A stretch of DNA of 64,000 bases, from contig NZ_CP045144.1 in the NCBI RefSeq assembly GCF_009223885.1, forward strand, positions 3,899,438 through 3,963,437, given 5' to 3'. This DNA is from Ancylobacter sp. TS-1. Its GTDB lineage: Bacteria; Pseudomonadota; Alphaproteobacteria; Rhizobiales; Xanthobacteraceae. The notes below the pieces were generated by a model, which saw only the letters and a list, made by a program, of their open reading frames with translations, did not search any database and was not told where the DNA came from. Of this stretch, positions 1 through 64,000 are shown one piece after another; within the stretch, counting starts at the first letter, position 1, and each line of letters begins with the position of its first letter. Made by a program: the position numbers and the translations under genes.

Positions 1-645
1 TTCGGACAGCGCGAAAAGTCCGATCAGCGCGGCGATGAACGGCACGCCGCCGATCAGGCCCTCCGCGAACATGTAGCGCACCACGCCGTCGACCGGATCG
101 GTGCCGATCGTGGTGAGCAGCAGCCCGAACAGCAGCGCGATGAAGCCCCGCAGCACCGAATGGCCGGCGAGCGTCGAGATCAGGCTGAGCCCGAGCACCG
201 CAAGGGCGAAATATTCGGCCGGGCCGAAGGCCAGCGCGATCTTGGTCATCCACATCACGGTGAAGATCAGCAGGATCGTGCTGATCACCGAGCCAACCGC
301 CGAACTGAGGATCGACAGCGTCAACGCCTCACCCGCCTCGCCGCGCTCGCGCATCGGATAGCCGTCGAGCGCGGTGATCGCCGAGGAGGGCTCGCCGGGC
401 GTGTTCATCAGGATCGCCGGGATGGCGCCCGAATATTCGGAGGCCATGTAGAGCGTCACCAGCATGACCACCGACACCACCGGGTCGAGCCCGAAGGTGA
501 ACGGGATCAGGAGCGCCATTCCAACGCCGGCCGAGAGGCCGGGCAGGGCGCCGACGATATAGCCGATGAGGACGCCGCCGAAGAGCCCGGCGATCACCTG
601 CCACGACGAGAAGGTCGAGAGTCCTATGAGAAATCCGTCCAGCAT
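1..645 (-). CDS. tctA: TctA large membrane subunit of a tripartite tricarboxylate transporter (partial)
   Basis: The gene reads leftward from an ATG at 645 and runs off the window, so only about 215 N-terminal residues are visible. They are hydrophobic and carry the TctA-family motif GALPGLSAGVGM near residue 32, followed by PFTFGLDP and a loop with MNTPGEPSSA. TctA proteins are the roughly 500-residue, 10-12 helix permease of TTT systems, which take up carboxylates with a periplasmic binding protein. It is the third gene of a tctC-tctB-tctA run, separated from tctB by 7 bp. The family is clear. The substrate is unknown, but the neighbouring CoA-ligase and carboxylase genes suggest a carboxylic acid. 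Confidence 0.93.
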   Translation of the reverse strand, partial: MLDGFLIGLSTFSSWQVIAGLFGGVLIGYIVGALPGLSAGVGMALLIPFTFGLDPVVSVVMLVTLYMASEYSGAIPAILMNTPGEPSSAITALDGYPMRERGEAGEALTLSILSSAVGSVISTILLIFTVMWMTKIALAFGPAEYFALAVLGLSLISTLAGHSVLRGFIALLFGLLLTTIGTDPVDGVVRYMFAEGLIGGVPFIAALIGLFALSE

Positions 646-652
646 GGCGCCC

Positions 653-1156
653 TCACGGAAGCGGAATGGACAGGATGGTCTCGAAGACAACCCTGCTGAA
701 GAGGAGGAACCCGGCCACATAGGCCAGGAGGGGGAGGGGCCGGCGGCAATCCGCGATCCACAGCATGGCGGCCAGGAAAAACGCCATGGTCGGGTAGTAG
801 CCGAACGCCCGCATCGCCGGGGCGAACGCCGCCATCAGCAGCATGCCGGCGATCACCCGGCTTGGTCGGCCGATCTCGATCAGATGGCCGGTCCGCGTGC
901 CCAGCACGTGGCGCACGCCGTTGGCGAGCAGGATGAAGGACGCGATGCCGAGCAGGAGCGCCAGGCCGCGCGGAAAGTCCGCCGCGCCTATGCCCGAGCC
1001 GCCGCCGTCGTCGATGTCGGCGCCGAGCACCCAGAACGTGACTGCCATGGCCAGCAGCGCGCCGCCGGCGAGCACGTCACCCGTTTCGAGACGAATTCGA
1101 AAGACAGCTTGATCGGATGTCTCGGCAACGCCGGACTCGTTGTGTGAAGTTACCAT
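653..1156 (-). CDS. tctB: TctB small membrane subunit of TTT transporter
   Basis: A 167-residue protein with four predicted hydrophobic segments in the TctB pattern: an N-terminal helix around GDVLAGGALLAMAV, the GIGAADFPRG segment, and two C-terminal helices ending in RVVFETILSIPLP. TctB is the small, poorly conserved membrane partner of TctA. I prefer the ATG at 1156 over an in-frame GTG at 1186, because the GTG start would put its ribosome-binding region against the stable hairpin at 1193-1221. The gene sits between tctC and tctA in the same operon. Confidence 0.85.
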   Translation of the reverse strand: MVTSHNESGVAETSDQAVFRIRLETGDVLAGGALLAMAVTFWVLGADIDDGGGSGIGAADFPRGLALLLGIASFILLANGVRHVLGTRTGHLIEIGRPSRVIAGMLLMAAFAPAMRAFGYYPTMAFFLAAMLWIADCRRPLPLLAYVAGFLLFSRVVFETILSIPLP

Positions 1157-1192
1157 CGCCACAGCAATATCTCTCGCACGAAGCACCGGAGT

Positions 1193-1221
1193 GGGAGGCC
1201 GCCGGCGGGCGGCGGCCTCCC
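1193..1221 (-). promoter_or_regulatory. Intra-operon stem-loop between tctC and tctB
   Basis: Perfect 11-bp inverted repeat (GGGAGGCCGCC / GGCGGCCTCCC) around a 7-nt loop, with no T tract on the minus strand. It lies just after the tctC stop. Hairpins in this place in binding-protein operons commonly act as attenuators or 3'-end mRNA protectors, so that the binding protein is made in excess over the membrane subunits. That role here is inferred. Confidence 0.6.
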
Positions 1222-1240
1222 GCGGATTCGACGCGGAACG

Positions 1241-2212
1241 TCAACGCTTCAGTCCGAGCGTTTCCATCCACTGCTTGGTGAGCTTGTCCTGGAGGGCGGC
1301 ATTGGTGGTGAAATCGGCCGGCGGCAGGAAGGCGGGAAACAGCGCGGATTCCTCGATATAGGCCTTGAGCTCCGGCGTCAGGAGCGCCTGCTTCACCGCA
1401 TCGGCCAGCTTGGCCTTTATCGGCTCGGGAATGCCCTTCGGCCCGATGATGCCGCGCATCTGCTGCCAGGAGGTATCGGCGGCAAAGCCCTGCTCCTTCA
1501 GCGTCGGCACGTTCGGGAACTGCGGCACCCTCTCGTCGGACATCACGCCGATGACCCGCAGGCTGCCGGCGTCGACATGGGTCTTGACGAGGTCGACATA
1601 GGCGATGGCCACCTCGGCGTGGTTGCCGAGCGCCGCGGTCACCGCGTCGCCGACGCTGTCGAAGGGCACCCAGCGCACCTTGCGGCTGTCGAGATCGGCG
1701 GACTTCGCCATGATCTCCCAGGCGAAGTGCCCGCCGGAACCGCGCACGAATCCCGCCATCACCACGCTGCCGGGATTGGCGTTCGCCGCGGCGACAAGAT
1801 CCTTCATCGAGGTGATCTTGCTGCTCTGGTTGACGACGATCAGGTAGGGCTCGTTCACCAGCCGCGCGATCCAGTCGAAGCTGTCGACCGTGTATTGCTT
1901 GAGGGTCTGGTTGAACGCGCCGATATGGGTGCTCGTGACGGCGCCGATCGTGTAGCCGTCCGGCTTGGCGGCGGAGAGTTCGGCCAGTTGCGCCGCGCCG
2001 CGGCCGCCCGGCTTGTTCTCGACGACGATCGAGACGCCGAGGATCTTCTCCATCGCCACGGCGAGCTTGCGCGCCATGACGTCCGTCGCCCCGCCGGGCG
2101 AAACATGCAGCAGATAGCGTATCGGCTTGTCGGGATAGTCGGCCCGCGCGGCGGCAGGTGCCGCGGCTATCGCGGCGGCGATCAAGGCCGTTCGAAACAG
2201 CGTCTTCAGCAT
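1241..2212 (-). CDS. tctC: TctC-type periplasmic carboxylate-binding protein (Bug family)
   Basis: A 323-residue protein, starting at the ATG at 2212 behind a good GGGAG ribosome site. It has a typical Sec signal peptide (MLKTLFRTALIAAAIAAAP..ARA) and a mature N-terminus DYPDKPIRYLLHVSPGG, the Bug/TctC signature in which the PGG loop binds a carboxylate. GGRGAAQLAEL and the C-terminal MRGIIGPKGIPEP segment are also family-typical. It delivers the ligand to TctAB. A 290-bp stretch separates the start from a 21-bp palindrome, so the transcript may have a long leader. The ligand is unidentified. Confidence 0.93.
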   Translation of the reverse strand: MLKTLFRTALIAAAIAAAPAAARADYPDKPIRYLLHVSPGGATDVMARKLAVAMEKILGVSIVVENKPGGRGAAQLAELSAAKPDGYTIGAVTSTHIGAFNQTLKQYTVDSFDWIARLVNEPYLIVVNQSSKITSMKDLVAAANANPGSVVMAGFVRGSGGHFAWEIMAKSADLDSRKVRWVPFDSVGDAVTAALGNHAEVAIAYVDLVKTHVDAGSLRVIGVMSDERVPQFPNVPTLKEQGFAADTSWQQMRGIIGPKGIPEPIKAKLADAVKQALLTPELKAYIEESALFPAFLPPADFTTNAALQDKLTKQWMETLGLKR

Positions 2213-2581
2213 CTCGTTCTCCCTTTTGGTCGGGGCCCGCTTATGCGCGGATTGGTCCCGTTGGCGTTCCTCGGCGGCCGATTGGCCGGAGCATCCAACG
2301 ATGCCCGACGAGCCGCATTTTCTTGTTCTTGGGTCGACGGGGGTGCCCGCCGATCCGGTCAGCCTGGCCCCTGCAACGCTCCGCGACCGCCGAGACGGCA
2401 GCCACGGGAAGAGAACGCCCAGGAATCGATCATCCGGCATCTCCCGCTTTCGAGCGGCTTGACGCTCGTCGGCATATCCACATTGCGCAGTCTAAAAGTT
2501 CGTAGTAGTAATAGCAACTACTAATCGGTGACGTCGGAATCACCTCATGGCCGAAGAACGGCCGTGCTTCAGGGAAACGCC
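2213..2581. other. Divergent promoter region, 369 bp
   Basis: Non-coding space between leftward tctC and the rightward enolase-superfamily gene. The only structured element recognised is the 21-bp palindrome at 2503-2523, inside a locally AT-rich patch (about 2490-2525). No RNA gene or riboswitch fold was recognised. Open frames in other phases here look like antisense or read-through artefacts. Confidence 0.6.
2503..2523. promoter_or_regulatory. Candidate operator, TAGTAGT-N7-ACTACTA
   Basis: A perfect 7+7 inverted repeat (TAGTAGT at 2503-2509, ACTACTA at 2517-2523) with a 7-nt spacer. A second copy of the same architecture, TAGTTGT-N7-ACAACTA, lies at 10081-10101 in the other divergent promoter of this island. 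The shared spacing and outer bases suggest one dimeric regulator. The TrmB-type protein at 7529-8431 is the obvious candidate, by proximity only. Confidence 0.65.
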
Positions 2582-3658
2582 ATGACGACCTTGCGCCGCA
2601 TACGCCTCAGCCGGCTTCGCCTGCCGCTTGTCCGGCCCTACCGGCTCTCCTACCGGACCTTCGACGAGTTCGAGCCCTATCTGGTCGAGGTCGAGGACAG
2701 CGACGGGCGCACCGGCTTCGCCGATGCGCACATCTCGCCCGGCTCAAGTTCGGAAACGCGCGAGGGCGGCTGGGCGTTCTGTACCGAGAAGATGGCGGCG
2801 GTCGTCGGGCGCTCTCCGGAGGAGGCCAAGGACATCATCCTTGCCGACTTCTACCGGAGCAAAGTGGCCGCGACGGCTCTCGTGACCGCCATCGAGGTGC
2901 TGGAAGGCAGCCGCCTGCTCGACGTCGACGAGCATCGCGACCAGCCGCTGCTTACCCCGATCAACGCGCTGGAGCCCGACGCCATCGCCGCCGAGATCGA
3001 GGAGTGGCTGGCGCAGGGCTTCCGCACCTTCAAGGTCAAGGTCGGCAAGGATGTCGACGCCGATCTCGCCCGCGTCGCCGCCATCCAGAAGGCCTGCGCC
3101 GGGCGGGCGAGCCTGCGGCTCGACGCCAACCGGGCGTTCAGCCGCGCGCAGGGCATCGAGTTCGCCTCGCGGCTCGATCCGGAAGGCATCGAACTGTTCG
3201 AGCAGCCCTGCGATGCCGACGACTGGGAAGCCAATGGCGCGGTGGCCGCCGCCTCGAACGTGCCGCTTATGCTCGACGAGCCGATCTGCACGCTGGAGGA
3301 CATCCAGCGCGCCGCCGATATCGAGGGCGTAGGCTTCTGCAAGCTCAAGCTGAAGCGCTTCGGCAGCCTCCAGCGGCTGGCCGACGGGCTCAACGCCGTG
3401 CGGGCCAACGGCATGCGGCCGGTGCTCGGCGACGGGCTGGGCAGCGAGGTGCACGGGTGGCTTGAGGCCTGCATCGCCCGCAGCACGGTCGACAATGCCG
3501 GCGAGTTCAATGGCTTCCTCAAGCCGAAGACCGGCCTGTTCGAGGTGCCCCTGCCGTTCGAGCGCGGCGCGATCCGCATGCCGGCCGGCTACCGCCCGAG
3601 CCTCGACCGCGCCGCCGTCGAGCGGGCGATCGTCGCGACCACCGAGGTTGCCGCCTAG
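2582..3658 (+). CDS. Enolase-superfamily enzyme (mandelate racemase / muconate lactonizing type)
   Basis: A 358-residue protein, starting at the ATG at 2582 (an in-frame upstream start would add 18 unconserved residues). The superfamily residues are visible: KxK base motif K151-V-K153, metal ligands D181 (LRLDANRAF), E207 (ELFEQP) and D232 (LDEPI), and a lysine cluster KLKLK at 254-258 on the opposite face. This pattern fits the muconate-lactonizing subgroup, whose members abstract the proton alpha to a carboxylate in racemisation, cycloisomerisation or dehydration. It is transcribed away from tctCBA and toward the carboxylase gene, which starts 61 bp downstream. It probably acts on the imported acid or a derivative. 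The exact reaction cannot be read from sequence. Confidence 0.85.
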   Translation: MTTLRRIRLSRLRLPLVRPYRLSYRTFDEFEPYLVEVEDSDGRTGFADAHISPGSSSETREGGWAFCTEKMAAVVGRSPEEAKDIILADFYRSKVAATALVTAIEVLEGSRLLDVDEHRDQPLLTPINALEPDAIAAEIEEWLAQGFRTFKVKVGKDVDADLARVAAIQKACAGRASLRLDANRAFSRAQGIEFASRLDPEGIELFEQPCDADDWEANGAVAAASNVPLMLDEPICTLEDIQRAADIEGVGFCKLKLKRFGSLQRLADGLNAVRANGMRPVLGDGLGSEVHGWLEACIARSTVDNAGEFNGFLKPKTGLFEVPLPFERGAIRMPAGYRPSLDRAAVERAIVATTEVAA

Positions 3659-3719
3659 CGCATCGCTTCCGCGCCTTTCCCGGAACGATGGCCATCAGCG
3701 AAGAAACAGGAATCTGTAG

Positions 3720-5255
3720 ATGTCTCACGACGCAATGCTTGCCGCTCTCGACGAGCGCCGCGCCCATGCGCGGCAGATGGGCGGCCCGGACAAACTCGCC
3801 AAGCGCGCGGCGCGCGGCCAGCTGAACGCGGCGGAACGCGTGGATGCGCTGGTGGATCCCGGCAGCTTCTTCGAAGTCGGCCTGCTCGGTGCCTCCGGCG
3901 TGTTCGAGGCCGACGTCGAGGCGACGCCGCGTGACGGCAAGATCACCGGCTTCGGCAAGGTCGAGGGGCGCGAGGTCGGCGTGGTGGTGAACGACTTCAC
4001 CGTCAAGGGCGCCTCCACCAGCGCCACCAACTCCAAGAAGATGGGCTATATCCGCCGCACCTGCACCGAGCGCGGCATGCCCTTCGTCCATATCGGCGAA
4101 TCGACCGGCGCCCGCCTGCCGGACGCCATGGGCTCCAAGGGCATGGGCCAGATGCTGGGCAACGACACCACCCAGTTCCGGCGCATGCGTGACACGCCCT
4201 GGGTGGCGGCCGCCCTCGACACCTCCTTCGGCTCTTCCGCCTGGCTGTGCTGCTGCGCCGACTTCGCGGTGATGAAGAAGGGCTCGATCATGTCGGTATC
4301 GAGCCCGCGCCTCGTCTCGATGGCGATCGGCGAGAAGGTCGATCTGGAGGAACTGGGCGGCTGGCGGCTGCATGCCGAGCAGACCGGCCTCATCGACCAT
4401 TTCGTGGACACCGACGCCGAGGCGATGGCGGTGATCCGCCGCTTTCTGTCCTACCTGCCGAGCCACAACGGGGAGGTGGCGCCGCTCGCCCCGGTTCCCG
4501 AAGGCTCGGGCGAGGATCAGGAGCGCATTCTCGACGTGCTGCCGGAGCGGCGCACGCAGGTCTACAACATGAAGAAGATCATCGAGATCCTGTTCGATCG
4601 CGACAGCTTCTTCGAGCTGAAGGCGCGCTTCGGCAAGCCGGCGGTCGTCGGTCTCGCCCGGCTCGACGGACAGGCCGTCGGCGTCATCGCCAATAATCCG
4701 CAGGTCGGCGGCGGCGCGCTCTCGGCCGAGGCCTGCCGCAAGATCATCGACCTGACGGTGCTGTGCGACAGCTTCAACATTCCGCTCATCCGGCTGGTCG
4801 ACACCCCCGGCTTCGTGGTCGGCACCGATGCGGAACGGCGCGGCGCGCCCGGCCACATCATGAACTTCATGAACGCCACCTGCCTGACCTCCGTCCCCTC
4901 GGTCACGGTGCTGTGCCGCAAGGCCTATGGGCGTGCCTATGTCGCCATGGGCGGCGGCTCGCACAATGACGCGATGATCGCCTGGCCGAACGCCGAGGTC
5001 AGCTTCATGGACCCGGTCTTCGCCACCAGCATCGTCCACAACCTTACTGCCGGGCAGGACGGCTTCGAGGAGGCGCTGGCGCATATCCAGAAGGACCTCG
5101 AGATCTGGGACATGGCCCGCATCTTCTCGGCGCAGGACGTGGTGAAGCCGCAGGAAACCCGCGCCTGGATCATCCGCATGCTGGAAGTCCAGCGCCGTCG
5201 CCGTTCCGGCGGCGTCGGTCAGCATCTCATGCGCACCTGGCCGACCAGCTACTGA
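3720..5255 (+). CDS. Acyl-CoA carboxylase carboxyltransferase subunit (PccB / methylmalonyl-CoA decarboxylase alpha-like)
   Basis: A 511-residue protein of the crotonase-fold carboxyltransferase family, with both halves present: N-terminal ESTGARLPDAMGSKGMGQM and C-terminal LVDTPGFVVGTDAERRGAPGH plus the acyl-CoA-site stretch YVAMGGGSHNDAMIAWPNAEV. It would transfer CO2 between carboxybiotin and an acyl-CoA. Biotin carboxylase (8437-9798) and a separate biotinyl protein (9804-10025) are encoded nearby on the other strand, so the enzyme appears to be split over three genes. It is followed after 10 bp by an acyl-CoA synthetase, suggesting activation then carboxylation of one substrate. The substrate is unknown; decarboxylation in reverse is possible. 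Confidence 0.88.
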   Translation: MSHDAMLAALDERRAHARQMGGPDKLAKRAARGQLNAAERVDALVDPGSFFEVGLLGASGVFEADVEATPRDGKITGFGKVEGREVGVVVNDFTVKGASTSATNSKKMGYIRRTCTERGMPFVHIGESTGARLPDAMGSKGMGQMLGNDTTQFRRMRDTPWVAAALDTSFGSSAWLCCCADFAVMKKGSIMSVSSPRLVSMAIGEKVDLEELGGWRLHAEQTGLIDHFVDTDAEAMAVIRRFLSYLPSHNGEVAPLAPVPEGSGEDQERILDVLPERRTQVYNMKKIIEILFDRDSFFELKARFGKPAVVGLARLDGQAVGVIANNPQVGGGALSAEACRKIIDLTVLCDSFNIPLIRLVDTPGFVVGTDAERRGAPGHIMNFMNATCLTSVPSVTVLCRKAYGRAYVAMGGGSHNDAMIAWPNAEVSFMDPVFATSIVHNLTAGQDGFEEALAHIQKDLEIWDMARIFSAQDVVKPQETRAWIIRMLEVQRRRRSGGVGQHLMRTWPTSY

Positions 5256-5265
5256 GGGGGACGGT

Positions 5266-7467
5266 ATGACCATCCAGAACACCCAGGCGCTGCGCGGCCT
5301 GCGCGGCAAGACCCTTATCTCCCAGGCCCGCGAAAAGGGCCGCCTCAGCCTCGACGAGGCGGACGGAAAGGCGCTGCTGGCGGATTTCGGCATCCGCGTG
5401 CCGCGCTCGCGCCTTGCCGCCGACGCGGCGCAGGCGGCGGCGATCGCCGGGGAACTCGACGGCCCCTTCGTGGTGAAGGTCGTCTCCCCGGAGATCCTGC
5501 ACAAGTCGGACGCCGGCGGCGTCGCGCTGCGCCTGCCCGATGCGGCCGCCGTTCGGGTCGCCGTCGAGGAGATGGCGCAGAAGCCCCTCATCGCCGCCGC
5601 CACGCTGGACGGCTGGCTTGTCGAGGAAATGGCGCCGGCCGGCCGCGAAATGGTGATCGGCGGTTATCGCGATCCCCAGTTCGGGCCGATGCTCATGGTG
5701 GGCCTTGGCGGCATCTTCGTGGAAGTGCTGCGCGACGTCGCGTTCCGGATCTGCCCGATCGACGCGGCCGACGCCGAGGCGATGCTGGGCGAGCTCAAGG
5801 GGCGGGCGCTGCTCAAGGGCGCGCGCGGCGAGGCGGGGGTCGACGAGGCGGCGCTGATCGAGGTCATGCTGCGCATCGGCGGCGCCGACGGCCTGCTGAT
5901 GACGCACGAAGCGGATATCGCCGAACTCGACCTCAACCCGGTGATCGTCTCGGCGACCGGCGCGGTGGCGGTCGACGCCCGCGTCATCCTGAGCGCGCCG
6001 GCCGGCGCGGAGCCGGCCGTCCCGGTCCTACAGGATTCCGCAGGGGAGACCTTCCGCCCGCTCTTCGAGCCGCGCACCGTGGCGGTGCTCGGCGCCTCCA
6101 CCAAGGATGTCGGCATCGCCAATACCTTCATCCGCCGTATGAAGGCGTTCGGCTTTGCCGGAAGCCTCTACCCGATCCATCCGACGGCGCCGGAGATCGA
6201 GGGGCTCAAGGCCTATGCGAGCTTCGCCGCGACGCCCGAGCCGGTCGACTACGCCTATATCGCGGTGGGCGCCGAGCGCATTCCGAACATTCTCGCGGAA
6301 GCCGGCGGGCGATGCCGCATCGCGCAGGTCATCTCGTCGGGCTTCGGCGAGGTCGAGGAGGGCAAGGCCCTGCAGGAGGCTCTCGTCGAGGGCGCCCGCA
6401 AGGGCGGCGTGCGGGTGCTGGGCCCTAACTGCCTGGGCACCTATTCGCCGCGCGGGGGGCTTACCTTCCCCTCCGACGCGCCCAGGGAAGTCGGCACCAT
6501 CGGCATCGTGTCGCAGTCGGGCGGACTGACCACCGACATCATCAAGCGCGGCGAATGGCGCGGGCTGCGCTTCAGCGGCGCCGTGACCATCGGCAACAGC
6601 GCCGACGTGAAGCCGCACGAACTCGTGGCCTATTATCTCGACGATCCCCAGACCCGCGCCATCGGGCTCTATCTGGAAGACGTGAAGCAGGGCCGCGCCT
6701 TCTTCGAGATGCTGAAGCAGGCCCGCAAGCCGATCGTCATCCTCAAGGGCGGGCGGTCGAATCTGGGACGCCTTGCCGCCGCCTCGCATACCGGCGCGCT
6801 GGCCGGTGACGAGAAGGGCTGGAGCGCCCTGCAGGAACAGACGCCGGCGGTGCTGGTCTCCACCGTCGACGAGTTCATCGACCTGCTGCTCGCGCTCCAG
6901 CATTTCGATCTTCATCCCGAGCGGCCGACCCGCGCCGTCACCCTGTTCGGCAATGGCGGCGGGTCGAGCGTGCTCGGCACCGATGCCTTCGCTGCCGTCG
7001 AGCTCGACGTCGCGCCCTATCCACCGGAGGTTCGCGAGCGGCTGGAGGCGATGAAGCTGCCGCCGGGCACGAGCGTGGCCAATCCCATCGACACGCCGGT
7101 GCGTACCCTCCAGGAGAAGGACGGCTTCGTCGCCGGCGAGATTCTGGATATCGTCTACGGGCAGGCGCATCCCGACGCGGTGCTGATGCACCTCAACCTG
7201 TCCGCCTTCGTCGGGCGCGGCTCGGTCGATCCGATCGACAACCTGTTCACCGTCATCGAGCACACGCGGGCGAAATGGCCGGGCGGGGCGCATCTCGCCC
7301 TCGCTTTGCGCACGGACGGCTCTGCCGCGCTCGACGACCGCCGCCGTCATTACCGCGAGAAGGCGCGCGCCATCGGCGTGCCGGTGTTCGACGAGATTCC
7401 GGCGGCGGCGAAGGCGCTGGCCGGGGTCGGGCATCTGGAACGGCGCCTGAGGGCGGTGACGGGCTGA
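5266..7467 (+). CDS. ADP-forming acyl-CoA synthetase (acetate-CoA ligase family)
   Basis: A 733-residue protein with the ATP-grasp (beta) part first (about 1-235; GPFVVKVVSPEILHKSDAGG), then a CoA-binding Rossmann domain from about residue 264 (FEPRTVAVLGAS) and the succinyl-CoA-ligase-like domain with the phospho-histidine motif AASHTGALAGDE (His508). The family makes acyl-CoA from acid, CoA and ATP, releasing ADP and phosphate. It probably activates the acid imported by the TTT system. It overlaps no neighbour, sits 10 bp after the carboxyltransferase gene and ends at a strong hairpin (7492-7513). The order beta-then-alpha is one of the known arrangements of this family. Confidence 0.9.
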   Translation: MTIQNTQALRGLRGKTLISQAREKGRLSLDEADGKALLADFGIRVPRSRLAADAAQAAAIAGELDGPFVVKVVSPEILHKSDAGGVALRLPDAAAVRVAVEEMAQKPLIAAATLDGWLVEEMAPAGREMVIGGYRDPQFGPMLMVGLGGIFVEVLRDVAFRICPIDAADAEAMLGELKGRALLKGARGEAGVDEAALIEVMLRIGGADGLLMTHEADIAELDLNPVIVSATGAVAVDARVILSAPAGAEPAVPVLQDSAGETFRPLFEPRTVAVLGASTKDVGIANTFIRRMKAFGFAGSLYPIHPTAPEIEGLKAYASFAATPEPVDYAYIAVGAERIPNILAEAGGRCRIAQVISSGFGEVEEGKALQEALVEGARKGGVRVLGPNCLGTYSPRGGLTFPSDAPREVGTIGIVSQSGGLTTDIIKRGEWRGLRFSGAVTIGNSADVKPHELVAYYLDDPQTRAIGLYLEDVKQGRAFFEMLKQARKPIVILKGGRSNLGRLAAASHTGALAGDEKGWSALQEQTPAVLVSTVDEFIDLLLALQHFDLHPERPTRAVTLFGNGGGSSVLGTDAFAAVELDVAPYPPEVRERLEAMKLPPGTSVANPIDTPVRTLQEKDGFVAGEILDIVYGQAHPDAVLMHLNLSAFVGRGSVDPIDNLFTVIEHTRAKWPGGAHLALALRTDGSAALDDRRRHYREKARAIGVPVFDEIPAAAKALAGVGHLERRLRAVTG

Positions 7468-7491
7468 CCGCCCGCGCTCTGGCCCATACGG

Positions 7492-7513
7492 CCCGGCGCC
7501 CTCGGGCGCCGGG
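7492..7513. terminator. Bidirectional hairpin between convergent genes
   Basis: A near-continuous palindrome, CCCGGCGCCC-TC-GGGCGCCGGG, giving a stem of about 9 bp, midway between the convergent stops of the acyl-CoA synthetase (7467) and the TrmB-type regulator (7529). It lacks a T run, as many terminators of GC-rich alphaproteobacteria do. Its position supports a terminator role for both strands. Confidence 0.6.
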
Positions 7514-7528
7514 CTGCCGGCGCCGGCC

Positions 7529-8431
7529 TCAGGCGAGCCCGGTGCGCTTCTTGAAGGATGCGGCCTGTTCCGGCGAAAAGCAGGCGAGCCGCAGATCCCG
7601 GAGATAGGGGCCGAACGCCTCGTCGATCTGCGCGCCGAAGCGGGCGAAGATCTCGGCCATGTAATAGTCGTGGCGAACCAGCGATTCCGCGAGATTGACG
7701 ATCGGCCGGTTGCGCGTGTGGGAGGCGACGACTTCCGCCTCCACCGCCGCCGTCAGCGTCTCGACATGGTCGATGGACAGCGTGAACAGGTTGTCCGTCG
7801 TGCCCATGCGCACGCCGTTGCCCTCGTGGATGTAGACGCGGCAGGTGGGGCCGAAGCGGAACTCGTCCGCATTCGGCCCGAACATCACGATGAAGATGTC
7901 GATCCCGCGCTCGGCCGCCTTGCGCAGAACCTCGGTGTGGCGGCGCAGCACCGAGTCGCTCGCCTTGATCCAGATCGAGGTGCGGCTTCCCTCTATCAGG
8001 GCATCGATCTTGCTGTGGACGCTGACCTCGCCGTGCAGTGTCCAGACATACTGGTCGTCGGCCGAGGGCGACAACGCCTCCAGGCGCTCGGCCAGATCCG
8101 TGCAGAGCGTGCGGGTCTGGTTCGACAGCGCCGCCAGGAAGTCGCGCGGCGGCGATGCCACGTAGCGCACCGGGTTCTCGCTGACCGGGAGCACGGCGCC
8201 GCGCTGCGCCAGTGCCTCCAGCGAGTGGTAGGTGTTGGGGCGGGGGACGTTCGCTCCCTTGGAGATTTCGTAGGCGGTCGACGGCGGCATGCGCAGCAGC
8301 TGGACGTAGATCTTCCCCTCGGATTCCGTAAATCCAAGACGCCTCAGATCGGCGAGGAAATCATCCGTGTCGTTTGCCGCTATCGCCAGCTTGCCTGCCA
8401 ACTGCCCTCTCCATTGATACGAGCCGTCCAC
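7529..8431 (-). CDS. TrmB-family transcriptional regulator
   Basis: A 300-residue protein. Residues about 22-95 form a winged helix of the TrmB type (LRRLGFTESEGKIYVQLL, then PPSTAYEISKGANVPRPNTY as recognition region). The C-terminal part resembles the TrmB sensor domain, which has a phospholipase-D-like fold. The start is uncertain: GTG at 8431, 5 bp after the biotin carboxylase stop, or an in-frame TTG at 8401 just after GGAGAGGG. It is the last gene of a leftward operon with the biotinyl protein and biotin carboxylase. It probably responds to a sugar or acid metabolite and controls the island through the palindromes at 2503 and 10081. The target assignment is inferred. Confidence 0.8.
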   Translation of the reverse strand: MDGSYQWRGQLAGKLAIAANDTDDFLADLRRLGFTESEGKIYVQLLRMPPSTAYEISKGANVPRPNTYHSLEALAQRGAVLPVSENPVRYVASPPRDFLAALSNQTRTLCTDLAERLEALSPSADDQYVWTLHGEVSVHSKIDALIEGSRTSIWIKASDSVLRRHTEVLRKAAERGIDIFIVMFGPNADEFRFGPTCRVYIHEGNGVRMGTTDNLFTLSIDHVETLTAAVEAEVVASHTRNRPIVNLAESLVRHDYYMAEIFARFGAQIDEAFGPYLRDLRLACFSPEQAASFKKRTGLA

Positions 8432-8436
8432 CCGCC

Positions 8437-9798
8437 TCAGGCGGCGAGAAGCCGCGAACGGTGGGCGTCGATGAAGCCCGTATGCACGTCGCCGGCCACG
8501 AAGTCCTCATCCGCCAGACAGGCCAGCAGGAAATGAAGGTTGTTGCGGATTCCGTCAATGCGAAACGCCCGCAGCGCCTCCGTCGCCCGCTGCCGGGCGG
8601 CCGCGCGGGTGTCGCCCCAGGCGACCACCTTGGCGATCATCGGATCGTAGAACGGCGTCACCGCGTCGCCCTCGCGATAGCCGCTGTCGATGCGCACATG
8701 CACCATGTCCGTCGGCGGCCGGAATACGGTGAGCGGCCCCGGCGACGGCATGAACATCTTGGCCGGATCCTCCGCATAGAGGCGGCACTCGATGGCATGG
8801 CCGTTGGCGACGATGCTCTCTTGCGCGAGGGCGGGCAGCGTCCCCCGGGCGAGTTCGATCTGCATCGAGACGAGATCGCTCCCGGTGATCATCTCGGTCA
8901 CCGGATGCTCGACCTGAATGCGGGTGTTCATCTCCAGGAAGAAGAACTCGAAGCTGAGAGCGTCGACGATGAACTCGACGGTGCCGGCGCCGCTGTAGCG
9001 GGTCGTCTGGCACAGCGTCACCGCCGCCTCCGCCATGCGCCGGGCGACCTCGGGCGGCAGGCCCGGCGCGCGCGCTTCCTCGATCACCTTCTGGAAGCGG
9101 CGCTGCAGCGAGCAGTCGCGCTCGAAAAGATGGATCGCCCGGCCGTCGCCGAACCCGAACACCTGTATTTCGATATGCCGCGCCTTGGGCACGAAGCGTT
9201 CGAGAAACACCGCCCCGTTGCCGAAGGACTTCTGCGCCATCGACTGCGTGGCGACGACCACGTCCTCGAGCTTCTCGGGACCATCGACGCGGCGCATGCC
9301 GATGCCACCGCCGCCGCCGGCGGCCTTCACCAGCAAGGGATAGCCCACGGCCTCCGCCGCTGCGGCCAGCCCGTCGAGATCGCCGGGCTCGAAGCGGCGG
9401 CTGCCGGGAACCACGGGGACGCCGGCATCCTCAGCGATCTGCCGGGCGCGCTGCTTGTCGCCCATCTGCTGAATCGTCAGCGGGGCCGGACCGATCCAGG
9501 TCAGGCCGGCATCGATGACGCTCTGCGCGAAGCCGCTGTTCTCGGAAAGAAACCCATAGCCCGGGTGGATCGCGTCCGCGCCCGTTGCGCGTGCCGCTTC
9601 CAGCACCTTGTCGACGCGCAGATAGCTCTCGCGCGCCGCCGCCGGCCCGATGGCGACCGCCTCGTCGGCGGCCTGCATATGCGCGCTCGACGCGTCCGCC
9701 TCGGAATAGACGGCCACGCTGGACAGGCCGAGCGCCCGGCACGAGCGAAAGATGCGGCAGGCGATCTCGCCCCGGTTGGCGACAAGAACCTTCCTCAT
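8437..9798 (-). CDS. Biotin carboxylase subunit (AccC-like)
   Basis: A 453-residue stand-alone biotin carboxylase: N-terminal MRKVLVANRGEIACRI, the ATP-grasp glycine loop AAGGGGGIGM (159-168), and the catalytic/metal motif EMNTRIQVEHPVTEM. It carboxylates biotin using bicarbonate and ATP. There is no fused biotinyl domain; the carrier is encoded 5 bp upstream as its own small protein. The partner carboxyltransferase is probably the divergently placed gene at 3720-5255. It is not the housekeeping AccC by context, since it sits in a catabolic operon with a TrmB regulator. Confidence 0.93.
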   Translation of the reverse strand: MRKVLVANRGEIACRIFRSCRALGLSSVAVYSEADASSAHMQAADEAVAIGPAAARESYLRVDKVLEAARATGADAIHPGYGFLSENSGFAQSVIDAGLTWIGPAPLTIQQMGDKQRARQIAEDAGVPVVPGSRRFEPGDLDGLAAAAEAVGYPLLVKAAGGGGGIGMRRVDGPEKLEDVVVATQSMAQKSFGNGAVFLERFVPKARHIEIQVFGFGDGRAIHLFERDCSLQRRFQKVIEEARAPGLPPEVARRMAEAAVTLCQTTRYSGAGTVEFIVDALSFEFFFLEMNTRIQVEHPVTEMITGSDLVSMQIELARGTLPALAQESIVANGHAIECRLYAEDPAKMFMPSPGPLTVFRPPTDMVHVRIDSGYREGDAVTPFYDPMIAKVVAWGDTRAAARQRATEALRAFRIDGIRNNLHFLLACLADEDFVAGDVHTGFIDAHRSRLLAA

Positions 9799-9803
9799 CG
9801 CGG

Positions 9804-10025
9804 TCAGACCTCGATACGGGCGACGACGGTGCCTTCAGTCACCGTGTCGCCTTCCGCGACGAGGATTTCGACGATGGTGCCTTCTTCCGGCGCCATGACC
9901 GGAATTTCCATCTTCATCGATTCCAGGATCAGGATGGTGTCGTCCTCGCCCACCGTGTCGCCGACGGCCTTCTCGATCTTCCAGACATTGCCGGTGATCT
10001 CCGTTTTGACGTCGATCTTCACCAT
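9804..10025 (-). CDS. Minimal biotinyl carrier protein
   Basis: Only 73 residues from the ATG at 10025 (GGAGGAAAG ribosome site). It is essentially a bare biotinyl domain: MVKIDVKTEITGNVWKIEKA..., with the biotinylation motif ESMKME at 35-40 (Lys38) and a closing VVARIEV. It lacks the Ala/Pro-rich linker and N-terminal region of ordinary AccB proteins (about 150 residues) and is like carriers of split acyl-CoA carboxylases and decarboxylases. It is the first gene of the leftward operon and starts 56 bp from the palindrome at 10081-10101. Confidence 0.92.
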   Translation of the reverse strand: MVKIDVKTEITGNVWKIEKAVGDTVGEDDTILILESMKMEIPVMAPEEGTIVEILVAEGDTVTEGTVVARIEV

Positions 10026-10080
10026 TGCTTTCCTCCTTGGCACCGTGTTCGGCATTGACGCCCATTCTAAGGTGCGCCAA

Positions 10081-10101
10081 TAGTTGTTGCAATGACAACT
10101 A
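10081..10101. promoter_or_regulatory. Candidate operator, TAGTTGT-N7-ACAACTA
   Basis: A perfect 7+7 inverted repeat with a 7-nt spacer in the 95-bp gap between the leftward biotinyl-protein operon and the rightward hydratase operon. It has the same arm length, spacer length and outer bases as the palindrome at 2503-2523 (consensus TAGTWGT-N7-ACWACTA). It ends 19 bp before the hydratase start codon, a position suited to repression. Confidence 0.68.
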
Positions 10102-10120
10102 CGATAAATCGGAGGGCAAA

Positions 10121-10951
10121 ATGCAGGGACTCGACGCGTGGATCGGCCGGACCGAGACCGCCACGGCGCGGCTGGATGGCTGGCCGCTCTCCGGGCTTCG
10201 CGCGGCGCTCGACGACCCGCGACCGGCAGAAGAGGGCGCCGCGCTGCCGCCGACCGCGCACTGGCTCTATTTCCAGCCGCTGGCCCCGCAGTCGCGCCTC
10301 GGCGAGGACGGGCACCCCGAGCGCGGTGGCTTCCTGCCGCCGATCGAGCTGCCCCGGCGCATGTGGGCGGCGAGCGAGATGACCTATCATCGCCCGCTGT
10401 GCGTCGGCGATCTGGTGGAGAAGCGCTCGCGCATCGCCGGCGCGAACATCAAGCAGGGGCGGACCGGCGCGCTGGCCTTCGTCACCGTCGAGCACGCCTA
10501 TCTGGCGGGCGGCATGCTGCTGCTCTCCGAGAAGCAGACGCTGGTCTACCGCGACGCCCCCGCGCCGGACGAGCCGCCGCCGCCGCCCCAGCCGGCGCCC
10601 GAGGGCGCGCTCTGGTCGCATGCCGTCACGCCGGACACGCGTATGCTGTTCCGCTATTCCGCCGTCACCTTCAACGCCCACCGGATTCATTATGACGACC
10701 CGTATGCGCGGCAGGTGGAGGGCTATCCCGGGCTGGTCGTCCACGGCCAGTTGACCGCGACGCTGCTGCTCGACGCCTTCATGCGGGAGAAGCCCGCCAC
10801 GCGCATCGGCGGGTTCAGCTTCCGGGCGATGCGGCCGACCTTCGCCGGCATGGCGATCCATCTCGAGGGCGCGCCGGACGGCGAGGGGTTCCGTCTCTGG
10901 GCGCGTGGTGCCGACGGCGCGATCATCGTGGAGGGGCGCGTACAGCCGTGA
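10121..10951 (+). CDS. FAS1-like / MaoC acyl-CoA hydratase (itaconyl- or mesaconyl-CoA hydratase type)
   Basis: A 276-residue double hot-dog protein from the ATG at 10121, behind GGAGG. The N-terminal half carries WLYFQPLAPQSRLGEDGHP and GGFLPPIELPRRMWAASEM, characteristic of the FAS1-like dehydratase domain. The C-terminal half has FRYSAVTFNAHRIHYDDPYA followed by YPGLVVHGQL, the hydratase 2 active-site pattern. Relatives hydrate mesaconyl-C4-CoA, itaconyl-CoA or similar unsaturated dicarboxyl-CoA esters. This fits a product of the acyl-CoA carboxylase. It starts a three-gene coupled operon (4-bp overlaps) with a hydrolase and an SDR. Confidence 0.85.
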   Translation: MQGLDAWIGRTETATARLDGWPLSGLRAALDDPRPAEEGAALPPTAHWLYFQPLAPQSRLGEDGHPERGGFLPPIELPRRMWAASEMTYHRPLCVGDLVEKRSRIAGANIKQGRTGALAFVTVEHAYLAGGMLLLSEKQTLVYRDAPAPDEPPPPPQPAPEGALWSHAVTPDTRMLFRYSAVTFNAHRIHYDDPYARQVEGYPGLVVHGQLTATLLLDAFMREKPATRIGGFSFRAMRPTFAGMAIHLEGAPDGEGFRLWARGADGAIIVEGRVQP

Positions 10952-11823
10952 CGCCGCCGGAAGCCGCCGCTTTCATCGACATCGCCGACGCACGCGCAAC
11001 ACGCAGCCTCACCGGAACCGCCGGCGAGGAGATCGTGTGGCGCCGCTTCGGTCACGGCCCACCTCTGGTTCTGCTGCATGGCGGCTTCGGCAGCTGGCTG
11101 CACTGGCTGCCGGTGGTCGCGCTTCTGGAGCCGCATTTCCAGCTGATGATCCCGGACATGCCCGGCTTCGGCGGCTCGGCGCCGATTCCGGTCGGCACGA
11201 CTCCCGGACGGCTGGCCGAGCAGCTCGCAGCGGGGCTGGATGCGCTGTTGCCTTCCGGGTCCCGCCTCGACCTTGCGGGCTTCTCCTTCGGCGGGCTGGT
11301 CGCCACGCATCTTGCGAAGCGGCTCGACGGGCGCGTCGGCACGCTGGCGCTGGTCGCCGGCGGAGGGCTGGGGGCGGAGCGCGATCCGGTCGACCTGCGC
11401 GGCCGCCGCCCGGACATGAGCGAGGACGAGCGCCGGGAGGTCGCCGCGCACAATCTGCGCGCCTTCATGATTGCCGACGCCACCCGCGTCGATGCGCTGG
11501 CGGTGGAGATCCAGCAGCGCAACACGAGCCGGCGCCCCGGCCTCGTCAGCCGCGATTTCTCGCGAAGCCGGACGGCGCTCGCCCTTCTGCCGGAACTCGA
11601 TGCGCGGGTCGCCGCGATCTGGGGCACGCAGGACCCCACCGTCGGCGGGCGTCTCGCCGATCGCCGCCGCGCGGTGGAGGCCGCCGCCCGCAGCGCCATG
11701 ACGGCGGAACTGCCGGGATGCGGCCACTGGATCATGCAGGAGCGACCGGCGGAACTCGCCGCCTTCCTGATCGACGCCATGAAGCCGGATCAGCCGGCGG
11801 GACAAAAGGGATGGAACACATGA
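10948..11823 (+). CDS. Alpha/beta-fold hydrolase
   Basis: A 291-residue protein starting at a GTG that overlaps the hydratase stop (GTGA), so translation is probably coupled. The catalytic triad is readable: nucleophile Ser in GFSFGG, Asp in WGTQDPTVGG and His in GCGHWIMQE. The oxyanion segment LLHGGFGSW and the MPGFGGS turn are classic. It could be a thioesterase, a carbon-carbon hydrolase or an ester hydrolase. In this operon it may release the CoA or cleave an intermediate made by the hydratase. Confidence 0.85.
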   Translation: MTPPEAAAFIDIADARATRSLTGTAGEEIVWRRFGHGPPLVLLHGGFGSWLHWLPVVALLEPHFQLMIPDMPGFGGSAPIPVGTTPGRLAEQLAAGLDALLPSGSRLDLAGFSFGGLVATHLAKRLDGRVGTLALVAGGGLGAERDPVDLRGRRPDMSEDERREVAAHNLRAFMIADATRVDALAVEIQQRNTSRRPGLVSRDFSRSRTALALLPELDARVAAIWGTQDPTVGGRLADRRRAVEAAARSAMTAELPGCGHWIMQERPAELAAFLIDAMKPDQPAGQKGWNT

Positions 11824-12584
11824 CGGACACTCGCGAACTGGCAGGCCGCGTCGCCCTGGTGACGGGCGCGGCGCGCAATATCGGCCGCGCCATCGCCGTA
11901 GCGCTGGCGCAGGGCGGTGCCCGGGTTGTGGTGCATGCCCGCTCCTCGGTGGAGGCCGCCAATCAGACCGTCGAGCTCTGCCGCGCCGCCAATGGTGGCG
12001 GATCGGAGGCCGCCTTCGCCCATTTCGCCGACCTGACCGATCCCGACGCGGTGCGGGGGCTGTTCGACGAGGTGGAGACCCGCTTCGGCGGGCTCGACAT
12101 CCTCGTCCACAATGCGGCGGAACGCGCCGACGGACCGTTCGACACCATCTCCTATGCCGACTGGCGCCGCATACTCGGCAGCATCCTCGACAGCGCCTTC
12201 CTCTGCGATCAGGCGGCGCTGCCCCTGCTCCGGCGCAGCGAGGCGGCGAGCATCGTCCATATTGGCGGGGTTGCCGCCCATGTCGGGGTGCGCCATCGCG
12301 CCCATGTCTCCGCCGCCAAGGCCGGCGTCGTGGGGCTGACCCGCGCGCTTGCCGCCGATCTCGCCGCCGAGCGCATCACCGTCAACTGCATCTCGCCGGC
12401 GCAGATGGACACCGAGCGCAAGGGCGAGCTTCCCGAGCATTTCCGCCAGCGCCCGATCCCGCTCGGCCGGCCCGGCGAACCGGCGGAACTTGCCGGTCTC
12501 GTGCGTTTCCTGACCGGGCCTTCGGGGCGCTTCATCACCGGGCAGACCATCCATCTGAACGGCGGTTGGCACATGGGCCAGTAG
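11820..12584 (+). CDS. SDR-family protein with missing catalytic Ser and Tyr
   Basis: A 254-residue Rossmann-fold protein, FabG-like in length and layout: VTGAARNIGRAIA cofactor loop, the NAA motif and a C-terminal LNGGWHMGQ. The usual active site is altered. The YxxxK motif reads VSAAK, with Val in place of Tyr, and the residue 13 positions earlier, normally the catalytic Ser, is Gly (HIGGVAAH). The lysine is kept. The start at 11820 overlaps the hydrolase stop (ATGA) and has AAAGGG 6-8 bp upstream. It may be an isomerase, a lyase or a non-redox SDR, or may use substrate-assisted catalysis. Redox function should not be assumed. Confidence 0.85.
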   Translation: MTDTRELAGRVALVTGAARNIGRAIAVALAQGGARVVVHARSSVEAANQTVELCRAANGGGSEAAFAHFADLTDPDAVRGLFDEVETRFGGLDILVHNAAERADGPFDTISYADWRRILGSILDSAFLCDQAALPLLRRSEAASIVHIGGVAAHVGVRHRAHVSAAKAGVVGLTRALAADLAAERITVNCISPAQMDTERKGELPEHFRQRPIPLGRPGEPAELAGLVRFLTGPSGRFITGQTIHLNGGWHMGQ

Positions 12585-12644
12585 ACCGCGCGCAGCGTGC
12601 GGGGGCGGGGATGAATCGACGGCAGACTGCCTATGCCTATCGAC

Positions 12645-12675
12645 CGATCTAAAATCGCGATCAATGCGATCTAAA
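12645..12675. promoter_or_regulatory. Paired 9-bp direct repeats upstream of soeA
   Basis: CGATCTAAA occurs at 12645-12653 and again at 12667-12675, exactly 22 bp (two helical turns) apart, with the palindrome ATCGCGAT (12654-12661) between them. The patch is AT-rich compared with its surroundings and ends 43 bp before the soeA start. It looks like a tandem regulator site. The LysR gene at 19129-20019 is a candidate binder, but this is not shown by sequence. Confidence 0.45.
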
Positions 12676-12718
12676 TCACATATTAGACCAATGAAAGACT
12701 GGGGCTCACAGTTCTCCC

Positions 12719-15646
12719 ATGAGCCAGCACCCTGTTCGCGGCGCCAACTCCGCCCCCTCCCAGCAATCTCTCCGCTCTCCCCATGCGCCCGATGAAGGCG
12801 ACGGCGTCGAGACGTCGCCGGTCATCGGCGACAGCGTCGCCAAGACCACCTGCTACATGTGCGCCTGCCGTTGCGGCATCGAGGTGCATGTGCGCGACGG
12901 CGAGATCCGCTACATCAACGGAAACAAGGACCATCCGGTCAATCGCGGCGTGCTGTGCGGCAAGGGCAGCGCCGGCATCATGCAGCATTACAGCCCGGCG
13001 CGGCTGCGCAAGCCGCTGCTGCGCACCGGCCCGCGCGGCTCCGGCCAGTTCCGCGAGATCGAATGGGAGGAGGCGCTGTCCATCGCGACCGAGCGCCTCG
13101 GCCATATTCGCCGCACCGATCCCAAGAAGCTCGCCTTTTTCACCGGCCGCGACCAGTCGCAGTCGCTGACGGGCTGGTGGGCGTCCAAGTTCGGTACCCC
13201 GAATTTCGCCGCCCATGGCGGCTTCTGCTCGGTGAACATGGCCACCGCCGGGCTCTACACGGTGGGCGGCGCCTTCTGGGAGTTCGGCGAGCCGGATTGG
13301 GAGAACGCCAAATATTTCATGCTGTTCGGCGTCGCCGAGGATCATGATTCCAATCCCATCAAGATCGGGCTGGGCCGGCTGAAGGCGCGCGGCGCCAAGT
13401 TCGTCTCGGTCAATCCCTGCCGTACCGGCTACAACGCCATTGCCGATGAATGGGTCGGCATCCGGCCCGGCACCGACGGCCTGTTCGTCCTCGCGATTAT
13501 CCACGAGCTGCTGCGCGCGGGACGCGTGGACATCGACTATCTCGTGCGTTTCACCAACGCGCCGGTCCTCGTCGTCAAGAAGCCCGGCGATGCGCAGGAC
13601 GGCCTGTTCCTGCGCGACGAGCAGGGCCGGCCGCTCGCCTGGGACCGGGAGCGAGGCGTCCCGGTGCCGCTCGACGATCCGCAATTGGTACCGGCGCTCA
13701 CCGGCGCGTTCGAGATCGACGGCACGCCCTGCGTTCCGGTCTTCCAGCTTCTCGCCGAGCGCTATCTCGACCCGTCCTATGCGCCCGAGGCTGTGGCCGA
13801 GCGCTGCGGCCTGCCGGCGCAGGACATATGCCGCATCGCGGCCGAACTGGCCCATGTCGCCTTCGAGGAGGCGTTCGAACTGCCGGTTCCCTGGACCGAC
13901 ACCGCCGGCCGCCACCACGCCACCATGCGCGGCCGGCCGGTGGCGATGCATGCGATGCGCGGCATTTCTGCCCATTCCAACGGCTTCCAGACCTGCCGCG
14001 CCATTCATCTCTTGCAGGTGCTGCTCGGTACGGTGGATGTGCCGGGCGGCTGGCGGTTCAAGCCTCCCTTCCCCAAATCGGCGCCTCCCGGGCCGAAGCC
14101 GGCCGGCAAGGATGGCGGCAAGCCGATGACGCCGCTGGCCGGCATGCCGCTCGGCTTCGTCACCGCGCCCGAAGACCTGCTGGTCGACGAGGCGGGCCGC
14201 CCCATTCGCATCGACAAGGCCTATTCCTGGGAGGCCCCGCTCGCTTCCCACGGCATGATGCACACCGTCATCCGCAACGCATGGAAGGGCGACCCGTACC
14301 CCATCGACACGCTGATGATGTACATGGCCAACATGGCCTGGAACTCGTCGATGAATACCGCCGAGACCATGACCATGCTGACCGACACGGATGGCGAGGG
14401 GAATTACCGCATCCCCTTCATCATCTATTCGGACGCCTATTTCTCCGAGACCGTGCCGTTCGCCGACCTCGTCCTGCCGGATACGACCTATCTGGAGCGG
14501 CACGACTGCATCAGCCTGCTCGACCGCCCGATCAGCCATGCCGACGGGCCGGGCGATGCCATCCGCCATCCGGTCGTGCAGCCCGACCGCGACGTGCGCC
14601 CTTTCCAGAGCGTGCTGATCGAGCTTGGGGCCCGGCTGGGGCTTCCCGGCTTCGTCAAGGAGGACGGCTCGCCGGCCTATCGCGACTATGCCGACTACAT
14701 CGTCAACCATGAGCGCACGCCCGGCATCGGCCCGCTCGCCGGCTGGCGCGGCAGCGCGGGGGACACGTTCGGGCGCGGCGCCAGCAACCCGTCCCAGCTC
14801 GACCGCTACATCGCCAATGGCGGCTTCTGGCACCACACGCTCGATGTCGACCAGCGCTATTACAAGATGGCCAACCGCTCCTACCTGGCGTTCGCCCAGA
14901 CGATGGGGTTCGTCCCCAAGGTCGAGCCGGTGGTTTTCCAGCTCTATTCCGAGCCGTTGCAGCGCTTCCGCCTCGCCGCGCGCGGGCACGGCGCGGTGCA
15001 GCCGCCCGAGAGCGAGCGGGCGCGCATCGAGGCGCATATGGACCCGCTGCCCTACTGGTATCCGCCCTTCGAGGAAACGCTGATCGACACGGCGCGCTAC
15101 CCGCTGCACGCACTGACCCAGCGGCCCATGCACATGTACCATTCCTGGGGCTCGCAGAACGCGTGGCTGCGCCAGATCACCAGCCAGAACCGGCTCTTCG
15201 TCCACCGCGACCTCGGCGCCGAGCTTGGCCTCGCCGATGACGACTGGGTCTGGATCGAAAGCGTCAACGGGCGCGTCAAGGGTCAGGTCCGTCTGGTCGA
15301 GGGCGTCGAGCGCAACACGGTGTGGACCTGGAACGCCATCGGCAAGCGCCGTGGCTCCTGGGCGTTGAAGGATGATGCCGCCGAGAGCAATCGGGGCTTC
15401 CTGCTCAACCACGCCATCGGCGATCTGCTGCCCGCCGATGCCAGCGGCAAGCGCTACTCCAATTCCGATCCTGTCACCGGACAGGCCGCGTGGTTCGACC
15501 TGCGCGTGCGCATCACCCGGTGCGCCGAGGGCGAGGCCGCCCAGACCGAGCCGCGCTTCGCCGCGCTGCCGCTACCGCCGGGAATGCCGCCGGCACCGGA
15601 GAAGAGCAGCTTCGGCCGCCAGTTCAGGAAGGTGTTCGCGCGATGA
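12719..15646 (+). CDS. soeA: Molybdopterin oxidoreductase, SoeA-like sulfite dehydrogenase catalytic subunit
   Basis: A 975-residue DMSO-reductase-family protein. A [4Fe-4S] motif sits at C45-x2-C48-x3-C52-x27-C80, and a probable molybdenum ligand Cys170 in HGGFCSVNMATAG. There is no twin-arginine signal peptide, so it should act in the cytoplasm. SoeA oxidises sulfite to sulfate and passes electrons through SoeB and the membrane anchor SoeC to quinone. The order soeA-soeB-soeC with 4-bp overlap of A and B and a SulP gene immediately behind supports this over formate dehydrogenase, polysulfide or tetrathionate reductase. The family is certain; the substrate rests on context and overall similarity. 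Confidence 0.82.
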   Translation: MSQHPVRGANSAPSQQSLRSPHAPDEGDGVETSPVIGDSVAKTTCYMCACRCGIEVHVRDGEIRYINGNKDHPVNRGVLCGKGSAGIMQHYSPARLRKPLLRTGPRGSGQFREIEWEEALSIATERLGHIRRTDPKKLAFFTGRDQSQSLTGWWASKFGTPNFAAHGGFCSVNMATAGLYTVGGAFWEFGEPDWENAKYFMLFGVAEDHDSNPIKIGLGRLKARGAKFVSVNPCRTGYNAIADEWVGIRPGTDGLFVLAIIHELLRAGRVDIDYLVRFTNAPVLVVKKPGDAQDGLFLRDEQGRPLAWDRERGVPVPLDDPQLVPALTGAFEIDGTPCVPVFQLLAERYLDPSYAPEAVAERCGLPAQDICRIAAELAHVAFEEAFELPVPWTDTAGRHHATMRGRPVAMHAMRGISAHSNGFQTCRAIHLLQVLLGTVDVPGGWRFKPPFPKSAPPGPKPAGKDGGKPMTPLAGMPLGFVTAPEDLLVDEAGRPIRIDKAYSWEAPLASHGMMHTVIRNAWKGDPYPIDTLMMYMANMAWNSSMNTAETMTMLTDTDGEGNYRIPFIIYSDAYFSETVPFADLVLPDTTYLERHDCISLLDRPISHADGPGDAIRHPVVQPDRDVRPFQSVLIELGARLGLPGFVKEDGSPAYRDYADYIVNHERTPGIGPLAGWRGSAGDTFGRGASNPSQLDRYIANGGFWHHTLDVDQRYYKMANRSYLAFAQTMGFVPKVEPVVFQLYSEPLQRFRLAARGHGAVQPPESERARIEAHMDPLPYWYPPFEETLIDTARYPLHALTQRPMHMYHSWGSQNAWLRQITSQNRLFVHRDLGAELGLADDDWVWIESVNGRVKGQVRLVEGVERNTVWTWNAIGKRRGSWALKDDAAESNRGFLLNHAIGDLLPADASGKRYSNSDPVTGQAAWFDLRVRITRCAEGEAAQTEPRFAALPLPPGMPPAPEKSSFGRQFRKVFAR

Positions 15647-16377
15647 CCTGTATTCCCGCGACGACCGAGAAGAGCCTCGGCCTCGTCATCGATCTCGACA
15701 CTTGCGTCGGCTGCCAGGCCTGCGTGACCTCCTGCAAGGAGTGGAACACAGGCGGCCACATGGCTCCGCTGACCGACCTGCAACCCTATGGCGGGGGCGC
15801 CGACGGGGTCTGGTTCAACCGCGTGCACACCTATGAGCACGAGACCGCGCAGGGAAGCCGGACGGTGCACTTCCCGCGTTCCTGCCTGCATTGCGCGGAG
15901 CCGGCCTGTGTCAGCGTCTGCCCGACCGGCGCCTCCTACAAGCGCGTCTCCGACGGCATCGTGCTGGTCGACGAGGACAAATGCATCGGCTGCAAGCTGT
16001 GCAGCTGGGCCTGCCCCTATGGCGCGCGCGAGTTCGACGTCGATGTCGGCGTGATGAAGAAATGCACGCTTTGCGTCGACCGCATCTACAACGAGAACCT
16101 GCGCGAGGAAGATCGCGTGCCCGCCTGCGTCGCCGCGTGCCCCACCGGGGCCCGCCATTTCGGCGACCTTGCCGATCCCGCCTCGCCGGTCTCGCGACTG
16201 GTCGAGGACCGCGGCGGCGTCGCGCTGATGCCCGAACTCGGCTACGCGCCCGTCAACCGCTACCTGCCGCCCCGCGCCCGCACCGACCGCGCGCCGTCGA
16301 TCGCCGCCCGCCCGCTTGAGAATGCGGCCGCGGAAGGCGGCTTCCTCGGCTGGGTCGACCGCCTTCTGTCGCGATAG
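15643..16377 (+). CDS. soeB: SoeB-like four-cluster ferredoxin subunit
   Basis: A 244-residue protein starting at the ATG that overlaps the soeA stop. It contains four cysteine groups for [4Fe-4S] clusters: CVGCQACVTSCKEW, CLHCAEPACVSVCPTGA, CIGCKLCSWACPYGA and the split CTLC...CVAACPTGA set. The layout is that of DmsB/NrfC/PsrB electron-transfer subunits. It would carry electrons from the molybdenum subunit to the membrane anchor. It has no signal peptide, matching a cytoplasm-facing complex. Confidence 0.87.
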   Translation: MTCIPATTEKSLGLVIDLDTCVGCQACVTSCKEWNTGGHMAPLTDLQPYGGGADGVWFNRVHTYEHETAQGSRTVHFPRSCLHCAEPACVSVCPTGASYKRVSDGIVLVDEDKCIGCKLCSWACPYGAREFDVDVGVMKKCTLCVDRIYNENLREEDRVPACVAACPTGARHFGDLADPASPVSRLVEDRGGVALMPELGYAPVNRYLPPRARTDRAPSIAARPLENAAAEGGFLGWVDRLLSR

Positions 16378-16382
16378 ATCAC

Positions 16383-17321
16383 ATGCACCCCGCTTATTCC
16401 GTCATCTTCTTTACCACCGCCACCGGAGCGGGCTACGGCCTGCTGGCGCTGCTCGGCCTGATGGCGCTGTCTGGCGTGGCGCCACCCGATATCGGGCTCG
16501 GCCTCGTCGGCATCGGGCTGGCGATGGCGCTCATCGGCGCCGGCCTGCTCTCCTCGACCGGGCATCTCGGGCGGCCGGAACGCGCCTGGCGCGCCTTCTC
16601 GCAATGGCGAACCTCCTGGCTGTCGCGGGAGGGCGTGTGCGCCGTCGCCACCTTCGTGCCCGCCGTCCTGCTCGGCTTCGGCTGGGTGGTGCTCGGCCGC
16701 ACCGATGGATGGGTGAGCGTCATCGGCGGCCTTGCGGCGGCGAGCGCGGTTGTCACCATCGGCTGCACGGCGATGATCTACGGCTCGCTCAAGCCGGTCG
16801 CCCAATGGCACAGCCGCTTCACGCTGCCGGCCTATCTTCTCTTCGCCGCCATGAGCGGGCTGACCCTGCTGAACGCCGTGCTGCAATTCTTCGGTCAGGC
16901 GGGCAGCGGCTGGAGCCTTGCCGCCATCGCCGTCACCCTCGCCGGGTGGGGGTGGAAGCGCGCCACCTGGCGCCATGACGACGCGGCCGGGCTTCCGGCC
17001 ACGGTGAACTCGGCCACCGGACTTGAGTGTGGCTCGGTGCGTACCGTCGAATGGCCGCATACGGAGGAAAACTATCTTCTGAAGGAGATGGGGTTCCGCG
17101 TCGCCCGCAAGCATCGGGACCGGCTGCGCCTCGTCGCGCAGCTTCTGGCCTTTCTGCTGCCGTCGATACTGCTGGCGCTCGCTTTGCTCCCGCATGCGGG
17201 CGTGGCGGTCGTCGCCTCGCTGATCGCGGCGGCCGCGCAGCTCGCCGGGCTGCTGGTCGAACGCTGGCTGTTTTTCGCCGATGCCCGGCACACGGTGATG
17301 CTCTATTACGGGCGGTCATGA
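16383..17321 (+). CDS. soeC: SoeC-like DmsC-family membrane anchor
   Basis: A 312-residue hydrophobic protein with about eight predicted membrane helices and the DmsC-type stretch STGHLGRPERAWRAFSQWRT followed by SWLSREG. It should anchor SoeAB and reduce quinone. The C-terminal TVEWPHTEENYLLKEMGFRV segment is also seen in SoeC-type anchors. It starts 5 bp after soeB and overlaps the SulP gene by 4 bp, so all four genes are probably one transcript. Confidence 0.86.
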   Translation: MHPAYSVIFFTTATGAGYGLLALLGLMALSGVAPPDIGLGLVGIGLAMALIGAGLLSSTGHLGRPERAWRAFSQWRTSWLSREGVCAVATFVPAVLLGFGWVVLGRTDGWVSVIGGLAAASAVVTIGCTAMIYGSLKPVAQWHSRFTLPAYLLFAAMSGLTLLNAVLQFFGQAGSGWSLAAIAVTLAGWGWKRATWRHDDAAGLPATVNSATGLECGSVRTVEWPHTEENYLLKEMGFRVARKHRDRLRLVAQLLAFLLPSILLALALLPHAGVAVVASLIAAAAQLAGLLVERWLFFADARHTVMLYYGRS

Positions 17322-19084
17322 TCCGAGCTCACCTGGCGTCGCTGCTGTCGCCAAAGACATTGCCGGCCGATGCGCTTGCCGGGCTTCTGGGAGCGGTATT
17401 GTCGCTGCCCCAGAGCATCGCCTTCGCCATGCTGGCGGGGCTCCCGCCCGAATACGGGATCTACACGGCGATCGTGCCCTGCATCATCGCCGCCCTGTTC
17501 GGTTCGAGCCGGCACGTGGTGTCCGGCCCGACCAACGCGAATTCGCTGGCGCTGCTCGCCGCCCTCGCGCCGCTGGCGGCTCCGGGGAGTCCGGAATTCA
17601 TTGCGCTCGCGCTGGCGGTGACCGGCCTTGTCGGCGTCATGCAGCTGACGCTCGGTGCCTTCCGGCTGGGCTGGGTGACGGACTTCATCGCTCCCGCCGT
17701 GCTCACCGGCTTCATCAGCGGCGCCGCGATCCTGATCGGCCTCTACGCGCTTCCCGACGCGCTGGGCCTCTCGCTCAGCGAACGGCACGGGGTCGCGGGC
17801 ACGATCTCCGCCATCGCGCACGGCATCGGTGCGACCAATCCGAGCGCACTGGCCATCGCCGCCCTGACGCTCGCCGTCACCCTCGTCGGGAGGCGGATCT
17901 CGGGCAAGCTGCCTTTCATGCTGATCGGCATCCTCGCCGGCTATGGTGCCAGCGAACTGATCGTGACCCTGCCCGGCATGCCCGAAGTCGCGCGGGTCGG
18001 TGCGCTTCCCTCGGTACTGCCGCCGCTCTCGCTGCCGCTGATTCCGATCGACCGGCTGCCGGAACTGGTGTCGATCGCCGGGGCGCTGTCCATCGTGGCC
18101 CTCGGCCAGTCGGTGTCGATCGCCAAGGCGCTGGCGCGCCGGTCGGGGGACCATGTCGACGTCGACCGTGAGTTCATCGGCCAGGGACTGTCGAATGTCG
18201 TCGGCTGCTTCTTCTCCTCCTATGTGTCCTGCGGCTCGCTGAACCGGTCGCTGCCGAACTATCTGGCGGGCGCGCGCACGCCGATGGCGGCGGTGCTCTC
18301 GGCGGTGTTCCTGGTGGGGCTGGTCTTCGCGACCCGGCCGGTGCTGGAGCGCCTGCCCATGCCGGCGATCGCGGCGCTGCTGATCTACATCGCCTACGGC
18401 CTCATCGACCTGCGCCGCTTCGAGCATCTGTTGCGGGTGAGCCGGGCGGAGTTCGTGGTGGCGCTGGTCACGCTGGCCGGCATCCTCGTCCTGCCCTTCC
18501 AGGACGCGATCCTGATCGGTGGCGGCCTGTCGCTGGCCGTCTATCTTCGGCGCACGGCCCACCCGGCCGTGCGTACCCTGCTGCCCGATCCGCGCTCGCC
18601 GGCGCACACCTTCGTCCCCATCGAGGAGTTGCCGGGCTCGCCCGCCGAGTGCCCGCAGCTCAGGCTCGTGCGTATCGAGGGTTCGATCTATTTCGGCGCC
18701 GCCGGCAATGTGATGCGCCGCCTGCAGGCCCTGCGCGCCGGGTCAGGCCAGAAGCACATGCTGGCCATGGTCAAGAGCATGAACTTCATCGACCTGGCCG
18801 GCGCCGAGGTGCTGGAGCACGAACTGGCGATGCGGCGGGCGGGGGGCGGGGATCTCTATTTCCACCGCCCCCGGGGATCGGTGCGGGAGATGTGGAGACG
18901 GACCGGATTCGACGAGCGGCTGGGCGCGGGACACGTCTTCGAGTCCAAAACCACCGCCATTTCCGTCATCTATCAGCATCTCGATCGCGACATCTGCGCG
19001 ACCTGCACGGTGCGACTGTTTCGCGAATGCCGGCGGCAGGACGGTTCCGGCGGGGATGAGACCGCGCATATATCTTCCGCATAG
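17318..19084 (+). CDS. SulP-family anion transporter with STAS domain
   Basis: A 588-residue protein from the ATG at 17318. The membrane part contains the SulP signature region LPQSIAFAMLAGLPPEYGIY, VSGPTNANSLA, and later AKALARRSGDHVDVDREFIG. A cytoplasmic STAS domain follows (about 446-545; MVKSMNFIDLAGAEVLEHEL). The extreme C-terminus has a cysteine pair, ICATCTVRLFREC. SulP proteins move sulfate, bicarbonate or other anions. Its translational coupling to soeC makes sulfate, the product of sulfite oxidation, the most economical cargo. The direction (export or exchange) is unknown. Confidence 0.87.
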   Translation: MIRAHLASLLSPKTLPADALAGLLGAVLSLPQSIAFAMLAGLPPEYGIYTAIVPCIIAALFGSSRHVVSGPTNANSLALLAALAPLAAPGSPEFIALALAVTGLVGVMQLTLGAFRLGWVTDFIAPAVLTGFISGAAILIGLYALPDALGLSLSERHGVAGTISAIAHGIGATNPSALAIAALTLAVTLVGRRISGKLPFMLIGILAGYGASELIVTLPGMPEVARVGALPSVLPPLSLPLIPIDRLPELVSIAGALSIVALGQSVSIAKALARRSGDHVDVDREFIGQGLSNVVGCFFSSYVSCGSLNRSLPNYLAGARTPMAAVLSAVFLVGLVFATRPVLERLPMPAIAALLIYIAYGLIDLRRFEHLLRVSRAEFVVALVTLAGILVLPFQDAILIGGGLSLAVYLRRTAHPAVRTLLPDPRSPAHTFVPIEELPGSPAECPQLRLVRIEGSIYFGAAGNVMRRLQALRAGSGQKHMLAMVKSMNFIDLAGAEVLEHELAMRRAGGGDLYFHRPRGSVREMWRRTGFDERLGAGHVFESKTTAISVIYQHLDRDICATCTVRLFRECRRQDGSGGDETAHISSA

Positions 19085-19128
19085 ATCGGTCGGCGCGCTA
19101 TGATCGCGCGCAAAGATCAGACGGCGAC

Positions 19129-20019
19129 ATGACTCTCGACCAACTTCGCATCTTCGTGGCCGTGGCCGAACGGCAGCACGTCACCCAGGCGGCGCGTGCG
19201 CTCAATCTCGCCCAATCGGCGGCGAGCCACGCCATCGCCGCGCTCGAAGGACAGCACAACACCCGGCTGTTCAACCGCATCGGCCGCAATATCGAGCTGA
19301 CGGAGGCGGGGACCGCCTTTCTGGCCGAGGCCCGTGCGGTTCTCGCCCGCGCCGAACGGGCCGAGCTGACCCTCGCCGAGTTCGGTACGCTGGTGCGCGG
19401 CACCTTGTCGGTGCAGGCGAGCCACACCATCGCCAGCTATTGGCTGCCGCGCTATCTCGTGGACTTCCGCCGCGCCCATCCGGGCATCGAGATCCGCCTC
19501 ACGGTGGGCAACACCACCCAGGTTGCGGCGGCTGTCGAGAGCGGAACGGCGGAACTTGGCTTCGTCGAGGCCGCCGTCGACAATGACCACTTCACCGACA
19601 TTCCGGTAGCGCGTGACCAGCTCATCGTGCTCGTGCACCCGAGCCATCCCTGGGCCGACCGCGACGAGATCGCGCCCGCCGAATTGCTGGAAAGCGAATG
19701 GGTGCTGCGCGAGCCGGGGTCGGGCACGCGCTCGGTGTTCGAGGAGGCCATGCGCCCCCATTGCCGGGCCGGTGCCGGGCTGCGTATCGTCATGGAGCTG
19801 CCCTCCAACGAGGCGGTGCGCGCGGCGGTGGAGGCAGGAATGGGCGCAACGGCGCTGTCCGCCTCCGTGGCCGCGCCGAGCCTGGAAGCCGGGCTGTTGC
19901 GGCAGGTGCGCTTCCGGCTACCGGAACGTGAATTCCACCTGCTGCATCATCGCAGCCGCGCGCCCAGCCGCGTGGCGGCGGCGCTCATCGACCTGATCGT
20001 CCACACGCACCGGACCTAG
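19129..20019 (+). CDS. LysR-family regulator next to soeABC-sulP
   Basis: A 296-residue LysR protein: an N-terminal helix-turn-helix (MTLDQLRIFVAVAERQHVTQ, then AARALNLAQSAASHAIAALE) and a substrate-binding domain starting near residue 90 (GTLSVQASHTIASYWLP). It reads in the same direction as soeABC-sulP, 44 bp downstream, so it is not divergent as many LysR genes are. The effector domain resembles the CysB/CbbR/YeiE-type branch, some members of which sense sulfur oxyanions. That it senses sulfite here is an inference from location. Confidence 0.85.
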   Translation: MTLDQLRIFVAVAERQHVTQAARALNLAQSAASHAIAALEGQHNTRLFNRIGRNIELTEAGTAFLAEARAVLARAERAELTLAEFGTLVRGTLSVQASHTIASYWLPRYLVDFRRAHPGIEIRLTVGNTTQVAAAVESGTAELGFVEAAVDNDHFTDIPVARDQLIVLVHPSHPWADRDEIAPAELLESEWVLREPGSGTRSVFEEAMRPHCRAGAGLRIVMELPSNEAVRAAVEAGMGATALSASVAAPSLEAGLLRQVRFRLPEREFHLLHHRSRAPSRVAAALIDLIVHTHRT

Positions 20020-20038
20020 CCGGGGGCGCCCGCCGACC

Positions 20039-20542
20039 TCATTCCGGCAGCGGGGTTGCGCCGATGCCGAGCGCGGCATTCTCGGCGCGGATGCGCACGT
20101 AGAGCAGGATCGCGTTCAGCACGGAGAAGACGACGGCATAGCCGACGAGCCCGAACATCAGCGGCAGCACGGCGATCTCGCCGGCGACCACGACATAGTT
20201 CGGGTGCGACAGGAAGCGGTAGGGGCCTCGCCGGACCAGAGGGGCCTGCGGCAGCACGATGATGCGGGTGGTCCAGCGCCTACCCAGAGATGCGAGCACC
20301 CAGAACCGCAGGCCCTGCAGCAGGATATAGGCGACCAGCAGCGCAAGGCTCACCGGCCGCCCCGGCGCCAGCCACCACAGGCCGGCGAGCCAGAGCGCGT
20401 GCAGCGCCACCATGTAGCGGTAATGCTCGAAGGCGGCTTCCCGCGCGCCCTCCGCAAGCAGGCGCGCGGTGTTGTGCGCCGACAGCACGAGTTCGCCGAG
20501 GCGCTGCGCCGTGACGAGGCCGAGAATGAGGATGACCTCCAT
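20039..20542 (-). CDS. Isoprenylcysteine carboxyl methyltransferase-like membrane methyltransferase
   Basis: A 167-residue, largely hydrophobic protein with the ICMT/PEMT motif RRGPYRFLSHPNYVVVAGE near the C-terminus, where His-Pro-Asn and the later Glu help bind S-adenosylmethionine. The gene is 13 bp downstream of a type III polyketide synthase. Small ICMT-like enzymes paired with type III PKS genes methylate hydroxyls of alkylresorcinol/alkylpyrone products in other bacteria (SrsB-like). That role is likely here; protein prenylcysteine methylation is not, in a bacterium. Confidence 0.82.
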   Translation of the reverse strand: MEVILILGLVTAQRLGELVLSAHNTARLLAEGAREAAFEHYRYMVALHALWLAGLWWLAPGRPVSLALLVAYILLQGLRFWVLASLGRRWTTRIIVLPQAPLVRRGPYRFLSHPNYVVVAGEIAVLPLMFGLVGYAVVFSVLNAILLYVRIRAENAALGIGATPLPE

Positions 20543-20555
20543 CGCCCGTCTCCGC

Positions 20556-21683
20556 TCAGGCCGCCTGCGCGAGGGAGAGGCAGGAGGCGGTGAACCCCGG
20601 CCCCATCGTCACCAGCGCGGCACGCTCCGGCAGGCCGTGGGCGATCGCCCGCTCAAGGATGAACAGCACCGTCGGCGCCGACATGTTGCCGAAATCGGCC
20701 AGCACGCCGCGCTCATGGTCGAGCGAGCCCTGGTCGAGGCCGAAGGCGCGCTCGATCGCGGCGACGACCTTGGTGCCGCCGGGATGGCAGACGAAACGGC
20801 CGACATCCTCCGGAGCGAGACCCATGCGGCCGAGAATGCCGGTCACGGCGGGCTTCAGGTTGGTCGCCGCGAAAGAGGGGACATTGGGTTCCAGAATGAC
20901 CCCGAAGCCGACGGGATCGATGCTCCAGCCCATGATGCCCAGCGTATCGGGCCACAGGTGCTCGCCGGCTCCCTCGACGAGGGCGATCCCCCGCTCGCCG
21001 GTGCGCAGCACGCAGGCGGCGGCGCCGTCGCCGAAGAGGGCGGTGGAGATCAGATGCGCCTTGTCGGGCCGGTCGAGACGAAAGGCGAGCGAGCTCAGTT
21101 CGACCGTCACCATCAGCACCGTCGATCCCGGGCGCGCCTGCGCGAGCCGGGAGGCGATGGCGAGCCCGGTGACGCCGCCGGCACAGCCAAGGCCGAACAC
21201 CGGCACGCGCTCGATATCGGCGCGGAAACCCATGCGGGAGTGGACAACGGCGTCGAGGCTCGGCGTCGCGATCCCGCTGCTGGAGACGAAGACGACGCTG
21301 TCGACATCCCCGGCCGAACAGCCGGCGAGGGTGAGCGCCCGGTTCGCGACCTCGACGAAAAGATCTCCGCCGGCCTCCATGTAGACCGCCGTACGCTCCG
21401 ACCAGCCGCGAGGCTCGAGATACCAGTCGAGCGGCCGGGCCGCATGGCGTTTGCGAATGCCGGTGCTGGCGAAGATGCCGGCCATGGTTTCGGATCGGCT
21501 GAAGATCTCGGAGAAGAACCGATGCATGGTCGCGGCGACGTCCGGTTGATGGAGCACATGCTCGGGAACCGCCGTAGCCAGTGAAAGCAGCCCGGGGGAC
21601 GGGGTCTCGCCGGGCGTTTCGCGCTGCGGCCGGACTCTCTGCGGCACGGGTGCAGAAGATGGCGTCTCTCTTATTGCGAACAT
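20556..21683 (-). CDS. Type III polyketide synthase
   Basis: A 375-residue chalcone-synthase-like enzyme from the ATG at 21683 (a GTG 24 bp upstream is possible). The catalytic triad is intact: Cys167 in GLGCAGG, His300 in VCHPGGTKV and Asn333 in DFGNMSAP. Such enzymes extend a fatty acyl-CoA starter with malonyl-CoA to give alkylpyrones or alkylresorcinols. The adjacent ICMT-like methyltransferase suggests a methylated phenolic lipid for the membrane. Upstream DNA is AT-rich and contains two short palindromes, so expression is probably controlled. Confidence 0.92.
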   Translation of the reverse strand: MFAIRETPSSAPVPQRVRPQRETPGETPSPGLLSLATAVPEHVLHQPDVAATMHRFFSEIFSRSETMAGIFASTGIRKRHAARPLDWYLEPRGWSERTAVYMEAGGDLFVEVANRALTLAGCSAGDVDSVVFVSSSGIATPSLDAVVHSRMGFRADIERVPVFGLGCAGGVTGLAIASRLAQARPGSTVLMVTVELSSLAFRLDRPDKAHLISTALFGDGAAACVLRTGERGIALVEGAGEHLWPDTLGIMGWSIDPVGFGVILEPNVPSFAATNLKPAVTGILGRMGLAPEDVGRFVCHPGGTKVVAAIERAFGLDQGSLDHERGVLADFGNMSAPTVLFILERAIAHGLPERAALVTMGPGFTASCLSLAQAA

Positions 21684-21707
21684 GATGTTGATCTCTGTAC
21701 ACGCCAC

Positions 21708-21720
21708 TCAATCGGATTGA
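21708..21720. promoter_or_regulatory. 13-bp palindrome upstream of the type III PKS
   Basis: TCAATC-G-GATTGA, perfect over both 6-bp arms, placed 25 bp upstream of the preferred ATG at 21683. It is where a repressor would overlap the promoter or start of the PKS transcript. The binder is unknown. Confidence 0.4.
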
Positions 21721-22143
21721 TTGATGGTCGACGCATCTCTAGGAGAGATAATTGCCTGTTCTAATAATAAACTCGGCAATGACGTGAGAGGTGTGATTTT
21801 TACGCGGGGTAATTTATCGATAATGTGCACTGCCTTCAGACAAGATAGTGCGATATTATCTTTGATAAATTGAATATTGATTTGAAATTGTCATACGAAT
21901 GTATGCCGATACTTGACGTCATCGGCCATTCTTGCGCCATGTTGCGCGTTCCGCGATGCGGTGCGGTGCGTTGAAACGCCTGCGGCCGGCTACCTTGTCG
22001 GCAGCCGGCGCCAATCCGCGATTTGCTTCTGGTTCCCGACGATGCCGCGCCCGACATGCGGACCGGCTACGCCGTCGGGTTGGCGTTTTCCGGGGCCCTT
22101 TGCCCGGCGGTCCTGTCGGAGCCGCCGGGAAACGGTTTCGCGC
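21721..22143. other. AT-rich intergenic region upstream of type III PKS
   Basis: About 420 bp with no convincing gene. The part from 21721 to about 21920 is much richer in A+T than the rest of the window and contains a second palindrome, CATAC-GAAT-GTATG, at 21892-21905. The remainder is ordinary GC-rich sequence and includes the hairpin at 22103-22129. The low-GC patch probably holds the PKS promoter. Confidence 0.5.
22103..22129 (-). terminator. Possible terminator hairpin after tctC
   Basis: CCCGGCGG and CCGCCGGG form an 8-bp stem around an 11-nt loop, 15 bp past the stop of the leftward tctC at 22144. There is no U tract, so intrinsic termination is uncertain. Confidence 0.4.
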
Positions 22144-23118
22144 TCAGTTCTGCGTGACGCCGAACTGCTTCAGGAAGCCTTCCTGCTCCTTGACGAAGTT
22201 CGCCATGAACACCCGGTAGTCGGCCTGGCTCATATAGCCGGCCACCAGAGCGTCCGCCTTGTATTCCTTCTGGAATTCAGGATTGGCGAGGATGGCCTGC
22301 ACGGCCTTCTCCAGCTTGGCGATGGTCGCGGGCGGCACGCCCTTGGGCGCCGCGAGGCCACGGAACTTGCGGATCACGTCCTTGTCGAGACCCTGCTCCT
22401 GGATCGTCGCCGCGTTCGGCAGCGCCGCGAGGCGGTCGGGGTAATAGACGCCGAGCACCTTCACCTTGCCGGCCTCGATGTAGCTGTTGAGTTCCTGCAA
22501 CTCGCCGACGCCGAGATCGACGCTGCCGCCGAGCACGTTGATCAGCAGCGCGGCGCCATCATCCTGCGGGATGACCGTCGCCTTGGCGTCGCTGGCGCTG
22601 TTGATCCGCTCGAGGATCTGGCGCTCCAGCGAGCCGGCGGTGGAACCGCCCCAGCGGGCCTTGCCGGGATTGGCCTTCGACCATTCCACGGCGTCCTTCA
22701 TCGTGTTGAAGGGGCTGCTGGACAGCGCGTAGATGATCTCCGGGTCGAAGAACACGTTCACCGCGTAGTCGATATCCTTGTAGGTGACGGGCGGCGCGCT
22801 TAGCAGCGACGTCGTGACGTGCGTCGGTGTCGTCGCGTAGAAGACGGAGCCGTCCGGCTTCGCCTTGGCAAGCTGCGCCATGGCCTTGGCACCGCTGCCG
22901 CCGGCCCAGTAGTCGACGACGAAATTGATGCCCATCTCCTCGCTCAGCGCCTTGCTGAGCTTGCGCAGGAAGAGGTCGGAGCCCGAGCCGGGCTTCGAAT
23001 GGGTCGTGAGCGTGACGGTCGTGACGGGGTAGTCGTACTTGTTGGTCTGCGCGGTGGCGCTTCCCGCGGCAAGCACGGCGAGGGCTGCGGCGAACCCCAA
23101 TGCGATCTTCGAAGGCAT
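22144..23118 (-). CDS. tctC: TctC-type periplasmic binding protein of the second TTT system
   Basis: A 324-residue protein from the ATG at 23118 (GGGAG ribosome site), with a clear signal peptide ending ...GSATA and a mature region beginning QTNKYDYPVTTVTLTTHSKPG. The PGSGSD loop replaces the usual PGG of Bug proteins. Its membrane subunits are encoded 4.4 kb away on the opposite strand (27506-29525). A copy of the palindrome TCTTATATAAGA lies 51 bp upstream of the start, suggesting it is controlled with the rest of the locus by the adjacent GntR protein. Confidence 0.9.
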   Translation of the reverse strand: MPSKIALGFAAALAVLAAGSATAQTNKYDYPVTTVTLTTHSKPGSGSDLFLRKLSKALSEEMGINFVVDYWAGGSGAKAMAQLAKAKPDGSVFYATTPTHVTTSLLSAPPVTYKDIDYAVNVFFDPEIIYALSSSPFNTMKDAVEWSKANPGKARWGGSTAGSLERQILERINSASDAKATVIPQDDGAALLINVLGGSVDLGVGELQELNSYIEAGKVKVLGVYYPDRLAALPNAATIQEQGLDKDVIRKFRGLAAPKGVPPATIAKLEKAVQAILANPEFQKEYKADALVAGYMSQADYRVFMANFVKEQEGFLKQFGVTQN

Positions 23119-23168
23119 GCGTCTCTCCCTTGGCTTTTGTGAGTGCATCGCGTTTGCCGCGATTTATA

Positions 23169-23180
23169 TCTTATATAAGA
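23169..23180. promoter_or_regulatory. GntR/HutC-type operator candidate, TCTTATATAAGA
   Basis: A perfect 12-bp palindrome between gntR and tctC. The identical 12 bases recur at 26332-26343 in the divergent promoter of the same locus. AT-rich TATATA-cored palindromes are typical of HutC-type GntR regulators, and the gene for one (23221-23985) lies immediately beside this site. Confidence 0.75.
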
Positions 23181-23220
23181 CGTAGATTAGCGCGCGGATC
23201 AACTCGTCCGGCCTCGAACG

Positions 23221-23985
23221 TCAGGTCAGTTCGACGACATATTCGTGAGCGTCGGTCAGGCAGCGGCTCACGCGCCACTCGACATACTGGCCGTCGATAG
23301 CCTCGGCGATACGGTCGACCTCCAGAACCGGCGTACCGGCCGCAACATTCAGCAGCGCGCTGTCCTTGCCGGAAGCGGGGATAGCCGTCAGCCGCTCCAT
23401 GACCTTGACCACCAGCACGCGGTAGCGGCGTTCGATGATGCCATAGGTCGTCTCCGGCAGAAGCTCGCGGTAGAGGTCCGCCAGCCCCGGGAACAGATAG
23501 GACGGCTGGGCCACCCGCTCGACGATCTTGGGCACGCCGCCGAAGCTGCGCAGCCGCACCGAGCGCACCACTTCGCGCTGGTCGGCCGGCATCTTCAGCC
23601 GCGCATGTTCCTCATCGGTGGCGGCCGCCGTCTCGATCGAAACGAAGGCGGTGGCCGGCGGTTCCATCGTCTCGCCGGCCTTCGGCAGAACGCGGAAGAA
23701 ATGATAGGTGCTGTGCCGCATCGACGAGGCATTGACGAAGGTGCCCTTGCCCTGCTGCCGCACCAGGATGTTCTGCGCCGCCATCTCGTCGAGCGCCTTG
23801 CGGACCGTGCCCTGATGCACGCTGTACTCGGCCGCCAGCCGCATCTCGCTCGGAAGCAGCTCGCCCGGTCCCCACTCGCCCTTGATGACGCGCGCGATGA
23901 GCAGATTCCTGATCTGCGCATAGAGCGGCATCGACTCCGGCAGGAGACCGGGTGGCTGGCGGGTGGGCGAGGCAGGCTGGTTCAT
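23221..23985 (-). CDS. GntR-family regulator, HutC subfamily (UTRA domain)
   Basis: A 254-residue protein. The N-terminal winged helix includes MPLYAQIRNLLIARVIKGEW, LLPSEMRLAAEYSVHQGTVR and KALDEMAAQNILVRQQGKGTF (first 20: KALDEMAAQNILVRQQGKGT). The remainder is a UTRA effector domain ending in a ...VEWRVSRCLTDAHEYVVEL strand pattern. It lies between the MmgE/PrpD gene and tctC. The duplicated TCTTATATAAGA sites make it the probable local repressor, released by the transported acid or an early intermediate. Confidence 0.88.
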   Translation of the reverse strand: MNQPASPTRQPPGLLPESMPLYAQIRNLLIARVIKGEWGPGELLPSEMRLAAEYSVHQGTVRKALDEMAAQNILVRQQGKGTFVNASSMRHSTYHFFRVLPKAGETMEPPATAFVSIETAAATDEEHARLKMPADQREVVRSVRLRSFGGVPKIVERVAQPSYLFPGLADLYRELLPETTYGIIERRYRVLVVKVMERLTAIPASGKDSALLNVAAGTPVLEVDRIAEAIDGQYVEWRVSRCLTDAHEYVVELT

Positions 23986-24080
23986 GCGACGTCCGCAATT
24001 TCCATGTCGTCAGATTCGGCGTGACGGTGGTGTCATAGCATCCTCCTTCGATCTTGCGGACGCGCATGGGCGCGCAGGCG

Positions 24081-25484
24081 TCAGACCCGGAACCGGCCGA
24101 GCATGCCCATGTCGGGGCATTCCGGCAGGTCGAGGCAGAAGCGCAGGAGATCGTCGGCGAATTGCGGCGGGAGCCCGCCATAGGCGACGTTGCCGCGCGC
24201 CTTGGCGACGAGTTCGTCGCGGGTCAGCGGCTCGCGGGCGCCACCACGGAAATGCGGCTGGCGGTATTCGACGACGCGGCCATCGTCCAGCGTGACCTTG
24301 ATGTGGCCGCTGTAATTGCGCGGGTACTCGTTGTTGGGATCGATGACGTAGCGGATCTTGCCCGCGAGAGCGAGAATGCGCTCGTCCTTCGCCTTGGCGT
24401 CGGTGAACTGCTCCAGCCCGGCATCGCCGTCGAAATAGCCGACCGCCATGCAGAAGGGCATGCTGAACTTCGCGGCATAGCCGGAAGGCGGGCGGTGCTT
24501 CACCGCCAGCGGCTCCCACAGCCGGTCGACCAGCCCTTCGCCGGTCTCGCACTCGATGGAGACGATGCGCTCGGGCGCGATGCCTTCCTCGCGGAAGCGG
24601 ATCATGCAGTCGATGAAGGGATGGATCATCGTTCCGCAGGCATAGGGCTTGAAGGCGATCTTCTCCATCAGCCATTCCTCGCCGAGCCCCTTGAGCAGCG
24701 GCTCGTAATTCGGCTTGGCGTCGCGGCCGAACACCTTGAAGATGTTGCGGGCGCCCTCGAAGACGGTGCGCGGCCCGAAATAGCCGGAACGGCCGAGCAG
24801 CGCGGCGCGGTAGCCGGACTGGGCGGCCCAACCCGGATGAATGCGCTTGGTCCAGGCGCCCTCGGTCAGGAACTCGCCAATGCCGGAGGCGAAGCTGCCG
24901 GAAATGCCGAAGGCGAGGGTGAGCTGGCGCGCGTCGAGGCCGAGCGCGACGCCCGCGCCGGCGGTCGCACCGAGCGCCCCGATAATCCCCACCGGATGGA
25001 AGCCGGCCTTGTGGATGGCGCCCGGCACCACATGGTTGAAGCGGCACACCATCTCCATGCCGGCGATCATGCCGCGCAGGGCGTCCTCGCCGGAACGGTG
25101 GAAGCGCTCGGTGGCGGCCAGTACCGCCGGCAGCACCATGGCGCCGACCCGGATGGGCGCGCCTTCGAGCGTGTCGTCGAAATCCTCGCCATGGGTCGCG
25201 GTGCCGTTGATGAGCGCGGCGCCGGCCGCGTCGAGCGGGCGGGCATGGCCGATGGCGGTGCATTCGCCTTCGCCGTCCCAGCCCGCCATCAGCGAGGCGA
25301 TGTAGTCGGTGTTGCGCGCGGCGACGCACAGGCCGGTCATGTCGATCAGGTCGTTGGTCGCCATTTCCACCGCCTTCGCACCCATGTCCTTGAGCGAGAG
25401 GCGGGTGAGGACGGCGGAGATGCTCTCGGCGAGCGCGGTACCCTGGAAACCGACGGCGTCGTCGGTTGCTGCGTTGTGCGACAT
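24081..25484 (-). CDS. MmgE/PrpD-family protein
   Basis: A 467-residue member of the family that includes 2-methylcitrate dehydratase, cis-aconitate decarboxylase and iminodisuccinate epimerase. Family features: NGTATHGEDFDDT near residue 94, then FHPVGIIGALGATAGAG and FKPYACGTMIHPFIDCM. These enzymes are cofactor-free and act alpha/beta to carboxylates (dehydration, decarboxylation, epimerisation). It starts 1 bp after the ComA-like gene, so the two are co-translated and probably act in sequence. The substrate is unknown. Its position next to a TTT transporter argues for a tricarboxylate- or sulfocarboxylate-like compound. Confidence 0.85.
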   Translation of the reverse strand: MSHNAATDDAVGFQGTALAESISAVLTRLSLKDMGAKAVEMATNDLIDMTGLCVAARNTDYIASLMAGWDGEGECTAIGHARPLDAAGAALINGTATHGEDFDDTLEGAPIRVGAMVLPAVLAATERFHRSGEDALRGMIAGMEMVCRFNHVVPGAIHKAGFHPVGIIGALGATAGAGVALGLDARQLTLAFGISGSFASGIGEFLTEGAWTKRIHPGWAAQSGYRAALLGRSGYFGPRTVFEGARNIFKVFGRDAKPNYEPLLKGLGEEWLMEKIAFKPYACGTMIHPFIDCMIRFREEGIAPERIVSIECETGEGLVDRLWEPLAVKHRPPSGYAAKFSMPFCMAVGYFDGDAGLEQFTDAKAKDERILALAGKIRYVIDPNNEYPRNYSGHIKVTLDDGRVVEYRQPHFRGGAREPLTRDELVAKARGNVAYGGLPPQFADDLLRFCLDLPECPDMGMLGRFRV

Positions 25485-25485
25485 G

Positions 25486-26298
25486 TCAGTTGTTCTCCAG
25501 GCTGCCGACGAGGCCGAAAATGTGACGCCCGCGGATACCCCGGCGGGCCAGTTCGAGTTCGATCACCTGATGGTCGTCGACATCGAGATTGACGCTGTTG
25601 CCAAGGGTGCTGACGTACCATTTCTGGGCGGCGCCATCCTTGGCCTGGAAGATCAGGTCCTTGATGTCGAAGCGGGCGGCGATGTTGAGGATGACGTCCC
25701 AGCGGCTGTCCTCGACGTCCTCGCTGATGCCGTCGGCCTGCACCAGCACCTTCCAGGCGCCGGCCTTCTGATAGGCCTCGATCTGCCGGGCGATGTAGGA
25801 AATGCTCTTGGTCCAGTCCTCGGCGCCCTTCTGGCCGGCCTCGGCAACGACCTTGAGGCCGGCGTCGCGCGCCATGCCGATCAGCCGGCACTTGTCGTCG
25901 AGCGACATGGCGACCTGGGCGCTGGAAACCTCGACGGCATCGGCGCCGAACGCCTTGACCTCGGCGTAGAAACGCCGCGAGACGCCCTGCATGAAGGCCG
26001 CCTCGGTGATGTCGCCGGCGAAGAAGACCGAGATCCCGGCCTCCTTCAGCAGGGCGACCTTGCGGCGGATGAACTCCGGCCGCATCAGCCGGTAGGTGCC
26101 CATGCCGAACTTGAAGAAGTCGATATGGTCGCCCGCCGACTCGATGAGGTCGGTGGCGCGCCCGAGCCCCATGCCGCGGTCCGCGACGATGGTCAGCCCG
26201 CTCTCGCGCGGTCGCGCCGGGCGCGGGGCCATGCGCACGAAGGAGAAGGCGAAGGGATCGGATTCCGCCGGGGGCGGCGGATTTTTCTTATTCGGCAT
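25486..26298 (-). CDS. ComA-family (phosphosulfolactate synthase-like) protein
   Basis: A 270-residue TIM-barrel protein of the ComA/YitD family: PRESGLTIVADRGMGLG, then GDHIDFFKFGMGT, a VFFAGDITEAAF strand and near the end NSVNLDVDDHQVIELELARR. ComA in methanogens and YitD in Bacillus add sulfite to phosphoenolpyruvate to form phosphosulfolactate. A Pro-rich tail of about 15 residues precedes the domain. It is the first gene of the leftward operon, 34 bp from the operator at 26332-26343. In a transporter-linked catabolic setting it may run a related carbon-sulfur lyase or aldolase-like reaction. Confidence 0.82.
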   Translation of the reverse strand: MPNKKNPPPPAESDPFAFSFVRMAPRPARPRESGLTIVADRGMGLGRATDLIESAGDHIDFFKFGMGTYRLMRPEFIRRKVALLKEAGISVFFAGDITEAAFMQGVSRRFYAEVKAFGADAVEVSSAQVAMSLDDKCRLIGMARDAGLKVVAEAGQKGAEDWTKSISYIARQIEAYQKAGAWKVLVQADGISEDVEDSRWDVILNIAARFDIKDLIFQAKDGAAQKWYVSTLGNSVNLDVDDHQVIELELARRGIRGRHIFGLVGSLENN

Positions 26299-26331
26299 TT
26301 CTCTCCCCGAGGACTTGTGTCGTCACTCATG

Positions 26332-26343
26332 TCTTATATAAGA
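26332..26343. promoter_or_regulatory. Second TCTTATATAAGA operator candidate
   Basis: Identical to the 12-bp palindrome at 23169-23180. It sits in the roughly 110-bp divergent promoter between the ComA-like operon (leftward) and the ornithine-cyclodeaminase-like/tctBA operon (rightward), so one bound GntR dimer could govern both. Confidence 0.75.
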
Positions 26344-26407
26344 TAGAACAGTCGTGCAAGAGACGCGATGGGAGCGCCGATGGCGTTCACCGCTGGGAGG
26401 AAGTGGT

Positions 26408-27481
26408 TTGCTGGTTCTGTCCAACGAGGACGCGGAGCGTCTTCTGTCGATGGGCGAGTGCATGGACGCGCTCGCGACCGCCTATCGCGACGCGGCCGAA
26501 GGCACCGCGCTGAATGGGCGCCGGTCCGACATGCTGACGCGTACGGCGCGCGAGGATGCGGTGTACTGCCTGAAGCTGGTCGGCGGCGTCGTGCCGAGCC
26601 TGAAGGTCGGCTCGCTCCGGCTGAACTCCGACATTCTCACCTTTCCCGAAACCGACGGTCGCCGGCGCAAGGTGAAGGTCCCCGCCGCGCCGGGCAATCG
26701 CTGGGTCGGGCTGGTCCTGCTCTTCAGCACCGAGACCGGCGAGCCGCTGGCGATCTTCCCCGACGGCGTGGTCCAGCGCTTCCGGGTCGGTGGCGCGAGC
26801 GGGCTGGCCGTGCGCCACATGGCGCGGGAGGATGCGCGCATCGCCGCCATCATCGGTACCGGCTGGCAGGCCGGGGCGCAGGCGATGGCGGTTGCCGCCG
26901 CCCGTCCCATCGAGGAAATCCGCTGCTTCAGCCCCAATCCCGAAAGCCGCGCCCGTTTCGCGCAGGAGATGACGGCGCTTCTGGGCATCCGCGTCGTGCC
27001 GGCACAGACGGCGGAAGCCGCCGTTGCCGGCGCCGATATCGTGCTGTGCGCGACCAACAGCCTCCAGCCGGTGCTGCGCCGCGAATGGCTGGAGCCCGGC
27101 ATGCATGTCGGCTCGATCCGTGACCGCGAGCTGCCGCCCGAGGTGCTCAAGGCGGTCGACCGCGTGATCATTCACGACCCGGACAATATGGGCAGCGATC
27201 ATCTCGTGATCGCCCGCGGCGTCGAGTACCGGGAGGGCACCAAGGAGATCGTCGGCGATCCCGAACTGCTGGCACTGACGCGCTCGCCCTCGCTGGCCGA
27301 ACTCGTCGCCGGCAAGGTGCCGGGCCGCGCCAGCCCGGACGAGATCACCTGTTTCCTCAACTATCACGGGGTCGGCTACCAGTTCGCGGCCACCGGCGCC
27401 GTGCTCTACGCCAAGGCGCTCGCCGCCGGGGCCGGGCACGCATTGCCTGGCGAATGGTTCACCGAGACAGTGCACCCCTGA
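26408..27481 (+). CDS. Ornithine cyclodeaminase / mu-crystallin family dehydrogenase
   Basis: A 357-residue protein. I choose the TTG at 26408, because GGGAGGA lies just upstream and the preceding in-frame residues look unlike the family; a GTG at 26354 is possible. Features: LKVGSLRLNSDI and a Rossmann loop GTGWQAGAQA near the middle, then ATNSLQPVLRREWL. Members use NAD(P)H to reduce imines or ketones, or cyclise ornithine. It is the first gene of a rightward operon with tctB and tctA, so it probably converts the transported compound or its first product. Confidence 0.85.
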   Translation: MLVLSNEDAERLLSMGECMDALATAYRDAAEGTALNGRRSDMLTRTAREDAVYCLKLVGGVVPSLKVGSLRLNSDILTFPETDGRRRKVKVPAAPGNRWVGLVLLFSTETGEPLAIFPDGVVQRFRVGGASGLAVRHMAREDARIAAIIGTGWQAGAQAMAVAAARPIEEIRCFSPNPESRARFAQEMTALLGIRVVPAQTAEAAVAGADIVLCATNSLQPVLRREWLEPGMHVGSIRDRELPPEVLKAVDRVIIHDPDNMGSDHLVIARGVEYREGTKEIVGDPELLALTRSPSLAELVAGKVPGRASPDEITCFLNYHGVGYQFAATGAVLYAKALAAGAGHALPGEWFTETVHP

Positions 27482-27505
27482 GCGGGCAGCAAGAGGAGCC
27501 GAACC

Positions 27506-28003
27506 ATGCGAAGCCGGCTGGCTAATTCGGGCGTCGGGCTGTGGACGGGTCTCGTCCTCCTCGCCTTCTCGATTGTTTACTGGACACAGGCCGACGCCCT
27601 TCCCCGCAGCTCGCTGGGCGGCTCCGTCGGCTCGGACGGGCTGCCCAAGCTGCTCGGCGGCGCGCTCGCGGTGATGTCGTGCCTGCTGATCGTCCAGTCG
27701 CTTTTGGCGCAGCCCGAGAAGCGGCAGCAGGAGCGCGATGACCTTCCCAGCCGCACGGAGTTCCTGCGGGCGCTCGGCTTCTGGAGCATCGCCGCCGGCT
27801 TCGTGCTGGCGCTGCCGTGGCTTGGCTATCCAGTCGCGGTGGCGGCCGTTCTGCTGACGATCGGGATGTATTACGGGCGGCGGCCCTCGCTGCGGCTGCT
27901 GGCCTTTGCACTCATCGGCGCCGCCATCTTCTTCCTTCTGTTCCACACGCTGCTCGGCGTGCCGGTGCCTTCCGGCATCTGGATGGACCTTCTCGCGCGC
28001 TGA
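27506..28003 (+). CDS. tctB: TctB small membrane subunit of the second TTT system
   Basis: A 165-residue protein with four hydrophobic helices, starting MRSRLANSGVGLWTGLVLLA and ending LLGVPVPSGIWMDLL, the usual TctB C-terminus. An AAGAGGAG ribosome site precedes the ATG. It lies 24 bp after the dehydrogenase gene and 34 bp before tctA. Confidence 0.87.
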   Translation: MRSRLANSGVGLWTGLVLLAFSIVYWTQADALPRSSLGGSVGSDGLPKLLGGALAVMSCLLIVQSLLAQPEKRQQERDDLPSRTEFLRALGFWSIAAGFVLALPWLGYPVAVAAVLLTIGMYYGRRPSLRLLAFALIGAAIFFLLFHTLLGVPVPSGIWMDLLAR

Positions 28004-28037
28004 GAAGTCCGCCGACAGACGCGCTTCGGAGTGAAGC

Positions 28038-29525
28038 ATGCAGAATTTCCTCTACATGGTGGAAGCGATGGCTTCCCCATCCATCATCGTCGCCGCCTTT
28101 GCGGGGTGCCTGTGGGGTATGCTCGGGGGCTCGCTGCCGGGCATCAGCACCTCGATCGCCATGGCGCTGCTGCTGCCCTTCACCTTCGATCTCAACCCCT
28201 CGACGGCGATGGTGCTGCTGGCCTCGGTCTATGTCGGCGCCGAATATGGCGGCTCGATCCCGGCGATCCTGATCCGCACGCCGGCTTCCGGTTCGGCGGC
28301 CGCCACGGTGTTCGACGGCTACGAGATGCACCGGCAGGGGCGCAGCGGCGAGGCGCTCGGTCTGTCGCTGGTCGGCGGCACCATTGGCGGGCTTGTCGGC
28401 CTCGTCGTGCTCGCGACCGCGACCGAGACGGTGGCCCAGCTGGCGCTGCTGTTCACCCCGCCCGCCTATGCCGCGCTCGGCATTCTCGGCATCAGCGTGG
28501 TGGCGTCGGTATCGTCCGGCGCCATGGTCAAGGGCGTGATCGCCGGCATTCTCGGCCTGATGCTCGCGACCATCGGCACCGATCCGATCTCCGGCGTCGG
28601 CCGCTTCATCTACGGGCAGGCCGACCTTCTGGAAGGCATCAGCATCATTCTGATCATGATGGGCCTGTTCGCCCTGAGCGAGCAGATGATCCAGGCCGGG
28701 CAGCCGGACATGGCGACCAATCCCGAGGCGCGCCGCTCGACCCGCCTCGTGCTGCCGAGCCTCAAGACGCTGTGGCGCCTGCGCGTGCCGCAGGTCATCG
28801 CCTGGGTGCTGGGCCTGATCGAAGGTTTGATGCCGGGAGGGGGCGGCTCTGTTGCCTCCTTCATGTCCTATAACGAGGCCAAGCGCTGGTCGAAGGAGCC
28901 GGAGAAGTTCGGCCACGGCTCGGAAGAGGGCGTGATCGCCCCGGAGACCGCCAACAACGTCGTCGCCTCGACGGCGCTGATCCCGACGCTGAGCTTCGGT
29001 ATTCCCGGCTCCAACTCGACCGCCGTGCTGCTGGGCGCGCTGCTGATCCACGGCCTCCAGCCGGGGCCGCTGCTGTTCGCCCGTCACCCGGAAGTCGTCT
29101 ACGGGCTGTTCGGCGGCCTGTTCATCGCCAATTTCGCGATGCTGGCGCTGGGTGTGGTCCTGCTGTCGCCGATCATCTGGCTGGTGAACCAGCCCAAGCC
29201 CTTTCTGCAGGGCGGCATCTTCATCCTCATCATGTCCGGCGTCTATTCGGTGAACAACAGCACCTTCGACCTCGGGCTGGTGCTGGGAATCGGCATGCTC
29301 GGCTTCACCCTGCGCACGCTCGGCTTCCCGCTGCTGCCGATGGTGCTCGGCGCGGTGCTGGGGCCGATGATCGAGTCCAATTACCGGCGCTCGCTGATGA
29401 TGGGCGGCGGCGACCTCTCCATCTTCGTGCGCGATCCGGTCAGCGCGGTACTGCTGGCGCTCGCCGTGCTGATGCTGGTGACGTCCTTCCTCCGCGAGAT
29501 GCGGCACGGCGGCAAGACGGGATGA
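28038..29525 (+). CDS. tctA: TctA large membrane subunit of the second TTT system
   Basis: A 495-residue full-length TctA with GMLGGSLPGISTSIAMALLL near residue 30, the PAILIRTPASGSAA loop and a second PGGGGSVASF motif at mid-length. It forms the permease with TctB and receives ligand from the TctC at 22144-23118. The genes of this transporter are split between two strands, with the catabolic enzymes inside, an arrangement that supports a dedicated uptake-plus-degradation locus. Confidence 0.94.
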   Translation: MQNFLYMVEAMASPSIIVAAFAGCLWGMLGGSLPGISTSIAMALLLPFTFDLNPSTAMVLLASVYVGAEYGGSIPAILIRTPASGSAAATVFDGYEMHRQGRSGEALGLSLVGGTIGGLVGLVVLATATETVAQLALLFTPPAYAALGILGISVVASVSSGAMVKGVIAGILGLMLATIGTDPISGVGRFIYGQADLLEGISIILIMMGLFALSEQMIQAGQPDMATNPEARRSTRLVLPSLKTLWRLRVPQVIAWVLGLIEGLMPGGGGSVASFMSYNEAKRWSKEPEKFGHGSEEGVIAPETANNVVASTALIPTLSFGIPGSNSTAVLLGALLIHGLQPGPLLFARHPEVVYGLFGGLFIANFAMLALGVVLLSPIIWLVNQPKPFLQGGIFILIMSGVYSVNNSTFDLGLVLGIGMLGFTLRTLGFPLLPMVLGAVLGPMIESNYRRSLMMGGGDLSIFVRDPVSAVLLALAVLMLVTSFLREMRHGGKTG

Positions 29526-29635
29526 GGAACGGGCCGCCGCGCAGGCGTTCGAGCCGTGCTTTGGCGCCGATCGGGCGCTCGTTCAGGCGCGCGGCGTAGA
29601 CGGCAAGCCCAACGACGAAAGGGCGGGATGCTGCC

Positions 29636-30700
29636 TTACGCCGCCGTCATGGTTCCATCGTGGGTGCTTTTCACGGCCCTTGCCCCGCCTGCCTTCACGG
29701 CGGCCAGCACGTTGCACACTCCGTTGTGCTCGACCAGCATGCCGCAGCTCGTGGCGAAATCCGGGCGCGGCAGCAGCCGGCTTTCGCCCAGTTCCATGTG
29801 AACGTCGATCAGGCAGTCGACAAAACGGCGGGCCAGCCTGAAGTCCGCCGCGCCGGGGCCGACCATGGCGGTGATCGGGTTGACGATGCGCATGAGGTCC
29901 GGGCGCAGCGCTCGCAGAGCGCCGGCCGCGAACAGCGGCTCCGCCGTATGGTCCAGCACGTAGCCGATGTTCCGGCCTGAAAGGATCAGGGCGAGCTGCG
30001 ACTGAATCCCGAGCCCGATGTCGCCGGAGAAGGTGCCCGAGCGCGTGCGTTCGGGATGGTAATATTCGAGATGGCCGCGGTTGCAGTAGGAGGCGGCCTC
30101 GATGTCCGCCATGGTCAGTTCGTCATCCGGAACGGTGAACAGGGGGTGCCTGTCGCCGCAGCACATATAGCCCTGCTCGTCGAACAGATGCTGGTAGATG
30201 AGCTGGGGGTACTGCTCGTTCACCAGGCCGATGCCGACATGCACCATGCCGTCCGCGACCCGGCCCGTGAGCTGGAAACCCAGCATGACCTCCATGCGGA
30301 ACCGCACATTGGGGTAGTATTGCGAGAAGCGGCGGATCGCCTCGTGAATGCGCGCCGAGGGGTTCTCGACGATGCCGTCCTGAATGCCGACGCAGAGTTC
30401 GTAGGCGACGCTCTGGTTGACGTTCGACGCCTTCTGCTTGAACGCCTCGATCGAGGCGAACAGTTCCTTGGCGGCCCGGTAGACCTCCTCGCCCTCGCGG
30501 AACAGCTTGAAGCCCTTCGGCCCGCGCCGGCACAGCCGCGTGCCGAGGCGAATTTCCAGCGTCTTGAGACTCTCGCTCAGGGTGGACTGCGAGAGATTGA
30601 GCGCCGCCTGCGCGGCGGTGAAGCTGCGCTCCTCGACGATCGTGCAGAAATAACGCAGCAGCTTCAGGTCCACATCGTAGATCTGGCTGAGGTTCGACAT
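29636..30700 (-). CDS. LysR-family regulator, divergent from the monooxygenase operon
   Basis: A 354-residue LysR protein from the ATG at 30700 (AAAGGG upstream). Helix-turn-helix region: LKLLRYFCTIVEERSFTAA then LNLSQSTLSESLKTLEIRLG. The effector domain is long and carries a C-terminal extension of about 50 residues beyond the usual length, ending GTMTAA. It faces the FMN monooxygenase and flavin reductase genes across a 288-bp divergent promoter and probably controls them. Confidence 0.85.
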   Translation of the reverse strand: MSNLSQIYDVDLKLLRYFCTIVEERSFTAAQAALNLSQSTLSESLKTLEIRLGTRLCRRGPKGFKLFREGEEVYRAAKELFASIEAFKQKASNVNQSVAYELCVGIQDGIVENPSARIHEAIRRFSQYYPNVRFRMEVMLGFQLTGRVADGMVHVGIGLVNEQYPQLIYQHLFDEQGYMCCGDRHPLFTVPDDELTMADIEAASYCNRGHLEYYHPERTRSGTFSGDIGLGIQSQLALILSGRNIGYVLDHTAEPLFAAGALRALRPDLMRIVNPITAMVGPGAADFRLARRFVDCLIDVHMELGESRLLPRPDFATSCGMLVEHNGVCNVLAAVKAGGARAVKSTHDGTMTAA

Positions 30701-30835
30701 GGCCGGCCCTTTCTGACGTCGATTGCACGCGCGCCCCCTCGACAGGCGTCGTAGCAAATTGTGCGCCGCACCAGGATCCATCCCAAGTCCTTGACGCTTC
30801 GAGGGATCGGAGATGTCTATCGTTTAATCACCTAG

Positions 30836-30851
30836 GGAATAGTGCCTATCC
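30836..30851. promoter_or_regulatory. Possible LysR binding site
   Basis: GGAATAG-TGC-CTATCC, an imperfect inverted repeat in the AT-rich middle of the gap between the LysR gene and the monooxygenase. It has a dyad typical in size for LysR recognition boxes. The remaining 270 bp of the gap show nothing else I recognise. Confidence 0.35.
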
Positions 30852-30988
30852 ATTAGTCGTTCGCGACAGGATTGCCCAATGCGGAGGCCGCGCCCACCAG
30901 AACATCGCTTGGGGTTTTGGCGATGGCGGCGTGGGAGGGCGCGAGCATAGGTTTCAAGGCATTCCGCCGTCGGCCCAAGGGGACTTTC

Positions 30989-32302
30989 ATGAGCGCAAAA
31001 CCGTTCCATCTCGGATGGTTCACCAATTTTGCGGTCGATGAATGGACCCGGCCCTTCACCGGCGGCGGTGGCGATCCGTGGGATGGCGGCTTCTACATCG
31101 ACATGGCGAAGGCGATGGAGCGCGCCTGCTTCGACTACATCATGCTGGAGGACACGCTGATGATCTCGGAAGCCTATGGCGGCAACACCGAGATGTACCT
31201 CAAGCACAACATCATGGGCCCCAAGGCGGACCCTTCGCCGCTGGCGGCGCTCATCGGGGCGAACACGTCGCATCTGGGCGTGGTCGCCACCTTCTCCACC
31301 ATGGCCTATCCGCCCTTCATGCTGGCCCGGCTGTGCTCCACGCTGGACAATATCTGCCGTGGCCGCTTCGGCTGGAACATCGTGACCACCGGCGAGGATC
31401 TCGCGGCGCAGAATTTCGGCATGGAGAAGCTGCCGCCGCGCCAGCTCCGCTACGACATGGCCGACGAATATGTCGAGCTGGTCAAGCAGCTCTGGGCGAG
31501 CTGGGAGCCCGGGGCCGTGGTCCGCGATCCCGCCACCGGCACCTATGCCGACCACACCAGGATCAAGCCCATCAACTTCAAGGGCACCTATTACAGCAGC
31601 CGTGGCCCGCTGAACTGCGCCCCCTCTCCGCAGGGGCGGCCGGCCTTCGTGCAGGCGGGCGGCTCGCCGCGCGGGCGCGAGTTCGCCGCCATGACGGCGG
31701 ACAGCATCATCGCGCCCTCGATGGGCGTCGCCGGGCTGAAAGCCTATCGCGACGATGTGCGCGCCCGCGCCGAGGCGGGAGGGCGCAACCCCGACGACAT
31801 CAAGGTGCTCTTCGTGGTCGCCCCCATTCTCGGCGAGACCGAGGCGGAGGCGAAGGCCAAGGCAGCGCGGATCATCGAGGCGCCGGACTATTACGAGAAG
31901 ACGCTGGCGCTGGTCGCCGCGATAACCGACATCGATTTCTCGACCTTCGATCTCGACGCGCCGCTGCCCCACCTCACCACCAATGGCGAGCAGGGTTCGC
32001 TCGATGCGTTCCAGCAGTCGGGGTCGGGCAAGACGCTGCGCCAGCTCTGCGCCGACCAGCTCTCGCGCGGCCTCGACGGTCTCGTCGGCACGCCCGATCA
32101 GGTCGCCGAGCGCATGGGCGAGGTCATGGCCGAGGTCGGTGGCGACGGCTTCCTGATCACCCGGCCGTTCACCACCAATATCAGCCGCCAGTACATCAAC
32201 GAGATCTGCGAGGGGCTGGTGCCGGCGCTGCAGCGGCGCGGGCTCGCCCGCACCCGCTACACCCCCGGCGCGACGCTGCGGCAGACGCTGCGCGAATTCT
32301 GA
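30989..32302 (+). CDS. NtaA/SnaA/DszA-family FMN-dependent monooxygenase (1)
   Basis: A 437-residue luciferase-like TIM-barrel monooxygenase from the ATG at 30989 (AAGGGG site). Family motifs: KPFHLGWFTNF, MERACFDYIMLEDTL, GRFGWNIVTTGEDLAAQNFG and the conserved RGPLNCAPSPQGRP followed by QAGGSPRGRE. These two-component enzymes use reduced FMN from a partner reductase to attack chelators, sulfones, sulfonates or nitriles. Two flavin reductase genes follow directly. Substrate is not predictable; a DszA/SfnG-like sulfur role or an NTA-like role are both open. Confidence 0.9.
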   Translation: MSAKPFHLGWFTNFAVDEWTRPFTGGGGDPWDGGFYIDMAKAMERACFDYIMLEDTLMISEAYGGNTEMYLKHNIMGPKADPSPLAALIGANTSHLGVVATFSTMAYPPFMLARLCSTLDNICRGRFGWNIVTTGEDLAAQNFGMEKLPPRQLRYDMADEYVELVKQLWASWEPGAVVRDPATGTYADHTRIKPINFKGTYYSSRGPLNCAPSPQGRPAFVQAGGSPRGREFAAMTADSIIAPSMGVAGLKAYRDDVRARAEAGGRNPDDIKVLFVVAPILGETEAEAKAKAARIIEAPDYYEKTLALVAAITDIDFSTFDLDAPLPHLTTNGEQGSLDAFQQSGSGKTLRQLCADQLSRGLDGLVGTPDQVAERMGEVMAEVGGDGFLITRPFTTNISRQYINEICEGLVPALQRRGLARTRYTPGATLRQTLREF

Positions 32303-32342
32303 GGCTGTGGACCGTGAGCTTCCCCGCAACGCTGGAGGACCG

Positions 32343-32858
32343 ATGAGCGTAACCGCACCGGGCGGCGCGGAAGACGCCGTCAGCCGAGACATCTACCGCG
32401 CCGGCATGGCCAAGCTGCCGGCGGCGGTGAACATCATCACCAGCATCGGCGAGGACGGCCGGTGCGGCTTCACCGCCTCGGCCGTGTGCTCGGTGACCGA
32501 CAGCCCGCCGACCCTGCTGGTTTGCGTCAATCGCTCCAACCAGTCGCACAAGGCCATCGCCACCAGCCGCGTGCTGTGCGTCAACACGCTGGCCGGGCCG
32601 CATCACGAGGCGCTGTCCATGGCGTTTGCCGGCGGCGTCAAGACCATGGGCGAGCGCTTCGACGGCGCCCCGTGGATGGAACTCGTCACCGGCGCGCCGG
32701 TCCTCGCGGAGGCGACCGTCGCCTTCGACTGCCGGGTCACGCGGATGGCGACGGTCGGGACCCATGACGTGATGTTCTGCGAGGTGCTGGGCCTCCATGA
32801 AGGCGGCAGCAGCGAGGGGTTGGTCTATTTCGGCCGGCGTTTCCACCATCTGACCTGA
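32343..32858 (+). CDS. Flavin reductase domain protein (1)
   Basis: A 171-residue NtaB/HpaC/RutF-type NAD(P)H:flavin reductase starting at the ATG at 32343 behind CTGGAGG. Motifs: MAKLPAAVNIITSIGEDGRC, CGFTASAVCSVTDSPPTLLV (20 residues) and a C-terminal GLVYFGRRFHHL, all typical. It would supply FMNH2 to the monooxygenase encoded 40 bp upstream. Confidence 0.9.
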   Translation: MSVTAPGGAEDAVSRDIYRAGMAKLPAAVNIITSIGEDGRCGFTASAVCSVTDSPPTLLVCVNRSNQSHKAIATSRVLCVNTLAGPHHEALSMAFAGGVKTMGERFDGAPWMELVTGAPVLAEATVAFDCRVTRMATVGTHDVMFCEVLGLHEGGSSEGLVYFGRRFHHLT

Positions 32859-32893
32859 CACGTGCCGACCCTGCGATCTGGAGGAGGACCATC

Positions 32894-33409
32894 ATGACGG
32901 CCCTGGAGGCTCAAAGTCCCGTCGACGCGAAGACCTTCTGGCGCGTTCTCAGCGAGAGGGCCACGGGAATGACCGTCGTCACCGCGCAGGGCGAGGACGG
33001 CCCGGCCGGCTTCCTCGGCCTGTCGGCGGCCCATGTCGCGGCCGATCCGCCGACGCTGCTGGTGTCGGTGGACGCGAAGACGAGCGCGCTCGGCGCCATT
33101 CTCGCCCGGCGCCATTTCGCGGTGAACTTCCTCCCCGCCGGCGCGGCCCATGTCGCCGACGCCTTCTCCGGCAGGACGGGGCTGTCCGGTGCGGACCGCT
33201 TCGTCGCGGGCGAATGGGGCGCGCTGGCCACCGGCGCGCCGGTGTTCCTCGGTGCGCTCGGCGTGTTCGACTGCGCGGTCGATCAGGTGGTCGAGCGCGG
33301 CAGCATCTCCATCGTCATCGGGACGGTGGTCGGGGCGCGCGCGGCGGGGAGCGGCGAGCCGCTGGTGTTCTTCCGCGGCAAGACGATTGCCGGGCTCGCG
33401 GAGGGCTGA
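32894..33409 (+). CDS. Flavin reductase domain protein (2)
   Basis: A second, divergent 171-residue flavin reductase, 35 bp after the first, with ERATGMTVVTAQGEDGPAG, LGLSAAHVAADPPTLLVSVD and EPLVFFRGKTIAGL. Having two adjacent reductases but different sequences suggests that each serves one of the two FMN monooxygenases of the region (30989 and 36610), or that they differ in flavin or NAD(P)H preference. Confidence 0.88.
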   Translation: MTALEAQSPVDAKTFWRVLSERATGMTVVTAQGEDGPAGFLGLSAAHVAADPPTLLVSVDAKTSALGAILARRHFAVNFLPAGAAHVADAFSGRTGLSGADRFVAGEWGALATGAPVFLGALGVFDCAVDQVVERGSISIVIGTVVGARAAGSGEPLVFFRGKTIAGLAEG

Positions 33410-33424
33410 GCCGCGGGGTTCCGG

Positions 33425-34207
33425 TCAGCGCAGGATCTGCGCGAGGAAGCCGCGCAGCCGCTCGCTGCGCGGGTTGGCGAAGAACTCCTGCGCCGGGCCC
33501 TGCTCGACGATCGCGCCCCGGTCCATGAACACGCAGCGATCGGCGACGCGGCGCGCGAAGCCCATCTCATGGGTGACGCAGACCATGGTGACGCCGGTCG
33601 CGGCCAGTTCCTCGATCACCCCCAGCACCTCGTTGACCATCTCCGGATCGAGCGCCGAGGTCGGCTCGTCGAACAGCAGGATGCGCGGCTCCATGCACAG
33701 CGCGCGGGCGATGGCGACGCGCTGCTGCTGCCCGCCCGACAGGCGCGCGGGGTACTTCCCGGCGTGGTCGGCCAGATGCACCCGCTCCAGATGCCGCATG
33801 GCGAGCCGCTCCGCCTGCTCCTTGCCCAGCCCGCGATTGAGGCGCGGGGCGAGCATGCAGTTTTCCAGCGCGGTCAGGTGCGGAAACAGGTTGAAGTGCT
33901 GGAACACCATGCCGACCTCCTGCCGGATGTCCTGCACGGTGCCTTCCTCGGCGGTGAGGTCGATGCCGTTCACCCTTATGCGGCCGCCATCGCGACGTTC
34001 CAGCGCGTTGATGCAGCGGATCAGCGTCGACTTGCCCGAGCCCGAGGGCCCGCAGATCACGATCTTCTCACCGCGCCGCACCTCGAGGTCGACGCCGTCG
34101 AGGGCGCGGTGGCGGCCATAGAGCTTAACCACGCCGTAAAGGCCGATGGCCGGCTCGTCCGCTTCCGGCGCGGGCAGGGGGCCGGGCGTTTCGGCGGACG
34201 GTTTCAC
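33425..34207 (-). CDS. Polar amino acid-type ABC transporter ATPase
   Basis: A 260-residue ATPase of the GlnQ/HisP group: Walker A GPSGSGKST, Q-loop GMVFQHFNLFPH, signature LSGGQQQRVAIARAL, Walker B RILLFDEPTSALD and switch CVTHEMGF. It starts with a GTG at 34207 that overlaps the permease stop (GTGA). It is the last gene of a four-gene transporter operon (binding protein, two permeases, ATPase) that converges on the flavin reductase genes. Confidence 0.93.
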   Translation of the reverse strand: MKPSAETPGPLPAPEADEPAIGLYGVVKLYGRHRALDGVDLEVRRGEKIVICGPSGSGKSTLIRCINALERRDGGRIRVNGIDLTAEEGTVQDIRQEVGMVFQHFNLFPHLTALENCMLAPRLNRGLGKEQAERLAMRHLERVHLADHAGKYPARLSGGQQQRVAIARALCMEPRILLFDEPTSALDPEMVNEVLGVIEELAATGVTMVCVTHEMGFARRVADRCVFMDRGAIVEQGPAQEFFANPRSERLRGFLAQILR

Positions 34208-34980
34208 AGCATGGCCTTTGCGAGGCGTGAGAGACGGCGCAGGCCGAAGCGGCCCGGCGCCTCGGCGGCTAGGGGCGATTCCTCCTCGCGCTGGTGGCGG
34301 GCGAGCCAGCGGCCCCAGAGTTCGAAGCCGATGCGCAGCAGGTTGATGAACGCCCAGTAGAGCGCCGCCGCGCACAGGATCGGCGTGAAGGGATCGTAGG
34401 TCTGCTCGAAGATGCCGTTGGCGACGGCGGTGAGGTCGGTGATGGTCACGACGGAGACGATGGCCGTGCCCTTCACGAAGCTCACCACCTCGTTCTGGTA
34501 GGCCTTCAGCCCGTAGCGGATGGCCAGCGGCATCTTCACCCAGATGAAGATATGCCGGCGGCTGATGCCGAGCGCCTCGCTGGCCTCGACGATGCCGGAC
34601 GGCACGGCCAGCAGGCTGCCGCGCAGCACCTCGGTCATATAGGCGGCATGGTTCAGCGTCAGCGCGACGATGACGCAGCCGAAGGGCGAGCCGAACAGCA
34701 GCCAGAGCGGCCCCTCGCGCAGCAGGGCAATCTGCCCGAAGCCGTAATAGACGACATAGAGCAGGATGAGCAGCGGGGCTCCGCGAAAGAAGACCACGAA
34801 GATTTCGGCCGGCAGGGCCAGCCACCGGCGCTCGGACATGCGGGCGAAGCAGATCGGGAAGGCGAGGGCGAGCCCGAACATAAGGGGCAGCACGGTGATG
34901 AGGACCGTCACCCGGAGCCCGGCCAGCAGCTCGGGCAGGCTCCGCCACGCCAGGTCGAGATCGACGGGAAGCGCGCTCAT
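34204..34980 (-). CDS. Polar amino acid-type ABC transporter permease (2)
   Basis: A 258-residue HisM/GlnP-type permease. The ATG at 34980 overlaps the stop of the preceding permease (ATGA). The EAA-type loop is SGIVEASEALGISRRHIFIW, and FFRGAPLLILLYVVYYG is the family N-terminal signature. It has a 30-residue charged C-terminal tail (HQREEESPLAAEAPG). It pairs with the permease at 34977-35705. Confidence 0.9.
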   Translation of the reverse strand: MSALPVDLDLAWRSLPELLAGLRVTVLITVLPLMFGLALAFPICFARMSERRWLALPAEIFVVFFRGAPLLILLYVVYYGFGQIALLREGPLWLLFGSPFGCVIVALTLNHAAYMTEVLRGSLLAVPSGIVEASEALGISRRHIFIWVKMPLAIRYGLKAYQNEVVSFVKGTAIVSVVTITDLTAVANGIFEQTYDPFTPILCAAALYWAFINLLRIGFELWGRWLARHQREEESPLAAEAPGRFGLRRLSRLAKAML

Positions 34981-35705
34981 GCCTGCGCCCCCGCCGAGGC
35001 GCGGGAGTCGGAGCGCCGCACCCCGCGATCCAGCCGGATCTCCAGCATCGTCGCGAGCCTGAGCGTCAGGGCGCTGAAGGCGATGAACACCAGCGCGGTG
35101 GCGATGAAGAACAGGAAGGGTTCCTTGGTGGCCCCGGCCGCGATCTTGGCGCTGGCGACGAGGTCCTGAAGCCCGGCGAGCGAGACGAGGGGCGTCTCCT
35201 TGAGCATGAAGCTCCACACATTGACAAGGCCGGGCAGGGCGAGCCGCATCGCCTGCGGCAGGATGACCTTGCCCCACATCACCAGCGGGGGAATGGCGAG
35301 CGCGCGGGCGCCCTCGAACTGGCCTTTCGGCAGGTTGTCGATGGCCCCGCGCACCAGTTCGGCGATGTAGGCCGCGTAGACGGCGGCGAAGGCGGCGACG
35401 CCGGCGCCGAAGGGCGAGATGTCGACCCCGGCGCCAAGCTCGCCCAGCACGGCGGACAGCATCGCGCTGCCGCCGTAGTAGATGAGGAAGATCACCAGCA
35501 GCGAGGGCACGCCCATGAAGATGGAGGCGTAGACGCGCCAGGCGGCCCGGATGATCCGGCTCTTCGACAGGGTGACGACCCCGATCAGCACGCCGAGCAC
35601 GAAGGCGGCCGCGAAGCTGGTGAGGAACAGCTCCAGCGTGACGAGCGCGCCCTCGCCCAGCTGGCGCAGATAGCCTGCGATTTCAGCGGGCGAGAGGTTC
35701 GTCAT
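34977..35705 (-). CDS. Polar amino acid-type ABC transporter permease (1)
   Basis: A 242-residue HisQ/GlnP-type permease; ATG at 35705 preferred over an ATG 15 bp upstream because GGGGATA lies at the right distance. Motifs: FMGVPSLLVIFLIYYGG and the cytoplasmic EAA-like loop GQFEGARALAIPPLVMWGKV. It is coupled to the second permease by a 4-bp overlap. Confidence 0.9.
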   Translation of the reverse strand: MTNLSPAEIAGYLRQLGEGALVTLELFLTSFAAAFVLGVLIGVVTLSKSRIIRAAWRVYASIFMGVPSLLVIFLIYYGGSAMLSAVLGELGAGVDISPFGAGVAAFAAVYAAYIAELVRGAIDNLPKGQFEGARALAIPPLVMWGKVILPQAMRLALPGLVNVWSFMLKETPLVSLAGLQDLVASAKIAAGATKEPFLFFIATALVFIAFSALTLRLATMLEIRLDRGVRRSDSRASAGAQA

Positions 35706-35729
35706 CGCGCCTATCCCCATGCGTCGTCG

Positions 35730-36572
35730 TCAGTTGGTCTTGTCGCAGGCGGCTTCGCTGCTCAGCGTGGCCACCGGCACATACTGCTTGCGGATCTTCG
35801 TGTAGGTGCAGTCCTTGATCATCTCGCCCAGCGCCGCGTTGACGCGCTTGACCAGCTCTTCGCTCTTCTTGGGGAAGATCCAGCTGTAGCCGCGCTCGGC
35901 CTCGGGGATCGCGGGGTCGCCGAGCCAGTGGTCGCCGCCGGCCAGCTCGTAATCCTTGCCCTCGGGCTTGGCGATCAGCTCCAGCGTCCAGTTGATCTTG
36001 GAGTCGAAGACGAGGTCGAGGCGACCGGCCAGCAGGTCGAGCTTCATCTGGTCGGGATTGTCGTAATAGACCTCGACGAAGGTGTCCTTGCCGAAGTGCT
36101 TGTGGATGTAGGGCACCATGGAGGCGCCGCGCTGCAGGGCGATGCGCAGGCCCTTGCCGGTGACGCCTTCCTTGGTGAGCGTGTAGTTGCTGCCCTTCTT
36201 CACGACGAAGGTGGCGGGGTTATAGACGATCGGCATGGCGAAGAGCGCCTTCTCGACGCGCTCGGGCGTGGGCGAGATCTGGGTGACGATGCCGTCGAAC
36301 TTGCCTTGCAGCATGGACGGGATCAGCGCCTTGAAGTCCATGACTACGATTTCGCAGTCGGCGCCGATGCGCTTGCACATTTCGCGCGCCAGCTCGGGCT
36401 CCATGCCGGTGAGCTTGCCGGCGGAATCGACCATCGAGAAGGGCGGGTAAACCCCCTCATTGCCCAGCTTGAGCTTCTCGGCGGAGGCCGGAGACAGCCC
36501 GGCGCCGAGCGTCAGCATGACGAGGACGGCACTGGTTCGGCGGAGACGATGGCGCAGAGTGAGGGTGGTCAT
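35730..36572 (-). CDS. Polar amino acid-type ABC transporter periplasmic binding protein
   Basis: A 280-residue protein with a signal peptide (LRRTSAVLVMLTLGAGLSPA then SAEKLKLG) and the family motifs GNEGVYPPFSMVDSAGKLTG and KFDGIVTQISPTPER. It is the first gene of the operon. The transporter type (HAAT) normally carries amino acids or opine-like amines. Standing between two FMN monooxygenases, it may instead import an organic nitrogen or sulfur compound that they degrade. Confidence 0.9.
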   Translation of the reverse strand: MTTLTLRHRLRRTSAVLVMLTLGAGLSPASAEKLKLGNEGVYPPFSMVDSAGKLTGMEPELAREMCKRIGADCEIVVMDFKALIPSMLQGKFDGIVTQISPTPERVEKALFAMPIVYNPATFVVKKGSNYTLTKEGVTGKGLRIALQRGASMVPYIHKHFGKDTFVEVYYDNPDQMKLDLLAGRLDLVFDSKINWTLELIAKPEGKDYELAGGDHWLGDPAIPEAERGYSWIFPKKSEELVKRVNAALGEMIKDCTYTKIRKQYVPVATLSSEAACDKTN

Positions 36573-36609
36573 CGGCGTCGTTCCATTGGTTCGAGGAAGT
36601 CGTGCGGTG

Positions 36610-37929
36610 TCAGAATTCGAGCAGGTTGTCGCGCAGCTGCTCATGGGTGTAGGCGCGCCGGGTCAGGCCGCGCCGCTGCAATACCGGGACCAGCCCGTCC
36701 ATGATGGTGGCGACCGAGCGGCGCGAGACGTCGGGCAGCACCAGCAGGAAGCCGTCGCCGCCCACCTCCTGCATGATCTCGTCCATCTGGCTGGCGACGC
36801 TGTCGGGCGTACCGACGACATCGACGCAGTAGCCGCCGCTCACATGGTCGACCATGGCCTGGCGCAGCGGCTTGTCGCCGGCGCGGGTGAGGAACTGCGA
36901 GAGGCTGGACTGGTGGCCGTTGGTGGTCAGGGTCAACTCGCTCACCGGCGTGTCGAGGTCGAGCTCGGACAGGTCGAGATTGGTGCTCCAGCCGAAGCGG
37001 GCCATGCGGGAGTCGAGATTGGCGGCGGCCTGCACGCGGCGCTGCTCGCCGAACCATTTCGCCTGCTCCTCCGTCTCTGCGACGACCGGGGAGAGCAGGA
37101 ACAGCACCTTGCAGCTATCGGGATCGCGGCCCATCGCCGCCATCTGGCTGCGTATGTCGTCGCGGTACTGCTTCATCGCGGCGACGCCGTTAGGGGCGGC
37201 GACGATGGTGTCGGCGTGGGTGGCGGCGATCCGGCGCCCGCTCTTGGAGCCGCCGGCCTGCGCGATCACCGGCTGGCCCTGCGGGCAGGGGCCCGAGTTC
37301 AGCGGGCCGCGCGAGGCGTAGTACTTGCCCTTGTAGTCGATGGTGTGGACCTTCTCGGGGTCGATAAGGATGCCGTTCTCGCGATCGTCGAGGATCGCGC
37401 CCGGCTCCCAGGAGCCCCACAGGCCCTTGACGATGTCGATATATTCCTCGGCCATGAGGTAGCGCTCGTCATGCGGGGGCAGCGCGTCCTGGCCGAAATT
37501 CTGCGCCGAAAAATCCGACGAGCCCGTCACCATGTTCCAGCCGGCACGCCCGCTCGATATCTGGTCGAGCGAGGAGACGATGCGGGCGGTCAGGTAGGGG
37601 TGATAGGCGAAGGTCGAAAGCGTCGGCACGATGCCGAGCCGCTTGGTCGAGGCCGCCATCAGCGTGGCGACCACTGAGGGCTCCTGCCGGGGCACGCAGA
37701 TGCCACCCTTGAGGAAGATGTCGCGCGAATTCTGCCAGTTCTGGCCGATATAGATGGAATCCTCGATGAGGATGTAGTCGAAGCACGCCCGCTCCATCGA
37801 CCGCACGAGGTCGATGAACATGTCGGCCGTCATCCATTCCTGCGCGATGTTCCCCGTCCAGGGCTCGTTCCAGGCCTGGATGCTGGAGCCCTGGAGAAAC
37901 CATGCGAGATGGAACGGGTTGGCCGGCAT
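36610..37929 (-). CDS. NtaA/SnaA/DszA-family FMN-dependent monooxygenase (2)
   Basis: A 439-residue paralogue of the monooxygenase at 30989, from the ATG at 37929. Shared motifs include PANPFHLAWFLQGSSIQAWN, MERACFDYILIEDSIYIGQN, GRAGWNMVTGSSDFSAQNFG, RGPLNSGPCPQGQPV and QAGGSKSGRR. It is upstream of the ABC transporter genes on the same strand, 37 bp before the binding-protein start, and so is probably transcribed first in that operon. A flavin partner could be either reductase at 32343-33409. Confidence 0.9.
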   Translation of the reverse strand: MPANPFHLAWFLQGSSIQAWNEPWTGNIAQEWMTADMFIDLVRSMERACFDYILIEDSIYIGQNWQNSRDIFLKGGICVPRQEPSVVATLMAASTKRLGIVPTLSTFAYHPYLTARIVSSLDQISSGRAGWNMVTGSSDFSAQNFGQDALPPHDERYLMAEEYIDIVKGLWGSWEPGAILDDRENGILIDPEKVHTIDYKGKYYASRGPLNSGPCPQGQPVIAQAGGSKSGRRIAATHADTIVAAPNGVAAMKQYRDDIRSQMAAMGRDPDSCKVLFLLSPVVAETEEQAKWFGEQRRVQAAANLDSRMARFGWSTNLDLSELDLDTPVSELTLTTNGHQSSLSQFLTRAGDKPLRQAMVDHVSGGYCVDVVGTPDSVASQMDEIMQEVGGDGFLLVLPDVSRRSVATIMDGLVPVLQRRGLTRRAYTHEQLRDNLLEF

Positions 37930-38543
37930 GACACACCTTCTGCTCGAAACGACCGCGACCGGGCGGCCGACACTGAGCGGGAAGGTTAGAGTGGCGCGTC
38001 GCGGCGGATACATCGGCAAGACACGAAGCTTGCTTTGTTTGCCTCTCGGTTGGGCGTGCCGAAAAAACAGACAGAACGTCGCGAGCATGGTCATCGAAAG
38101 GCGGGGCACCGGGGCGCCCGTCGTCGTCGACGAAGCGTCGCCTGTGCTTCCGGGCCGTCTCGCCCCATCGTCCGCAGGGCCTCCTGTCGGCTCATATCGT
38201 CGGCAGGGATGCTCTGGCAGCGCATGCGGGTGCGACAGGCGCCCGGCGCCTTGCACGCCCGACGCCGGACGCCCCGTGCGCGACACAGGCACGAGCTGCG
38301 AGTCTGCGCGGTGCATCGGGCGTCACCGCGTTCGACGGATTCTCCCCACATCTGGAAGAGGAACAGGCTCGTGCACCGCCGATGCCGTCCGATCGGGCGA
38401 AAGCCGCGTAGATTCAATCGACAAACCGGTTCTTTCGATCCGCACGAAACCGGGTCGGGCGGTCCGGAAGGCTCTACTCTAGAATCTATTTAAATCATTG
38501 ATATTGCTAGGTAATACGACATTTTGTAGAGAGGGGACGGGCG
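37930..38543. other. Intergenic region, 614 bp, no gene recognised
   Basis: Open frames here have shuffled, Arg-rich translations typical of non-coding GC-rich DNA, and none shows a family motif. The last 60 bp (about 38480-38540) turn AT-rich and run into GAGGGGAC before the sigma-factor GTG, so they probably contain its promoter. The rest contains nothing I recognise. Confidence 0.5.
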
Positions 38544-39104
38544 GTGCATCGGGCGCCGTCAGCTGGAGTCATAGGATTGCCGGTGCTGGCTCTCGCCTCC
38601 GACCTTGGCCACCTGTTTCGCACCGAGCATGAACGCTTGATGCGCGGGATACGCCGTCTGGTGGGCAGCCCGACGACGGCGGAAGATCTCGTTCAGGACC
38701 TGTTCGTCGGCTTGCTGCGCGGCAATGCCTTCGCGGATGCCGAGAACAAGCAGGCCTATCTGGCGCGATGCGCCACCAACATGGCGCTCGACCATCTCCG
38801 GCGCGAGCGGAAGCGTGAGCGGTACATCTGTGGACGGTGCATTTCCGACTGCGAGGTCGCCTGTCCGGTGCCGTTGCAGGACGAGGTGTTGCAGGGCGTG
38901 CAGGAACTGGCGCTCCTGCGTCGCACCATCGACGAACTGCCGCCGAAGTGCCGCGCCGTCTTCCGGCTGTCGCGCGAGCACGGGCTGACCATGAAGGAGA
39001 TCGCCGCCCGCCTCGGTCTGTCCGAGAAGACCGTCGAGAAGCACATCGCGCGCGCCATGGTGCAATGCCGCGAGGTGCTGCGTGCGGCCGGGCGCGCGAT
39101 CTGA
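38544..39104 (+). CDS. FecI-like ECF sigma factor with a four-cysteine linker
   Basis: A 186-residue ECF sigma factor starting at GTG 38544 after GAGGGGAC. The sigma-2 region (about 25-90) has TAEDLVQDLFVGLLRG and NKQAYLARCATNMALDHLRR. The sigma-4 region has LTMKEIAARLGLSEKTVEKH. Between them lies a linker with C96-x2-C99-x3-C103-x3-C107, a spacing suited to binding zinc or an iron-sulfur cluster. Ordinary FecI proteins lack such a cluster. It is followed by a FecR gene and a TonB receptor with a signalling domain, so it should drive that receptor on sensing its ligand. Confidence 0.88.
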   Translation: MHRAPSAGVIGLPVLALASDLGHLFRTEHERLMRGIRRLVGSPTTAEDLVQDLFVGLLRGNAFADAENKQAYLARCATNMALDHLRRERKRERYICGRCISDCEVACPVPLQDEVLQGVQELALLRRTIDELPPKCRAVFRLSREHGLTMKEIAARLGLSEKTVEKHIARAMVQCREVLRAAGRAI

Positions 39105-39186
39105 GACCGGGGGACAGGCCGCTCCGGGTTCGTCTATATCGGTGGGCGACCTACCGTCCGCCCGTTCGACTTCGGACTGCTGATTC

Positions 39187-40170
39187 ATGACTGCTCAACG
39201 GCCGAAACCCGGCGTCATCCCCCGCGATGCCGCCTTTGACGCGGCGAGCCGGTGGCATGCGCGCCTGCGCGAGCCGGACGCCGACGCGCAGACGCACGAA
39301 GCGTTTCAGGACTGGCTCGCCTCCGACCCGGCCCATTTCGACGCCTATGAACAGGCCGACCGGCTGTGGGCGGCCATGGGCCCGGCGCCCGGCGCCCGGC
39401 GCGATGAAGCCGCGATCGAGGCATTGGTGGAAGGCGCGGCCCCGCGCCGGAGGCTGGTGCGCGGCATTGTGGCCGGCGTGCTGCTCTGCCTCTCGCTGGC
39501 GGGCGCGGAGTGGGTGCGGCGCGGCGGGCTCGACGATCTGCGCGCGGACCACATAGCGTCCATCGGCGAGCGACAGGCGGTCGAGCTGGCGGACGGTTCG
39601 ATGGTCGAGCTGAACACCGACACCGCCATTGCCGTCGACCTCGATGGTCGGGAGCGCAGCGTCCGGCTTTTCCGCGGCGAGGCCTTCTTCCAGATCGCCC
39701 ACGATCCGCAGCGCCCCTTCGTGGTGCGGACCGGCGACGGCGACGTGCGGGTCACCGGCACGCGCTTCAATGTGCGCGTGCGCGGCGATGTGACGGAGGT
39801 CGGCCTGGTTCAGGGCAGCGTCAGTCTTACCGCCTCTGCCCATTCCGACGTTTCGCTCCGCCTGACGCCCGGTGAGGAAGGCGCCATGACCCCGGATGGC
39901 CTCGGGCCGGTGCGGCCCTTCGAGGCGGATGTCGCGACAGCCTGGCGTGGCGGAAAGATGGTCTTCTTTCGGGCGCCGCTCGGGCAGGTGATCGAGGAAC
40001 TCAACCGCTATCAGCGCGGCCGCATCATGATTCTGAGCGCGCGTGCGCGGGCTCTCCCCGTTACCGGCGTGTTCGACACGCGTGACCCGGCAGCCGCCAT
40101 CGACATGATCGAGGCGACGGTCGGTGTGTCCTCGTTTCGCCTGACCAACGCGCTGATCGTGCTGAGGTAG
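39187..40170 (+). CDS. FecR-like anti-sigma / signal transducer
   Basis: A 327-residue FecR-family protein: a cytoplasmic N-terminal DUF4880-like part (DAASRWHARLREPDADAQ, then FQDWLASDPAHFDAYEQADR), one membrane helix at about 92-108, and a periplasmic FecR domain (ADGSMVELNTDTAIAVDL, FRGEAFFQIAHDPQRPF, VTGTRFNVRV). It would hold the sigma factor in check until the TonB receptor reports ligand. It lies 82 bp after the sigma gene and 107 bp before the receptor. Confidence 0.92.
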   Translation: MTAQRPKPGVIPRDAAFDAASRWHARLREPDADAQTHEAFQDWLASDPAHFDAYEQADRLWAAMGPAPGARRDEAAIEALVEGAAPRRRLVRGIVAGVLLCLSLAGAEWVRRGGLDDLRADHIASIGERQAVELADGSMVELNTDTAIAVDLDGRERSVRLFRGEAFFQIAHDPQRPFVVRTGDGDVRVTGTRFNVRVRGDVTEVGLVQGSVSLTASAHSDVSLRLTPGEEGAMTPDGLGPVRPFEADVATAWRGGKMVFFRAPLGQVIEELNRYQRGRIMILSARARALPVTGVFDTRDPAAAIDMIEATVGVSSFRLTNALIVLR

Positions 40171-40178
40171 TTTTTTGA

Positions 40179-40202
40179 GGGGCGGACTGGGGGAGCCGCC
40201 CC
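40179..40202 (+). promoter_or_regulatory. Hairpin between fecR and the receptor gene
   Basis: GGGGCGG at 40179-40185 pairs with CCGCCCC at 40196-40202 around a 10-nt loop. A TTTTTT run precedes it on the plus strand rather than following it. It may limit read-through or stabilise the receptor transcript. Weak evidence. Confidence 0.35.
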
Positions 40203-40277
40203 CGGCCTTCGTCTTACCCACTGAGGATCTCGCCGACGCCGCCCCTCGCGGTTCCGGCAGAACAAGTGGGACCGACG

Positions 40278-43200
40278 ATGAGGATGATGTCCACCCGACG
40301 CCTGCGCACGCTTGCGCTTTGCCTTCTGGCCGGAACCGCCTTCGCGGTGCTTCCCGTCGCGACGTCGCGAAGCCTGGCGCAAAGCGGCAGCTCCAGCGTC
40401 GCCCTGTCCATCGCCTCGATGCCGGTCCCGCGCGCCCTCGCCGACCTTTCAGTGCGGGCCGGCCTGCAGGTCCTGTATTCCGGCAGCCGGGCCTACAAGA
40501 TCATGTCGCGGCCGGTGAACGGCACCTATGCCCCGGAAGAGGCCCTGCGGATCATGCTGGCGGGGACGGGCATCAACTGGCGATTTGTCGGCGCCAACGC
40601 CGTGACGATCATGGTGCCGGGGGAAGATGCCGCGGCGGGCGGCGCGGCCCTGCAGGGCATCGATGGCGACGGTGCCATTGCGCTCGATGCGATCGACGTC
40701 ACCGGCCAAGGCTCGGCCGCCGACCGCCCCTTCGAGACGCCGGGCTCGACCAATTTCATCTCCGGCGAGGAGATCGAACGCTTCCCGCCGCAGACGGCCG
40801 GGGCGCTCTTCCAGGGAACGCCCGGCGTTATATCGGGCGGCGGCAATAACGGTGCCTCGATCGACCCCAACATACGCGGCCTTCAGGGCCAGAACCGCGT
40901 CGCCACCACCATTGACGGCTCGCAGCAGTCGACCTCCTCCTATCGCGGCTATTCCGGCATCGACAGCCGCACCTATGTCGACCCCGACCTCATTTCCGGC
41001 ATCACCATCACCAAGGGGCCGGACGGGGCGGTGGCCGGCGCCATCGGCGGCACCATCGCCATGGAGACGCTGAACGTCGAGGATATTCTCGGCTCCGGCC
41101 AGACCTGGGGCGTGCGGGTGCGCGGAGGGCTCGCCAGCAATTCGGTCGCTCCGGTGATCGGCGAGACAGCGGCGGTCTACGGCGGCAGCGACGCCGGCGA
41201 ACTCACCAATGGCAGCTTCGCCGTCGCCGCGCGGGAGGACAATGTCGACGTCATCGGCGCCTTCGTCCGGCGCAAGACGGGCAATTATTTCGCCGGTACG
41301 CAGGGCTCGCTCACCACGACCGACTATCTCGGCGAGACGGTCCCGCTCTCGAATTACGGCCATGGCCAGCTCGTCTACAACACCTCGGAGGATGTCACCT
41401 CGGCGCTGCTCAAGGCGACTGTCCGGCCCACCGACGAGCAGCTCTTCCAGATCGGCTATCTCTATTACGGCAACGAGTTCGGCGAGGTGTCACCCTCCTT
41501 CATCACCGCCGGCAACGAGACCACCTCGCAGATCCCCCTCAGCTCGGTCGAGATCAACCAGGCGACGCTGCGCTACAACTACACGCCGACCGACAATGAT
41601 CTCGTCGACTTCAAGTTCGACGCTTATGCCTCGAACACCGACGAGACCAATATCTTCGCCTCGCTCGGCAAGACGCCCGAGCTCAAGCAGCAGTCCCAGA
41701 ATGTCGGTGTGAAGGCCAGCAACACTTCGCATTTCGCCGTCGCCGGCATGCCCCTCGCCGTGAGTTATGGCGGCAGCTACGTCTATGAGAATGCCCGGCC
41801 GACCGAAGCCTACGACCTGTCCAGCGTCTCCCTCTGGGCCATCCCGGCCAATGGCGAGCGCGAGATCGGCTCGATCTTCGCCCGGGTGAAGTGGGAGCCC
41901 ACCGACTGGCTCGAACTCGGCGCCGGGGTGGAGTACCTGACCTACAGCACCTCCTTCAACGGCATCACCACCTACGGCACGCCGGGCGACCCCTTCACGA
42001 GCTATTCCGGCGAAGGCTTCAGCCCCAGCGCCAGCGTGGTGGTGACCCCGGTCGAGGGCTGGCAGATCTATGGTCAGTATCAGGCCGGCATCCGCCCGCC
42101 GAGCGTGCGCGAGGTCAGCCAGACCCGCAGCGACCAGATCTTCAACGCCGCGCTGCAGGCGGAGGAGGCGAGCAACTGGGAATTCGGCACCAACTTTCTG
42201 CGCGACGACGTGCTGCTGCCGGGCGACAAGCTGCGGCTGAAGCTCGCCTATTTCGACAACACCACGGATAATTACATCGGCCGCGAATTCACCGGCTCTA
42301 TGGGCCTGTTCAACTACGACTTCGTTCGCTTCAGGGGTGTCGAATTCTCCGGCCGCTACGACGCCGGCCGGTTCTTCACCGATTTCGGGATCAACTACTA
42401 CACCGATTTCGAATCCTGCGAGATGGACGGCAACTGCACCGACTACACGCTGTCCGCCGACTTTCTCACCAACCAGATTCCGCCGCGCTTCACCGCCTCG
42501 GTCACGGCGGGCGCGCGCTTCTTCGACGAGCGGCTGACGCTGGGCGGGCGCGTCACCTATATGAGCGAGCGGCTGGCGGAGGTGGAGGCCGATAGCGGCT
42601 TCTTCGCCTGGGTGACCAAGGTGTGGGAGCCCTACACGGTGGTCGACGCTTTCGCGCAGTGGAAGCTGAACAGCCATCTCACCCTCGACATCAGCGTGCA
42701 GAACCTGCTCGACACCTATTATGTCGACGCGCTCAACAACACGGACATGCCCGCTCCCGGCCGCACCTTCATGGCGACGCTCACCGGCACCTTCGGCAGC
42801 GACGAGCCGATCACGCCGCTGCCCATCGGGCTGCGCGCCAATGGCGAGCGCTGGACCGGCCTCTATGCCGGCGGCTCCATCGGCTACGGCTTCGGCTCTA
42901 TCGACGGCACCACGACGCTGGCGGATGGCAGCTACGCGCCGCGGGCCTTCAGCGAGTCGGCCAACGAGACATTCCAGGGCGGCGTCTGGGGCGGTCAGGC
43001 CGGCTATAATTACCAGTTTTCCAATGGCGTCGTGGTCGGCGTCGAGGCGGACCTGCTGCATGCCGGCATGGGCAGCTCCGCCGTTCTCGGCGCCACCGAG
43101 AGCGCGACCCTGATCACCAACCGCATGACGGAGGCGCAGACGGACTATTCCTTCGACTGGCTGGCGACCGTCCGCGCGAAGGCGGGCTACGCCGTCACCG

Positions 43201-43694
43201 ACCAGTTGCTCGTCTACGGCACCGCCGGCGTCGCCTTCCTGCGCGAGACCGAGGAGCGCACGCAATACGTCTCGAATTTCGCCGACGCGACCAATCCGGG
43301 CGGAAACCGGACCGCGCTGAGCTTCTCGGAGACCTCCGCGCGGACCCGCACCGGCTTCACGGTCGGAGGCGGCGCGGAATACGCCATCAACGACCGGTGG
43401 TCGGTCAAGGCCGAGTACGCCTTTGCCGGTTTCGGGGCGGAGAGCTTCAATTTCGGCAAGGCCCGTTCCGGCGTCACCCGCTCCTATTCGACCCGGACTC
43501 AGACCGGCACCGTCTCGGGTGTCCGCAGCGAGACCCTCTGCGCCACACGGGGCGGAAGGTACTGCGAGATCGTGGAGAGGCCGGTCTACGAGACAAAGAA
43601 CTATGTCGGCACCTCCACCATCGCCGACGGTCGCGAGGCCTCGAACTCGGCCTCGTTCCAGGCCATCAAGATCGGCGTCAACTACCGTTTCTGA
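40278..43694 (+). CDS. TonB-dependent receptor fused to a second outer-membrane barrel (Omp25/31-like)
   Basis: A 1138-residue outer-membrane protein from the ATG at 40278 (an earlier in-frame GTG is at 40266). Order: signal peptide (about 1-35); STN signalling domain (about 41-113; ASMPVPRALADLSVRAGLQV); TonB-box-like ALDAIDVTG (135-143); plug (about 150-275; GVISGGGNNGASIDPNIRGL); 22-strand barrel ending at an aromatic, FMATLTGTF, near 839. Instead of stopping, the chain continues through a 19-residue linker into WTGLYAGGSIGYGFG (from 859) and ends SASFQAIKIGVNYRF, the start and end signatures of the 8-strand Omp25/Omp31 porin-like family. The STN domain links it to FecR and the sigma factor. 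Iron or heme is the probable ligand. No internal signal peptide or stop is seen, so this is a real fusion in the sequence given. Confidence 0.87.
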   Translation: MRMMSTRRLRTLALCLLAGTAFAVLPVATSRSLAQSGSSSVALSIASMPVPRALADLSVRAGLQVLYSGSRAYKIMSRPVNGTYAPEEALRIMLAGTGINWRFVGANAVTIMVPGEDAAAGGAALQGIDGDGAIALDAIDVTGQGSAADRPFETPGSTNFISGEEIERFPPQTAGALFQGTPGVISGGGNNGASIDPNIRGLQGQNRVATTIDGSQQSTSSYRGYSGIDSRTYVDPDLISGITITKGPDGAVAGAIGGTIAMETLNVEDILGSGQTWGVRVRGGLASNSVAPVIGETAAVYGGSDAGELTNGSFAVAAREDNVDVIGAFVRRKTGNYFAGTQGSLTTTDYLGETVPLSNYGHGQLVYNTSEDVTSALLKATVRPTDEQLFQIGYLYYGNEFGEVSPSFITAGNETTSQIPLSSVEINQATLRYNYTPTDNDLVDFKFDAYASNTDETNIFASLGKTPELKQQSQNVGVKASNTSHFAVAGMPLAVSYGGSYVYENARPTEAYDLSSVSLWAIPANGEREIGSIFARVKWEPTDWLELGAGVEYLTYSTSFNGITTYGTPGDPFTSYSGEGFSPSASVVVTPVEGWQIYGQYQAGIRPPSVREVSQTRSDQIFNAALQAEEASNWEFGTNFLRDDVLLPGDKLRLKLAYFDNTTDNYIGREFTGSMGLFNYDFVRFRGVEFSGRYDAGRFFTDFGINYYTDFESCEMDGNCTDYTLSADFLTNQIPPRFTASVTAGARFFDERLTLGGRVTYMSERLAEVEADSGFFAWVTKVWEPYTVVDAFAQWKLNSHLTLDISVQNLLDTYYVDALNNTDMPAPGRTFMATLTGTFGSDEPITPLPIGLRANGERWTGLYAGGSIGYGFGSIDGTTTLADGSYAPRAFSESANETFQGGVWGGQAGYNYQFSNGVVVGVEADLLHAGMGSSAVLGATESATLITNRMTEAQTDYSFDWLATVRAKAGYAVTDQLLVYGTAGVAFLRETEERTQYVSNFADATNPGGNRTALSFSETSARTRTGFTVGGGAEYAINDRWSVKAEYAFAGFGAESFNFGKARSGVTRSYSTRTQTGTVSGVRSETLCATRGGRYCEIVERPVYETKNYVGTSTIADGREASNSASFQAIKIGVNYRF

Positions 43695-43871
43695 AACCTG
43701 CGGCACATGAGGTTCGTTGGGGCGAGGGCTCCGGGGATATCGGCGCGGCCGGGGTCTCGCTGGAGGCCGCGTCGATATTCTGGCGGGCGGCTTGGCCGGC
43801 CGACTTGGCGGGCCGCTTTTAATTTTGCATCCTGCCGACAATCCAAGGTCCAATGGAGAGGCAGTTTTCCG

Positions 43872-44444
43872 ATGCGCTGTATGATGTTGTGCTTTGCACT
43901 GGTCCTCTCGGGCCTGGCGGCCGCTCCCGGCTTCGTGCAGGAGGCGACGGCAAAGAACTATCTCTGCAACCAGCAATTCGCGCTCTGCACCTCGGCGCCC
44001 TGCGTCCCGCAGCCCGGCAATCCGGACGTCTCGATCTGCGTTTGCGACGTTCAGGAGGGGCCGAACCTCGCAACCGTGGAATGCGACACGGTCAAGCCGA
44101 GCACGGACGCCAACGGCGTTCGCACAGTCTACTCGCAGTTCGCGCTTACCCAGTTCGAGGGCGGCAAGAAGGGGCTGAAGTGTGAAAGCGGAACACCCTG
44201 GTCGCAATGCCTCAACAAGATCTGCACGGTCGATCCCGCCAATCCCGACAAGGCGATCTGCGCCTGCGATGTGGTGCGCACGGGCGCGTGGCAGACGGCC
44301 GGCGGCAATTGCGACACGGCGACCTGCAAGAACGCCTACTGGTCGGGGGCTCTGCTGGCCGATTCCAGAAGCAACGGCGAATTCATGATGGAGCAGCTCA
44401 AGATAGCGAAGTCGCCGGCCGAGGCCTGCCCCGTGCCCAAGTAA
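43872..44444 (+). CDS. Secreted cysteine-rich protein with an internal duplication
   Basis: A 190-residue protein starting at the ATG at 43872 (GGAGAGG upstream), with a signal peptide (MRCMMLCFALVLSGLAAAPG) and 14 cysteines after it. Two halves repeat one pattern: C-x4-C-x11-C-x-C-DV, seen as CTSAPCVPQPGNPDVSICVC followed by DV, and CLNKICTVDPANPDKAICAC followed by DV; both contain P-x-NPD. No known family was recognised. The even cysteine pattern suggests disulfides or metal binding in the periplasm or outside. It is 177 bp after the receptor and may be part of the same iron or metal response, for example as a ligand-binding partner. Confidence 0.78.
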   Translation: MRCMMLCFALVLSGLAAAPGFVQEATAKNYLCNQQFALCTSAPCVPQPGNPDVSICVCDVQEGPNLATVECDTVKPSTDANGVRTVYSQFALTQFEGGKKGLKCESGTPWSQCLNKICTVDPANPDKAICACDVVRTGAWQTAGGNCDTATCKNAYWSGALLADSRSNGEFMMEQLKIAKSPAEACPVPK

Positions 44445-44487
44445 AGGCCCTGTCGCGACAAGCCATCATACGAACCGGGAAGTGACC

Positions 44488-45441
44488 ATGCGTAAGATCG
44501 CACTCGAAGAGCACTTCACGACGCCTGAGCTTGCCGGAAAATACGTCGCTCGGCCGACGCAGAGCGACACGCTCTTCGCGGATATCGAGCGTCGTCTGGC
44601 CGATTTCGACGAGTTGCGGCTCGAGATGATGGATCGGGCCGGGATCGACCTGATGGTGCTTTCGGTCACCACGCCCGGGGTTCAGGGCGTGCGCGATACG
44701 GCGGAGGCGATCCGGCTCGCGCGAAGCGCCAACGACTTCCTCGCGCGGGAGGTGCAGAAGCGGCCGAGCCGCTACGCCGGCTTCGCTCATCTGGCCATGC
44801 AGGACGCCGGGGCCGCCGCCGCCGAACTCGAGCGCGCCGTGAGAGAACTCGGGTTCCGGGGCGCACTCGTCAATGGCCAGACCAACGGGCATTACCTTGA
44901 TGAAGACCAGTACGCGCCCTTCTGGGAGCGCGTGCAGGAACTGGATGTGCCGGTCTATCTGCATCCCGGCAGCATGGCCGACAGCCCCGCCATGTTCGCC
45001 AACCGTCCGGAACTTGGCGGCCCTATCTGGGCCTGGACGGCGGAAACCGCGGCACACGCGTTGCGGCTTGTCTTCGGCGGCACCTTCACGCGCTTTCCCG
45101 GAGCAAAGGTCATTCTCGGCCATATGGGCGAGACGCTTCCCTTCCTCCTCTGGCGCCTCGACAGCAGAAGGGAGTTCGATCTCGGAGAGACGCTTGCGCC
45201 CGATGCCCGTCCATCGGCGATCATCCGACGCAACATTGCCGTCACGACCTCGGGTGTGTGCGACGCGGCGCCGCTCGTGGCGGCGCTTCAGGCCCTCGGC
45301 GACGACAATGTCATGTTCTCGGTCGACTATCCCTATGAGGACCCGGAGGTAGCCTCCCGTTTCATTGAGACGGCCCCGATCAGCGAGGAAACGCGCGCGA
45401 AGGTCTGCCACGGCAACGCCGAGCGTCTGCTGAGGCTGTAG
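44488..45441 (+). CDS. Amidohydrolase-2 family decarboxylase/hydrolase
   Basis: A 317-residue protein from the ATG at 44488 (GGAAG site; a GTG 6 bp upstream is possible). It belongs to the ACMSD/gamma-resorcylate decarboxylase group: the metal-binding N-terminus reads IALEEHFTTPE, with VYLHPGSMAD, LGHMGETLPF and FSVDYPYEDP giving the expected His and Asp ligands. The group removes carboxyl groups from phenolic or related acids in the cytoplasm using a divalent metal. It stands alone between the receptor locus and a tRNA gene. Confidence 0.84.
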   Translation: MRKIALEEHFTTPELAGKYVARPTQSDTLFADIERRLADFDELRLEMMDRAGIDLMVLSVTTPGVQGVRDTAEAIRLARSANDFLAREVQKRPSRYAGFAHLAMQDAGAAAAELERAVRELGFRGALVNGQTNGHYLDEDQYAPFWERVQELDVPVYLHPGSMADSPAMFANRPELGGPIWAWTAETAAHALRLVFGGTFTRFPGAKVILGHMGETLPFLLWRLDSRREFDLGETLAPDARPSAIIRRNIAVTTSGVCDAAPLVAALQALGDDNVMFSVDYPYEDPEVASRFIETAPISEETRAKVCHGNAERLLRL

Positions 45442-45633
45442 CCGTGCCCAATGCGCGATCCGCAGATGCGCGCGCCGCAGGGCCTCGAACTGTTTGACGG
45501 CGCCCCTGTCGCGAAGCGCACCGGCGGTTTCCGGCATCATCTCGCGACGCCGGCTTCGATCTCGGACCCTGTGAAACCCGGCGGCCACCCCCTTGAAGCG
45601 CCTCGTTGCCGCCCTTATGGTGCGCCCACCCGA

Positions 45634-45707
45634 GCGGGCGTAGTTCAATGGTAGAACGGCAGCTTCCCAAGCTGCATACGAGGGTTCGATTCCCTTCGCC
45701 CGCTCCA
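45634..45707 (+). tRNA. tRNA-Gly (anticodon CCC)
   Basis: Read by eye: 7-bp acceptor stem GCGGGCG/CGCCCGC, D arm, anticodon stem GCAGC/GCTGC with loop TTCCCAA, TpsiC arm AGGGTTCGATTCCCT, discriminator T and an encoded CCA. The anticodon at loop positions 3-5 is CCC, decoding GGG. No integrase gene or duplicated 3' end was seen nearby. Confidence 0.95.
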
Positions 45708-45805
45708 GTTCCTCCTGACATCGCTTTCCATGGTTTCCGTCCCGCCGCGCGTTTCGCGCGAATGTGCGGGTCGACCCCGCGCGCGGCTAGCGGACGCGGC
45801 CGCAT

Positions 45806-47956
45806 TCAGCCGAGCAGCGTCTCGGCATTCACCGGGCGATGGAAATAGAAGCCCTGGAACAGTGTGGCCCCGAGTTCGCGCAGACGAATCAGCTGGCGCT
45901 CTTCCTCGACGCCCTCGACGATAAGCTCCAGCCCCAGCGAGTCGGTGATGGAGACCGCCGCCCTGATCTGTGCTTCGTCGATCGGGTCGCTGAGCAGGTC
46001 GCGCGTGACCGTCCAGTCGATCTTGATGCCATCGACCGGCAACTGCTTCAGCACCTCGAAGGAATTATAGCCATTGCCGAAATCGTCGAGATAGACGTGC
46101 AGGCCGCAGGCGCGCAGCTCGACGATGAAGGAGGCGGCCTGATGGGCGTCGTGGATGTCGTCGGTCTCGGTGATCTCGATACGCAGCGTCTTCTCGACCC
46201 CCGGATTGGCGGCGATCAGGTCGAGCAGCTTGCGCTGGAAAGTGGTGTTGGACAGGGTCTGGACGCCGAGATTCATCGAGACGTACTGGTCGTTGCCGGC
46301 CGCCAGCAGGCGCATCGCGAAGTCCACGCACTGGTGGCAGACCCAGCTGTCGATGCGGCACATCAGACCGAGCCGCCGCGCCGCCGGCAGGAACTGCCCG
46401 GGGCTGTGGCAGACATTGTCGGAGTCCTTGAGGCGGATCAGCGCCTCGTAGCCGCAGACATTGCCGTCCCGGTCGACGATCGCCTGAAGGTGCAGGCGGA
46501 AGCGGTCGAGTTCCAGCCCGAGGCGGATGCGCTCGGCCCAGCTCACCCTCTGGTGCGAGGTGCGCATCTTCGGGTCGCCGACATCGTAGAGCTGCACGCG
46601 GTCGCGTCCGCTCTCCTTGGCCACGCGGCAGGCAGTGTCGGCCGCCGCGAGCAGGCTGGAGGGCGTGCGCAGCTTGTCCTGCGCCATGGTCAGGCCGACG
46701 CTGACCGTGACCGAGAGACGGGAACCGCCCACATGGAACACGTGTGACTGGACGGCGCTGTTGAGGCGGTTGGCGATGCTCGTCACCTCGCTCTCGTCGA
46801 GGCCGGTGAGCACGATGGCGAACTCGTCGGCGCCGACGCGCGCGAGCGTGTCGTCGGTGCGCAGCAGGCCGCGCAGGAAGCGGCCGGTCTCGCGCAGCAA
46901 CTCATCGGCCGTGGCGTGGCCGAGGGCGTCGTTGATGCCGCTGAAATGGTCGATATCGATCACACCCACCCATATGAGTGTGGTCTCGCCGTCGCGCAGA
47001 AGATGGTCGAGCCTCTCCTCCAGCGCGAAGCGGTTGGGCAGCGCGGTCAGCATGTCGTTGCGGGCCTGCTGCGCGATCAGGCGGGCGAAATCGGCCAGCG
47101 CCTCGGTATGCAGGCGCAACTGCTCGCGCATGGCGACGAGTTCGGCCTCGCGCTTCTTCTGGGCGGTCAGGTCGGTCCAGATGCCGACCACCCCGCCATT
47201 GCCGAGGGGACGGTGGCTGGCGAGGATCCATCTCCCGTCATGCAGCGGAATCTCCATCGGAACCTCGCCGGCCGGACCCGGCGTGGCGAGGGCAGCAAGC
47301 TGGGAGGCCGCTCCGCCGGCAAAGATTCCGTTCGCCACGGCCTCGTCCAGCAGGTCGGACAGCGGGCGCCCCGGCTCCAGCGTGGCGTCGGGCGTGGCGA
47401 GAATCTGCCGCATGCCGCTGTTCGTCAGGGTGATCCGCCCCTCGCTGTCGAGCAGGATCAGGCCGGCGGCGACGCTGTCGATGGCATCCTGCAAGCGGGC
47501 TTCGGTCTCCTTGAGCCGGGAGACGTCGGACCAGGTGGCGACGATCCATGAATCAGGAGTGCGGTGCTCGCGGGCCTGCACCCAGCCGCCGTTTTCCAGC
47601 GGAATCAGGAACGGCGCGCCATCCGCCTCGGCATGGCGGCGCAGCCGGTCCTTGAGGTATATCTCCGGGTCGTTGACCCAGCGCCATTCGCCGCTGGGGA
47701 CGGAGGCGAGGGCATAGAAGGTCAGTCCCTGCAGGTCGCCCAGCGGCTCCAGGAACGGGAACAGCTCGACGAAGCGCCTGTTGTGAAAGACCAGCCGATC
47801 CTGCGCATCGAAGACGGCAAGAGCGTCAAGCATGGAATCGAGGAAGCCGGCCATGCGCCGGTCCCCTGCCAAGAGCCCCTCCCGATCCGCCGCAGGTGAA
47901 TCGGAGTGCGATACGTTCGAATGTTCTGCGCCCATCATCCCGAATGGTCCGTCCAT
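45806..47956 (-). CDS. PAS-GGDEF-EAL cyclic-di-GMP protein
   Basis: A 716-residue protein (ATG at 47956 preferred; ATGs at 47938 and 47935 are alternatives). Two PAS-like segments occupy about 35-310. The GGDEF domain has the degenerate active motif RVGADEF near 376, with Ala for the second Gly. The EAL domain (from about 480) keeps the catalytic set: YEALIRL, IEITET, YLDDFGNGYNS, IKIDW, VEGVEEE and LFQGFYFHRP. It is therefore probably a phosphodiesterase with a regulatory or weak GGDEF domain. No membrane segment was seen, so it should be cytosolic. Confidence 0.92.
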   Translation of the reverse strand: MDGPFGMMGAEHSNVSHSDSPAADREGLLAGDRRMAGFLDSMLDALAVFDAQDRLVFHNRRFVELFPFLEPLGDLQGLTFYALASVPSGEWRWVNDPEIYLKDRLRRHAEADGAPFLIPLENGGWVQAREHRTPDSWIVATWSDVSRLKETEARLQDAIDSVAAGLILLDSEGRITLTNSGMRQILATPDATLEPGRPLSDLLDEAVANGIFAGGAASQLAALATPGPAGEVPMEIPLHDGRWILASHRPLGNGGVVGIWTDLTAQKKREAELVAMREQLRLHTEALADFARLIAQQARNDMLTALPNRFALEERLDHLLRDGETTLIWVGVIDIDHFSGINDALGHATADELLRETGRFLRGLLRTDDTLARVGADEFAIVLTGLDESEVTSIANRLNSAVQSHVFHVGGSRLSVTVSVGLTMAQDKLRTPSSLLAAADTACRVAKESGRDRVQLYDVGDPKMRTSHQRVSWAERIRLGLELDRFRLHLQAIVDRDGNVCGYEALIRLKDSDNVCHSPGQFLPAARRLGLMCRIDSWVCHQCVDFAMRLLAAGNDQYVSMNLGVQTLSNTTFQRKLLDLIAANPGVEKTLRIEITETDDIHDAHQAASFIVELRACGLHVYLDDFGNGYNSFEVLKQLPVDGIKIDWTVTRDLLSDPIDEAQIRAAVSITDSLGLELIVEGVEEERQLIRLRELGATLFQGFYFHRPVNAETLLG

Positions 47957-48171
47957 CCGGCCATAGCATCCCGAACGCCCTAGTGGCGAACAGCCTGCGT
48001 AATGCCCCCAAACCTCAACGGTAGATTGAGATCCAACCCCTATTACAATACTATTTCGGGAGGTGCGCAACCCGGCCAAACAGCTTAATGTGACGGCAGA
48101 AATTGGATGGTGTGCTGTATAATGTGCATTTGATGGCGCGGGCAGGTGAGGGGAATGCGAGGGAGATTTCG

Positions 48172-48327
48172 ATGGCGGTTGGCTCGTTAAGGCCCGGCGC
48201 CGCCGCGCGTTGGATGGCCGCCGGCGCTGCCGTGCTGCTTCTCGCTGCGGCGATTGGACTGTGGGCGCGTCACGGTGCCGCCGTTTTCTTCGACATGCTG
48301 ACGGCCGGAATTGCCTATTGCTTCTGA
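48172..48327 (+). CDS. Small single-pass membrane protein
   Basis: 51 residues from the ATG at 48172, preceded by GAGGGAG. It has one central hydrophobic helix (AAGAAVLLLAAAIGLWA) and a C-terminus FFDMLTAGIAYCF. Small proteins of this form stand next to SCO-type genes in related bacteria. It is 63 bp upstream of the SCO1 gene and may take part in cytochrome oxidase or copper handling. Its function is unknown. Confidence 0.6.
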   Translation: MAVGSLRPGAAARWMAAGAAVLLLAAAIGLWARHGAAVFFDMLTAGIAYCF

Positions 48328-48390
48328 CGCCGACGCGTGGGGTGCCCCGCCCCCGGTTGCGTTAAAGCCCGAGACAGAGCCAAGGTCTTC

Positions 48391-48981
48391 ATGCCCACCC
48401 GTCGTATCCTGCTGCTGCTCGCCGCCTTCGTGGTCGGCGCCGTCATCATCGTCGCGAGCGCGCTGGCGCTGCTGCCGAAGGGCCCGACAGCGGTTTCCTC
48501 GCAGGCGGCCATCGGCGGTCCGTTCGAACTGGTCGACCAGGATGGGCAGAAGGTCACGCAGGACAGCTTCCGCGGGGAGCCGACGCTGGTCTTCTTCGGC
48601 TTCACCCATTGCCCGGATATCTGCCCGACCGCCCTGTTCGAGATGTCCCAGACCTTCGAGGCGCTGGGGCCGGACGCGCGCAAGATCAACGGGCTGTTCA
48701 TCACCGTCGATCCCGAGCGCGACACCGCCGAGGTGATGAAGTCCTATCTCGGCAGCTTCCATCCCAGCATACAGGGGCTGACCGGCACGCCGGAGCAGAT
48801 CGCCGACGTCATCAAGGCCTACCGCGTCTATGCCAAGAAGGTGCCGACGCAGGGCGGCGACTACACGATGGACCACACCGCCATCATCTATCTGATGGGC
48901 AAGGATGGCGGCTTCATCGCGCCGTTCAACCTCAAGCGTCCGCCGGACGAGGCTGCCGCCGAGCTGCGCCGCTACCTCTAG
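48391..48981 (+). CDS. SCO1/SenC-family copper chaperone
   Basis: A 196-residue protein from the ATG at 48391: an N-terminal membrane anchor (ILLLLAAFVVGAVIIVASAL) and a thioredoxin-fold domain with the copper motif THCPDICPT (CxxxC) and the distal His in TMDHTAIIYL. SCO proteins deliver copper to the CuA site of cytochrome oxidase. Its 3' end overlaps the convergent glycosyltransferase gene by about 50 bp. Confidence 0.92.
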   Translation: MPTRRILLLLAAFVVGAVIIVASALALLPKGPTAVSSQAAIGGPFELVDQDGQKVTQDSFRGEPTLVFFGFTHCPDICPTALFEMSQTFEALGPDARKINGLFITVDPERDTAEVMKSYLGSFHPSIQGLTGTPEQIADVIKAYRVYAKKVPTQGGDYTMDHTAIIYLMGKDGGFIAPFNLKRPPDEAAAELRRYL

Positions 48982-50899
48982 GCGCCGCCTTTCGCAGCAA
49001 GAGCGCCCGGCGACGCGAGGTTCGCGCCAGCCCGTGCTCGGTCTTTTCCCAGCGATGGGGTGCGATGACCAGGTGCAGCACCGCCCGCCAGGCCGCCGCC
49101 GACATCATCAGCCAGTAGAGGGGCATCAGCGCCAGAACGCCCCACAGGCCCGGAACCCGGCGCCGCCGCATACCGATCACGGTTGTCAGCGCGGCGCTGC
49201 CATAGCCGATGAGCATCACGCTCAGACCGACCGCGTCGAGGGCCGCGACGGCCGCAGAGGCGTCGGTGCCATGCTGCACGAACAGGTCGATCAGCACGGA
49301 CAGGACGAGAAAAGGGTGCAGCAGCGCAGCCGCCAGCCCGCTTCCAAGCATGAACAGCAGCGCCAGCGTACCCGTCCACCCGGCACCGCCGGCCAGCCGC
49401 GCCGGCCGCCTCCCATGCACCAGAAGCGTCTGCATCCAGCCCTTGTACCAGCGCGTGCGCTGGCGCATCCAGCCGCCGATCCGGCGCGGGGCCTCCTCGT
49501 CGGTGGCCGAGGCGATGACCGCCGTGCGCCAGCCGGCCCCGGCGAGGCGCACGCCGATCTCCGCGTCCTCGGTGACGTTGTGGGGATCCCACGCGCCGAT
49601 GGCCTCGATCGCGGCGCGGCGGAAATGGTTGGAGGTTCCCCCCAGCGGCAACGGCAGCCGGTAGGCGCCGAGCATCGGCAGGACGACGTCGAAATGGGCG
49701 GCATATTCGGCGGCGAATTGCCGTGTGATCCAGCTGTCGGCCAGATTGTCGATGGCGAGGCACGCCTGCACGCAGCCGATCCGCGCGCCCCTGGGGCCGA
49801 GGAAGAGCGCGCAGGCGCGCCGCAGCTGCAGCGGGTCCGGCACGTCCTCCGCATCGTAGATGCCGACAATGGCGCCGCGCGCGAAGGGCAGGGCGGCGTT
49901 CATCGCCTTGGGCTTGGTGCGCGGGCCGATGGCGGGGGAGACGATCACCTCGAAGCCCGGCCGCACGGCATGGGTCGCGAGGGCGGCGACGGTGGCGTGG
50001 TCGTCGGGCTCCACCGCCAGCAGGATCTGGAGTTTCTCGCGGGGGTAGTCGATGGCATCGATCGCGCGGATCAGCTGCGGCACCACCGACGCCTCGCGGT
50101 AGAGCGGCACGATCAGGCTGTAATAGGGCAGTTCGTCGTCCTTACGCAGGGGCGGCGGGGCGGATGCCGCCGGCAGCGTGCAGGCGGTGAGCTTGATCGC
50201 GGCGCCGCCGAGCAGCAGGAGAGCCAGTAGGGACACCAGCGCAAGGGTCCCGGGCACCGAGACGATGTTGAGCGTGAGGAGGAGGGCGGCGGAGGCGACC
50301 GCGAGCAGCGCGAAGACGTAGCGCGACGCGTGCAGCGAGGCGGCGGACAGGCCGGGCTCGCGCTGCCCGAGCGCGTTGACGGCGTTCCAGCCGATCTGCT
50401 GGGCGAAGCGGCGGCGCACGAAGGCGCTGAGCCGCTCCGGCGTCGTCAGGCTCACCTGCCGGCGCAATCGCGGTTGCTGGGCGAGGACGGCGGCGAGCTG
50501 GCGCAGCTGCGGGCCGCGCGCCGCAGTCACGATCCCGCCGTCGAAGCGACGCATCAGGCCCGTGCGCAGCAGGGCGGCGATGTCCTTGAAATGCGGGCGC
50601 GAGAGAGTGATGGCGGTGCCGTCGTCGAGCGGCTCGAAGGGAATGGAGAGCGTGCGCGCCGCCCCGCGCGCGAGGTCGTCCGGCGAAACCATGCCGTTCG
50701 CGATCAGCGTCTCGTCCATCCCGACCCCGTGGCGGCGCGCCTGGCGCCCGGCATAGACGATGTCGGCGGCGCTCAGCTGGTCGGCGACGCCGGCCGCCTC
50801 AAGGGGAAGGTGGGCGGGTGACGGAGCGGAGGAAGTGGTGGAAGGCCTTGAAGGGGCGGCTGCCCGGACGAATTCCGTCTCCCGCGGCGCGGCTTTCAT
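48932..50899 (-). CDS. GT2 glycosyltransferase with an MshEN-like N-terminal domain
   Basis: A 655-residue membrane glycosyltransferase. Residues about 40-95 (GVGMDETLIANGMVSPDDLA) resemble the MshEN domain, which binds cyclic-di-GMP in some proteins. Two helices lie at about 193-237, then the GT2 core: YYSLIVPLYREASVVPQL, the DAED metal motif, EDAEIGVRLA and the RQRTRWYKGWMQ product-site motif. C-terminal helices follow. It probably makes an exopolysaccharide. It converges on the SCO1 gene with a 50-bp coding overlap. Confidence 0.87.
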   Translation of the reverse strand: MKAAPRETEFVRAAAPSRPSTTSSAPSPAHLPLEAAGVADQLSAADIVYAGRQARRHGVGMDETLIANGMVSPDDLARGAARTLSIPFEPLDDGTAITLSRPHFKDIAALLRTGLMRRFDGGIVTAARGPQLRQLAAVLAQQPRLRRQVSLTTPERLSAFVRRRFAQQIGWNAVNALGQREPGLSAASLHASRYVFALLAVASAALLLTLNIVSVPGTLALVSLLALLLLGGAAIKLTACTLPAASAPPPLRKDDELPYYSLIVPLYREASVVPQLIRAIDAIDYPREKLQILLAVEPDDHATVAALATHAVRPGFEVIVSPAIGPRTKPKAMNAALPFARGAIVGIYDAEDVPDPLQLRRACALFLGPRGARIGCVQACLAIDNLADSWITRQFAAEYAAHFDVVLPMLGAYRLPLPLGGTSNHFRRAAIEAIGAWDPHNVTEDAEIGVRLAGAGWRTAVIASATDEEAPRRIGGWMRQRTRWYKGWMQTLLVHGRRPARLAGGAGWTGTLALLFMLGSGLAAALLHPFLVLSVLIDLFVQHGTDASAAVAALDAVGLSVMLIGYGSAALTTVIGMRRRRVPGLWGVLALMPLYWLMMSAAAWRAVLHLVIAPHRWEKTEHGLARTSRRRALLLRKAAPRGSGAARRQPRPADA

Positions 50900-50983
50900 G
50901 CGGCGTCACCCCTCGCCTAGACGGCATCGAGACGGTAGAAGGTCGAACGGGCGAAGCCCTTGCGGCGCGGTCCGACTCGAACC

Positions 50984-51976
50984 ATGCGCGAGACCAGTGT
51001 GCGGTATTTATTTCCGGATAGTAAATCCCCGGTGACAGGCCTGCGACGGACGGGCTCGGCTCTCATGCTGCTGGCCATGCTGGCCGGCCTGCCGCCGGGC
51101 GCTTCGGCACAGCCTGCGCCGCCGCCGGCCTCTGCCCCGTCCTCCTCGCCGGCGGTGTCCGCGCCGCCTTCGCCGCCGCCTGCGCCCGCGCCCGCTGCCT
51201 CCACCGCCTCGGTCGTGGTACCCGGCTTCTGGGACCCCAAGCGCCGTCCGGACCGGCCGGACGTCACGCGGCTGCCGACGCAGATTCGCTTCGTCAGCAC
51301 CGAGGACTACCCCCCGTTCAGCTTCCGCGGCGAGGATGGCCGCCCCGCCGGCTTCAATGTCGATATCGCGCGGGCGATCTGCACCGAGCTGGCGATACGC
51401 TGCACGCTTGAGATCATGCCCTTCGAGGCGTTGGCCGAGGCGCTGGCGAGCGGCAAGGCCGACGCCGCCATCGCCGGCATCGCCATTACCCCGGCGACGC
51501 GCGAGACGCTGGACTTTTCCGACCGCTATTTCCGCTCGCCCGCCCGCTTCGTCGCCCGGCGTGGAGAGGGAGAGTTGAAGGTGACGCCGGATGCGCTCGC
51601 CTCCAAGACCGTCGGGGTGATCGGCGGCACGGCGCACGAGGCCTATCTGCACGATTTCTTCGGCGAGATCGCTGTGCGTGCCTTCCCCGATCCGGACGCC
51701 GCCCGCGCGGCGCTGCGCAAGGGCGAGGTCGACCTGATCTTCGGCGACGGCGTGCAACTCGCCCTCTGGCTCAACGGCTCCAGCTCCGAGAATTGCTGCG
51801 CCTTCGTCGGCGGCCCCTTCACCGAGAGCCTCTATTTCGGCGAGGGCATGGGCATTGCGGTGAAGCGCGGCAACGACGCGCTGCGCCAGTCGCTCAATTA
51901 CGCCCTCGCCCAGCTCTGGGAGGAGGGGGTCTATACCGACCTCTATCTGCGCTGGTTTCCCATCAGCGTTTATTGA
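50984..51976 (+). CDS. Orphan amino acid-type periplasmic binding protein
   Basis: A 330-residue protein of solute-binding family 3: IRFVSTEDYPPFSFRGEDG, DIARAICTELAIRC and LASGKADAAIAGIAITPATRE. A signal peptide is followed by about 35 residues of Pro/Ala/Ser-rich linker. The start is uncertain (several in-frame ATG/GTG/TTG codons lie between 50960 and 51070). No permease or ATPase gene is near, so it may serve another transporter or a sensor. Confidence 0.82.
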   Translation: MRETSVRYLFPDSKSPVTGLRRTGSALMLLAMLAGLPPGASAQPAPPPASAPSSSPAVSAPPSPPPAPAPAASTASVVVPGFWDPKRRPDRPDVTRLPTQIRFVSTEDYPPFSFRGEDGRPAGFNVDIARAICTELAIRCTLEIMPFEALAEALASGKADAAIAGIAITPATRETLDFSDRYFRSPARFVARRGEGELKVTPDALASKTVGVIGGTAHEAYLHDFFGEIAVRAFPDPDAARAALRKGEVDLIFGDGVQLALWLNGSSSENCCAFVGGPFTESLYFGEGMGIAVKRGNDALRQSLNYALAQLWEEGVYTDLYLRWFPISVY

Positions 51977-52082
51977 CGCGCGGGCGCGCACTACCTAGAG
52001 CATGCCGGCAGGCGCGCGGCGGTCGGGGACGACGGCGGCGCGCGCGATCGTTTCCCCGGACGAAAGCCCAGGAGGGCCTATC

Positions 52083-53741
52083 ATGACGGCGACCGCTCAG
52101 GTCGAGGATGTTGCAGCCGAATTGCGGGAGCTCGCGGAGAACGCCGGCGCCTGGCCGTTCGAGGAAGCGCGCAAGATCGTCGAGCGCCTGAAGCGGAAAC
52201 CGAAGTCCGAAGTCCTGTTCGAGACCGGCTACGGCCCCTCGGGCCTGCCCCATATCGGCACGTTCGGCGAGGTGGCGCGCACGACCATGGTGCGCCACGC
52301 CTTCCATGTGCTGACCGAGGGCAAGATCCCGACGCGCCTTCTGTGCTTCTCCGACGACATGGACGGCATGCGCAAGATTCCGGAGAACGTGCCGGATCCG
52401 GTCGCGCTGCGCCCCTATCTGCAGATGCCGCTGACCAAGGTGCCGAACCCGTTCGGCGGCGGCTTCCCGAGCTTCGGCGACCATAATAACGCGATGCTGC
52501 GCCGCTTCCTCGACACGTTCGGCTTCGACTACGAGTTCGCCAGCGCGACCGAGTATTATTTCTCCGGCAAGCTCGACGCCGTGCTGCTGAAGGCGGCGGA
52601 GAAATACGAGGCCATCATGGAAGTGATGCTGCCGACGCTCGGCGAAGAGCGGCAGGCGACCTATTCGCCGTTCCTGCCGATCTCGCCGGTCTCGGGCCGC
52701 GTGCTCTATGTCCCGCTCAAGAATGTGGACGCCAAGGCCGGCACCGTCACCTTCACCGACGAGGACGGGGTGGACAAGACCGTCCCCGTCACCGGCGGTC
52801 ATGTGAAGCTCCAGTGGAAGCCGGATTTCGGCGCCCGCTGGGCGGCGCTCGACGTCGATTTCGAGATGTTCGGCAAGGACCACCAGACCAACGCGCCGAT
52901 CTATGACCGCATCTGCGAGATCATCGGCGGCACCGCGCCCGAGCATTTCGTCTACGAGCTGTTCCTCGACGAAAACGGCCAGAAGATTTCGAAGTCCAAG
53001 GGCAACGGCCTGACCATCGACGAGTGGCTGACCTATGCCAGCCCGGAGAGCCTGGCGCTCTACATGTTCCAGTCGCCGCGCTCGGCCAAGAAGCTGCATT
53101 TCGACGTCATCCCGAAGGCGGTGGACGAGTATTTCGGCTTCCTCGCGCGCTATCCCTCGCAGGACTGGAAGAACCGGCTCGGCAACCCGGTGTGGCACAT
53201 CCATTCCGGCAACCCGCCGGTGGAGGAGCTGCCGCTCAGCTTCGGCCTGATGCTCAAGCTCGCCTCGGCCTCCAACGCCGAGGAAAAGGGCGTGCTGTGG
53301 CGCTTCATCGAGCGCTACGCGCCCGGCACCTCGCCGCAGACCCATCCGACCCTCGACCAGCTCGCCGGCTATGCCGTGCGCTACTTCGTCGACCGGGTGA
53401 AGCCGCGCCGCGTGTTCCGCCTGCCGGACGAGGTGGAGGCGCAGGCGCTGGCCCGTCTCGACGCCGCGCTGGCCGAAGTGGATGGCGAAGACCGCGACGC
53501 GATCCAGAACGCCGTGCTCGACGTCGGCCGCGCCGAGCCGCGCTATCAGGACCACAAGCGCAAGAGCCCCACCGGCGGGCCGGGCGTCACCTTCGCCTGG
53601 TTCAGCGCGCTCTACGAGCTGCTGCTCGGCGAGAAGGAAGGGCCGCGCTTCGGCTCCTTCGTCGCCGCCTACGGCATACCGGAGACGCGCGCGCTCATCG
53701 CCCGGGCGCTCTCGGGCGATCTCGCGCGCGGGGCGGCCTGA
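52083..53741 (+). CDS. lysK: Lysyl-tRNA synthetase, class I
   Basis: A 552-residue class I LysRS with the HIGH-like motif HIGT at 57-60 and the KMSKS-type loop KISKSKGN from residue 301. The ATG at 52083 has an ideal AGGAGG. Class I LysRS is standard in alphaproteobacteria and archaea. It charges tRNA-Lys. A strong hairpin follows at 53758-53790. Confidence 0.96.
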
Positions 53742-53757
53742 GCCCCCCGGGATAATC

Positions 53758-53790
53758 GGCCGTGCCGCTCCACCGGGGGGCGGCACGGCC
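53758..53790 (+). terminator. Hairpin after lysK
   Basis: GGCCGTGCCGC and GCGGCACGGCC form a perfect 11-bp stem with an 11-nt loop, 17 bp past the lysK stop. No T run follows. A terminator is likely by position, although the next gene starts only 25 bp later. Confidence 0.6.
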
Positions 53791-53814
53791 CTCCAACGAT
53801 CCAGAGGCGCCTTG

Positions 53815-54363
53815 ATGCCCCGGCGACGCAAGGGACAGATCGACCTCAGGGTCGACGATCCTCAGCAGCTTCTCGACATGCTCGATCCGTTCCCGTTCCG
53901 CGAGCGCGGGCTGGACGGCGATGTCGACGAATACATCGTCGAGCATGCCGAAGGGGTGCCTGCGGAGGTGCCGCTCGCCATTTCCATTCATTTGCCGGAG
54001 GTGCAGGCGGCCGGGCCGCTGGCGCAGGGCCTGCCGGGCATCTTCCAGCAGCATTTCCACGGCCAGGCGGAGCGGCGCGGCGTCGAGCTGTCCCGCCTGT
54101 TCAGCGTCGGGCGCAAGGCGCTCGTGGTCGGCCTGCTCGTGCTGGGGCTCTGCCTCGTCGTCGGCCAGACGCTGGTGAAGCTGTTTCCCGACTCCCGGCT
54201 GGCCGAGGTGGTGATGGAAGGCCTCATTATCTTCGGCTGGGTGGCGAACTGGCGGCCGATGGAGATCTTCCTGTTCGACTGGTGGCCGCTGGTGAAGGAG
54301 CGCCGGCTCTACCGGCGCCTCGCGCAGGCGGCGGTCAGCGTCGTACCCTTCGAGAAGGCCTGA
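53815..54363 (+). CDS. Hypothetical membrane protein
   Basis: A 182-residue protein starting at 53815 (MPRRRKGQIDLRVDDPQQLL). It has an acidic, soluble N-terminal half and two adjacent hydrophobic segments (ALVVGLLVLGLCLVVGQTL and MEGLIIFGWVANW), then a basic tail. No family was recognised. It lies between lysK and a cupin gene in the same direction. Confidence 0.72.
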   Translation: MPRRRKGQIDLRVDDPQQLLDMLDPFPFRERGLDGDVDEYIVEHAEGVPAEVPLAISIHLPEVQAAGPLAQGLPGIFQQHFHGQAERRGVELSRLFSVGRKALVVGLLVLGLCLVVGQTLVKLFPDSRLAEVVMEGLIIFGWVANWRPMEIFLFDWWPLVKERRLYRRLAQAAVSVVPFEKA

Positions 54364-54429
54364 AGTCCTCATCCCGGCTTTCGCCGCGCCCGGCGCCGTC
54401 CTAGGCTGGCGGAAAATGGGAGGACGCCA

Positions 54430-54930
54430 ATGAGCAAGGACCACGGCCACCGGCACGACCCGGCGCTGGACGACCACTGGAAGCACAATGGCGTGCGCGT
54501 CATCAAGGGCGACCGGCTCGACCCCAACACCGCGCAGACGCCGGGCATGTTCCGGCAGGCGGCGATCAACCACGCCCGCGTCGGCGCGCAGAAGATCTGG
54601 GCCGGCACCGTCTCCATCCAGCCCAACGCCAAGACCGGCGTGCACCATCACGGGGCGCTGGAAAGCGTCATCTACGTGGTGCGTGGGCGCGCCCGCATGC
54701 GATGGGGCGACCGGCTGGAATATGTCGCCGAGGCGGAGGCGGGCGATTTCATCTTCGTGCCGCCCTATGTGCCGCATCAGGAGATCAACGCCGACCCCGA
54801 TCACCCGCTCGACTGCGTGCTGGTGCGCTCCGACAATGAGGCGGTGGTGGTGAACATCACCGATGTCGAGCCGGCCGAGAAGCCGGAGGAAGTCTACTGG
54901 GTCGATCCGATCCACCGGGCGCCGGAATAA
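54430..54930 (+). CDS. Cupin-domain protein
   Basis: A 166-residue single-cupin protein with both family motifs: TGVHHHGALESVIYVVRG (metal His, His, Glu) and GDFIFVPPYVPHQEIN (His). It should bind a divalent metal. The Asp/His-rich N-terminus is SKDHGHRHDPALDDHW. Possible roles are dioxygenase, isomerase or ligand sensor; nothing in the surroundings narrows this. Confidence 0.88.
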   Translation: MSKDHGHRHDPALDDHWKHNGVRVIKGDRLDPNTAQTPGMFRQAAINHARVGAQKIWAGTVSIQPNAKTGVHHHGALESVIYVVRGRARMRWGDRLEYVAEAEAGDFIFVPPYVPHQEINADPDHPLDCVLVRSDNEAVVVNITDVEPAEKPEEVYWVDPIHRAPE

Positions 54931-54941
54931 CCTGTCCAGGG

Positions 54942-55038
54942 CGTCATCCCGGACGGTCCGGCAGGACCGATCCGGGATCGTTCCGGTCTTTCGTCACACG
55001 ATCCCGGCTCTCCGGCATCGCCTGCGGCCGGGAGGACG
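54942..55038 (+). repeat. Dispersed palindromic repeat, copy A
   Basis: Begins CGTCATCCCGGACGGTCCGG and contains GACCGATCCGGGATCG, ACGATCCCGGCTCTCCG and GCGGCCGGGAGGACG. It matches copy B (57827-57917) read on the other strand along its whole length, with only small substitutions and indels. It lies in the gap between convergent genes and can fold on itself. Such elements are common intergenic repeats in Hyphomicrobiales. Confidence 0.75.
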
Positions 55039-55046
55039 GCGAAGCT

Positions 55047-56738
55047 TCATCCCACCGAGCGCGCCGCCAGCGACTTCGCGCGCAGGGCGCTGAGCGAGGT
55101 GGTCGGCGTGATCGCTTCCGGGTCGAGCTTCACATGCACGATGGCCGGCAGCCCGGAGGCGAAGGCGGCATCGAGCGCGGGGGCGAAGGCGTCGTCGGTC
55201 TCCACCGTCACGCCGAAGCCGCCGAAGGCGCGGGCATAGGCGGCGAAGTCCGGGTTCCTCAGCGCCGTGCCGAAGACGCGGGTGGGGTATTCGCGCTCCT
55301 GATGCATGCGGATGGTGCCGTACATGCCGTTGTCGACCACCACCGCGACGATGGGCGCGTCATATTGCAGGGCGGTGGCGAATTCCTGGCCGGTCATCAG
55401 GAAGTCGCCGTCGCCGCACACCGCCAACACCGCGCGGCCCGGATGGGCGAGTTTTGCCGCCACGGCCGCCGGCAGGCCGTAGCCCATGGAGCCGGAAGTC
55501 GGGGCGAGCTGCGTGCCATAGGCGCGGAAGCGGTGGAATCGGTGCACCCAGATGGCGAAATTGCCGGCCCCGTTGCAGATGACGGCGTCCTTCGGGAGAT
55601 GGCGCAGATAGCGCACCAGCGTCGCCATCTGCACCGGTCCGGCATTGGCCGGCGGCTCTTCGGTCCAGGCGAGGTAGTCGGCTCGCGCGTCCGCGCGCCA
55701 GTCGGCCCACGCGATGGCGTTAGGCGGCTGCACGCCCTCCAGAGCCGCGGCGAAGGCGCTCGACGAGGCGTTGATGGCCAGCGTCGGCTGGTAGACCCGG
55801 CCCAGTTCCTCGGGGTCGGCATGGACATGCACGAAGGGCACGCCCGGATCGGGAATGCCGAACAGGCTGTAGCCCTGCGAGGGCACCTCGCCGAGCCGCC
55901 CGCCGGCGAGGATCACCAGATCGGCCTGCTTGAGCCGGGCGATCAGCGCCGGGTTGACCGAGAAGCCGATGTCGCCGGCGAAGCTGTCATGGTCGGCGGG
56001 AAACAGCATCTGGCGGCGGAAGCTCACCGCCACCGGCAGGTCGAAGCGTTCGGCGAAGCGCACGACGGAGGCGACCGACTTCTCGTTCCAGCGCGCGCCG
56101 CCGAGGATCATCACCGGACGCTTCGCCGCCCACAAAAGGCGCTGAAGGCGCATCATGTCGGTGAGGCCGGGCCAGGTCTCGACCGGCTCCACCGCCGGCG
56201 CGTCCGGCACGCCCGCGATCTCGCTCAGCACGTCCTCGGGCAGGGCGATGACCACCGGGCCGGGCCGGCCCTGCGTGGCGACGCGGAAGGCGCGCGCCAC
56301 GATCTCCGGGATGCGTGCCGCCTCGTCGATCTCCACCGCCCATTTGGCCAGCGTGCCGAACACGGCGCGGTAGTCGACCTCCTGAAACGCCTCGCGCCCG
56401 CGCATTGAGCGCGCGATCTGGCCGACGAACAGGATCATCGGGGTCGAATCCTGCTGGGCGATGTGCACGCCCGCGCTCGCATTGGTCGAGCCGGGACCGC
56501 GCGTGACAAAGCAGATGCCCGGCCTGCCGGTGAGCTTGCCCGAGGCCTCCGCCATCATCGCCGCGCCGCTTTCCTGCCGGCAGACGACGAACTCGACATC
56601 GGTGTCGGCCAGCGCGTCGAGCACGTCGAGATAGCTCTCGCCCGGAACGCCGAAGGCACGGGTGACGCCGTTGGCGAGAAGGGCATCGACGAGAAGGCGG
56701 GCGCCGGTACGGGCGGCAGGGGAGGCGGGGCTGGTCAT
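55047..56738 (-). CDS. Thiamine-diphosphate-dependent enzyme (acetolactate synthase-like)
   Basis: A 563-residue protein with all three domains of the acetolactate synthase/benzoylformate decarboxylase family: N-terminal VEFVVCRQESGAAMMAEASG (catalytic Glu), the central segment with VMILGGARW, and the C-terminal TPP motif GDGDFLMTGQEFATALQY followed by VVDNGMYGT. No regulatory small subunit gene is adjacent, so it is probably catabolic rather than the biosynthetic IlvB. Substrate unknown. Confidence 0.88.
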   Translation of the reverse strand: MTSPASPAARTGARLLVDALLANGVTRAFGVPGESYLDVLDALADTDVEFVVCRQESGAAMMAEASGKLTGRPGICFVTRGPGSTNASAGVHIAQQDSTPMILFVGQIARSMRGREAFQEVDYRAVFGTLAKWAVEIDEAARIPEIVARAFRVATQGRPGPVVIALPEDVLSEIAGVPDAPAVEPVETWPGLTDMMRLQRLLWAAKRPVMILGGARWNEKSVASVVRFAERFDLPVAVSFRRQMLFPADHDSFAGDIGFSVNPALIARLKQADLVILAGGRLGEVPSQGYSLFGIPDPGVPFVHVHADPEELGRVYQPTLAINASSSAFAAALEGVQPPNAIAWADWRADARADYLAWTEEPPANAGPVQMATLVRYLRHLPKDAVICNGAGNFAIWVHRFHRFRAYGTQLAPTSGSMGYGLPAAVAAKLAHPGRAVLAVCGDGDFLMTGQEFATALQYDAPIVAVVVDNGMYGTIRMHQEREYPTRVFGTALRNPDFAAYARAFGGFGVTVETDDAFAPALDAAFASGLPAIVHVKLDPEAITPTTSLSALRAKSLAARSVG

Positions 56739-56821
56739 GGCGATGGCACGGGACTCGAAGCTGGAAAGGCCGGGACTTTAGTCCCGGCGCAGCGCGAACG
56801 CGAGTGGGCTTGCCCTCGCCA

Positions 56822-57304
56822 TCAGACGAAGCCGATCGAGCGTCCGGCCACCAGAACGGCGAGCCAGAGGAGGGCGGAGGCCGCCGCCGAAAGGCGCACG
56901 CCGCCGCTGGCCGGGTTGCCCTCGATCGCGCGCGCATAAGCCGGGTTGGCGTGCTGGACGACGACATTGGCCAGTGCCGCCGCCAGAAGGCCGAGCTTGA
57001 TCTGGAAGGCCGGGTTCTGCGCGTATTCGGCCGGCTGCACGCTGAACAACCAGAGCCCGGTGACGATCGCCAGCCCGGCGCCGACGGCCGCCACGCGGGC
57101 ATTCAAGGGGCCGAGCACGGCGAGCGGCACGGCGCGCAGGCCGCCGAGCAGGCGCAGATCCAGCACGAGGATGGCGCCGAGCAGCAGTCCCACGCCGAGA
57201 ATGTGGGCGGCGTTCACCGAGAGATAGGCGATCCAGGATTGCCGCAGCGCACGGGCGCCGGGCCAGTCGGCGAGCGCGGCGAGGAGGCCCGACGGATCGT
57301 CCAT
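56822..57304 (-). CDS. Four-helix membrane protein (DUF2214-like)
   Basis: A 160-residue integral membrane protein with four predicted helices. The first includes AYLSVNAAHILGVGLLLGAI; a His in NAAHILG and another in VVQHANP could bind a metal or heme. It resembles small DUF2214/CopD-like membrane proteins. The following gene (20 bp away, same strand, upstream in transcription) encodes a DUF6152-like periplasmic protein, a pairing seen elsewhere. Function unknown. Confidence 0.75.
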   Translation of the reverse strand: MDDPSGLLAALADWPGARALRQSWIAYLSVNAAHILGVGLLLGAILVLDLRLLGGLRAVPLAVLGPLNARVAAVGAGLAIVTGLWLFSVQPAEYAQNPAFQIKLGLLAAALANVVVQHANPAYARAIEGNPASGGVRLSAAASALLWLAVLVAGRSIGFV

Positions 57305-57324
57305 GCCCGCCTCGCTCAGTCGCG

Positions 57325-57717
57325 TCAGTTGGAGCCGATGCGCTCGGGATACATGTCGTAGTTCCGGCCGGCGATGGTGATGCGCACGGCTTTCATGTGG
57401 GCCTTGGAGATGTCGCTGTTGCGGTTGCCAAGAACGGTGATGGCGTCGCCCGGCTTCGCGCTCTCGCCGGTGAAGCCGGAACTGGCGGTCTGGCGCGGAT
57501 TGCCGAGGTCAATCTGCCAGAGCGTGCCATCGCGCCCGGTCACTTCGAGCGAGGGATGGGGCGGGGCCATCGAGATGGTCTTGATGGTGCCTTCCAGCGT
57601 CATCTGTTCGCTCTCGGCCCAGCTCCAGCCGTGATGGGCGAAAGCAGGCACGGCGAAGGCGAGCGGTACGGCGAGGCTGGCGGCGAGAAGGCGGCAGGCT
57701 CGAAAGGTGGTGGCCAT
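57325..57717 (-). CDS. DUF6152-like periplasmic protein
   Basis: A 130-residue protein from the ATG at 57717 (AGGAG site), with a signal peptide ending AFAVPAFA and a mature start HHGWSWAESEQMTLEGTIKT. The region PHPSLEVTGRDGTLWQIDL and the C-terminal GRNYDMYPERI are typical of the family. The His-His at the mature N-terminus suggests metal binding. It appears to form an operon with the membrane protein downstream. Confidence 0.85.
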   Translation of the reverse strand: MATTFRACRLLAASLAVPLAFAVPAFAHHGWSWAESEQMTLEGTIKTISMAPPHPSLEVTGRDGTLWQIDLGNPRQTASSGFTGESAKPGDAITVLGNRNSDISKAHMKAVRITIAGRNYDMYPERIGSN

Positions 57718-57826
57718 AGGGCAGCTCCTGACATTGCGGAGATCCCTCAGACTATGGCGTGCCTTCATGGCAGAACGACCCGCCATCGCCTCACATTTTC
57801 GCCAGCGGGGAGGCACAACCCTGTCC

Positions 57827-57917
57827 GGCATCCCGGCCGCTGCACAGCGGAGAGGCCGGATCGTCTTCTTTCCGGCACGCGATCCCGGATCGGTCTGCGA
57901 CCGTCCGGGATGACTCA
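57827..57917 (-). repeat. Dispersed palindromic repeat, copy B
   Basis: Read on the minus strand it starts AGTCATCCCGGACGGTCGCA and contains GACCGATCCGGGATCG, ACGATCCGGCCTCTCCG and GCGGCCGGGATGCC, matching copy A at 54942-55038. The orientation is opposite. It lies just past the 3' end of gyrB and upstream of the DUF6152-like gene. Confidence 0.75.
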
Positions 57918-57931
57918 TGCGTGAACGCGTC

Positions 57932-60421
<2,490 letters not shown>

Positions 60422-60429
60422 TCACGCGG

Positions 60430-61044
60430 TTATTTCGTGGCCACCAGAACCGCCGCGCCGGCCATGGCGGTGCCGCAGGCGCGGTTGATCAGGCGCACCC
60501 CGGCGACGCTGCCGACAAGGTGCCGTGCGCGGTGCGCCAGCACCACATAGCCGCCCATGACCAGAGTGAGGACGGCGGCGATGATGCCGCACAGTTCCGC
60601 GAAGCCGAGCATCGACAGGTGGTCGAGGTCGACGATGGTCGGCAGCAGGGCGAGGTAGAAGGCCATGGCCTTCGGGTTGCCGAGCGTCATGCCGAGCCCG
60701 GTGAGGAAGAGGCCCAGGCGTGAATCCGTCTCGCGAATCTGTACCGCCTCGCCGATGCGGCCCGATGCGGTCCACAACTTCCAGGCGAGGTAGACGAGAT
60801 AGGCGGCGGCCGCGAGACGCACGATCACGAACAGTGAGCCGAGCGCGGCGGCAAGGGCGGCAAGGCCCAGCGCGGCGGCGGCGAGCCACACCATGTCGCC
60901 GAGCACGATGCCGGCGACCAGCGGCGCCGCGCCGTCCCTGCCGCGCACCAGCGTGCGGGCGACGAGCGCGATCACGCTCGGCCCCGGCGAGGCGGCGGCC
61001 AGAGCGAGGGCGGCGGCGAAAACGATGAGGTCCAGGATAGCCAT
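60430..61044 (-). CDS. LysE/RhtB-family amino acid exporter
   Basis: A 204-residue membrane protein with about six helices, from the ATG at 61044. The N-terminal SPGPSVIALVARTLVRGRD and the mid-chain GLGMTLGNPKAMAFYLALLP are diagnostic of LysE/RhtB exporters. It lies between the VOC gene and gyrB on the same strand, an insertion into the usual recF-gyrB pair. Confidence 0.9.
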   Translation of the reverse strand: MAILDLIVFAAALALAAASPGPSVIALVARTLVRGRDGAAPLVAGIVLGDMVWLAAAALGLAALAAALGSLFVIVRLAAAAYLVYLAWKLWTASGRIGEAVQIRETDSRLGLFLTGLGMTLGNPKAMAFYLALLPTIVDLDHLSMLGFAELCGIIAAVLTLVMGGYVVLAHRARHLVGSVAGVRLINRACGTAMAGAAVLVATK

Positions 61045-61105
61045 GCTGCCATCACGTGCGCGCACGCGCGCGGGACACAGCACATACGTCTTCCGGCCGT
61101 CTCTT

Positions 61106-61519
61106 TCAAGGCAAAGCAGGCGTGTCGCCGGGATAGGCGCGGTGGCAGACCGCCTCGATGCGGTTGCCGTCCGGGTCGCGCACGAAGGCGGCGTAGTACG
61201 AGGCGTGGTAGTCCGGCCGCAACCCGGGCGGGCCGTCATCCTGCCCGCCATGGGCGAGGGCGGCGGCATGGAAGGCCGCGACCGCGGCGCGGTCGGGCGC
61301 GCGAAAGCACCAGTGCCGGTTGTCGGCCGCCACGACCCCACGCGAGGCGAGCACGGTGAGGTAGCTGTGGCCGTCATCCCCCGGCCGGTTGCGGATGCCG
61401 TAGCCGACGCGATCCTCCCCGCGCCGCACGCAGGGCACGCCGAGCGCCGCCATGATCGCGTCGTAGAAGGGCAGGGCACGGCCGAAGTCGGAGACGGTGA
61501 TCGAGACGTGATCGAGCAT
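61106..61519 (-). CDS. VOC-family (glyoxalase-like) protein
   Basis: A 137-residue single-domain VOC protein: MLDHVSITVSDFGRALPFYD at the start and FVRDPDGNRIEAVCH at the end, carrying the metal-ligand His and Glu positions of the fold. Relatives include glyoxalases, dioxygenases and fosfomycin-type resistance proteins. It begins 3 bp after the recF stop, so is probably co-transcribed. Confidence 0.88.
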   Translation of the reverse strand: MLDHVSITVSDFGRALPFYDAIMAALGVPCVRRGEDRVGYGIRNRPGDDGHSYLTVLASRGVVAADNRHWCFRAPDRAAVAAFHAAALAHGGQDDGPPGLRPDYHASYYAAFVRDPDGNRIEAVCHRAYPGDTPALP

Positions 61520-61522
61520 GGG

Positions 61523-62701
61523 CTACTCCTTGAGCGGCACGACATGGCCCGGCGTGACGGCGAAACGCTCCGCCCGCGCGCCGAGCGCGGCGAAGGCGGA
61601 AGGATCGGCTCCGGTCATCCAGACCTGCCCGCCCAGCGCGTCGAGCGCCTCGAACAGGGCGGCGCGGCGCACCGGATCGAGATAGGCCACCACATCGTCG
61701 AGCAGCATCACCGGCGCGCGCCCGGCCATCTCGCCGACGAGGCGGGCATGGGCGAGCGCCAGCCCGATCAGCAGCGCCTTCTGCTCGCCGGTGGAGCCCT
61801 GCGCGGCGGGGATCGCCTTCGGGCCGTGGCCGACCGTCAGGTCGGTGAGGTGCGGGCCCTCCAGCGTGCGGCCGGCGGCGCGGTCGCGCGGTCGCGCGGT
61901 GCGCAGGGCGAGGCGGTACTGGTCCTCGACCACGGTCGCCGGCTCGCGGCCGAGCGCGCGCTCGATCTCACCCTCCAACGCCACGCTTGCCCAGGGAAAG
62001 GGCGAGGCGTCGTCGCGCTCGGCCTCGCGGGCCTTGGCGATGCCGGCGGCGAGGCGGCGCACGGACTCCAGCCGCGCCGCCGCCACCGCGATGGCCAGCG
62101 CAGCCAGTTCCTGTTCCACGGCATCGAGATAGCGGGGATCGGTGCCGGGCTCCTCCAGCAGCCGGTTGCGGGAGCGCAGCGCCCGCTCCAGCGCGTTGAC
62201 CCGCGCGCCGTGCTCGGCATCGACCGCCAGTACGAGGCGGTCGAGAAAGCGCCGCCGTTCCGAGGGCGGGCCGATGAACAGCCCGTCCATATCAGGGGTC
62301 AGCCAGACCACGCGCACATGGTCGGCGAAGGCGGCGGCCGAGCCTACCGGCTCGCCGTCGATGCGGCAGCGCCGCGAGCGCGCCTCCCCGCCATCGGCCT
62401 CGATGCCGGTGCCGAGCGACACCTCGCCATAGGCGCCCTCGACGAGCGCGGAGACGGCCCAGCCGGCGGCCTGCGTGCCGTCGGGACGGCGCGCGGCGAA
62501 CTGGTCGAGACCGGCGCGGCGCAGGCCGCGCCCGGGGGCCAGCAGCGAGATGGCTTCGAGCAGATTGGTCTTGCCGGCGCCATTCGGCCCCATCAGCACG
62601 ACCGGACCCTCGCCGGCCCGGATCTCGGCGGCGTGGTAGCTGCGGAACTCCGTGAGGCGGAGCCGGATGATGCGGGCGGCGGGAGCGGTGCGCGGGGTCA
62701 C
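61523..62701 (-). CDS. recF: DNA replication and repair protein RecF
   Basis: A 392-residue SMC-like ATPase with Walker A GPNGAGKTN, the signature GSTGEQKALLIGLAL and Walker B VMLLDDVVAYLD. It loads RecA at gaps together with RecO and RecR. A GTG start at 62701 overlaps the dnaN stop (GTGA), so its translation is coupled to dnaN. Confidence 0.95.
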   Translation of the reverse strand: MTPRTAPAARIIRLRLTEFRSYHAAEIRAGEGPVVLMGPNGAGKTNLLEAISLLAPGRGLRRAGLDQFAARRPDGTQAAGWAVSALVEGAYGEVSLGTGIEADGGEARSRRCRIDGEPVGSAAAFADHVRVVWLTPDMDGLFIGPPSERRRFLDRLVLAVDAEHGARVNALERALRSRNRLLEEPGTDPRYLDAVEQELAALAIAVAAARLESVRRLAAGIAKAREAERDDASPFPWASVALEGEIERALGREPATVVEDQYRLALRTARPRDRAAGRTLEGPHLTDLTVGHGPKAIPAAQGSTGEQKALLIGLALAHARLVGEMAGRAPVMLLDDVVAYLDPVRRAALFEALDALGGQVWMTGADPSAFAALGARAERFAVTPGHVVPLKE

Positions 62702-63813
62702 ACGCGCATCGGCATCAGCACATAGAGCGCGCCGCGCTTGTCCGGGTCCTGCACCAGCGTGGGCGAACCGGGATCGGCGAGCTTCAGTTCGGCGGTGCCG
62801 CCTTCGATCTGCGAGGTGATATCGAGCAGGTAGCGGCTGTTGAAGCCGATATCGATCGGCTCGGCGGCGTACTCGACCTCGATCTCCTCGGTCGCGCTGC
62901 CCGAATCCGGGTTGGTGACGGACAGGGTGAGCTTGCCGTCGGCGATGGAGAGTTTAACCGCCCGCCCGCGCTCGCTCGCCACCGTCGAGACGCGGTCGAC
63001 GGCGGCGGCGAAGTCCGCCTTGTCGACGATCAGCGTCTTGTCGTTGCCGAGCGGGATGACGCGGCCATAGTCGGGGAAGGTGCCGTCGATGAGCTTCGAG
63101 GTCAGCACCACGCGGTCCAGCGAGACGCGGATCTTGGCGGTGGAGAGTTCGACCGTCACCTCGGCGTCGGCGTCCTCGGCGAGCCGCTGGATTTCGGCGA
63201 CCGCCTTGCGCGGCACGATGACGCCCGGCATGCCGATGGCGCCGGCGGGGGCCGTCGTCTGCGCCTGGGCGAGGCGGTGGCCGTCGGTCGCGACGGCGCG
63301 CAGCACCGGCCCGCCGGCATCGGCGACATGCAGGTAGATGCCGTTGAGATAGTAGCGGGTTTCTTCCGTCGAGATGGCGAACTGGGTCTTGTCGACCAGG
63401 CGCTTGAGCTCGCCGGCCGGCAGGGTGAAGCGGTGCGTCATCTCGCCGGCGGCGAGATCAGGGAACTCGGCTTCCGGCAGGGTCTGAAGGGCGAAGCGCG
63501 AGCGTCCGGCGCGCACGGTCAGCGTGCCGCGGTCGCCGGAGGTCTCGAACTGCACCTGCGAGCCCTCGGGCAGCTTGCGCACGATGTCGTAGATGGTGTG
63601 CGCCGGCACCGTGGTGGCGCCTTCCTCGGCGACCTCGGCGGCGATGGTCTCGACGATCTCGATATCGAGATCGGTGGCGCGTAGCGCGAGGCCGCGCGCG
63701 TCGGTACGCAGCAGCACGTTGGCGAGGATCGGAATGGTGTTGCGCCGCTCGACGACACGATGGACGTGGGCCAGGGACTTGAGCAACTCGGACCGCTCGA
63801 CAGTGACCTTCAT
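62698..63813 (-). CDS. dnaN: DNA polymerase III beta sliding clamp
   Basis: A 371-residue clamp subunit, from the ATG at 63813 (MKVTVERSELLKSLAHVHRV). Internal landmarks are RRNTIPILANVLL, ATDGHRLA and the C-terminal YVLMPMRV. It forms the ring that holds DNA polymerase III on DNA. The upstream 187 bp to the window edge hold no gene; dnaA is expected beyond. Confidence 0.98.
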   Translation of the reverse strand: MKVTVERSELLKSLAHVHRVVERRNTIPILANVLLRTDARGLALRATDLDIEIVETIAAEVAEEGATTVPAHTIYDIVRKLPEGSQVQFETSGDRGTLTVRAGRSRFALQTLPEAEFPDLAAGEMTHRFTLPAGELKRLVDKTQFAISTEETRYYLNGIYLHVADAGGPVLRAVATDGHRLAQAQTTAPAGAIGMPGVIVPRKAVAEIQRLAEDADAEVTVELSTAKIRVSLDRVVLTSKLIDGTFPDYGRVIPLGNDKTLIVDKADFAAAVDRVSTVASERGRAVKLSIADGKLTLSVTNPDSGSATEEIEVEYAAEPIDIGFNSRYLLDITSQIEGGTAELKLADPGSPTLVQDPDKRGALYVLMPMRV

Positions 63814-63934
63814 GGCCGCGACACCCGTGCAAAACGAGAGAGGGAAGGTGCACGGAGCGCGGACGGCGCAGGCGTCGCCCGGCCACGCGCCCCGGGCAGA
63901 CGGCGCGGGCGCGCCGCCGGGGGCGACGACATTG

Positions 63935-63964
63935 CCGCCAGCCTTGCCGCAAGGCAAGCGGCGG
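63935..63964 (-). terminator. Hairpin upstream of dnaN
   Basis: CCGCC...TTGCC pairs with GGCAA...GGCGG across a GCAA loop, with two single-base bulges. Placed between the presumed dnaA and dnaN, it could end the dnaA transcript. No T run. Low certainty. Confidence 0.35.
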
Positions 63965-64000
63965 TGGGCCCTATGGGCCGAATTAGTGGGGAAATCTGCG

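What the first reader, a model, noticed from the sequence alone, without database searches (positions are those of the whole stretch)
40278..43694. TonB-dependent receptor fused to a second outer-membrane beta-barrel
The receptor reaches its normal barrel end (FMATLTGTF, near residue 839) and then continues for about 300 residues through a short linker into a domain with the start (WTGLYAGGSIGYGFG) and end (IKIGVNYRF) signatures of the 8-strand Omp25/31 family. There is no stop, start or signal peptide at the junction. Both barrels have periplasmic ends, so a tandem arrangement is topologically possible. I know of no characterised two-barrel receptor of this type. The extra barrel could be a surface adhesin, a ligand-capture element or a membrane-stabilising partner.
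Basis: partly seen in the sequence, partly recalled or inferred. Interest (0 to 1): 0.85.

Follow-up and report, generated by a model that had tools for sequence, protein, structure and literature searches.

The report
Haem receptor carrying a second barrel
A bacterial outer-membrane iron/haem receptor carries a second, smaller membrane barrel at its tail as one continuous protein; the arrangement recurs in related bacteria, and the outward-facing surface of the extra barrel is unusually conserved, which suggests a real job there.

The parts
38544..39104 (+). FecI-type (ECF) sigma factor, 186 aa by ORF call
   Evidence: Sigma70_r2 2.7e-13 and r4_2 5e-18; a BLAST relative lies in 75 of 78 related loci
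39187..40170 (+). FecR-type anti-sigma / signal transducer
   Evidence: PF04773 2.2e-22, DUF4880 2.4e-11; a BLAST relative lies in 77 of 78 related loci
40278..43694 (+). Two-barrel receptor, 1138 aa, one open frame
   Evidence: TIGR01785 TonB-hemin 337.4 bits over cut-off 316.85
40278..40379 (+). Signal peptide (residues 1-34, cleavage inferred after SLA)
   Evidence: read from the sequence; no signal-peptide predictor was run
40464..40613 (+). STN signalling domain, residues 63-112
   Evidence: PF07660 1.9e-8
40731..41054 (+). Plug domain, residues 152-259
   Evidence: PF07715 1.2e-17
40950..40952 (+). Plug Tyr225 (mature Y191), opposite HasR haem ligand His189 by ungapped count
   Evidence: Tyr in 218 of the 218 rows in which my pattern was found, of 242 looked at (8 of 250 rows dropped); the HMMER alignment itself places gaps here
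41106..42794 (+). Receptor barrel, about residues 277-839
42768..42794 (+). Internal beta-signal of the receptor barrel, FMATLTGTF, residues 831-839
   Evidence: aligned with the chain end of unfused relatives; aromatic at the 839 position in 69 of 72 unfused and 93 of 178 fused
42795..42854 (+). Linker, about residues 840-859
   Evidence: low pLDDT, mature 811-820 mean 45
42852..43691 (+). C-terminal 8-strand barrel, residues 859-1138
43455..43631 (+). Long fourth extracellular loop of the C-barrel with a beta-hairpin, residues about 1060-1118
   Evidence: model; fused-specific conserved A1062, R1063, G1065, G1111, G1118 in this loop, R1119 at its edge
43665..43691 (+). C-terminal beta-signal IKIGVNYRF, residues 1130-1138
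   Evidence: last residue F in 174 of 178 fused proteins

Best explanation
It is a HasR-type TonB-dependent haem (or haemoprotein/haemophore) receptor with surface signalling, to which an OmpA/Omp25-like 8-strand barrel was joined, probably once, and then kept, lost and possibly exchanged. Both barrels sit in the outer membrane side by side, joined on the periplasmic side by about 20 residues. Proposed mechanism: substrate is held by the receptor's extracellular loops together with the conserved outer cap of the second barrel. It passes through the receptor with TonB energy, while the STN domain reports occupancy to FecR and the FecI-type sigma factor. Because the second barrel ends the chain, it also carries the C-terminal beta-signal for BAM, which relaxes the demand on the receptor barrel's last strand. 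Shown here: open frame, domain order, predicted folds, recurrence, sigma-FecR neighbourhood, haem genes near relatives, fused-specific conservation of the outer cap, relaxed internal beta-signal. Inferred: haem as this receptor's substrate, ligand contact by the cap, insertion of both barrels, BAM order.
Against: No experiment. HasR's second haem ligand region (H603) has no His in the window receptor. The own genome shows no HasA (neither search had a working positive control) and no HemS; its one haem oxygenase match lies beside another TonB receptor, not here. The genes directly downstream in the window are not conserved. The conserved cap could dock on the receptor rather than touch ligand; the model's inter-domain error was not available. 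Fused tails are one clade, so part of their shared conservation may be common descent; controls for divergence only. A paired, phylogeny-aware test of the aromatic loss was not significant (median p 0.375), and parsimony also infers 5 returns to an aromatic on fused branches. The Mantel correlation between the two domain trees is only 0.44, so co-inheritance is not strict.
Confidence: 0.45

Rival explanations
1. The second barrel is mainly an assembly and stability module: it brings a strong C-terminal beta-signal and anchors the receptor in the outer membrane, with no contact to substrate.
For: The terminal Phe is kept in 174 of 178 fused chains at the new end and relaxed at the old one, 85 of 178 non-aromatic, with 14 against 0 inferred losses. 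A review notes that changes in the beta-signal can prevent efficient folding and that several outer-membrane proteins have been suggested to carry such a motif only in internal strands (PMC13067283, passages).
Against: It does not explain why the fused-specific conserved residues lie on the extracellular face. Unfused relatives exist without it.
Confidence: 0.25
2. The second barrel docks onto the receptor barrel or neighbouring outer-membrane proteins and organises them; the conserved cap is a protein-protein interface, not a ligand site.
For: The cap holds charged or polar residues conserved in 91-99% of fused tails (mature E859, R960, Q962, E984, R1085) in a surface that is less conserved in stand-alone relatives. 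pTM 0.79 for the whole chain is compatible with a defined arrangement.
Against: No inter-domain error or coordinates were available to see contacts.
Confidence: 0.18
3. Surface adhesin or another independent function (as in Ail/Opa-type small barrels, recalled) merely co-expressed by fusion.
Against: The clade of fused tails is tied to a HasR-type receptor near iron/haem genes; its outer face is conserved rather than variable.
Confidence: 0.07
4. Neutral fusion: a stop codon was lost between neighbouring genes and the tail does nothing.
For: The tail evolves faster than the receptor (dN/dS 0.56-0.62 against L014 and L015) and is patchy (at least 3 of 397 genomes).
Against: The same junction occurs in families from Xanthobacteraceae to Caulobacteraceae and Erythrobacteraceae; dN/dS below 1 in the four pairs computed; fused-specific conservation.
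Confidence: 0.05

Closest known systems
HasR (haemophore/haem receptor, Serratia marcescens; PDB 3csl)
   Same: STN, plug and receptor barrel; best sequence and fold match; sigma and anti-sigma genes directly upstream as in hasI-hasS-hasR (PMC9249621, passages)
   Different: HasR ends at the receptor barrel; here about 300 more residues form a second barrel. HasR's His189 stands opposite a Tyr by ungapped count and the window has no His in the His603 loop (ligand roles recalled).
Omp25/Omp31-type outer-membrane protein, PF13505
   Same: Start WTGLYxG, end NYRF, 8 strands, shared conserved periplasmic half
   Different: No own signal peptide; attached to a receptor; extracellular face more conserved.
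OmpA transmembrane domain
   Different: OmpA carries a periplasmic domain after its barrel (recalled); here the barrel is itself the C-terminal domain after another barrel.
Has operons with a haemophore (hasI-S-R-A-D-E-B)
   Same: L029, L070 and L018 have sigma, FecR, fused receptor, HasA-like gene, type I exporter and adaptor in that order
   Different: The window locus has no such genes after the receptor; no haemophore was found in its genome (without a positive control).

Membership tests
HasR-type TonB-dependent haem receptor | Family profile over curated cut-off | tested here: met
   TIGR01785 337.4 bits, cut-off 316.85
HasR-type TonB-dependent haem receptor | STN signalling domain and plug | tested here: met
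   PF07660 and PF07715 over cut-off
HasR-type TonB-dependent haem receptor | HasR receptor fold | tested here: met
HasR-type TonB-dependent haem receptor | Sigma/anti-sigma pair next to the receptor | tested here: met
HasR-type TonB-dependent haem receptor | Haem-coordinating His189 and His603 | tested here: inconclusive
   Plug position holds an invariant Tyr by ungapped count, while HMMER's own alignment gaps it; no His in the window's loop; where my loop pattern was found, His in 20 of 54 fused and 4 of 20 unfused rows
HasR-type TonB-dependent haem receptor | Partner haemophore HasA | tested here: inconclusive
   Not found in own genome, but neither search had a positive control; HasA-like gene in L018, L029, L070, that is 3 of 76 loci
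HasR-type TonB-dependent haem receptor | Chain ends at the receptor barrel | tested here: not met
   About 300 extra residues, hence a variant architecture
HasR-type TonB-dependent haem receptor | Haem transport in vivo | not testable with these tools
   -
PF13505 / Omp25-Omp31-type barrel | Profile over cut-off | tested here: met
   46.6 bits, cut-off 28.7
PF13505 / Omp25-Omp31-type barrel | 8-strand barrel fold | tested here: met
PF13505 / Omp25-Omp31-type barrel | Stand-alone protein with its own signal peptide | tested here: not met
   No start or signal peptide seen at the junction; it is a domain of the family, not a free member

The most novel reading that the evidence does not exclude
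A class of single-chain multi-barrel outer-membrane proteins exists in Alphaproteobacteria. In the HasR-type members the appended barrel is a fixed co-receptor: its conserved outer cap shares in haem/haemophore capture, and the BAM beta-signal has moved from the transport barrel to the appended barrel, so one targeting event delivers two barrels. Related strings of two to four barrels (for example P0049, receptor plus four PF13505 barrels) would be further members of the same class.
Probability: 0.35. Interest if true: 0.85.

Novelty: new variant of a known kind. Interest (0 to 1): 0.68.

Why it matters
Known outer-membrane barrels are, to my knowledge (recalled), one barrel per chain or multimers of chains. 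A conserved two-barrel chain raises a sharp question for BAM: how are two barrels with two beta-signals folded from one polypeptide, and why does the internal one decay? It also suggests that a receptor can carry its own accessory barrel for substrate capture. Both can be tested with one gene in a laboratory strain. Fused and unfused relatives, sometimes in one locus (10 of 76 loci), are a natural experiment.

Tried and rejected
Artefact by missed stop or frameshift: rejected, because relatives from other genomes share the junction. Conserved partner gene downstream in the window: the Cys-rich secreted protein (43872-44444) had no BLAST relative in 78 loci and the amidohydrolase in 1 of 78. 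HasA or HemS in the own genome: not found (only one search had a working control). Recent origin from an own-genome paralogue: seven own-genome barrels were put in the tail tree and none fell in the fused group; database stand-alone barrels outside that group are mostly under 40% identical. Simple single gain or loss on the receptor tree: 11 changes needed; the quick tree has long branches, so 6 of 143 rows were dropped. The independent-pairs test of the aromatic loss did not reach significance. A first script classification put 14 fused rows among the unfused, because the receptor profile ran into the tail; one search replaced it. In one search the truncated loci L019 and L020 were labelled unfused; they were left out of the counts (76 of 78 loci). 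A first conservation control used only columns present in the window; one search repeated it with each clade's own columns. VIA-align on the whole chain listed only the receptor part, so the C-barrel was folded and searched alone; Foldseek's own superpositions for it were poor (rmsd above 10), so I rely on VIA-align. Genome surveys scored at most the two best candidates per genome, so their counts are lower bounds. Literature: ten searches; the listings shown held no title or abstract start that reports a two-barrel TonB receptor. Passages only were read of PMC13067283, PMC8292188, PMC9249621 and PMC7142613. Most subscription journals are not in that library.

Full report
What is there. The frame from ATG 40278 to the stop at 43692-43694 encodes 1138 residues without interruption. 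Pfam finds, in order, STN (63-112), plug (152-259), the TonB receptor barrel (389-810) and an OMP_b-brl barrel, PF13505 (854-1052), all over their curated cut-offs. NCBIfam places residues 137-839 in TIGR01785, TonB-dependent haem/haemoglobin receptors, over cut-off. The best solved relative by sequence is HasR. Upstream lie a FecI-type sigma factor (38544-39104) and FecR (39187-40170).

Not an artefact, but patchy. A search with the tail region returned 165 proteins (120 listed), many with plug, receptor barrel and PF13505 together. A search with the receptor part returned 140 (120 listed), mostly fused down to about 45% identity, then mixed. Among 250 sequences covering at least 75% of the receptor profile, 178 have a tail that hits the tail profile and 72 do not. 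This set holds database proteins and locus ORFs, was not de-duplicated and was collected partly by the tail, so it is no prevalence. In the named loci the length beyond the receptor end is 0 to about 15 residues or 233-322 (receptors with contig-cut ends aside). Named loci with the fusion include Ancylobacter, Azorhizobium, Rhodomicrobium, Afipia, Bradyrhizobium, Rhodopseudomonas, Hyphomicrobium, Kaistia, Agrobacterium, Hoeflea, Enterovirga, Brevundimonas, Asticcacaulis, Sphingopyxis, Croceibacterium and Sandaracinobacteroides. In even samples of genomes it is rare: a HasR-like match at E 1e-100 in 29 of 397 genomes of the order, with the full fused length in 3 including the window's own; in the class sample 5 of 385 including the own genome, which alone was fused. 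These are lower bounds, because at most two candidates per genome were scored. The window's own genome has 3 TonB receptor matches and 9 PF13505 places, 8 over cut-off, and only this frame joins the two.

Origin. On a quick tree of the receptor part (143 rows at 75% identity, 83 fused and 60 not) the fused state needs 11 changes; without six long-branch rows it is again 11. On a quick tree of the tail barrels (79 fused tails, 96 stand-alone entries of which 7 are from the own genome, 23 barrels from other multi-barrel proteins), 78 of 79 fused tails fall in one group with SH-aLRT 100, together with six entries counted as stand-alone. Four of these six begin inside the domain, so are probably fragments; P0217 begins like a protein with its own signal peptide; P0255 was not looked at. 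The exception is L060. So the appended barrel probably has one source, with later losses and perhaps exchange: the two domain trees agree locally (79 rows, mean overlap of five nearest neighbours 0.57, chance 0.06) but only moderately overall (Mantel r 0.44). L075, unfused but inside a fused group, ends TTTLGGE, as a truncated fusion would.

The outer face is conserved. Comparing 79 fused tails with 90 stand-alone barrels, 61 columns are at least 75% conserved in the fused set. Of these, 39 are shared with stand-alone barrels and 38 of the 39 lie on the periplasmic half; 22 are specific to the fused set and 21 of the 22 lie on the extracellular half (sides from the model's strands with a periplasmic start). 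Among them are E859, R960, Q962, E984 and R1085 (mature numbering), kept in 91-99% of fused tails. In a control with clades of similar mean identity (0.40-0.42), 13-17% of outer-half columns are conserved in six nested fused clades and 7-9% in three nested stand-alone clades, while the periplasmic half is slightly less conserved in fused ones (39-41% against 44-49%). Higher-identity clades show the same tendency. This argues against a passive tail.

The beta-signal has shifted. At the position of F839, unfused relatives have an aromatic residue in 69 of 72 cases; fused ones keep an aromatic there in 93 of 178, otherwise mostly Leu or Ile. At the new end, 174 of 178 have Phe. By parsimony on the receptor tree the aromatic was lost 14 times on fused branches (exposure 17.4 substitutions per site in the aromatic state), never on unfused branches (29.2), 3 times on branches where fusion is inferred and once on a branch of fusion loss; 5 returns are inferred on fused branches. 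The root was set at the midpoint. A stricter paired test with 11 pairs was not significant. The window itself keeps Phe. A review, read in passages, says that the C-terminal beta-signal is important for efficient assembly and that several proteins have been suggested to carry such a motif only internally (PMC13067283). That BAM is now engaged mainly by the tail barrel is inference.

Substrate. A FecR relative is found in 77 and a sigma-factor relative in 75 of 78 related loci. Of 76 loci with a classifiable receptor, haem oxygenase lies in 20 of 51 with a fused receptor and 13 of 25 with unfused only, often directly downstream, and TonB, ExbB and ExbD recur. In L029 and L070 (Bradyrhizobium) and L018 (Afipia) the fused receptor is followed by a HasA-like protein, a type I exporter and its adaptor. 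The profile of the three HasA-like proteins (A3) finds RTX modules by its C-terminal part (best 3.7e-7) and HasA structures by its N-terminal part (best 1.1e-5); the L070 protein alone finds HasA only at 0.0043, and PF06438 was not reported for any of the three. The gene order matches hasI-hasS-hasR-hasA-hasD-hasE described for Serratia (PMC9249621, passages). The plug Tyr is invariant in the 218 rows where my pattern was found and stands opposite HasR His189 if no gap is allowed. The loop that holds His603 in HasR has a His in 20 of 54 fused and 4 of 20 unfused rows where a pattern was found, but not in the window. For the window's own receptor, haem is therefore likely but not shown: its genome has one haem oxygenase match, beside another receptor.

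Context. Among the 332 fetched proteins 70 contain two or more barrels recognised by a profile of stand-alone PF13505 proteins (collected by similarity, so no prevalence). Examples with other partners are P0049 (receptor plus four), P0074 (three plus OprB), P0082 (TpsB-type plus two) and P0110 (two, with omptin). The window's protein may thus be one case of a wider habit of joining barrels.

Verdict. A real, recurring two-barrel HasR-type receptor whose added barrel appears selected on its outer face. The best explanation is an accessory capture module that also supplies the assembly signal. Each functional step still needs an experiment.

Noticed in passing
P0049, P0056, P0061, P0069, P0074, P0077, P0082, P0096, P0110, P0222 and others: Single chains with two to four PF13505-type barrels, some with a TonB receptor, OprB, TpsB-type or omptin barrel as well. 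A broader multi-barrel class seems to exist.
   Followed up: partly
L029:10408-11262, L070:10515-11333, L018:10520-11239: HasA-like haemophore candidates with an RTX-like C-terminal part, next to a type I exporter and the fused receptor, not reported by PF06438.
   Followed up: partly
43872-44444: Secreted-looking Cys-rich protein of 190 aa with two similar blocks ending in CVCDV and CACDV (read by eye), no Pfam match and no BLAST relative in 78 related loci.
   Followed up: no
G000:C1:2647892-2650014 (L010, L090): The own genome's only haem oxygenase match (part of the profile) lies next to a different TonB receptor, probably a second haem locus.
   Followed up: no
L075 (Hyphomicrobium sp. 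LHD-15), receptor end: Unfused receptor ending TTTLGGE inside a fused group: looks like a loss of the tail barrel.
   Followed up: partly
P0217: Barrel that begins like a protein with its own signal peptide and groups with the fused tails: a possible free relative of the source.
   Followed up: no
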